IMG/VR virus record: IMGVR_UViG_3300012354_000015
Location: 1 to 23,381 of that record
Length of the DNA stretch: 23,381 bases
Source of the DNA: a virus
Reading direction: 5' to 3' (one strand)
The notes under the pieces are model-generated. The model saw only the letters and a program-made list of their open reading frames with translations. It did not search any database and was not told the origin of the DNA. Made by a program: the position numbers and the translations under genes. Positions 1-23,381 of this stretch are shown one piece after another (within the stretch, counting starts at the first letter, position 1; every line of letters starts with the position of its first letter).

Positions 1-3000
1 CGATTAGCAAATTATGGTTACCCGGACTCGTTTCAACACTCTTAATTGCACCCGCTCCGCCGACAATACTAGCGAAGGAACTCCAGGCCACGTTGCCCTG
101 TTCGGGGGCAGGAGTCTGGATAAGTTTATACCATCCAAGTTGACCATCGGCTATATACCACGCTGCATCTTCGCCGTTAATGTTCCACGCGACGTAGATT
201 TGTGAAATATCCCACGATGTTCCCGGTTGCCCGTTATTGAGTCTGAACAAATTTCCGATATTGACGCCGACATAGCTAAGACCAGCGCTAGGATCGAATA
301 TGACGAACTGTTTATCAGTTGTAAAGAATCCGATAAGTCCGCCGTTGATGTCCATCGCATTATAATTTGCCAGGCCCACTCCCGGAAAATAAGGAATAGC
401 TGGTAGAATTGGACTCGTTGTCGTTCCATTCCCAGCAATAATATAAACATCGCTGACTGTGAAGACGAGCATTCCAATTGCGACGGGGACAAGTCGCCGT
501 ACTTGCGAAGCGCATTGCGCGAAGTTACCCGGCGCAGTGCCATCCGTTCCGTTGCCTACTGGAGCCAGCGGCCCCGTAGTCCATTTAACAGTATTCCCGA
601 CGCTATACCAGATTCGTCCGAGATGCTGCACGAGGTTAATCGCACCCTTTTCGGGGGGCGTATTTTCTTTTGCAGCCGCACCTTGTACGAGATTATTTAG
701 TTCTTTGTCTGGGACCACATCCACATATCCGTATTCCAGATATTGAACAAGCGGCACCGTATACGGCGAATTGACAAACCCCGGAATTAAAAGCGGAGTC
801 GGAAACCCATCCGTTGAGCGGAAAATAGCCACATAATCCGCTTGAGGGTCAATATTAGTTACATCAAGGCCTGAGCCCGGCAAAAAAGTAATCTGGCCAC
901 GTACAATAGGCCCAGTCGCAGCACTCACCGGACTGAGATTTGAAACGGTATTATCCAGAGTATTAACTAACGCAATCCAGTAAAGCCAACCTTGTTGACT
1001 CAGGGCTGTGATAGTGTCACCCCCTCCGCTAATCGCCGGAACTGATCCTTCGTTCATCCATTGTAACGGCGGACTAGGATCAGCCGTAATCGAACCAAGG
1101 GCGGTATTCCAGATCGGCTGGGTTGTTCCAGTCACGCCTGTTTCATATGCAGCTTCTTGATTGCTGTTCGTGTCAATGATTGCGACACCCGCGAGAGTGT
1201 ACGTAATACCCGCTCTCCAGACATAATCACTAATTGGGCCAAGATTGTTCCACAAATACTGTTGGCCCGCCTGTTGAACCTCAACTACTTTCGCACCCCA
1301 GATGATAGTCCTGTTGATAGTGTCATAACTCGCACCCGCTTTAGTAAAAGCTGGCCAAGTCGGTTGTGATGTCCCGCTTTCGTCACGACCAATAGCTAGT
1401 GTTTGAATAGGCTGGGCGTTATTTCCGGGGGTCATAAATACTAGGAATCCACTAGAGTGACGCCATTTAGCGAAAGAAATCTCTACTGCATAATTTCCGG
1501 CTTGAGGAAAATACCAAGTCGCGCTATCCGCAGGAAACTTCGGAGTTTCGATGTATGGCCCAGCCCCGGTATTTCCGGAGCTATTAGTGCCGCACATATC
1601 TACTCCCCCCGCTCGACCAAACCCATTTTTTGGCGTGATTGTCTGGGGAACGTTAAGAGTCGAGCCGCTTACTTTATAAGCTCCCGAAGTAACCGTACCA
1701 GAGTCAATTCCAAGAGAATCAAAAGCGAAAAAAGCTCCGTCATTATGCTGCGCAGTAAAAGTATACTGGCCAGGACGAGGGATAAAAATATAAGTCTGGA
1801 GTGAACCGTCCCAATTCGAATTAATAACCCCATTATCAATAGGGACTCTAGAACCCGGCGTTGGCTCTCCAGCACCATTGACTTCGTTCCAATCAAAATT
1901 CGTAGTTGAAGAACCCGTCCCTGGGCCTGTTTCTCGCAGAAGATACAAAGAACCGAGAGTGTAATGCAATGGACTCGCAAACGATCCGGCACCCCATTCA
2001 AAATCTCCGCCAAACTTTGCAGGATCAGACGCGTTAAAAAACAATGCAGCGCCTTGCCAATTTCCGGTTGCGGATGTCTGGCGTGAATTAGGTTCTACAA
2101 ATGCATATAGATCAATTGATCCATTAACAAATGGAGTCTGCTTCGGCCCCATTTGAAACAGAAAATTACTCGGCGAGATCAAAAAGTCTCCCACATTGTA
2201 GTGGGTATGTGCCTGCCATATAAGAGACGCCGCCGTTTGTATACATGTCCATATCGCGGTGCCACCATTCGCAGATTCTTCTACCGTTGTGGGGGGATTA
2301 GTTCCCACGACTTTCAACGCTTGCCCGTATTCCGCAACACGATTCGTAATTGAACCAATAACCGTTGCGGTGTACGGAGCCTGGAATGCTGTAGTTGTCA
2401 ACCCCGTTGCACTTACAGTCAGTGAAAGACCGTTTAGATTCGGAAAACTCCCCTGGCCCGACGCAAAAGTACACATATTCTGTAAACGAACCGTGTCTCC
2501 CGCGACTAACGCTGGGGATTGCGTATCTGTCACGAAATAAATGTTAGTTCCATCGCTATATACCGAAGAGATAACAACCTTCTGTTGCGGAACAACAGAC
2601 GACGGCCATGTCGGAATCACACTCCCTGAAGTTCCAGAGGTAGTGATCTGCCAAAGATTCCCGAAATCAGGATCAACAAATACTGAGGCCGGGGAATAAT
2701 ACGTATTCTTCTGGTATGAAACTGCACTCCCCGCAGCGGTAAATTCAGGGGCGGCTGTCGGGGGGTTTATTCCCCAATTTTCCACACTTGTCCCTCGGTT
2801 AATCCAGACAGTATTTCCATCTAGAGTCAAACTCCCGAAAAAATTATTCGAAGCCTGGGGAACATCCGTTCCGTATGTCGGTACACTACTCCCGGTCTCT
2901 GCAATGTACGGAGTAGTGCCGTCGCCGCGAGTCCCTGCTTGGATAACGAAGGCATCGCCCGATTCAGCATTATCGACATCTTCGTGATTAAAAGCAGCGA

Positions 3001-3853
3001 TAAAATGACGCCCCATCACGGTGTGATCATACTTTTGGGTCAAAATAATCGTTGCACCATTCAGCCACGGATTGTCGTCCATGCCGATCAGTTCGAATGC
3101 AGTTCCAATAGGATAATCGCGGGTGTCATCAGTAAGATCAACCGCCAAGGTCAAAATGTTGTCCGAAAGGGTAACATGGGTGACCGAACCCGTCGAGATG
3201 CCAATGAACTGTTGAAGATTCCCGGTCGCGGGGTCTACTAGGTATGTCCCAAAAGGATAGGTTCCAGACAAGCCATCGGTTCCCTGGAGAAATGTATTAT
3301 TCCCTGCATTGGTGCGCACGAAAAGAGACGACAGCCACTTCTTATTATCAACACCATTTGCAAAATAAAGAGAGTTGCCTACCGCTTGGGAATATGTCTG
3401 GCCCGCACTCGTAGACTTCTGGAAGGCTAAACCGTAGTTATATCCGGTGTCACCGCCCCGTTGAAGAGCTTCACTCAACGAATAAAAGAAACCATCATTA
3501 GCTTCATCAATTGTAGTAAAAATAGATTCAAGAGTTGTTCCGAAAACATCACTCTGAGATTTATTAACCCGAAAATTTCCGAAGGCATCGATGTTGTCAT
3601 AGGTATGCTGATCGTATAGCGGATTACCCGGACGACGAATCAACGTCAAACGATTAGAAATTTCGACATTCACCCCGGCTATCAATGCATCCGTAGAATT
3701 ATCCGAATAGTATTTTTCTGCAAGATGGCTTGCGCTGGCAGCACGCAGCGGAGAACGATTCGTATTAAGACCGTTGAATATACGCCCCACATAAATAGGA
3801 GCGTATTTCGGGGGTTTTTGGGGTTGTCCACCACTGCCAGCAATCTGACTCAT
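1..3853 (-). CDS. Very large tail protein, 3' end cut off by the window
   Basis: An uninterrupted minus-strand reading frame of 1284 codons runs from an ATG at 3853 to the left edge without a stop, so the C-terminus is missing. The start has AAAGG five bases upstream. The protein is rich in Gly, Thr, Asn and aromatic residues with little charge, as in beta-rich phage tail and receptor-binding proteins. Around residues 676-717 it looks like a degenerate PA14-type beta sandwich (NSNWDG, then GQYTFTAQHNDGAFF). Near residues 404, 821-855 and 901-934 it repeats a module of the form G-[SV]-[SG]-x(1-3)-P-x-W-P followed by a W about 17 residues later, common in phage tail fibres. A stretch with LNGLSLTVSATG resembles one in the gene at 6600. 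It is last in the visible tail cluster. Tail role is confident; exact role (spike, hub or stopper) is not known. Confidence 0.85.
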   Translation of the reverse strand, partial: MSQIAGSGGQPQKPPKYAPIYVGRIFNGLNTNRSPLRAASASHLAEKYYSDNSTDALIAGVNVEISNRLTLIRRPGNPLYDQHTYDNIDAFGNFRVNKSQSDVFGTTLESIFTTIDEANDGFFYSLSEALQRGGDTGYNYGLAFQKSTSAGQTYSQAVGNSLYFANGVDNKKWLSSLFVRTNAGNNTFLQGTDGLSGTYPFGTYLVDPATGNLQQFIGISTGSVTHVTLSDNILTLAVDLTDDTRDYPIGTAFELIGMDDNPWLNGATIILTQKYDHTVMGRHFIAAFNHEDVDNAESGDAFVIQAGTRGDGTTPYIAETGSSVPTYGTDVPQASNNFFGSLTLDGNTVWINRGTSVENWGINPPTAAPEFTAAGSAVSYQKNTYYSPASVFVDPDFGNLWQITTSGTSGSVIPTWPSSVVPQQKVVISSVYSDGTNIYFVTDTQSPALVAGDTVRLQNMCTFASGQGSFPNLNGLSLTVSATGLTTTAFQAPYTATVIGSITNRVAEYGQALKVVGTNPPTTVEESANGGTAIWTCIQTAASLIWQAHTHYNVGDFLISPSNFLFQMGPKQTPFVNGSIDLYAFVEPNSRQTSATGNWQGAALFFNASDPAKFGGDFEWGAGSFASPLHYTLGSLYLLRETGPGTGSSTTNFDWNEVNGAGEPTPGSRVPIDNGVINSNWDGSLQTYIFIPRPGQYTFTAQHNDGAFFAFDSLGIDSGTVTSGAYKVSGSTLNVPQTITPKNGFGRAGGVDMCGTNSSGNTGAGPYIETPKFPADSATWYFPQAGNYAVEISFAKWRHSSGFLVFMTPGNNAQPIQTLAIGRDESGTSQPTWPAFTKAGASYDTINRTIIWGAKVVEVQQAGQQYLWNNLGPISDYVWRAGITYTLAGVAIIDTNSNQEAAYETGVTGTTQPIWNTALGSITADPSPPLQWMNEGSVPAISGGGDTITALSQQGWLYWIALVNTLDNTVSNLSPVSAATGPIVRGQITFLPGSGLDVTNIDPQADYVAIFRSTDGFPTPLLIPGFVNSPYTVPLVQYLEYGYVDVVPDKELNNLVQGAAAKENTPPEKGAINLVQHLGRIWYSVGNTVKWTTGPLAPVGNGTDGTAPGNFAQCASQVRRLVPVAIGMLVFTVSDVYIIAGNGTTTSPILPAIPYFPGVGLANYNAMDINGGLIGFFTTDKQFVIFDPSAGLSYVGVNIGNLFRLNNGQPGTSWDISQIYVAWNINGEDAAWYIADGQLGWYKLIQTPAPEQGNVAWSSFASIVGGAGAIKSVETSPGNHNLLI

Positions 3854-3871
3854 ATGACCTTTCTACTCAAT

Positions 3872-4177
3872 TTACTTCTTTTTAGAACGCCCCTCCGGAC
3901 TTTTCAAAAGGGCGATTGTCGGGGATTCGGTCTTTGACAGTTCTTTAAACTCAAAAGTTTCTAAATCAAACCGAGATTGCACCGTATTTGTAGCATGAGT
4001 GGTATTCGTTCCGGCCAGAGGATAATACACTCCTCCAGATTTAACTTGAGCAAGATAGGAAAAAGTTACGGCACTAGTGTTCATTCCCACCAGAGCAATT
4101 GTCACCCGTTTGCCCACAGGCACGGTGTATACATCATTTTCTCCAGGGGAAAGTGTTGTATGAAATACGTTTTTCAT
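3872..4177 (-). CDS. Small virion-type protein, C-terminal part of an interrupted gene
   Basis: This 101-residue frame begins MKNVFHTTLSPGEN and has a beta-rich pattern (VYTVPVGKRVTIALVGMN, then VKSGGVYYPLAG) typical of small phage tail or decoration proteins. It ends in a basic tail, EGRSKKK. The ATG at 4177 has no Shine-Dalgarno sequence. The same frame stays open upstream for another 32 codons until a TGA at 4274-4276, and beyond that TGA it continues to a well-placed ATG at 4342. I therefore read it as the C-terminal two thirds of a gene of about 156 codons that is interrupted by one stop codon. Whether it is translated alone is uncertain. No family recognised. Confidence 0.6.
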   Translation of the reverse strand: MKNVFHTTLSPGENDVYTVPVGKRVTIALVGMNTSAVTFSYLAQVKSGGVYYPLAGTNTTHATNTVQSRFDLETFEFKELSKTESPTIALLKSPEGRSKKK

Positions 4178-4273
4178 AACTGCACTTACTAGGGTAGGTA
4201 TACCACTACCCGTAATGCCGGGAAATTGGCTCCTTAACCCAGAAACCTTTACATTGGCTCCCGCCTGATCAAC

Positions 4274-4342
4274 TCAAAAAAAAAAATCGGTATCCTGGGC
4301 TGGATTCCCGTCGGTCAATGCTGAAATTTTTGTATTTGCCAT
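4274..4342 (-). pseudogene. N-terminal segment of the interrupted gene, ending at an in-frame TGA
   Basis: An ATG at 4342 follows AGGAAAAT, a good ribosome site, seven bases after the stop of the upstream gene. It encodes MANTKISALTDGNPAQDTDF, a start typical of small phage tail proteins (MANTKIS.L....DTD). A run of 11 T (4276-4286) follows, giving three Phe codons and then TGA at 4276-4274. The same frame continues with VDQAGANVKVSG, exactly the kind of sequence expected next, and leads into the gene ending at 3872. The two halves are in the same frame, so adding or removing one T does not repair it. A substitution, miscalled bases around the homopolymer, or stop-codon readthrough would explain it. 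Confidence 0.55.
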
Positions 4343-4348
4343 ATTTTC

Positions 4349-4642
4349 CTATTGAACTTCTAACAGCAGAATGTCTCCGCTTTCGAGTAAAAGTACACCC
4401 GACCCGTCCTCTAATTCAAATCCAAACGACCCCGAACCGCCACTGAGGTCATTTCCAAAATGATCCGGGCTAGGCAACCAAGTTACTTGATTGCCCACAG
4501 ACAGAGGCAGTATGACTGGATTGCCGAAATCTTTAGGCAGAGTCACCGGGGTTCCAAAAGTTTTAGGGAGAGTGACCGGGTTTCCGTCTTTATAATTCAC
4601 CCCACCCGCATTCAAATCTGTTCTATTTAAACCTAAAGGCAT
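4349..4642 (-). CDS. Small repeat protein of the tail cluster
   Basis: This 97-residue protein starts at an ATG preceded by GAGGTAAATT. Residues from about 17 to 57 form four imperfect 10-residue repeats: GNPVTLPKTF, GTPVTLPKDF, GNPVILPLSV, GNQVTWLPSP. The C-terminus is a short acidic and hydrophobic segment with two similar units (LEDGSGVLLLE, ESGDILLLE). No catalytic motif or membrane segment is visible. Repeats of this kind suggest an extended beta structure. Its position between tail-fibre-like genes suggests a small virion component. I do not recognise a family. Confidence 0.65.
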   Translation of the reverse strand: MPLGLNRTDLNAGGVNYKDGNPVTLPKTFGTPVTLPKDFGNPVILPLSVGNQVTWLPSPDHFGNDLSGGSGSFGFELEDGSGVLLLESGDILLLEVQ

Positions 4643-4754
4643 AATTTACCTCACCTATAAAGCACGAAATCTCAAAACTTTCACCTTCTAATCTCCATTA
4701 AGTGAGAATGTTAAATAAAACGCGCCAAACGATGCAGAAGTAAGGCCAGTCATG

Positions 4755-5648
4755 TCAGATCACAATCCAACGGATACCCGATGCATCGCTGGCGGAGCTA
4801 CTGACAATTTGAAAGTTCTGCCCATCCACGTAGTTAACGCTCAAAATTCCAGGGTTCACCAACGGAGCCGAACTGTCATAACTTACAAATACCGTGTACG
4901 CATTAGCCGATGAAAATCCAGGAGTCATAGGCCCGATATTGAAAGGACTCCATGCTGCGCCACCGGGGACGATGGTGCCGCGATAGAGCAAGCCAGCAGA
5001 TGCCCTCACGATTCCCGCCCCAGCATCCTCGAAACTAACCCCTACCGATTGATCCTGGGTGAGATAAAAATTATCTTCTAGGTCGAGTAACGCCTGGTCA
5101 GCGTTGGCTACCCCGTTGGTCTCAAGAGACGGCACGATAACAGTAGAATGGGCTTTCAAAATACCACTACCCGCGTCTTCAAAAGTTACCGTATCACTAT
5201 CCTGGAAATCTAACAACGACTGCGAGCTAAAAGGACTCTCGTTAACTTCAAGCGTAGGAATACGAATCGGAGGCGTCCAACTAATAACTTGATTCGGAAC
5301 CCAAGTTCCAAGATCAAAAGTTCCACCGTCCCCAAAAATCTGTTGATTATTTGGCCCCCATGCAGGCTGTCCCGCTTCAGTAAACCCGGTCACCCGATAA
5401 AAAGAATTGGGCGACAACATCACATCATTACCCCATACAAATTGGTTTTCGGCTACTGGGTCAGAGGCATCAGAAGCCGCATTTCCATCAGAATCCAATT
5501 GAATTCTAACTTTTATTCCAGCACAAAGATTACCAACATCCAGAATCGAATTATCCCGGTCGAGATATAATTCGAGATATCCATTTGTTAAAGGTACCCC
5601 TTCCGCGTCCTGGAACGCTCCACCGATAACCTGTACTTGATCAGCCAT
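4755..5648 (-). CDS. Tail-fibre-like protein with internal repeats
   Basis: A 297-residue protein starting at an ATG with GAGGCGAGTTAAT upstream. The N-terminal 40 residues (VIGGAFQDAEGVPLTNGYLELYL) match the N-terminus of the next upstream gene product (TITDGGFQDILGNKLAKGYLQ), so the two share a domain, probably a beta domain that docks to the virion. Two copies of a unit of about 40 residues lie in the middle: PTLEVNES... QSLLDFQDSD... FEDAGSGILKA and PSLETNGV... QALLDLEDN... FEDAGAGIVRA. This LEVNG/LLxLxDxx/FxDxGxGxxxA pattern recurs in phage fibre shafts. The C-terminal 80 residues (WSPFNIGPM ... IRWIVI) may be the distal tip. It ends with TGA, showing that TGA is a stop here. Host-binding role is inferred. 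Confidence 0.75.
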   Translation of the reverse strand: MADQVQVIGGAFQDAEGVPLTNGYLELYLDRDNSILDVGNLCAGIKVRIQLDSDGNAASDASDPVAENQFVWGNDVMLSPNSFYRVTGFTEAGQPAWGPNNQQIFGDGGTFDLGTWVPNQVISWTPPIRIPTLEVNESPFSSQSLLDFQDSDTVTFEDAGSGILKAHSTVIVPSLETNGVANADQALLDLEDNFYLTQDQSVGVSFEDAGAGIVRASAGLLYRGTIVPGGAAWSPFNIGPMTPGFSSANAYTVFVSYDSSAPLVNPGILSVNYVDGQNFQIVSSSASDASGIRWIVI

Positions 5649-5660
5649 ATTAACTCGCCT

Positions 5661-6590
5661 CTAAATCGCTTTTAACGCTACGCAAAACATGCCCCATCTA
5701 ACCGCTGGTTGATCCAAAGTCATCTGGGCTGATTGAACCGCGAGAGAACCTGCTATCTTATATTCGGTTAATCCCCGGTTAATTCCAAAACCATAATTCG
5801 TGGGCGGAAGACTTGTAAATCCGACACCCGCACTAATCTCCGGATTACTTTCAGAACCCTCACTCCCCCCAAACCCTATTACTAACTCATTCACCTGGGT
5901 TGTCGAGCCTGTATTCCCAGAATCCATCGAGGTAGAAGTAGTTCCCTGGGACGCCGCAGCGACATCAAGCGGATCAACTGCTAGCCCGCTGACTTCAAGA
6001 GCCATAATTGCGCCCGTAGCGTTTAACAAAGAAGCAGTTATAGTAGCATCGCCCGCGATTGGGTTTTTCACTATGTAGATAGCCTGGTTAATTACCCCAT
6101 CCACGCTCCCAGAGGTAACTAACAGTTCGTATACATTACCTAAATTATCCTGTGCAGAAAGGACTGCTCCGCCGATGAAAGTGACCCAGTTAACACAAAC
6201 GATGAGTCTATTGGACGATGAAATTCCGGGTAAAACCGCACCAGTACTATAATCCCCCGAACTCGATTGAACAACCGTTGGGACAGTAGGGGTCGGAGAC
6301 GACGGGGTTAGACTATACGTAGGGGCATCAGGTATATTTGTATTAGCTGTCCAGACATGCTGGCCGCGAAAATCATATGCTTTTACCGCATATGTAGCTG
6401 GCCCCCATAACGTTATTTCCCCTAAAACATTTCCGTCCACATCGAGAGGGATAGTATTCAATCTTCCAGCGGCAACTTGTACCCCGAGGCCTACGTCTTG
6501 TTGGAGACGGGCCTGGAGGTACCCCTTCGCTAATTTATTTCCGAGAATATCCTGGAACCCGCCATCAGTAATCGTCACCTTTTGAGGCAT
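5661..6590 (-). CDS. Tail-fibre-like or minor tail protein
   Basis: A protein of about 309 residues. I start it at the ATG at 6590, which follows GGAGTGGGTG; a GTG one codon earlier is possible. The N-terminal domain (about residues 1-95) is paralogous to that of the gene at 4755 and ends with GQHVWTANTNIPDAP. After a Thr/Pro linker (TPSSPTPTVPT) comes a domain of about 200 residues (SNRLIVCVNWVTF ... MALEVSGL ... VRWGMFCVALKA) resembling beta-sandwich, lectin-like domains of phage tail proteins. No catalytic residues stand out. It lies 12 bases from the next gene and is probably cotranscribed with it. A role in adsorption is inferred from domain layout and context. Confidence 0.72.
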   Translation of the reverse strand: MPQKVTITDGGFQDILGNKLAKGYLQARLQQDVGLGVQVAAGRLNTIPLDVDGNVLGEITLWGPATYAVKAYDFRGQHVWTANTNIPDAPTYSLTPSSPTPTVPTVVQSSSGDYSTGAVLPGISSSNRLIVCVNWVTFIGGAVLSAQDNLGNVYELLVTSGSVDGVINQAIYIVKNPIAGDATITASLLNATGAIMALEVSGLAVDPLDVAAASQGTTSTSMDSGNTGSTTQVNELVIGFGGSEGSESNPEISAGVGFTSLPPTNYGFGINRGLTEYKIAGSLAVQSAQMTLDQPAVRWGMFCVALKAI

Positions 6591-6599
6591 CACCCACTC

Positions 6600-7550
6600 C
6601 TACTGACCGCGTGCTTGTGTCCCTTGCTGTTTTTTCATCATCTGGCCAGCGGTTAACGCTTCCCAGTTGTTGAGAAATATATTTTTCTCTTCGTCAGTTA
6701 ACCCGTCTGCCCGCGCTAAAAGAGCCGCCTTAAATTGGTTATTTGCCCATGCTGCACGCTGAGGATCATCCGAAAAGTTCCACATCAAAGAAAGAAATCC
6801 CCAGTCATAAATATATTCCATATAATCCGGAAGGGGAGACCATGTCTGGTTTAGACTCGTAATGTGGGGTGCGGAATTCTGAATCTGGATCACCACTGGA
6901 TATTTTTTATCCGGAGAATTCATAAGCCGAAATGTCACCGTCCCGTCCGCGTTCTGGGTATTCGGAGAAATAAACTCGGGTCGACCAATACTAGATTCAC
7001 GAGACAAATCATTCTTTACTGTCAACTGTTTCCATTTAGTGGGAATTCCATCATTATCCAGATCAAGTAAATTCGCAAATTCTACGTGTGAAAATTCGGG
7101 AGCCACTACCGTATAGTCTTGGGTACCACCACTCGTAAAGGTTCCAACAGTAGATGTTCCATCCGCAAGAGTAACGATAGCAGTAAAGTCCGTAGGACTT
7201 ACCGTATCCACTTTAATAGACAGGCCATTCAATCCGGTCAAAGTTCCAGTGACATCACTAGCCAAAATAATTTCTCCAACAGAGAATGTATTTGCAGCAG
7301 TAACCGTCAATACTCCGCTAGTGACATTTAATGCAGTCGCAGTTGCCTCGCGTGGTTCGGGGTCGCAAGTGAATGTCAATTCCTCGTTATTCCACCACCA
7401 TTCAAACGGCGGGCCGAGAATAGTCTGCAACACGATATTCGCAGAAGTCAACGCTGGGTCTATAGAATTACCGATGGCCGGGTTACGGTTAAACATAAAC
7501 CGCTTCGCCCAATTGATACTATCTTGAATTGTCCGCGTTGATAGCGCCAT
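6600..7550 (-). CDS. Connector or tail-tube-like protein, paralogue of the gene at 8454
   Basis: A 316-residue protein starting at an ATG with AAGGA nine bases upstream, inside the end of the preceding gene. The C-terminal part (SLNQTWSPLPDYMEYIYDWG, then a helical segment with LLARADGLTDEEKNIFLNNW) aligns with the C-terminus of the 356-residue protein at 8454 (SLNQVLDPIPDDYFTYIKDG), so the two are paralogues. Residues about 68-150 form an inserted beta domain (LNVTSGVLTVTAANTFSVGE ... LNGLSIKVDTVS) of a sort scattered through phage tail proteins; a similar stretch occurs in the giant tail protein. N-terminal helices are followed by GPPFEWWWNNEELTF. Position between head genes and fibres suggests a neck or tail-tube component. 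Function is inferred. Confidence 0.7.
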   Translation of the reverse strand: MALSTRTIQDSINWAKRFMFNRNPAIGNSIDPALTSANIVLQTILGPPFEWWWNNEELTFTCDPEPREATATALNVTSGVLTVTAANTFSVGEIILASDVTGTLTGLNGLSIKVDTVSPTDFTAIVTLADGTSTVGTFTSGGTQDYTVVAPEFSHVEFANLLDLDNDGIPTKWKQLTVKNDLSRESSIGRPEFISPNTQNADGTVTFRLMNSPDKKYPVVIQIQNSAPHITSLNQTWSPLPDYMEYIYDWGFLSLMWNFSDDPQRAAWANNQFKAALLARADGLTDEEKNIFLNNWEALTAGQMMKKQQGTQARGQ

Positions 7551-7554
7551 GTTA

Positions 7555-7905
7555 TTAGTCCTTCAATCTTTTAATCACTGCGAAGCCCCACACATACGGA
7601 GCAAATGTCCAACCCCAACTTCCGAGATCAATTAGTTCGTCCCCGATACTGTAAATATTCCCAAAATTAAGAATATCCGCAAGCACTTTGAGATGATCTT
7701 CCGGGGCCATCACCGAATGACCGCGACCATCAAGGACATCTCCTGGTTTTGCGCCAAGTGCCTCTTGCGCAGTAGAGTTCAATTGAACTGGAAACTTTCC
7801 GTGATTTGCAATCATTACCGCTTGGTTAAGACTCGCCCCAAGAATAATTAGAAATATTGGAATTGCCAGAATATACAGATACGTCTTGCGTAAAAATTTA
7901 AACAT
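7555..7905 (-). CDS. Small membrane protein, DUF5317-like
   Basis: A 116-residue protein starting at an ATG with a strong GGGAGGT site. Residues about 7-30 (LRKTYLYILAIPIFLIILGA) form one transmembrane helix after a basic N-terminus, so the rest is probably exported or inserted. The following NQAVMIANHGKFPV and the later HSVMAPEDHLKVLADIL ... IYSIGDELIDLG resemble the DUF5317 pattern (N..V..ANGGKMPV ... L..L.D.....SIGD.L...G). That family has no known function that I can state. It lies between the two paralogous connector-like genes and may act at the host membrane during adsorption or DNA entry, but nothing shows this directly. Family assignment is from memory of the motif only. Confidence 0.65.
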   Translation of the reverse strand: MFKFLRKTYLYILAIPIFLIILGASLNQAVMIANHGKFPVQLNSTAQEALGAKPGDVLDGRGHSVMAPEDHLKVLADILNFGNIYSIGDELIDLGSWGWTFAPYVWGFAVIKRLKD

Positions 7906-7992
7906 ACCTCCCTTTCCATCCAGAGCATAATTTACGCGGTATCCCCGGATGGAGACGCCTCTGTTCCGCGACTGCTTTTGCAGTTCATAAAG

Positions 7993-8405
7993 CTAAGATT
8001 TATTCAAATACTCAATCAGTGCCTGGAGAGTCTGTACACTGTCCTTAACGTTTCCTAGTGCGAGATTACACGGATGGCAAAGAATACCCCGTATTTTCTT
8101 GGTCGTATGTTCGTGGTCAGTATGCCAACCCCGGCCACCATGTTCTTTCGACTTACAAACAGCGCAGCACCGTCCTTGCGCTTCAAAAGCTACATTTCGC
8201 TGTTCATTCGTCCAGCCATAATAGGCTTTCTGGTGACTACGCTGCGTTGCAAGACGACTACATACACAGCAACGACGATATGGAAAACCCTTTTTTACAA
8301 CTATTTTCCAAGACCCCTCAACGTATAGGTGCCCATGAGAGCACGCATTACGTTTACCAAAATGATGACTCGATCCTTTATTGATTCGGATACTCCTGAA
8401 GGCAT
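7993..8405 (-). pseudogene. Endonuclease VII-type HNH homing endonuclease with a one-base frameshift
   Basis: An ATG at 8405 with AGGA eight bases upstream begins MPSGVSESIKDRVII, a start common in phage HNH proteins, but its frame soon closes. From 8362 the frame one base over encodes FGKRNACSHGHLYVEGSW, then CCVCSRLA, YYGWTNEQRNVAFEAQGRCC, AVCKS, and GWHTDHEHTTKKIRGILCHP, ending LIEYLNKS with TAG at 7995-7993. The paired CxxC motifs and the DHEH core are those of recombination endonuclease VII-like HNH nucleases. One extra T in the run TTTT at 8359-8362 would join both parts into 137 residues. The gene has its own promoter and sits between tail genes, typical of a free-standing homing endonuclease. 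It may be a real inactivation or a base-calling error. Confidence 0.8.
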
Positions 8406-8423
8406 AGATTTTTTCCTATTTTC

Positions 8424-8452
8424 AGTATACGCGAAATAAAAGAGAAAGTCAA
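8424..8452 (-). promoter_or_regulatory. Sigma-70 promoter for the HNH gene at 8405
   Basis: On the minus strand TTGACT (8452-8447) is followed after exactly 17 bases by TATACT (8429-8424). Transcription would start near 8418-8416, just at the AGGA ribosome site, giving a very short leader before the ATG at 8405. The -35 box begins immediately after the stop codon of the upstream gene, so the endonuclease appears to carry its own expression signal. Confidence 0.72.
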
Positions 8453-8453
8453 C

Positions 8454-9524
8454 TTATCCAATCCAGGGGCCGTACGGAAGCGCTGGATTAACCGGGTTCC
8501 ATGCAAATCCTGTGTCCATAACACCGGGACTACTCGGTACAAAGCTCCAGTCATCCTCTTCTCGACTCCCTTGGGACGCCGCAGCATTTAGGGAAATCAT
8601 CCAGTTACTGAACTCGTCTTTAAATTTTGCTCGAACTTTCGGATCGACGCTAAACCGATAACACTGACAAATAAAACCATCTTTAATATATGTAAAATAA
8701 TCATCAGGAATCGGATCAAGTACCTGGTTTAAACTAGTGAACTGGGGGATTCGAGCTTGACCAATTGGGGCAATCTGCCATACCGGGCCAGTTTGCGTAG
8801 GCATGGGGTTGATACGAAATCCTTGCCCATCGGGATTGACCGCAGTCCAAGTAACAGAACCGTCAGAAACTGTGGTCGCCACAATAGTTTGGTCTTTCAG
8901 TGTCGGGTAGTCCGGGTCTAGATCAGTAGCGAAAGGATTAGTGCTCCCACAAGTTCCATAACCCGTAACAATCCAAAAATGTCCAAAAGAGTCTTTAACC
9001 TGGGTCACCGGATTCGATGGGGTCGAAGGCCGACCCGTTGGATCAGTATATACCGCATCGGGGCCTGGGTTCTGCAACCCGGTCAAGCTGTCATTTTGAG
9101 CTTGTCCCCAAGTACCAAATTGGAGATTCTTATTTGACATCCACTGAATTTTGGCGGTGTTTCCCGTCTGGGAGTTCGTCAATAAAACGTCGCGCCGTAC
9201 CTCTACAACACGAAATGGTTTAGGGTATTGGGTCGAACTGGTATTATAAGCCCCACAACTTTCCAACCATCCGAGGTTAACAACATTTGAAGCGTAATCT
9301 TGCTGATAGCTGTTAACAAAGAAAGGAGGGATATTGATGCGATTAAATTTGAAATTGAACGGAGACCCTTTAGAACTTCCAGCTAACATCTTGGTCATTG
9401 CGTCATTGATCGCAGACAGAGCAATTGTGTCATACGCTCCGCCAGTCGGCAGAATAGGGGCAGTATCGCCCATAGAACGAGCGATATCTACTAAATCTTG
9501 GAGTTGGTACGAACTATTGCCCAT
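8454..9524 (-). CDS. Connector or tail-tube-like protein, 356 residues
   Basis: It starts at an ATG preceded by AAGGATATT. The N-terminal region (YQLQDLVDIARSMGD ... ALSAINDAMTKMLAGS) is helical, followed by beta-rich sequence. The C-terminal section (FTSLNQVLDPIPDDYFTYIK, DGFICQCYRFS, VRAKFKDEFSNWM) is paralogous to the protein at 6600. Between them lies a module with GYGTCGSTNP ... VSDGSVTWTAV, the same W-ended module that recurs in the giant tail protein. The final 40 residues are Pro/Gly/Trp-rich (PSSPGVMDTGFAWNPVNP). A terminator-like hairpin just upstream separates it from the zinc-ribbon gene. Head-tail connector or tail-tube function is inferred from gene order and size. Confidence 0.68.
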   Translation of the reverse strand: MGNSSYQLQDLVDIARSMGDTAPILPTGGAYDTIALSAINDAMTKMLAGSSKGSPFNFKFNRINIPPFFVNSYQQDYASNVVNLGWLESCGAYNTSSTQYPKPFRVVEVRRDVLLTNSQTGNTAKIQWMSNKNLQFGTWGQAQNDSLTGLQNPGPDAVYTDPTGRPSTPSNPVTQVKDSFGHFWIVTGYGTCGSTNPFATDLDPDYPTLKDQTIVATTVSDGSVTWTAVNPDGQGFRINPMPTQTGPVWQIAPIGQARIPQFTSLNQVLDPIPDDYFTYIKDGFICQCYRFSVDPKVRAKFKDEFSNWMISLNAAASQGSREEDDWSFVPSSPGVMDTGFAWNPVNPALPYGPWIG

Positions 9525-9532
9525 AATATCCT

Positions 9533-9569
9533 TAAAAGAAAAGCGGGCGAGTCCACAAAGAACTCGCCC
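9533..9569 (-). terminator. Rho-independent terminator
   Basis: On the minus strand GGGCGAGT (9569-9562) pairs perfectly with ACTCGCCC (9552-9545) around a 9-base loop, followed by GCTTTTCTTTT. The 8-bp GC-rich stem plus T-rich tail fits an intrinsic terminator. It lies between the zinc-ribbon gene and the connector-like gene and may reduce, rather than abolish, read-through from head genes into tail genes. Confidence 0.75.
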
Positions 9570-9575
9570 TATTTA

Positions 9576-10253
9576 TTAGCGTAGGTTTGTCGAGGCGATA
9601 TTTTCTCGATAAGTATCCGCTGCGTCTACAATACGTTTCGAATCCAAGTCGAAACGACTAAACCGACATTGAACTGAAGTAGACATAGAATTGTTAGTTT
9701 CAAACATTTGCGCTTTAAGATAATCTTCCTGGGCACGTTCGAACTTCGAACGACTGAAGACACCATCTTTAGGAGCAACTTGGCGACCCGATCCATCAAA
9801 AAAGAAATTTGCTTCAACGGGGGGTGCCCAAGTACGTCCGCAACGTAAACAACGAACCCAGATATCACCATTAATCATCTGGTGCTTCATGACTGCATAC
9901 TGGTTACTATTCCCACCAGTACTCAATACGCGTTGATCGCGTGCAGTAACCGTACCACCTTTACGATGGGTACAAATAGAGAATCGATATTGATCCGTCG
10001 CCTCTTGCTGGGCAAAAGTACGACCCTGGGATTCTCGATCTTCCTTTAACTGCTGTTCCTGGATTGCACGATCCGACAGAGTTTTCTTCAAGTCCTGGAT
10101 ATGATATCTACGCTCTTCGATTTCTAGAGCTTTTGCTTCAGCAGCCTGTTTCTGCAATTCGAGTTCCATTACCCTGGCTTTAAGTTCCGCCTCTTTGATC
10201 TGGATGTCTAGCAATTCTGACTTAGACAACGCCTTAGTGTTATTTTCGCTCAT
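9576..10253 (-). CDS. Coiled-coil protein with a zinc-ribbon-like region
   Basis: A protein of 225 residues. I start it at the ATG at 10253, which follows GGAGGGGATT; an upstream TTG in the same frame falls on the ribosome site itself. Residues about 10-85 are a strongly charged heptad-rich coiled coil (SELLDIQIKEAELKARVMEL and onwards). Residues about 90-140 hold C-x-H (ICTHRKGG), then MKHQMING and CLRCGRTW, consistent with a zinc ribbon. The C-terminal part has no motif that I recognise. It lies between an HNH gene and a terminator. A structural or assembly role in the virion cluster is a guess; no family name is assigned. Confidence 0.7.
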   Translation of the reverse strand: MSENNTKALSKSELLDIQIKEAELKARVMELELQKQAAEAKALEIEERRYHIQDLKKTLSDRAIQEQQLKEDRESQGRTFAQQEATDQYRFSICTHRKGGTVTARDQRVLSTGGNSNQYAVMKHQMINGDIWVRCLRCGRTWAPPVEANFFFDGSGRQVAPKDGVFSRSKFERAQEDYLKAQMFETNNSMSTSVQCRFSRFDLDSKRIVDAADTYRENIASTNLR

Positions 10254-10264
10254 AATCCCCTCCA

Positions 10265-10723
10265 TTATTTAACTTCAACTACCTTAGTTTGTTCTAGATA
10301 GCTGATAGCCTTCAACAGCGTCTCTTTCGTTCCATGCTCGGTAACGATACCGTTACAATGAGTGCAGAGAACTCCACGAAACTGGCCTGTTGCGTGATCG
10401 TGATCTACGTGCCAATGATTCTTTCCCGAATCACGAGTGCCACATATACCGCATTTTTGACCTTGTGCATTAAACACAAAATCAAACAATTCTTTAGAAA
10501 CACCATATCTACGTTCTCTATCGGTCTCCCTACGATGTTCTTTATTTTTTAGATAATACTTTTTGAAATACGCGGTATTTTGAGGGCGAAGGCGTTTACA
10601 GCAGGCCTTACACCAACTCATAAATAGCCCATTTCCACAACGATAATACCCCGATTCATCTTTTTCTTCACTACACCGGGGACAAATCTTACGCCCATTA
10701 ATCCACTGGTTGCCCCTACTCAT
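10265..10723 (-). CDS. Recombination endonuclease VII-type HNH nuclease
   Basis: A 152-residue protein. The start at 10723 is chosen because its ATG overlaps the stop of the upstream gene (ATGAGTAG), which suggests translational coupling; a longer frame up to 10813 lacks this. N-terminal CPRCSEEKDESGYYRC and WCKACCKR form a zinc-binding region, a basic linker follows (YLKNKEHRRETDRERRYGVS), then CGICGTRDSGKNHWHVDHDH and the closing LCTHCNG. The CxxC pair around the HVDHDH core is the endonuclease VII (T4 gp49-like) fold, which phages use both for junction resolution and as free-standing homing nucleases. The second copy at 7993 shares the core. Mobile homing activity is more likely than a resolvase role given the context. 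Confidence 0.88.
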   Translation of the reverse strand: MSRGNQWINGRKICPRCSEEKDESGYYRCGNGLFMSWCKACCKRLRPQNTAYFKKYYLKNKEHRRETDRERRYGVSKELFDFVFNAQGQKCGICGTRDSGKNHWHVDHDHATGQFRGVLCTHCNGIVTEHGTKETLLKAISYLEQTKVVEVK

Positions 10724-11426
10724 CGAGCCGATTCCCGTTATTTCGAAATTGTCGAAGAGTTTGGTTGTATCGGTGAAATGCCGGAGTAGTGGCCGGAACG
10801 CCAAAAACCTCATTTGCCTTTTTCTCGGACAATATACCCTTTAATATTAACTGAAGGGTGCAAGTCCTCCACCCGCGATACTTCTCCGCGAGGGGGATAC
10901 CATGGTCATCGAATCGCATAACTGAAAGTTCAGGTGCAAACCCACTTTGACACCAACAACCGACTTCGGGTTCAAGAGCTAATCGCTGTACTATCAACGT
11001 TATCTTTCCCGCTTGGGGGTGAGATCGATACCAACACTTAATCCCAGCCTTTTGAAGTTTACCTATAAATACGCAAGAATGCATAATACGACCAATTCTG
11101 GCCCCTGCATCTTGGTATTCCTCCGGACTCAACCACTGATATTCTTTTACCGCCTCAGCACTCAATTCTTTCTGTCTAGCAAGCTGCTCTTTTGTTTCAG
11201 AAGACGCTTCAGCATCACTTACGCGAGACGCATACTCAGCCATCGCTTCAAGCAACGCGGGATCATCCCCGCCAAATTCTTGATCGTAAGTTTCCCATGG
11301 GGCTTTCTCGGAAGCCCGTGTCCCTTGTAACTTTTTAATTTCTTCCGGGGATAATCCAGAATCGACCGCTAACGGAGCCGCTTCTTCCCATCGCTGCATA
11401 TAATCGTCATTGGATACAAAACTCAA
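10716..11426 (-). CDS. Conserved phage-type protein of unknown function
   Basis: A 236-residue protein starting at a TTG (11426) with GGAGGAGCC directly upstream; no better start exists nearby. The first 115 residues are acidic and helical (MQRWEEAAPLAVDSGLSPEE ... LARQKELSAEAVKEY). The second half is more basic and mixed, with GARIGRIMHSCVFIGKLQKA, WCQSGFAPELSVMRFDDHG and YRGWRTCTLQLILKG, the last reminiscent of small DNA- or capsid-associated phage proteins. Its 3' end overlaps the HNH gene by eight bases. Nothing visible indicates catalysis. Function unknown. Confidence 0.7.
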   Translation of the reverse strand: MSFVSNDDYMQRWEEAAPLAVDSGLSPEEIKKLQGTRASEKAPWETYDQEFGGDDPALLEAMAEYASRVSDAEASSETKEQLARQKELSAEAVKEYQWLSPEEYQDAGARIGRIMHSCVFIGKLQKAGIKCWYRSHPQAGKITLIVQRLALEPEVGCWCQSGFAPELSVMRFDDHGIPLAEKYRGWRTCTLQLILKGILSEKKANEVFGVPATTPAFHRYNQTLRQFRNNGNRLDE

Positions 11427-11549
11427 GGCTCCTCCAATTTAAATTGTCGGCTTCACTCCAACCAAATTGAAGAAGCCCTGTCTTAATGCTGTGGGTCAGT
11501 CTGTGATACGTTCATGAGGCGAATTCAGTACTGGCGTTTTCCCCGCGTC

Positions 11550-11834
11550 TTAAGCCGTGGGTTCCACTGGCGTCACACCCCCAGGTAATCCACCTTCGGG
11601 AGTAACGTCACTCTTGGCATCAAAATCTCCACTACAAAATCTCTTGAATAGGTCGTCGTTGGCTTGCGCGACAGCCACTTGGTTTTGCAAACTTGTGATA
11701 GTCTGGCGAAGAATACTATTGACTTTTCTCAACAATCGATTGCTGGCCTTGAGAGTTATTGATTCATTCTGCAAAATATCTGTTGACTCGATCAAAGCCG
11801 CGATAACCTGGTCTTTATCTACTGTTGGTTCCAT
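11550..11834 (-). CDS. Small coiled-coil protein
   Basis: A 94-residue protein starting at the ATG at 11834 with GGAGGAGATC immediately upstream; a TTG four codons earlier would overlap that ribosome site. Residues about 5-65 form an amphipathic helix with heptads of Leu/Ile (VIAALIESTDILQNES ... ILRQTITSLQNQVAVAQ), followed by a Gly/Pro-rich tail (EGGLPGGVTPVEP). A perfect hairpin lies just upstream. A structural, oligomeric role is likely, but I do not recognise a family. The 115 bases downstream of it, to 11427, hold only the next gene's ribosome site and a 6-bp inverted repeat. Confidence 0.6.
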   Translation of the reverse strand: MEPTVDKDQVIAALIESTDILQNESITLKASNRLLRKVNSILRQTITSLQNQVAVAQANDDLFKRFCSGDFDAKSDVTPEGGLPGGVTPVEPTA

Positions 11835-11862
11835 GATCTCCTCCAATCATGCCGCAAATAAC

Positions 11863-11890
11863 GGAGGCTCCTATTTTCGTAGGAGCCTCC
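11863..11890 (-). terminator. Perfect 11-bp hairpin, probable terminator or processing site
   Basis: GGAGGCTCCTA (11863-11873) pairs with TAGGAGCCTCC (11880-11890) around a 6-base loop. On the minus strand it is followed by GTTATTTGC, a weak T tract, so it may terminate partially or stabilise the 3' end of the abundant decoration-protein message that ends 24 bases upstream. Confidence 0.6.
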
Positions 11891-11914
11891 AAACTGAAAT
11901 AACTCAACCCGTAA

Positions 11915-12484
11915 TTAAGGGATCACAGTTACAACAACCTGTACATAGATCATATCGAATGGGTTTCCCGTACCGCTTGAGTCACCATTAGTGTTATCAA
12001 ATGTAGGAAATTGACACTCGATGATTGCTTGTCCAGGAGCCAATGCGGTAATAGTGAACACTTCATTACCCGCTGACACTGTAGCTTCAGTGACCGAAGC
12101 AACATCCGGATCATATCCGGCGAAATTGCTCGGATTGTACCACTCAGGATCACCCGCACTTGGATTGTTGTAGGACTTCACAACAATATTATTCACCGGG
12201 GTGTACGCGCTATTCGCAACATCTTTCAATGCAGCGGTGACCGCGAGTGACGACGCATACCCACCAGCGGCGGAAACGCTCAACGTCAAAGAATACTGGG
12301 CAACTGGCTTAGTTCCAGAAGCTGCCGTACCGGGGCCGATACCCTGGCCGTTACCACCATCAGTTTTATTCGCCCCACCGCTGGAGTTATGAATAATCGA
12401 ACTCCCGCTCGTTCCAGACAAAGTTACATATGCAGCCACATTCAAACCATCAGTCGGATTGTGCTGCGGACTAGGATTTGCCAT
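11915..12484 (-). CDS. Capsid decoration-like protein with Ig-like C-terminus
   Basis: A 189-residue protein with the start taken at ATG 12484 (MANPSPQHNPTDGL); an in-frame ATG at 12520 would extend it by 12 residues into the divergent promoter region. The N-terminal half is Gly/Ser/Thr-rich (GGANKTDGGNGQGIGPGT). The C-terminal half alternates strands and ends with VFTITALAPGQAIIECQFP ... MIYVQVVVTVIP, close to group 2 bacterial Ig-like (BIG2) domains, where A..PG.A.I is the hallmark. It lies directly downstream of the major capsid gene, the usual place for head decoration proteins, apart from the inserted HNH gene. Decoration role is inferred; an Ig-like domain is well supported by pattern. 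Confidence 0.7.
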   Translation of the reverse strand: MANPSPQHNPTDGLNVAAYVTLSGTSGSSIIHNSSGGANKTDGGNGQGIGPGTAASGTKPVAQYSLTLSVSAAGGYASSLAVTAALKDVANSAYTPVNNIVVKSYNNPSAGDPEWYNPSNFAGYDPDVASVTEATVSAGNEVFTITALAPGQAIIECQFPTFDNTNGDSSGTGNPFDMIYVQVVVTVIP

Positions 12485-12504
12485 CTTGTTCTTCCATTTC
12501 TGCG

Positions 12505-12533
12505 TTGACAATAGACGCATCTTCTGCTAATAT
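12505..12533 (+). promoter_or_regulatory. Consensus sigma-70 promoter for the plus-strand HNH gene
   Basis: Plus-strand TTGACA (12505-12510) is a perfect -35 box, followed after exactly 17 bases by TAATAT (12528-12533), one base from consensus. Start of transcription is expected about seven bases downstream, at 12539-12541, which coincides with the ATG at 12540. No Shine-Dalgarno sequence lies between, so the message is predicted to be leaderless. Confidence 0.82.
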
Positions 12534-12539
12534 TAAGCT

Positions 12540-13091
12540 ATGAAAAAACTCAATCTAGCGGGTCAAACTCTATCCTCTGGTGTTATTGTCACAACATCAG
12601 CGGGCGTTTCCATTCATGGTAAAACTCAATGGAACTGCGTGTGCCCGTGCGGGAAAGGCTTTATCGCCCTCGGAAGTGAACTCCGCAACAACCACACACG
12701 AAGCTGTGGTTGTTATTCTCGCAGTGGAACCTTCGTCACGAAACATGGTCATCGCAGCGTCACAAAAGGAAGCAATAAGCAATCCCCGATATACACGCTT
12801 TGGATAAACATCATAGCTCGATGCAGCAATCCGTTATACCCGCACTGGGCGGATTACGGTGGTCGCGGCATTACGTTCAATTCCGAATGGAACAATTTCA
12901 AAAAATTCTTAAACGATATCGAGAATTCTATCGGGCCAAAACCGCCCCTAGTTAAAGGCTATGAGCGGTATTGGTCGATAGATAGAATCAACAACGACGG
13001 TAATTACGAATTAGGAAATGTTCGTTGGGCTAATCCAATCGAACAAGCTAACAATCGTCGTCACAGACGTTGGCACAAGCGTCCTTCCTAA
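12540..13091 (+). CDS. HNH homing endonuclease, encoded on the opposite strand
   Basis: A 183-residue protein on the plus strand, the only convincing gene there. The N-terminal region has WNCVCPCGKGFIALGSEL and RSCGC, a zinc-binding module. The middle has PIYTLWINIIARCSNP and DYGGRGITFNSEWNNFKKF, and the C-terminal region has SIDRINNDGNYELGNVRWA, the hallmark of a phage HNH family (DRI.NDGNY..GN.RWA) often linked to AP2 DNA-binding domains. It is wedged between the major capsid gene, towards which it converges (15 bases apart), and the decoration gene, from which it diverges. It has its own strong promoter and no visible terminator. Free-standing homing is the most likely role. Confidence 0.9.
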   Translation: MKKLNLAGQTLSSGVIVTTSAGVSIHGKTQWNCVCPCGKGFIALGSELRNNHTRSCGCYSRSGTFVTKHGHRSVTKGSNKQSPIYTLWINIIARCSNPLYPHWADYGGRGITFNSEWNNFKKFLNDIENSIGPKPPLVKGYERYWSIDRINNDGNYELGNVRWANPIEQANNRRHRRWHKRPS

Positions 13092-13106
13092 GTTGTTGAA
13101 AACAAA

Positions 13107-13874
13107 TCAGGAAATCGCGCTAGCCGCGTCGATTTGACGCATACGAATTGTGGTATCCGGGCCGAGGCTGGTCGTGAAATGAACTCTGTAAGAAGTCCAT
13201 CCAGGGATCAGACCTTCGGGGTCAGCAACAGTCGGTTCAGCATTCTGAACGATGTTGCACTTAATGTTGCGCCAATCTCCATCACCGAACGACGTATCGT
13301 TCTGTGCGCCAAGATTGATAGCGAACACACCGTCACGCCCGAAGATGTAAGTCCGGAGTGCGGTCAACCCGGTCACACCCTTATAGTTCGAGGTGCGAGT
13401 AACCAGATTGGTCTGGAAGAAGTGAACGCCAGACGACGGCAATTCGATTACTTCCTCAAGATCAACACTAACCAATTCGTCCATCTTCGCCTGGCCCACA
13501 GGGGTGTGCTTCAGGATATCGATGGGAGAATCGTTGCTGTTGTCGGCAAGAACATCGCCAAGAGCGAACGGGTGGATCACACCAACGAACGACTTGGTAG
13601 CTTCGTCAAAAGGACGAACACTACGACCCGCCAGCGACTGAACGCTGTTACGAATCTGGGACAAGCTCAGAGCCGTAAAAGCCGAAGTGCTGGTGGCCGC
13701 CAATTGAACCAGCACGCTGGAATCAATACTGGAAGCTCCATCAGCCGTTGCACGCACAAGTGCGCTCAACGATTCGCCAAGACGATACGACATTTCTTTC
13801 GCCACATTCTCGACGGTGTTGTCGATGGCGGTTGCCAGAGACAGGGACGAGAAGTTTGCGTAATCGGCATATTC
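13107..13874 (-). CDS. Major capsid protein, exon 3 (residues 89-343)
   Basis: This is the main part of the shell protein. It reads EYADYANFSSLSLATAIDNT, then VAKEMSYRLGESLSALVRAT, RSVRPFDEATKSFVGVIHPF, FGRDGVFAINLG and GDGDWRNIK, ending TTIRMRQIDAASAIS and TGA. The GxYADYxNxS and GVIHPF/DxxxDxxN patterns fit HK97-fold capsid proteins of environmental phages. A TTG at 13877 can mimic a start, but there is no ribosome site and the first codons belong to the intron end. Joining to exon 2 after GGT and starting at GAA (13874) gives ATIG-EYADY in frame. With exons 1 and 2 the protein is 343 residues, normal for the family. Position after portal and scaffold supports the call. Confidence 0.9.
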   Translation of the reverse strand, partial: EYADYANFSSLSLATAIDNTVENVAKEMSYRLGESLSALVRATADGASSIDSSVLVQLAATSTSAFTALSLSQIRNSVQSLAGRSVRPFDEATKSFVGVIHPFALGDVLADNSNDSPIDILKHTPVGQAKMDELVSVDLEEVIELPSSGVHFFQTNLVTRTSNYKGVTGLTALRTYIFGRDGVFAINLGAQNDTSFGDGDWRNIKCNIVQNAEPTVADPEGLIPGWTSYRVHFTTSLGPDTTIRMRQIDAASAIS

Positions 13875-14494
13875 CAAATGTGTTTAGGGCTGCAACGTTC
13901 CCGTTGCACCACTCTCACGGTCGCCCGTGAGTTCGGGCTGTATCTTTACGGAATCTTGTTCCGCAATCTGCATATCAGTCTCTACGGTTGGCCCACGTTT
14001 ATTAAGGGTGTGCATTTTTTGATAAAGAGTCTCTCTGAGTTCCGGACATCTCTGTTCGCTCAGACGAAAAAACTCTACCAGCACTTTTGCCTGTTCTCGT
14101 TTAATAATCAGATATGGCATAAGTCCGAGGAGAAATATCTCCTTTGACTTCGCATTACCCGAAAAATACCAAGAATACGCAACGGAATGCTTTTCAGACT
14201 TCGGCTTGTGAACGTGTATGTTCCCGCCGAAATGCTCGACTAACCATTTCATCAGACGCTTGTCCGTGTTCTTAACATGGATGCGACCATAATAGTTATC
14301 GTACGACCCTCTATCTGACCGAGAGATAATCAAACAGCCTTCGCCGTCGATAATCCCCGCAAGATAGATAACGTGATTTTTCTTCATTTGACCCATCCTT
14401 CCGGATTATTAAGCAGGGTTTAGCCTTACCACGGTATTGTCTCATTTCTGAGAGTTTCACCGTTATAGCAGATTTTGCATCGGCAAATATGTTT
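13875..14494 (-). other. Group I intron (620 nt) within the major capsid gene
   Basis: Splice sites are set by pairing. Exon AUCGGU (14500-14495) pairs with GCCGAU (14484-14479) as P1 with U-G at the 5' site; exon 3 GAAUAU pairs with AUAUUU (14490-14485) as P10; the intron ends in G (13875). The core is visible: P3 AAUCUGC (14474-14468) with GCAGAUU (13971-13965); P4 ACGGU (14463-14459) with ACCGU (14435-14431); P5 UCUC/GAGA; P8 GCGGAA/UUCCGU (13964-13948); probable P7 GACUG (13980-13976) with CAGCC (13940-13936), which contains one A-C mismatch. Two 3' hairpins of 7 bp have GNRA loops (13931-13914, GCGA; 13908-13891, GGAA). The segment ACGGUGAAACUCUC...GACAAUACCGUG matches the usual group I P4-P5 pattern. 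Splicing restores the capsid frame. Confidence 0.9.
13884..14387 (-). CDS. Intron-encoded LAGLIDADG homing endonuclease
   Basis: About 167 residues from the ATG at 14387, which has GGAAGG nine bases upstream; an ATG at 14396 directly abuts that site and is less likely. The motif LAGIIDGEG at residues 9-17 is the catalytic and dimer helix of the family. RIHVKNTDKRLMKWLVEHFGG, then AYSWYFSGNAKSKEIFLL and LMPYLIIKREQAKVLVEF follow the usual order. Only one motif is present, so it should act as a homodimer. It would cut intronless capsid alleles near the exon 2-exon 3 junction. The last 30 or so codons coincide with P7, P3, P8 and P9 of the ribozyme, so the C-terminal residues (ELTGDRESGATGTLQP) are probably dictated by RNA folding. 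Confidence 0.9.
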   Translation of the reverse strand: MKKNHVIYLAGIIDGEGCLIISRSDRGSYDNYYGRIHVKNTDKRLMKWLVEHFGGNIHVHKPKSEKHSVAYSWYFSGNAKSKEIFLLGLMPYLIIKREQAKVLVEFFRLSEQRCPELRETLYQKMHTLNKRGPTVETDMQIAEQDSVKIQPELTGDRESGATGTLQP

Positions 14495-14597
14495 ACCGAT
14501 GGTCGCAGTCGTGGTCAGCACGGACACCGACAAAGAGGAACCAACAGTTCCTTCAGTAGTCTGGTTAGTGTTCGCAGCCAACGGAACGTACATGAAC
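14495..14597 (-). CDS. Major capsid protein, exon 2 (residues 54-88)
   Basis: These 103 bases encode FMYVPLAANTNQTTEGTVGS and on to VLTTTATIG, the strongly conserved N-arm and E-loop-like region of this capsid family (..PLAANT...TEGTVGSSL...). The reading frame has no start of its own and closes at TGG TAA at 14430-14428 inside the intron. Its first base (G, 14597) completes a split codon AT|G with exon 1, and its last codon is GGT before the group I 5' splice site. Its opening bases pair with the 45-nt element (P10), and its closing bases pair with the 620-nt intron (P1), so this short exon serves both interruptions. Confidence 0.85.
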
Positions 14598-14642
14598 CAA
14601 TAACGTTCTCGACTTTGACTTACGAGACATTCATGTTATAGA
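14598..14642 (-). other. 45-nt interruption with group I splice-site anatomy but no core
   Basis: These bases separate two conserved parts of the capsid gene and contain an in-frame TAA (14638-14636). Upstream exon UACGAGAU (14650-14643) pairs with GUCUCGUA (14628-14621) as an 8-bp P1 whose last pair is U-G at the 5' boundary. Immediately 5' of that strand, CAUGAAU (14635-14629) pairs with the first seven bases of exon 2, GUUCAUG, as a P10. The element ends in G (14598). This is the same geometry as the neighbouring intron, and removal gives in-frame SGNQYE-M-FMYVPL. Only 23 bases lie between P1 and the 3' end, far too few for P3-P8. A competing hairpin TCTCG/CGAGA (14627-14607) is also possible. 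Excision is inferred, not shown. Confidence 0.6.
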
Positions 14643-14803
14643 ATCTCGTATTGATTACCGCTCTTCATGGGCAGATCAAGACGCTCTGCGCAACGCACGA
14701 AGGGGGTGTTAGCTTTCAGGTTTTCACGAAACCGTTTGTCGTAGTACTTTACAGTAGACTGCGGCAGGTTTGAAAGCTGGTTACCGCTAGGAGAAAAACT
14801 CAT
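14643..14803 (-). CDS. Major capsid protein, exon 1 (residues 1-53)
   Basis: The ATG at 14803 has TAAGG nine bases upstream. It encodes MSFSPSGNQLSNLPQSTVKY, then YDKRFRENLKANTPFVRCAE and RLDLPMKSGNQYE. The STVKYYDKRFxENLKxNTPF and LPMxSGNQ patterns are the usual N-terminus of this capsid family. Without removal of the 45-nt element the ribosome would stop after 55 codons at TAA 14638. The exon is taken to end at T14643, within codon 54, on the basis of the P1 pairing described for that element. The gene follows the scaffold-like gene after 17 bases, as expected for head operons. Confidence 0.85.
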
Positions 14804-14820
14804 TAGGGTTTACCTTATAT

Positions 14821-15825
14821 TTAGACTTGATTATTTTTTGCCCGACGCCTTTCGACAGCTTCTTTTTCAAGCTTATCTACGAGTTGCCTAAAAGCTGGGT
14901 CTTTCGACTTGGCCTTATAGGCATCGGCGGACATCTTATCAATGTCAGCAAGAGTCAACGAAGAACCAACCACTGGAGAAGCTCCAGATGCCGACGAAAC
15001 TCGTTCGTTCAGGCCGGATGGTACGTGACTATGTCGCTTTTCTTGCACTTGTTCTGGTGGAGTAATCCGACTCTCGGGGACAAGTGGAACCTGCGGGTTT
15101 GGTTCCGTAACTGCGGGAGGCACAACCACCGGGGGTGGAAGTACTACCGCGTCCTGTTGCACTACAGGAGCATCAAGAAGCAATCCGGCTTCTCTCAGCT
15201 TTGAACTAGCTAAAACAAAATTTGATACGGTTGGAGCTAAATTATTTTTAAACATCCAATCAGTTACTGTTTCTCTATTATCCGGGCATTCGAAATATAA
15301 TTTGCCCGATTCGGAATTAACGAAATCCCGATAATTTTCTCTCGCCCTACTCTGGAGCGAAAAGATTTGCTGGTCATTCAAAAACTTTGTCAACTGCGCG
15401 GGCGGGACACCCACCGCAGATTCTAGCAATCTGTCACGAGCCTCGGCAAATCTCTCGGGATCGTTCAACTGCTGAGATATATCAAAACGCTCCTGGGCCG
15501 ACAAGGGCTTTGGACTAAATTCGATAACGTTAGTAAAACGCTCCGCATCCGCTGGGATATCTTCCTTGGGAGTTCCAAGGCGATTTTCACGAGTTACTTC
15601 ACGTAACTTCTGGACAAGTTCAACATTCTGATTCACCAGCTTGTCCCGCAATTCATCCTCGGTCGTATACACGATAACTTGCACGCCACCAATAGGGCGT
15701 CCTTGCTTGTCCTTCGGCTGGTACGTGTAGCGCTTTTGCTCAACCACGGGAACCGGAGCCACAATGGCCGGGATCTCAACCGTGGGGTCTTGTTCCAACG
15801 GAACCTCAATATTGGGTGTAGACAT
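14821..15825 (-). CDS. Probable scaffolding protein
   Basis: A 334-residue protein with an excellent AGGAGGAGAAT site before its ATG. It lies between portal-side genes and the major capsid gene, the standard scaffold position. The N-terminal 30 residues are Pro/Val-rich and flexible, followed by a charged helical stretch (DELRDKLVNQNVELVQKLRE) and another helical section (ARDRLLESAVGVPPAQLTKF). A long Pro/Val linker (VLPPPVVVPPAVTEPNPQV) leads to a strongly charged C-terminus (DPAFRQLVDKLEKEAVERRR) resembling the capsid-binding helix of scaffolds. No protease motif was seen. Scaffold identity is inferred from position, composition and the basic C-terminal helix. Confidence 0.7.
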   Translation of the reverse strand: MSTPNIEVPLEQDPTVEIPAIVAPVPVVEQKRYTYQPKDKQGRPIGGVQVIVYTTEDELRDKLVNQNVELVQKLREVTRENRLGTPKEDIPADAERFTNVIEFSPKPLSAQERFDISQQLNDPERFAEARDRLLESAVGVPPAQLTKFLNDQQIFSLQSRARENYRDFVNSESGKLYFECPDNRETVTDWMFKNNLAPTVSNFVLASSKLREAGLLLDAPVVQQDAVVLPPPVVVPPAVTEPNPQVPLVPESRITPPEQVQEKRHSHVPSGLNERVSSASGASPVVGSSLTLADIDKMSADAYKAKSKDPAFRQLVDKLEKEAVERRRAKNNQV

Positions 15826-15843
15826 ATTCTCCTCCTAATTGTT

Positions 15844-16203
15844 CTACTCAGCCGTCTCTGTCAATTCCTCCAAATAAGGGGGAACCTCAGGATTTTCCAA
15901 ACTCCCCACTGTGGAAGCTTTTGAATTCTCGATCTGGAGCAGGATTTCCAATCGCTGCATCAATCCGGCATAAAACATTCCTGCGCCTTTTGCAATCGCA
16001 TGATTAGCCAAAATCCCAGTCGGATCGTTACCAGGTGTATTCAATAACCGGATATTTAACAACCGAACTTCTTGCTCCATCAACTTCTGGAGTAGATCAA
16101 ACCATTCTTGCTTGATGGCTGATGCTAAAATCCCGCGCTGAATATCTGAAAGTTCAAAATTAAATTCCAATCCCTTAACGGTCTCATCCATAACTTTCAG
16201 CAT
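15844..16203 (-). CDS. Small helical protein between portal and scaffold
   Basis: About 119 residues from ATG 16203, which follows GGAGGAGAA; the frame extends to a TTG at 16248 but that start lacks a ribosome site. The protein is mostly helical (GILASAIKQEWFDLLQKLME, QEVRLLNIRLLN, MFYAGLMQRLEILLQIEN) with an acidic end (PPYLEELTETAE). No motif is recognised. Its place in the head operon suggests an assembly or packaging accessory, but this rests on position alone. Confidence 0.65.
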   Translation of the reverse strand: MLKVMDETVKGLEFNFELSDIQRGILASAIKQEWFDLLQKLMEQEVRLLNIRLLNTPGNDPTGILANHAIAKGAGMFYAGLMQRLEILLQIENSKASTVGSLENPEVPPYLEELTETAE

Positions 16204-16290
16204 TTCTCCTCCAAGAAAAATTTGTTCTAGCTGCCTAAGCAACTTCAATTAGGTGCGAAACCACACCAGACGTTTGGGTAACGCCCAGAC

Positions 16291-16302
16291 CCCTATATAG
16301 GG
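16291..16302. repeat. Perfect 12-bp palindrome after the portal gene
   Basis: CCCTATATAGGG lies 7 bases beyond the portal stop codon, in a 60-nt gap that also contains GGGTAACGCCC-type pairing. It could form a short hairpin or be a protein-binding site. There is no T tract, so it is not a standard terminator. Confidence 0.4.
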
Positions 16303-16308
16303 ACAGCT

Positions 16309-18441
16309 TTAAGCAACAGTCGGCAGTGTCCCTTGCAATCCTTGTGGACTAGGAACTCCCTCGACCGCTTGGCTCATACCGCTAGCCCTAGCGGCTTCGC
16401 GAGTAATATCTCGCTTAATACGATTATCAGATGCTTGATCTTCCAGAGCCTGTTTCTGGTTGAACTTTTGCTGTTCTCCCTGGTTTTTTGCCGCGATCTG
16501 TTGTTGCACCAAGGCTGCTTTGGAATTTGCATCTCGCCGAGCTTTCATTTCTGGCGTCATCTTCCTGATGATATCGTTCTTATTCTTCCATTCCGAAGCT
16601 TCGAGCCACATACTAACAATCGGCTTAAAGTCAATATATTCTTCGTTGATCTCCGCCAGACTCTGCTGAATCTGTGGATTGTCGAGAATCTGCGTAAGCA
16701 TAACCATCGACTGGGCCATCGTACGTTTCGCTGCGAGACTCGCGCCTGCAAGAACTTCGTACTCGATTTGGGAATCATGAAATTCCTGAAGATTAAATTT
16801 CTTCAAGAAGTCTTGTCCCTCTTCTTTGCCGAGAATGTGGAGGATCGAGGCATCCGACATAACGTTAAAAATCAACATGTCGATGATGCTCAAGAATGGT
16901 TTAAATACTTGTTCGATAAAATTATCTAACGGGCCATCCAGCCGAGTCGCACTTGCACCCGCGAGAATATTAGCCCCACCCGCCGTACGACCCATAGAGG
17001 ATCGAGGGCCAGCGGAACTGCCCTGTACCAGCATCTGGTCTGCGCCGGACGAGGACTCAGTCGCCTGTTCACTCTCTTTTAAAGCATTCCAGATATCCGG
17101 AGGAACCTTAGGAGTATCCATCAACCTATAGGATTTCTCGGTATCTGTCACGGCCAGAATTTTACCCAACCCGGTACGTATAACCTGGGTGGGGGCGTTA
17201 TCATCACGATTTCGAAGATAGATCGGATTAACGCCAAATGACAAAATCTTTAGAATAGCATTGATCGTACCTTGATCTACTCTTTGATTTTGTCCAACAA
17301 TAAGTCCGAGGCCCATACCGTAGAATGCCCGAGGGCGATTCCACCAATTTGCTGATAAAAAAGGAATCTGTTTAAATTCGTTCTTCGTCGTACAGATAAC
17401 TTTACGTCGGTTAAGAACTATAATTTTCCGTTCTTTATCCCAATATTCTAAAATCTCCAGTTTCTTCCTAAAAGGATCGGGACTTGTGGCGATGTTATTC
17501 TTCTCTGCATGGTGAACAACACCCTCTATAAAGGATGCTTGTTCCGTCGCTGGGGTCTCTGAAGTAACGGGCGAAGCCCAATATGCTTTAAGATCAGCTT
17601 CTGACGGAAATGTCCAACCTTGGATTGCTTCTCCTTTTTCCCCATCCGCGATAGCGCCAGCAATTGCTTTACGCAAATCATCGAGTTGATACCAGTCCAT
17701 ATACTGTATGTCGACAACCCATGCAGCCTTGCGGATATCACTAACCGATAATTGCGGATCAATCAACACTTTATCCAACGGACGCCACTGAAAAAATGGC
17801 AGAGGAATCGTATGAGTGACCCGGTCAATAGACGGCGGTTCATCCGTCGGAATAGATATTGTTTCAGGGGCAGACCCTTCCGTTGCGGGAACCTCTATCT
17901 TTTTTTCAGAAACCTTACGCTTAAAAGTGACGACATCTTTCCAATCGTATCCCCACTTAAATATTGCCGTGCCAAGATGGGCCATCTGTTCTAGTCCCCA
18001 CTTCGTCTGGGTTTTAAATCCACACTCGTCAAGGACGTAGGAGAACAAAGATGTTTTGGCATCAACAACTTCTTGTGAAGTACCCGGACGGGGCCGGAGT
18101 AACATCGGAGGATCGTCGTAAAATAAACCCTTATACAACTGTGGAACAACAGCATTACAAACTTTTGCAACAGTAAATCGTTGAACGTTCGGTTCGAGAA
18201 CATAAGTGTTCTCATAAACCGTCATCGGGCGTGGAGATTGATACAATAAGTCTGCATCTCTCCATAACAATGTCCACTGGCGATTAGCGATAAACTCAGA
18301 GGCTTCGCGGGCCGATCCGACAACTAACGCAAGATCAACATCCACGGACTTAGTCTCCCCTTGCGGGGTAAAGTCCTGGGCAGTCAGAGTCGCATTAGGA
18401 TTTCCGTCTTTTTCAAGCGATGCTACGAGGGGTTCTGACAT
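16309..18441 (-). CDS. Portal protein
   Basis: A 710-residue protein, the dodecameric channel at one head vertex through which the terminase packages DNA. Its position directly after terminase and before scaffold and capsid, and its size, are typical of large podovirus-type portals. Features include NTYVLEPNVQRFTVAKVCNA (clip or wing entry), KWGLEQMAHLGTAIFKWGYD, and RAFYGMGLGLIVGQNQRVDQ followed by INAILKIL, the usual portal helix region (G.G......Q......N....L). The C-terminus is Gln/Ala-rich and coiled (ALVQQQIAAKNQGEQQKFNQ). The ATG at 18441 lies within the end of the GIY-YIG gene (19-base overlap), and its AGAAGG site is inside that gene. Confidence 0.88.
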   Translation of the reverse strand: MSEPLVASLEKDGNPNATLTAQDFTPQGETKSVDVDLALVVGSAREASEFIANRQWTLLWRDADLLYQSPRPMTVYENTYVLEPNVQRFTVAKVCNAVVPQLYKGLFYDDPPMLLRPRPGTSQEVVDAKTSLFSYVLDECGFKTQTKWGLEQMAHLGTAIFKWGYDWKDVVTFKRKVSEKKIEVPATEGSAPETISIPTDEPPSIDRVTHTIPLPFFQWRPLDKVLIDPQLSVSDIRKAAWVVDIQYMDWYQLDDLRKAIAGAIADGEKGEAIQGWTFPSEADLKAYWASPVTSETPATEQASFIEGVVHHAEKNNIATSPDPFRKKLEILEYWDKERKIIVLNRRKVICTTKNEFKQIPFLSANWWNRPRAFYGMGLGLIVGQNQRVDQGTINAILKILSFGVNPIYLRNRDDNAPTQVIRTGLGKILAVTDTEKSYRLMDTPKVPPDIWNALKESEQATESSSGADQMLVQGSSAGPRSSMGRTAGGANILAGASATRLDGPLDNFIEQVFKPFLSIIDMLIFNVMSDASILHILGKEEGQDFLKKFNLQEFHDSQIEYEVLAGASLAAKRTMAQSMVMLTQILDNPQIQQSLAEINEEYIDFKPIVSMWLEASEWKNKNDIIRKMTPEMKARRDANSKAALVQQQIAAKNQGEQQKFNQKQALEDQASDNRIKRDITREAARASGMSQAVEGVPSPQGLQGTLPTVA

Positions 18442-18923
18442 TTGGCTTTCCTTCTAGCGTGTGCCGCCTTCGCCGCTTCGCTGATTCGTATTCGGGATTC
18501 AATTGAGCGATGCTTGCCTCTATTAGAATCTCCTATTCGAAGTCTATGAATTACCGAATGGGGGCCAAGTTTAACCCCCATATGACTTTTACTAAGTTTT
18601 TCGCAATGCTTAACCGATTTTGGTCTATCTCGCAAAGCTTCGCCAATTTTCTGGCCATGCTGCTTAGTACGAATCAAGCCTTGTAGACCCTCGCCACCAT
18701 CTGTTCGGTTCCGCAAACATCCGGTTGCCAGATCAAGACGACCATAATACGCAATCATAAAAATCTCAGAAACAATAGCGTCTTGCTCCGAAGGATGCTC
18801 TTGAATTAGTATTCGATCACGCAAGGGACAGCCCTTACGATAGGCACGGCGTCCAATACCTTTTCCCACATAATATGGCGTACCATTTTCACGAAGCCAT
18901 AAATAAGTGTAAAAAACTTTCAA
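18423..18923 (-). CDS. GIY-YIG homing endonuclease with NUMOD3-like repeats
   Basis: A 166-residue protein starting at a TTG (18923) with AAGGGAG seven bases upstream. FYTYLW (residues 4-9) and PYYVGKG (16-22) are the GIY and YIG strands; Arg25-Arg29 follow, Glu53 in SEIFMIAYYG is the likely metal ligand, and NRTDGGEG is the family's closing loop. The C-terminal half has NUMOD3-like DNA-binding pieces (HGQKIGEALRDRP, EKLSKSHMG, RIRISEAAKAAHARRKAK). It is wedged between terminase and portal genes and is a free-standing mobile endonuclease. Its final codons overlap the portal start, so it now carries the portal's ribosome site. Confidence 0.9.
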   Translation of the reverse strand: MKVFYTYLWLRENGTPYYVGKGIGRRAYRKGCPLRDRILIQEHPSEQDAIVSEIFMIAYYGRLDLATGCLRNRTDGGEGLQGLIRTKQHGQKIGEALRDRPKSVKHCEKLSKSHMGVKLGPHSVIHRLRIGDSNRGKHRSIESRIRISEAAKAAHARRKAKCQNPS

Positions 18924-18935
18924 GATATATCTCCC

Positions 18936-20918
18936 TTAAAATAACTCGCCTAAAGGATCGTGAGCCATATATACAGCCTCTTGTTCCGCTTGACGAGTCA
19001 TCGAAACCAAGTCTTGATCAGGAAACTCTAATGCTAAATTTTTCGCATTATATCGGTCGTACTTACCAAGCCCATAAACTTGATCGTAAAAGGACTTCCC
19101 TTTTGGATCAGGTGTATAGTCGAGGGAAGATGCAGTCATTTTTGCTTCCACATCCGCATACCCCGCGAATTGATTAACTAAAATGGCTAACGCGTCAACG
19201 ATATCATCATGCAATCCTGCGGCTGTTCCAAACTTGGATAACTCTTCATAGAGTTCGTCCAGGCCGGGGCAGCTATTCACAAATTTCAGGCGATCATCCC
19301 CGAGAAACCGAAGTACCGGGCCTGCCTTCACACTCTTAGAACTTTTCTTACTTCCTTGACCCAGCGGGACGAGTTCGACCGGAACCCGTATCTTAAGCTT
19401 GTCCATCTCCCGGTAAACTTCCCGAGCGATGTACTTAATAGCTCCAGTTTCCTCTATACAAATTCTTTTTGGTTTCCATTGATGCGCGGTCGCCGCAATC
19501 ATCGCGGGCAATTCATACTCGTTATAACGGCCACGCTTCATATCAATCACATAAAAGCGCCCACCGTATATCAACGCGGTAATAATAACAGTATAGTCCG
19601 CCCACGACTTAGTTGAGTACGCAGTGTCTACACAAGTTACTATCATCCCAGTTCCGGGAAGTTCAATTGCGTTAATCGTTTTGCGAATCAGAAGCTCTCT
19701 AGGGAACTTCACGACGTGCATCTGAGTTGGATCATTCAGATATTTAATTGCAAAATACGGATCAGTTTTTTTCTTGTGACGGAGAAATTCATAGGTGAGT
19801 TGGCCTGGGATATTAAACCACAAAACATAATCCTGTTCCGCCATCTCTTCTTCGATTTTTCCCGCCTTCGTCGCAGCTTCTGTAGGCCACCAGGCTGGAC
19901 GAATATAAATCTTCATCGGGAAGATTTCGCCCTCTTCCTCATATTTCTTTTGATTCTTTACATCCTGGCCGTAAGTATCCTCAGTGTCATACCAGGTGCC
20001 AATCTTGTCATAGAATCCATACGGATGTAACATGGCCTGGTTAATACTGACTTGTTTATTGACGGCCTTAAGACGATCAACTGTCAGCGAGTTTTCGTTG
20101 GTAACTACGTCATCCAGCTTCAGAACACATACGTGGAATCCCGTCAACGACTGTTCGATAGATGCCGAGAATACTGTTGGCTCTTTCCCTTTAGTGCTTA
20201 CTGCCGGAGTCTGGAATTCCGAGGCTTTTCCGTCGTCTACCGGGATGCAATGCTCCGGGAATATAACCTGGAACATGCTAAAAGTATTATCGTCCAGCAT
20301 TTTTGGCCGGAAATTTTTCTTGGGGACAATCAGATTCGCGTATTCGGTATCGCCCTCTTCTAAAGTAAAGTGTCCTTTAATCTCACCAATAAACTTATCT
20401 GCTAACTTTAAGACACCCGAAAGCACAAGTACTGTGACCTCCGGATAGCTGATAATATACTGAATAGTGTCGGCCATATTCATAGTCGACTTAAATCCGC
20501 CGCGAGGGACTAACAACAAGCGTTCTTTCTGCTCGATGTAAGACTGGGCAAATTCTTTAAAATTTTTCTTAGTGGGGTCTTTGCGGACGAAAAAATCATT
20601 ACAAACTTCTTCATGAGTATTATGGATCGTACCGTCCGTCCACACGTAGTCGGCGGAACTCATATCCTTATATCCGAGAAGCCTGCAAAGAAAAAATAAA
20701 TTCGTCTGGGCTAAAAATCTGGCGCGAAGGATTATCTTAGAATCATTTAGATCAAAACGCGTACAGACTTTGAAAACTTTTTTCTGGCGTTCATCCGTCA
20801 AACGCTCAAAACTCTGTTTTGCCCGCTTATCGATTTCTTCCCAACTCAAATCTCGGTGCTGATAATTTTTGTCGTCTTTGTGCAAAATATACAACTGCAC
20901 TAGTTCAGCTACCGTCAC
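18936..20918 (-). CDS. Terminase large subunit
   Basis: A 660-residue packaging motor with ATPase and nuclease domains. It begins at a GTG (20918) preceded by GAGGGGCT. The Walker A-like motif is VPRGGFKST at residues 137-145, with an Arg/Gly-rich form usual for terminases; Walker B is VCVLKLDD at 263-270. The RNase H-like nuclease domain has CVDTAYS (Asp431), RICIEETG (Glu489/490) and GLHDDIVDAL (Asp571/572), the expected acidic triad. No small terminase subunit was recognised; one of the small genes at 22604-23144 could be it. This is the firmest identification in the window. It ends with TAA eleven bases before the GIY-YIG gene. Confidence 0.93.
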   Translation of the reverse strand: MTVAELVQLYILHKDDKNYQHRDLSWEEIDKRAKQSFERLTDERQKKVFKVCTRFDLNDSKIILRARFLAQTNLFFLCRLLGYKDMSSADYVWTDGTIHNTHEEVCNDFFVRKDPTKKNFKEFAQSYIEQKERLLLVPRGGFKSTMNMADTIQYIISYPEVTVLVLSGVLKLADKFIGEIKGHFTLEEGDTEYANLIVPKKNFRPKMLDDNTFSMFQVIFPEHCIPVDDGKASEFQTPAVSTKGKEPTVFSASIEQSLTGFHVCVLKLDDVVTNENSLTVDRLKAVNKQVSINQAMLHPYGFYDKIGTWYDTEDTYGQDVKNQKKYEEEGEIFPMKIYIRPAWWPTEAATKAGKIEEEMAEQDYVLWFNIPGQLTYEFLRHKKKTDPYFAIKYLNDPTQMHVVKFPRELLIRKTINAIELPGTGMIVTCVDTAYSTKSWADYTVIITALIYGGRFYVIDMKRGRYNEYELPAMIAATAHQWKPKRICIEETGAIKYIAREVYREMDKLKIRVPVELVPLGQGSKKSSKSVKAGPVLRFLGDDRLKFVNSCPGLDELYEELSKFGTAAGLHDDIVDALAILVNQFAGYADVEAKMTASSLDYTPDPKGKSFYDQVYGLGKYDRYNAKNLALEFPDQDLVSMTRQAEQEAVYMAHDPLGELF

Positions 20919-20924
20919 AGCCCC

Positions 20925-21173
20925 TCACTTTTTAGATTGAAAATTATCACAGCAATCATCGTCATCGACAGGTTTGGGTTTTCCCGCTTCGCCTTTAACC
21001 TGCGGATCAATCATGACCAGCGGATGATGACAACTCGCATCTTTCATCCAACGACAGTTCCCACATTCTCTGGGTGGTTTATTTTCCTCGGCTGTGACAA
21101 AACCCGAAATCTCAGTTCCGTCTTTAGGATAACTGTTCTTCTGGCGAAGATAGACACCACGATGTGCATACAT
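20925..21173 (-). CDS. Small Cys-rich, probably zinc-binding protein
   Basis: About 82 residues. I start it at the ATG at 21173, which overlaps the preceding stop as TAATG and has GGGAAGAA upstream; an in-frame ATG at 21194 lacks a ribosome site. CGNCRWMKDASCHHP holds C-x2-C and C-H-H and is followed by a CC near the end (DDDDCCDNFQ), suggesting one zinc site. Its last base lies six bases from the terminase start. Small Cys-rich proteins of this type often precede terminase genes in environmental phages, but I know of no assigned function. Confidence 0.6.
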   Translation of the reverse strand: MYAHRGVYLRQKNSYPKDGTEISGFVTAEENKPPRECGNCRWMKDASCHHPLVMIDPQVKGEAGKPKPVDDDDCCDNFQSKK

Positions 21174-21385
21174 TATTTCTTCCCATGTTTCCATCCCGAC
21201 ATAGCAACGGCAAGTCGACCCATTGCAGCAACGTGCGGATTAGAACTACCGGCAGCTTCATGTTTCTTAGATTCCGGAATCGCTTGGCCCTCGGGAATAT
21301 TAAAATGACGATGCAAAGCGCCATGGTTGAGATGCGACATCGCCCGGTGGAAGTGCGCTTTCTCTGAAGCAGAATGTTCACTCAT
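21173..21385 (-). CDS. Small His-rich protein
   Basis: A 70-residue basic protein, MSEHSASEKAHFHRAMSHLN and HGALHRHFNIPEGQAIP, ending SGWKHGKK. Ten of its 70 residues are His. It overlaps the next gene by one base (TAATG) and is probably coupled to it. No family is recognised. The high His content may indicate metal binding. Confidence 0.6.
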   Translation of the reverse strand: MSEHSASEKAHFHRAMSHLNHGALHRHFNIPEGQAIPESKKHEAAGSSNPHVAAMGRLAVAMSGWKHGKK

Positions 21386-21407
21386 AAAACCTTGTATATC
21401 CTATAGA

Positions 21408-22094
21408 TTACGCTACTGGCGCGGCAGTAGGAGCGCCTTGCGCTGGAGGTTCTGGCATAGGCGATGGTGCAGCAGTCAACTGGGCAGGCCCGCCCGTAAC
21501 AGGTGCTGCTTCTCCCTCATTTGGGGTACCCGCATGATCTTCGAAATGATTATGCAACGCATCCATATCGTTGCTAACATGCTCTTCATCCGGATGATGC
21601 TCGGGGTGATGATGTATATGAGTATGAATAATCTTGCCATCATGCGCCCGCCGACTGCGAATTTCTTTAATTTCCTTCTTAGGCTTCTTTGCGCCTTTAT
21701 TTATAAGATCAAATGGATTAACGTTCATTGGGTTTTTCTCCGCTGGGATAACAGCCTCGCCTTCATGCAGTTTATAGTTTCCAGTTTTAGGAACCCGAGG
21801 GGTACCTTTTTTATAAGAACCGAGGGGTTTGGTCATCTCGGAGGTATCAATTCTTTTTTCTCCCGGTCGGTCACCATACTGGGCCTTAGGGTTGATTATT
21901 TGCCCCCGACCGCCCACAGGCTTATCCTCTGGCTTAGGTGCCGCATCCGATCCGGTGAGAGCTTTGCGACCTTCGTCTATCATCTGTTTCTTTGCCGCAA
22001 GTTCCGCACCCATACCCCGAGATTGCTGTGCTCCGGTTTTGTAAGTATCCACCGTTCTCTTAACGGCAGCTTTTGCATCATCAATTACACCCAC
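21408..22094 (-). CDS. Pro/Ala- and His-rich virion-type protein
   Basis: A 228-residue protein starting at a GTG (22094) with GAGGTCTT upstream, seven bases after the phosphatase stop. The middle contains GTPRVPKTGNYKLHEGEAVI, a motif (GT..VP.TG.Y.LH.GEAV.P) that is common near the C-terminus of phage tail and minor structural proteins. A His cluster follows (KIIHTHIHHHPEHHPDEEH), then a Pro/Ala tail. The sequence looks largely disordered. Its position ahead of terminase is unusual for a tail protein. Function unknown. Confidence 0.65.
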   Translation of the reverse strand: MGVIDDAKAAVKRTVDTYKTGAQQSRGMGAELAAKKQMIDEGRKALTGSDAAPKPEDKPVGGRGQIINPKAQYGDRPGEKRIDTSEMTKPLGSYKKGTPRVPKTGNYKLHEGEAVIPAEKNPMNVNPFDLINKGAKKPKKEIKEIRSRRAHDGKIIHTHIHHHPEHHPDEEHVSNDMDALHNHFEDHAGTPNEGEAAPVTGGPAQLTAAPSPMPEPPAQGAPTAAPVA

Positions 22095-22100
22095 AAGACC

Positions 22101-22595
22101 TCATTTCTCAAAGAATTTCGGAAGACTTTTCCAACGCTCCCAAGCTTTACTTTTCATTCCGGAATTTACATCATAATCCGGATACAAAGAACGAAAAATA
22201 TGAACTGCGCGATTAAAACCTTGCGGCAATTCCCCAATCGCACGAAGATACATCAATGCCATGGTTGGGCCTCGGGAGTGCCCGTGATTACAATGAATCA
22301 AAACTTTTTTACCCACCAGCATTTGCTGATGAATAAATTTCAGCCCTGCGTCGAGTACTGCGTCCGGAATCATATCTGGATCATCATTATCGATCAGGTT
22401 CAATGCCGCCCAATTTCCGCGCTGCGCGAAAAGATATTCATTCCCTTGAGGAGCACCCAGTGACTTGTAGCCGAGCATCACACGATGCCCATCGGGGCCA
22501 TCCTTACATGCCGCCAGCCTCGAATACCCGCGTTCTTTAGCTCTTGGCACGTCTTGGTCGCCACCAACATAAAGATTTTTTATAATCTCTTGCAC
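22101..22595 (-). CDS. Dual-specificity protein phosphatase
   Basis: A 164-residue protein starting at a GTG with AGGGGTTATT upstream. The catalytic loop is LIHCNHGHSRGPT, with Cys102 as nucleophile and Arg108 as phosphate-binding residue (HCx5R), plus the following Ser/Thr-rich turn. The N-terminus IIKNLYVGGDQDVPRAKERG is the usual opening of DSP domains (I..NLYLG......A...GI). The general-acid Asp is likely in NLIDNDDPD (residues 67-74). The length is normal for a minimal DSP. It would remove phosphate from Tyr/Ser/Thr or a small phosphorylated substrate in the host cytoplasm. It lies in the pre-terminase gene group. Confidence 0.85.
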   Translation of the reverse strand: MQEIIKNLYVGGDQDVPRAKERGYSRLAACKDGPDGHRVMLGYKSLGAPQGNEYLFAQRGNWAALNLIDNDDPDMIPDAVLDAGLKFIHQQMLVGKKVLIHCNHGHSRGPTMALMYLRAIGELPQGFNRAVHIFRSLYPDYDVNSGMKSKAWERWKSLPKFFEK

Positions 22596-22603
22596 AATAA
22601 CCC

Positions 22604-22900
22604 CTACACATCTGTCAAAATAATTGAAGATTTACAAGGAGCCTCGGGAACTATTCGCTGGGTTGCAACAGCATCAACGGGGGGCGGGGCCGAGTCCCCC
22701 TCTTGAGCTATTTTTTCTCTCGCCGCTTTAATCGCCAAAGCCTTCATTGCCAAATTGTCGACATATGATTTCAACACCACATTTGCAAAATCTACGGCGA
22801 ACTTGAGAGAGACCTGATCAAGAATCATCTTGAGTCCATTACAATCCCAAGCTTTGGCAAATCCTTGTACGTCCTTTGGGTCAACTCTGGGATAATTCAT
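22604..22900 (-). CDS. Small helical protein of unknown function
   Basis: A 98-residue protein with AAGGAGGGGGC before its ATG. The first 70 residues are helical (PKDVQGFAKAWDCNGLKMIL, VSLKFAVDFANVVLKSYVDN, MKALAIKAAREKIA), followed by a Pro/Ala-rich tail. It overlaps the upstream gene by 20 bases, suggesting coupling. A small terminase subunit is one possibility from position, but no helix-turn-helix is evident. Confidence 0.6.
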   Translation of the reverse strand: MNYPRVDPKDVQGFAKAWDCNGLKMILDQVSLKFAVDFANVVLKSYVDNLAMKALAIKAAREKIAQEGDSAPPPVDAVATQRIVPEAPCKSSIILTDV

Positions 22901-23144
22901 TCGCCCCCTCCTTAAATTTCTTTACCATAGCTTCCGCTATTTTATCTAAGTCTGGGGACTCGGGTTCAACATCCGGAGAATGACCACTTTGTTTCGATTG
23001 GTCAGCTAGCTTTATCTCAAGTATTTTATGCATGACCGCGAGACGATCAGTAGCCTTCAAACGGATAGCATACGAATCGGCTTTACGCGATAATATCCGA
23101 TAAGATTGTTCGATAAAATCCAAAGCCCTGGGTCTACGCGGCAC
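22881..23144 (-). CDS. Small helical basic protein, possibly DNA-binding
   Basis: An 87-residue protein starting at a GTG (23144) with GAGGAGGGTAT upstream; an ATG two bases earlier is in another frame that closes after a few codons. The sequence begins MPRRPRALDFIEQSYRILSR and continues with YAIRLKATDRLAVMHKILEI, resembling the N-terminal DNA-binding helices of small terminase subunits (A....R...K...R...L..I). The rest is charged. Being just upstream of terminase it is my best candidate for a small terminase subunit, at low confidence. Confidence 0.6.
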   Translation of the reverse strand: MPRRPRALDFIEQSYRILSRKADSYAIRLKATDRLAVMHKILEIKLADQSKQSGHSPDVEPESPDLDKIAEAMVKKFKEGANELSQS

Positions 23145-23153
23145 ATACCCTCC

Positions 23154-23381
23154 TCAGAATATGGTGATACTTTTTAATAGTGCGCCCTTCTTGAATATCC
23201 CACGTTCTCCGATACGAACTCGCCATTCTTCAAACGCTGGCCCGTGCTGGTCGCGATATTTTGTCGCAACATGAATCATCTCATGCACGAGAGACGACAA
23301 CTTAATCGAATTGGTTTTATTCTTTTCCCGATTTAAGAGAATCTCATAAGAATGGCGTTTATCCACAAGCCTTTCAGTACA
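23154..23381 (-). CDS. SprT-like zinc metalloprotease, 5' end cut off by the window
   Basis: The frame is open to the right edge, so the start is not certain; a GTG at 23366 is the only internal candidate and has no clear ribosome site other than AAAGG close by. The segment LVHEMIHVATKYRDQHGPAF holds HExxH followed by HG.AF, which is the SprT/Spartan active site (HExxH...H). Only about 75 residues are in the window, ending KKGALLKSITIF, so the rest of the domain must lie upstream. SprT-like proteins cleave DNA-bound proteins; its role in this phage is not known. Confidence 0.65.
   Translation of the reverse strand, partial: CTERLVDKRHSYEILLNREKNKTNSIKLSSLVHEMIHVATKYRDQHGPAFEEWRVRIGERGIFKKGALLKSITIF

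What the first reader, a model, noticed from the sequence alone, without database searches (positions are those of the whole stretch)
13107..14803. Major capsid gene split into three exons
Three separated pieces (161, 103 and 768 nt) sum to 1032 nt, exactly 344 codons with stop, and give one continuous capsid protein. Simple gene calling reports only the last piece from a false TTG start and misses the first 88 residues. Two interruptions only 103 nt apart in a phage capsid gene are unusual.
Basis: partly seen in the sequence, partly recalled or inferred. Interest (0 to 1): 0.78.

Follow-up and report, generated by a model that had tools for sequence, protein, structure and literature searches.

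The report
Coreless mini-introns in phage capsid gene
A soil phage's capsid gene holds a normal self-splicing intron and, just upstream, a 45-base mini-intron that keeps the splice guide but has no catalytic part; relatives repeat this pairing at many positions, which suggests that one ribozyme removes both.

Summary
In detail: a 343-residue N4-gp56-like capsid protein is encoded in three pieces (161, 103, 768 nt) on the minus strand. Interruption 2 (620 nt) is a group I intron with a LAGLIDADG gene. Interruption 1 is only 45 nt, far too short for a ribozyme, yet carries a group I guide: 8 bp of P1 with U.G at the 5' splice site, 8 bp of P10 with the next exon, and a terminal G. Among 111 usable related capsid genes 66 have no intron, 23 only full-size introns, 22 both full-size and mini introns (32-98 nt), and none a mini alone. 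All 30 minis (9 sites) carry P1 and P10, and each is directly followed by a full group I intron 20-215 exon nt downstream. Retention would give a stop or frameshift; the exons are under purifying selection. Best explanation: non-autonomous group I introns, mostly relics of full ones, excised by the core of the next intron before it removes itself. The catalyst is inferred; no RNA was examined. Nearest precedents found are engineered (trans-excision ribozymes, spliceozymes). Rivals: hitch-hiking beside the neighbour, an unseen trans factor, translational bypassing.

The parts
14643..14803 (-). capsid exon 1 (161 nt; residues 1-53 and two bases of codon 54)
   Evidence: intact homologues
14598..14642 (-). 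45-nt coreless mini-intron; after U (14643), ends in G (14598)
14643..14650 (-). 5' strand of the mini's P1 (exon UACGAGAU)
14621..14628 (-). 3' strand of the mini's P1 (GUCUCGUA, U.G at the splice site)
14629..14636 (-). P10 strand of the mini's guide, pairs with the first 8 nt of exon 2 (14590-14597)
14598..14620 (-). 23-nt tail of the mini up to the terminal G
14495..14597 (-). capsid exon 2 (103 nt)
13875..14494 (-). 620-nt group I intron, the proposed catalyst for both removals
14468..14474 (-). P3 5' strand of the group I core (AAUCUGC)
13965..13971 (-). P3 3' strand (GCAGAUU)
13976..13980 (-). P7 5' strand (GACUG)
13936..13940 (-). P7 3' strand (CAGCC; one A.C mismatch with GACUG)
13884..14396 (-). 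LAGLIDADG homing endonuclease ORF inside the group I intron (170 aa)
   Evidence: PF00961, 24.6 bits, cut-off 23.1
13107..13874 (-). capsid exon 3 (768 nt with stop)

Best explanation
The capsid pre-mRNA holds two introns removed by group I chemistry but only one ribozyme. The 45-nt mini-intron is a non-autonomous group I intron: it keeps the internal guide sequence (P1 with exon 1, P10 with exon 2) and the terminal G but has no core (P3-P9). Excision: the core of the next intron, about 100 nt downstream on the same transcript, docks the mini's P1, uses guanosine to cut after the U of exon 1, takes the mini's terminal G into its G site and joins exon 1 to exon 2 as held by P10. The same core then splices itself out through its own P1 and P10, joining exon 2 to exon 3. 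Because the catalyst leaves the transcript once it has excised itself, a mini must lie 5' of its ribozyme, the order seen. Most minis probably arose when a full intron lost its core while a neighbour could do its work. Shown: gene structure, guides, lack of a core, genuine group I cores next door, co-occurrence and order. Inferred: that the pairings act in splicing, that the neighbour's core is the catalyst, that it acts in cis before leaving, and the origin by core loss.
For: Guides: 20 of 20 distinct minis tested have P1 of 6-8 bp including the U.G and P10 of 4-8 bp, each with shuffle p of 0.0085 or less, most below 0.0005; three more distinct minis have P1 7-10, P10 5-6. All 30 follow a U and end in G (the aligner gave a bonus for both). 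Guides are rewritten to fit the exons at nine sites. P10 fits the near exon (4-8 bp), not the exon beyond the partner (0-2 bp), in 30 of 30. Need for removal: 29 of 30 retained minis give an in-frame stop, the other (32 nt) a frameshift; no internal stop in the spliced frames; dN/dS 0.07 (codons 1-53) and 0.10 (55-88) in loci with minis at residue 52/53. Dependence: 66 loci without intron, 23 full only, 22 mini plus full, 0 mini only; 30 of 30 minis have a full intron as next intron 20-215 exon nt downstream; 3 further minis agree, one partner cut by the contig end; no two minis adjacent, no gene ends with a mini. Tree-aware pairs: full introns go with minis in a mean of 7.8 of 10 pairs, the other way in 0; median p 0.008. 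Catalyst present: every partner bears the group I P7 3' motif; L043's 254-nt partner matches RF00028 at 55 bits; one subtype folds with 31 of 43 pairs showing compensatory change, the other with 22 of 33, and the window's intron forms all 33. Origin: 5 of 9 mini sites are exactly full-intron sites in other genomes (binomial 1e-7).
Against: No RNA evidence. No base-pairing of mini tails with their own partner beyond that with other loci's partners (mean fraction better 0.55), so no docking element is identified. Placement: if each site is given its most generous configuration, lying upstream of any full intron is expected at 0.049 over nine sites, within 215 nt at 3e-4. Shared ancestry makes the 30 minis non-independent (13 changes on the tree, at least 10 forced). 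The window's partner has an A.C mismatch in P7 (also in L279) and is not recognised by Rfam. In RNA folding of the bare window mini with 14 nt of exon 1, P1 is not the minimum-energy fold; with 20 nt of exon on each side it is.
Confidence: 0.64

Rival explanations
1. The minis are true coreless group I introns, but another ribozyme or factor acting fully in trans removes them (an intron elsewhere in the phage such as in the portal gene, a free excised intron, or a host RNA). They sit beside full introns only because homing of the neighbour co-converts flanking exon and carries them along.
For: Near-identical capsid genes differ by whole mini-plus-full sets (L011 none, L014 FmF; L003 none, L040 mFmF), so sets probably move together. 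Some relatives have about 200-nt inserts in portal genes.
Against: Co-conversion should also leave minis 3' of full introns and minis alone; none is seen. 13 of 30 partners are of ORF-less size, under 300 nt. Both could hold together: the set may move as a unit and also depend on the neighbour.
Confidence: 0.2
2. The ribosome bypasses the short insert without splicing, as in T4 gene 60 or the mitochondrial byps (comparison recalled, with review text not read).
For: Short length, hairpin at the junction and a stop codon just after it in the window resemble gene 60.
Against: Minis lie in all three codon phases. In the window the triplet before the resumed frame is TGG, which matches neither GAG nor ATT at the exon 1 end. 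Bypassing does not explain P10 pairing with the next exon, the terminal G or the obligatory group I neighbour.
Confidence: 0.03
3. A protein enzyme excises the minis, for instance a splicing endonuclease and ligase.
For: Inserts of 30-100 nt with a hairpin at the junction recall archaeal bulge-helix-bulge introns (recalled).
Against: The one cultured host of the family is a bacterium, Tunturiibacter, and I know of no such enzyme in bacteria (recalled). U.G-tipped P1 and contiguous P10 are group I marks, and dependence on a group I neighbour would be unexplained.
Confidence: 0.03
4. The minis are dead relics or assembly artefacts and these capsid genes are defective.
For: All sequences but Tunturi_3 and one MAG contig are viral contigs from metagenomes; the window is a virus record of 23381 bases.
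Against: 22 contigs, nine sites, distinct sequences; purifying selection on exons 1 and 2; spliced frames without stops; guides intact in all 23 distinct minis; no second capsid copy in the records searched.
Confidence: 0.05

Closest known systems
Canonical phage group I introns with homing endonuclease genes (Rfam RF00028)
   Same: The 620-nt interruption is one: U before, G at the end, P1, P10, P3-P9 core, LAGLIDADG gene.
   Different: The 45-nt interruption keeps only the guide and terminal G; it has no core.
Engineered trans-excision-splicing ribozymes and spliceozymes (PMC4094466, PMC6155759; passages read)
   Same: A group I core removes a short internal segment that is not its own and joins the flanks; up to 28 nt in vitro for trans-excision, 100 nt in vitro and in E. 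coli for spliceozymes.
   Different: Those are designed and carry the guide in the ribozyme; here the guide sits in the mini-intron and the ribozyme is a natural neighbouring intron.
Natural split (trans-spliced) group I introns of organelles (recalled; one title seen, PMC2813288)
   Same: A group I intron in which core and splice sites are not on one contiguous intron.
   Different: There one intron is cut in two; here a whole core serves a second, separate intron.
Group III introns and other degenerate group II derivatives (recalled)
   Same: Introns shrunk to splice signals and presumably served by a core encoded elsewhere.
   Different: Group II lineage, in plastids; here group I, in a phage.
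T4 gene 60 bypass and mitochondrial byps (recalled)
   Same: A 27-55 nt gap in a coding sequence with a hairpin.
   Different: Translational, codon-based; here mixed phases and guides to both exons.

Membership tests
Group I intron (partner, window 13875-14494) | U before the 5' splice site, G at the intron end, P1 with U.G, P10 | tested here: met
   P1 7 bp, P10 7 bp, p below 1/2000
Group I intron (partner, window 13875-14494) | conserved core P3, P4, P5, P8, P9 | tested here: met
   all 33 consensus pairs formed; 22 of 33 with compensatory change across 21 introns
Group I intron (partner, window 13875-14494) | P7 with the G-binding pair | tested here: inconclusive
   GACUG with CAGCC, one A.C mismatch next to the terminal G-C pair; pseudoknotted P7 was read by eye
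Group I intron (partner, window 13875-14494) | Rfam RF00028 at gathering score | tested here: not met
   no match for the window; met for L043's partner, 55 bits. A homologous ORF-less intron passes, so the miss is a sensitivity limit
Group I intron (mini, window 14598-14642) | U before, terminal G, P1 with U.G, P10 | tested here: met
   P1 8 bp, P10 8 bp, 0 of 2000 shuffles
Group I intron (mini, window 14598-14642) | own catalytic core | tested here: not met
   45 nt in all; tail of 23 nt after P1. So it is not an autonomous group I intron; it is filed as a coreless derivative
Group I intron (mini, window 14598-14642) | splicing by two transesterifications with exogenous G | not testable with these tools
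   no RNA data
Translational bypass element | matching take-off and landing codons in frame | tested here: not met
   TGG precedes the resumed frame, GAG/ATT precede the gap; minis occur in all three phases
N4-gp56 family major capsid protein (NCBIfam TIGR04387) | score above curated cut-off 60 | tested here: not met
   47 bits, E 2e-12 over residues 12-195 for relative L004: related, not a member by cut-off
LAGLIDADG homing endonuclease (13884-14396) | Pfam LAGLIDADG_1 above gathering score | tested here: met
   24.6 bits against 23.1

The most novel reading that the evidence does not exclude
A natural, recurrent class of non-autonomous group I introns: a few dozen nucleotides of splice guide in a phage capsid gene, excised by the ribozyme of the next intron, so that one catalytic RNA serves two introns. 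It would be a group I parallel to the step in which introns lose their cores and come to depend on a shared RNA catalyst, as proposed for the origin of the spliceosome.
Probability: 0.62. Interest if true: 0.93.

Novelty: new variant of a known kind. Interest (0 to 1): 0.86.

Why it matters
Group I introns are taken to carry their own catalyst. If a neighbour's core serves coreless introns, gene callers and intron finders miss a class of introns in phages, and the passage from self-splicing to a shared RNA catalyst, usually discussed for group II introns and the spliceosome, gets a living group I counterpart that can be tested in a tube. It would also supply natural minimal substrates and natural relatives of engineered spliceozymes.

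Tried and rejected
Translational bypassing was the first idea for the 45-nt gap; dropped because phases are mixed, take-off and landing codons do not match, and guides pair with both exons. Exon skipping with the mini's guide and the partner's 3' site: P10 with the exon beyond the partner is 0-2 bp in 30 of 30. Docking by base pairing between mini tail and partner: no signal. Folding of the minis alone shows P1 in most but not all minimum-energy structures. Minis in neighbouring genes: 22 proteins (9 of Tunturi_3, 13 of the window) against the 114 parsed loci gave 10 joined breaks with inserts of about 198-480 nt and none of mini size. An AlphaFold model of the capsid from 26 intact sequences came out at mean pLDDT 30 and was not used. 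A permissive Rfam search on L137 gave nothing. One genome-contig scan gave a single relative, uninterrupted (L296).

Rows dropped before counts: L012, L021 and L073 (capsid gene cut by the contig edge), L135, L142 and L145 (pattern matches in unrelated DNA), the 21-nt in-frame insertion at residue 254 in 7 loci (a codon indel), repeat copies of contigs already held (most of L083-L134; L136, L139, L141, L144; nearly all of L164-L295), and L138 from the tree (short). Each protein scan returned only the best 80 of 163-207 relatives, and one pattern scan selected for an insert at residue 53, so the share of loci with minis is not a frequency. The 30 minis include identical or near-identical copies (L023/L024, L043/L044, L143/L147); 23 are distinct.

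Full report
WHAT IS THERE. On the minus strand of the window a capsid gene runs from 14803 to 13107 in three coding pieces of 161, 103 and 768 nt, separated by 45 and 620 nt. Joined, they give 343 residues plus stop; a spliced aligner found the same breaks. Tunturiibacter phage Tunturi_3 has the same protein as one uninterrupted ORF, 'major head protein', 82% identical, and a near relative matches phrog_1357 'major head protein' and, below cut-off, the N4-gp56 capsid model. A simple ORF call reports only 256 residues from a TTG. Portal-like and terminase-like genes lie nearby.

INTERRUPTION 2 is a group I intron. It follows a U, ends in G, has P1 (7 bp) and P10 (7 bp), carries a LAGLIDADG ORF and forms all 33 pairs of the consensus from 21 related ORF-trimmed introns, 22 of which show compensatory change. 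Rfam did not recognise it, but the 254-nt intron of L043 in the same set matches RF00028 at 55 bits. A second subtype, ten ORF-less introns of 196-241 nt, folds with 31 of 43 pairs supported by compensatory change. A blemish is one A.C mismatch in P7 of the window's copy, also seen in L279.

INTERRUPTION 1 is not a normal intron. At 45 nt it cannot hold a group I core. Yet read as RNA it is a group I guide: exon 1 ends UACGAGAU; the insert carries a stretch whose 5' half pairs with the first 8 nt of exon 2 (P10) and whose 3' half, GUCUCGUA, pairs with the exon end (P1) with U.G at the splice site; it ends in G. None of 2000 shuffles does as well.

RELATIVES. Five protein scans and one pattern scan of viral contigs, one genome scan, the phage record and the window gave 114 parsed capsid loci, 111 usable. 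66 are uninterrupted, 23 have only full-size introns, 22 have full and mini introns, none has minis only. There are 66 full introns (196-1202 nt) and 30 minis (32-98 nt), with no size between 98 and 196. The minis lie at nine sites (nt 53, 60, 66, 93, 156, 161, 900, 911, 940 of the coding sequence). All 20 distinct minis tested have P1 of 6-8 bp and P10 of 4-8 bp, each at p 0.0085 or less; three distinct minis added later have 7-10 and 5-6 bp. The guide differs from site to site and fits that site's exons. 29 of 30 would give an in-frame stop if kept, and the 32-nt one shifts the frame. Exons 1 and 2 are under purifying selection in loci with minis at residue 52/53 (dN/dS 0.07 and 0.10, against 0.09 and 0.11 in intron-free loci). 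So the minis are removed, or these phages could not make capsids.

THE RULE. Every mini is followed, as the next intron, by a full group I intron 20-215 exon nt downstream: 30 of 30. Arrangements are mF, FmF, mFF, mFmF, mFFFmF and FmFmF; two minis are never adjacent and no gene ends with a mini. A later pattern scan for residue 22 gave five contigs, two already held and three new, each new one with a mini followed by a full intron, in one case cut by the contig end. A scan for short inserts at residues 88-91, a hot spot of full introns (19 of 111 loci), found none (its flanks match 80 of 111 known genes). On a capsid tree minis need 13 changes (at least 10 forced by well-supported branches), and across independent pairs full introns go with minis and never the other way. 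A placement null gives 3e-4 for lying within 215 nt upstream of a full intron but only 0.05 for lying upstream of any, so the directional argument rests mainly on adjacency (4e-7 over 15 configurations that share ancestry).

MECHANISM. I propose that the core of the downstream intron excises the mini first and itself second. Order matters because an upstream ribozyme would already have left the nascent transcript. P10 selects the near exon, not the exon beyond the partner (30 of 30), so the expected product is exon 1 - exon 2 - exon 3. Tails of 15-80 nt join P1 to the 3' splice site; the shortest may be the span from docked P1 to the G site (inference). No specific pairing of tail and partner was found. 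Origin: five of nine mini sites are, to the nucleotide, sites where other genomes hold full introns, as expected if minis are core-deleted descendants; hot-spot preference could also contribute.

KNOWN OR NEW. Engineered trans-excision ribozymes remove up to 28 nt in vitro, and spliceozymes remove 100-nt introns in vitro and in E. coli (PMC4094466, passages); [quoted passage not shown] The Tunturi virus paper has no occurrence of 'intron' in its main text (PMC11924767, term search). Ten searches of the open-access library (listings and abstract starts only, save the papers named here) listed no natural coreless group I intron; subscription papers are not held, so this does not prove absence. 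The only 'mini-intron' passage opened was a cited Neurospora construct (PMC3562157).

LIMITS. Everything rests on DNA, nearly all from metagenome contigs. That the minis are group I-type splicing substrates is well supported by sequence; that the neighbour's core is the catalyst is inferred from co-occurrence and order.

Noticed in passing
window 12540-13091 (+): Free-standing HNH endonuclease-like ORF (phrog_374) on the opposite strand just downstream of the capsid gene; in Tunturi_3 the next gene starts 73 nt after the capsid gene with no such ORF.
   Followed up: partly
L065, L101, L140, L143, L157-L160 (portal homologues): Inserts of about 198-228 nt in portal genes near residues 57 and 82, the size of ORF-less group I introns; no minis there.
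   Followed up: partly
L042/L043/L044 and L062 site 91; L058/L063/L105/L149 site 31; L137 and L298 site 189: Some full introns end in A as aligned (AAAGTA or AAATA) rather than G, with a group I P7 motif. Boundary error or a real 3' end variant.
   Followed up: no
L137 1-3518: One capsid gene with six interruptions: two minis (46, 37 nt) and four full introns.
   Followed up: partly
L030 and L043, mini at residue 20: By eye, the mini tail (CGAUUGCG) can pair with the exon upstream of P1 (CGCAAUCG), 8 bp, in two minis with different loops; may bring the 3' splice site close. The match was not tested.
   Followed up: no
window 14598-14620 and the tails of other residue-53 minis: Tails of the residue-53 minis share AAGU..AAGUCG beyond what the exons dictate; function unknown.
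   Followed up: partly
L296 (PSRA01000113.1): An uninterrupted capsid gene of this family on a contig binned as a Bacteroidetes MAG, likely a phage contig binned wrongly.
   Followed up: no
window 13884-14396 (-): PHROGs calls this family 'HNH endonuclease' (phrog_5046) while Pfam finds LAGLIDADG; the PHROGs label looks wrong.
   Followed up: no

What the first reader, a model, noticed from the sequence alone, without database searches (positions are those of the whole stretch)
14598..14642. A 45-nt 'coreless' group I intron in the major capsid gene
Seen in sequence: the capsid frame is broken by 45 bases with an in-frame TAA. The flanks and the insert form an 8-bp P1 ending in U-G exactly at the 5' boundary and a 7-bp P10 that begins with the first base of the next exon and directly adjoins the P1 guide strand; the insert ends in G. 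Precise removal restores an in-frame, family-like junction (QYE-M-FMYVPL). The complete intron 103 bases downstream has the same architecture. Inference: because no core fits in 45 nt, the element may be spliced by the neighbouring intron's ribozyme, in cis or in trans. I know of no described satellite of this kind. Alternatives are T4 gene 60-style bypassing, a relic in a dead genome, or assembly error.
Basis: partly seen in the sequence, partly recalled or inferred. Interest (0 to 1): 0.93.

Follow-up and report, generated by a model that had tools for sequence, protein, structure and literature searches.

The report
Coreless introns borrowing a neighbour's ribozyme
In the capsid gene of a family of soil phages, tiny 32-98-nucleotide inserts carry the splice-site guides of a self-splicing group I intron but no catalytic core, and each sits just upstream of a complete intron to which it can base-pair, so they probably depend on that neighbour's ribozyme to be spliced out.

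Summary
The 45-nt insert (14642-14598, minus strand) breaks the major capsid frame and carries an 8-bp P1 ending in U·G plus an 8-bp P10 on one contiguous guide. In capsid genes of related phages I found 40 such mini-inserts (32-98 nt, near-duplicates dropped) in 36 genes, at about 11 sites. All have the same guide layout (first set z=24.7; held-out set z=14.2). Full-length introns occupy at least six of the same sites in relatives.

All 36 mini-bearing genes also carry a full intron, against 32 of 96 others. The next insert downstream of every mini is a full intron (one is cut by its contig end). The mini's tail pairs with the exon just before that intron's 5' splice site, next to its P1 (z=12.3; 0/100,000 tail swaps in the first 17; held-out z=3.7). 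The unconstrained fold of the window forms this structure by itself.

Best explanation: coreless group I introns removed in cis by the downstream intron's core. Capsid exons evolve under strong purifying selection (dN/dS 0.05-0.11), so a dead gene, assembly error and ribosomal bypassing (0/28 codon matches) are unlikely. Splicing itself has not been shown.

The parts
14643..14803 (-). Major capsid gene, exon 1 (ATG at 14803)
   Evidence: Spliced alignment to intronless relatives
14643..14650 (-). P1 exon strand UACGAGAU of the mini-intron, ending at the 5' splice site (U of the U.G pair)
   Evidence: also in the unconstrained fold
14598..14642 (-). 45-nt coreless mini-intron; in-frame TAA, ends in G
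14629..14636 (-). P10 strand ACAUGAAU inside the mini-intron (pairs with the first 8 nt of exon 2)
14621..14628 (-). P1 guide strand GUCUCGUA inside the mini-intron
14598..14620 (-). Tail of the mini-intron; nt 14619-14610 (GUCAAAGUCG) form the clamp strand
14590..14597 (-). P10 partner GUUCAUGU, first bases of exon 2
14495..14597 (-). Capsid exon 2 (exon B), 103 nt
14502..14511 (-). Clamp partner CGACUGCGAC near the end of exon 2, directly before P1 of the full intron (8 bp with a 2x2 internal loop)
   Evidence: homologous and stronger in L013, L017, L261
13875..14494 (-). Full group I intron, 620 nt; its P10 strand is 14491-14485 and its P1 guide strand 14484-14478
   Evidence: core profile hits at 14476-14421 (E 9.5e-7) and 13989-13894 (E 2.2e-13)
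13884..14396 (-). LAGLIDADG homing endonuclease ORF inside the full intron, overlapping the 3' core
13107..13874 (-). Capsid exon 3

Best explanation
The 45-nt insert is a coreless (non-autonomous) group I intron, one of a recurring class in this phage family. It keeps the splice-site module: a 5' splice site in P1 with U.G, a contiguous P10 guide for the 3' splice site, and a terminal G. It has lost P3-P9. Its tail pairs with the end of the following exon, directly next to P1 of the downstream full intron. This clamp loops out the short middle exon and brings the mini's P1-P10 helix next to the downstream core, in the place of a P2 helix (P1m - clamp - P1f - core). The downstream core docks the mini's P1, removes the mini and joins exons 1 and 2. 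Removal of the mini dissolves the clamp, and the full intron then docks its own P1 and removes itself. Shown by sequence: anatomy, recurrence, order, pairing statistics and selection on the exons. Inferred: that RNA splicing occurs, that the downstream core does it in cis, and the order of the two reactions.
For: (1) 28 mini-inserts plus 12 held-out ones in capsid genes: every one has U.G at the 5' boundary and an adjoining P10 strand; pooled z=24.7 and 14.2. (2) Full introns occupy the same sites in relatives (53, 60, 66, 156, 161, 900); a full intron at site 161 in L063 has the same guide sequence as the window mini. (3) 36 of 36 mini genes contain a full intron, 32 of 96 other genes do (Fisher p 9e-14); each mini is followed by a full intron (order product 3e-10 over 31 genes; 18 distinct mini-full site pairs, all in one order). 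(4) Tail x exon-end helix: z=10.6 (17 minis) and 0/100,000 tail swaps, with a sharp positional peak only in front of the downstream 5' splice site; z=12.3 for 28 minis; held-out z=3.7; full-to-full control z=-0.5 and true site ranked first 18/28 against 5.4 expected. (5) Where the clamp is located, it ends where P1 of the full intron begins (within 1 nt in 19 of 20 cases). (6) The unconstrained fold of 14655-14470 forms P1m, clamp and P1f together, z=-4.2. (7) dN/dS 0.045-0.11 among genes carrying the site-161 mini. (8) The downstream window intron has group I core profile matches; RF00028 hits in relatives.
Against: No transcript or protein data. No natural case of one group I core serving two introns is known to me. 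The clamp of the window itself is only 8 bp with a 2x2 loop (p 0.14 alone), and minis at site 60 lack a clear downstream clamp and pair with the upstream exon instead. The genes are related, so p-values overstate independence. Homing of a linked mini-full pair could by itself produce part of the co-occurrence. Rfam scores for the full introns are below the gathering threshold, and the window intron gave no Rfam hit.
Confidence: 0.75

Rival explanations
1. The mini is spliced by a group I core acting freely in trans (any intron of the phage or of a co-infecting one), not specifically by the downstream one.
For: Engineered group I spliceozymes remove 64-100-nt introns in trans (PMC4094466). Several genes hold more than one full intron. 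Minis at site 60 lack a strong downstream clamp.
Against: Every mini has a full intron directly downstream at 20-215 nt; free trans action predicts no order. The tail pairs with the exon end before that particular intron.
Confidence: 0.12
2. Ribosomes bypass the insert as in T4 gene 60.
For: Similar gap length (45 against 50 nt), an early stop codon and a stem near the take-off site.
Against: No mini has matching take-off and landing codons (0/28), lengths vary in all three frames, and bypassing does not predict P10, the U.G pair, shared sites with full introns or the downstream clamp.
Confidence: 0.03
3. A relic of an intron in a dead capsid gene, or an assembly error.
For: The window is a 23-kb metagenomic fragment.
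Against: Near-identical minis occur in contigs of different samples (L017/L019, L042/L043, L188/L189) and divergent minis at one site keep the pairing. dN/dS 0.045-0.11 among mini-bearing genes with dS mostly near or above 1. Terminase and portal ORFs of the window are intact.
Confidence: 0.02
4. The mini provides an alternative 5' splice site: exon 1 is joined to exon 3, exon 2 is skipped, and a shorter capsid variant is made.
For: Exon skipping by neighbouring group I introns is reported for phage Twort (cited in PMC3073962).
Against: The mini has its own P10 for exon 2 and ends in G at the exact reading-frame boundary; exon 2 is conserved in intronless relatives.
Confidence: 0.03

Closest known systems
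Group I self-splicing introns of phages (T4 td type; Twort; Bastillevirinae)
   Same: P1 with U.G at the 5' splice site, P10, terminal G, in-frame stop soon after the 5' splice site, insertion in a phage structural gene, same sites as full group I introns.
   Different: No P3-P9 catalytic core (32-98 nt), always directly upstream of a complete intron, with a tail that pairs to the exon end before that intron.
Group III introns of euglenid plastids (reduced group II introns)
   Same: Reduced introns that lost their catalytic domains and presumably rely on parts supplied by others.
   Different: Group II chemistry, no known one-to-one partner next to each intron, plastid genomes of eukaryotes. 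Recalled from general knowledge; papers on the topic were listed but not read.
Engineered group I spliceozyme (PMC4094466)
   Same: A group I core removes a short intron (64 or 100 nt) that lacks a core.
   Different: Engineered and in trans; the guide lies on the ribozyme, whereas here the guide lies on the mini-intron and the core is in cis, downstream.
Twort exon skipping by group I introns (Landthaler and Shub 1999, cited in PMC3073962)
   Same: Splice sites of neighbouring group I introns in one phage gene interact.
   Different: All Twort introns concerned are complete, and the result is exon skipping, not removal of a coreless intron.
T4 gene 60 bypass element and mitochondrial byps
   Same: Short untranslated gap with an early stop inside a phage gene.
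   Different: No matching take-off/landing codons here; guide and clamp pairings are present instead.

Membership tests
Group I intron | U.G wobble pair at the 5' splice site within P1 | tested here: met
   Best guide with U.G found in all 40 minis, z 24.7 and 14.2 against shuffles
Group I intron | P10 between the guide and the 3' exon | tested here: met
   3-8 bp, directly adjoining the P1 guide strand, in all minis
Group I intron | Terminal G of the intron | tested here: met
   All minis end in G; the boundary was chosen with a preference for G where alignment allowed sliding
Group I intron | Conserved catalytic core P3-P8 with G-binding site in P7 | tested here: not met
   15-80 nt remain after the guide; no room for a core
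Group I intron | Excision from RNA with guanosine cofactor | not testable with these tools
Group I intron (the downstream full intron) | Group I core | tested here: met
   nhmmer with cores of introns at other sites: E 9.5e-7 and 2.2e-13 in the window; RF00028 hits to relatives at E 0.001-0.06, below gathering score
T4 gene 60-type bypass element | Identical take-off and landing codons | tested here: not met
   0 of 28
Group II/III intron | Domain V/VI, branch-point A, GU(G)YG 5' end | not tested
   Not searched for as such; the 5' ends of the minis are variable

The most novel reading that the evidence does not exclude
A natural class of coreless group I introns that evolved repeatedly from complete ones by core loss, each spliced in cis by the core of the next intron downstream through a clamp helix: one ribozyme core serving two introns in sequence, a group I counterpart of the step from self-splicing group II introns to introns that need a shared catalytic machine.
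Probability: 0.7. Interest if true: 0.96.

Novelty: new variant of a known kind. Interest (0 to 1): 0.93.

Why it matters
Self-splicing introns are thought to have given rise to the spliceosome by losing their own catalytic parts and relying on shared ones. For group II introns, reduced plastid introns and spliceosomal introns are the known outcomes. No natural group I counterpart was found in the literature I could search. This phage family shows complete introns, coreless introns and empty sites at the same positions of one gene, with sequence evidence for a physical link between a coreless intron and its provider. It makes the evolution of intron dependence testable in bacteria with short RNAs. 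It also warns annotators: capsid genes of these phages look broken by frameshifts or stops that are probably introns of 32-98 nt, which covariance-model searches for group I introns cannot see.

Tried and rejected
Rfam on the window: no group I hit up to E=1; replaced by profiles of the cores in relatives. Bypassing: no matching codons. Minis in other genes: a six-frame search for split alignments in all loci found none outside the capsid gene, only full introns in the portal gene; several small gaps there on the other strand were weak and not followed. Pairing of the tail with the first 40 nt of the downstream intron: no signal. A first duplex score that allowed large loops gave weak single p-values, so an ungapped helix score was used. 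Pairing of full-intron ends with the next full intron's exon end, as a control: z=-0.5. Pairing of the tail with the exon upstream of the mini's own P1: modest support for sites 47-66 (z=-3.1), none for other sites; kept as a secondary feature. Genome collection: one hit, a metagenome bin that carries such a phage, not informative. Literature: no paper on coreless or non-autonomous group I introns found; only open-licence full texts were searchable and PNAS 1999 on Twort was not read. Two calls returned errors and were repeated.

Full report
OBSERVATION. The capsid gene runs on the minus strand from ATG 14803. Alignment to intronless relatives places two inserts: 45 nt at 14642-14598 and 620 nt at 14494-13875. 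The first carries an in-frame TAA. Its sequence holds ACAUGAAU-GUCUCGUA, which pairs without a break with the last 8 nt of exon 1 (U.G at the splice site) and the first 8 nt of exon 2 (G.U at the first base). The second insert has the same layout (AUCGGU|...CAUAUUU-GCCGAUG...|GAAUAUG), encodes a LAGLIDADG endonuclease and matches the cores of group I introns at other sites of relatives (5' part E 9.5e-7, 3' part E 2.2e-13).

RECURRENCE. Seven scans of viral contigs with different capsid queries gave about 430 loci. A spliced aligner against intronless capsid genes found inserts in two size classes: 32-98 nt and 180 nt or more. The small ones occur at capsid coordinates 47, 53, 60, 66, 156, 161, 894-900, 906, 911, 915-921 and 940. 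After dropping near-duplicates there are 28 in the first set and 12 in a held-out set analysed after the rules were fixed. Full introns occupy at least six of these sites in other phages (53, 60, 66, 156, 161, 900). At site 161 the full intron of L063 has the guide GCAUGAAUGUCUCGUA, the same as the window mini apart from its first base.

GUIDE. All 40 minis have a guide with U.G at the 5' boundary, P1 of 5-9 bp (counted to at most 9) and P10 of 3-8 bp directly adjoining. Summed P1+P10 length is 382 against 112 +/- 11 for shuffled inserts (z=24.7), and z=14.2 in the held-out set. As the sites differ, so do the guides: each matches its own flanks.

PARTNER. All 36 genes with a mini have at least one full intron; among the other genes 32 of 96 do (Fisher p 9e-14). 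In no gene is a mini the only insert. Every mini is followed by a full intron as the next insert, 20-215 nt downstream (L187 begins one at the contig end, so its length is unknown). If minis and full introns were assigned at random to the occupied positions of each gene, the chance is 3e-10 over 31 genes; 18 distinct pairs of mini site and full site all show the same order. The genes are related and some pairs may travel together by homing, so these figures are upper limits of surprise.

CLAMP. The tail between the guide and the terminal G pairs with the end of the middle exon, directly before the 5' splice site of the full intron. Examples: L188 UAACUAGUC/GACUAGUUA; L205 GAGGUUGUG/CACAACCUC; L191 GAAGUUGU/ACAACUUC; L190 UAGUUGU/ACAACUA; L194 AGGACCAA/UUGGUCCU; L017 AGUAGAAGUCG/CGACUGCUACU; L013 GUUGCAGUCG/CGACCGCAAC. 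The exon letters vary between phages and the tail follows them. Score against shuffled tails: z=10.6 for 17 minis, 0 of 100,000 when tails are exchanged between genes, and a positional scan peaks only in front of the downstream splice site; z=12.3 for 28 minis; z=3.7 in the held-out set. A control with consecutive full introns gives z=-0.5, and the true downstream site ranks first among other intron sites in 18 of 28 cases, 5.4 expected. Minis at site 940 pair with the exon before 981 or before 992 according to where the full intron lies. Where the clamp is located, it ends within 1 nt of the start of P1 of the full intron in 19 of 20 cases (cases without a clear clamp were left out of this count). 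In the window the clamp is GUC-AA-AGUCG/CGACU-GC-GAC, weak by itself (p 0.14), but the unconstrained minimum-energy fold of 14655-14470 contains P1 of the mini, this clamp and P1 of the full intron together (z=-4.2). Minis at sites 47-66 also show a pairing with the exon just upstream of their own P1 (z=-3.1); for site 60 this may replace the downstream clamp.

FUNCTION OF THE GENE. All minis of the first set break the frame, by stop or by shift. Among genes with the site-161 mini, dN/dS is 0.045-0.11, dS mostly near or above 1. Terminase and portal of the window are intact. A capsid protein is therefore under selection in the presence of the insert, and the insert must be removed or skipped.

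MECHANISM. Natural group I introns run P1 - J1/2 - P2 - P3. In the proposed unit the mini's P1 is followed by 0-6 nt, the clamp (a P2-like helix whose loop holds the mini's 3' splice site and the middle exon), then P1 of the full intron, then its core. The mini's guide is thus tied to the 5' side of the core, as in a normal intron, which explains why the mini always lies upstream. The core removes the mini, the clamp falls apart, and the core then removes itself. Shown: anatomy, statistics, selection. Inferred: splicing, identity of the core, order of events. Engineered spliceozymes show that a group I core can remove short coreless introns supplied separately (PMC4094466).

COMPARISON. The minis meet the splice-site features of group I introns and fail the core, so they are not filed as ordinary members. 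The nearest idea is that of group III introns, reduced group II introns; this comparison rests on general knowledge. No description of coreless group I introns was found in the searchable literature.

VERDICT. A real and recurrent feature, most likely coreless group I introns spliced in cis by the downstream intron. Confidence in that mechanism 0.75.

Noticed in passing
window 18423-18923, 10265-10813, 12540-13091: Probable free-standing endonuclease genes between structural genes: an endonuclease VII-type ORF at 10265-10813 (Pfam PF02945), an ORF between portal and terminase (18423-18923) that looks GIY-YIG-like by eye but has no Pfam hit, and an unassigned ORF on the opposite strand after the capsid gene.
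   Followed up: partly
L188:3726-3925, L261 site 956, L254 site 992, L247 site 981: A second class of very small (about 180-240 nt) endonuclease-free group I introns near the 3' end of the capsid gene; those at 956, 981 and 992 were nearly always seen with a mini upstream.
   Followed up: partly
L093:95-614, L096:456-685, L103:612-829: Small (216-235 nt) introns in the portal gene of relatives; no minis seen there.
   Followed up: no
L030, L042, L246, L259, L433 site 60; L154, L204 site 66: Minis near the 5' end of the gene pair their tail with the exon just upstream of their own P1 (for example CGCAAUCG/CGAUUGCG, CCACGG/CCGUGG), perhaps a second kind of clamp.
   Followed up: partly
L247 and L249, site 940 (98 nt); L021 site 66 (72 nt); L254 site 940 (62 nt): Longer minis with extra internal hairpins, possible intermediates of core loss.
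   Followed up: no
L152 (PSRA01000113.1): A contig binned as a Bacteroidetes genome carries this capsid gene; the isolate relative infects the acidobacterium Tunturiibacter (PP885686.1), so the bin is probably contaminated by a phage contig.
   Followed up: no
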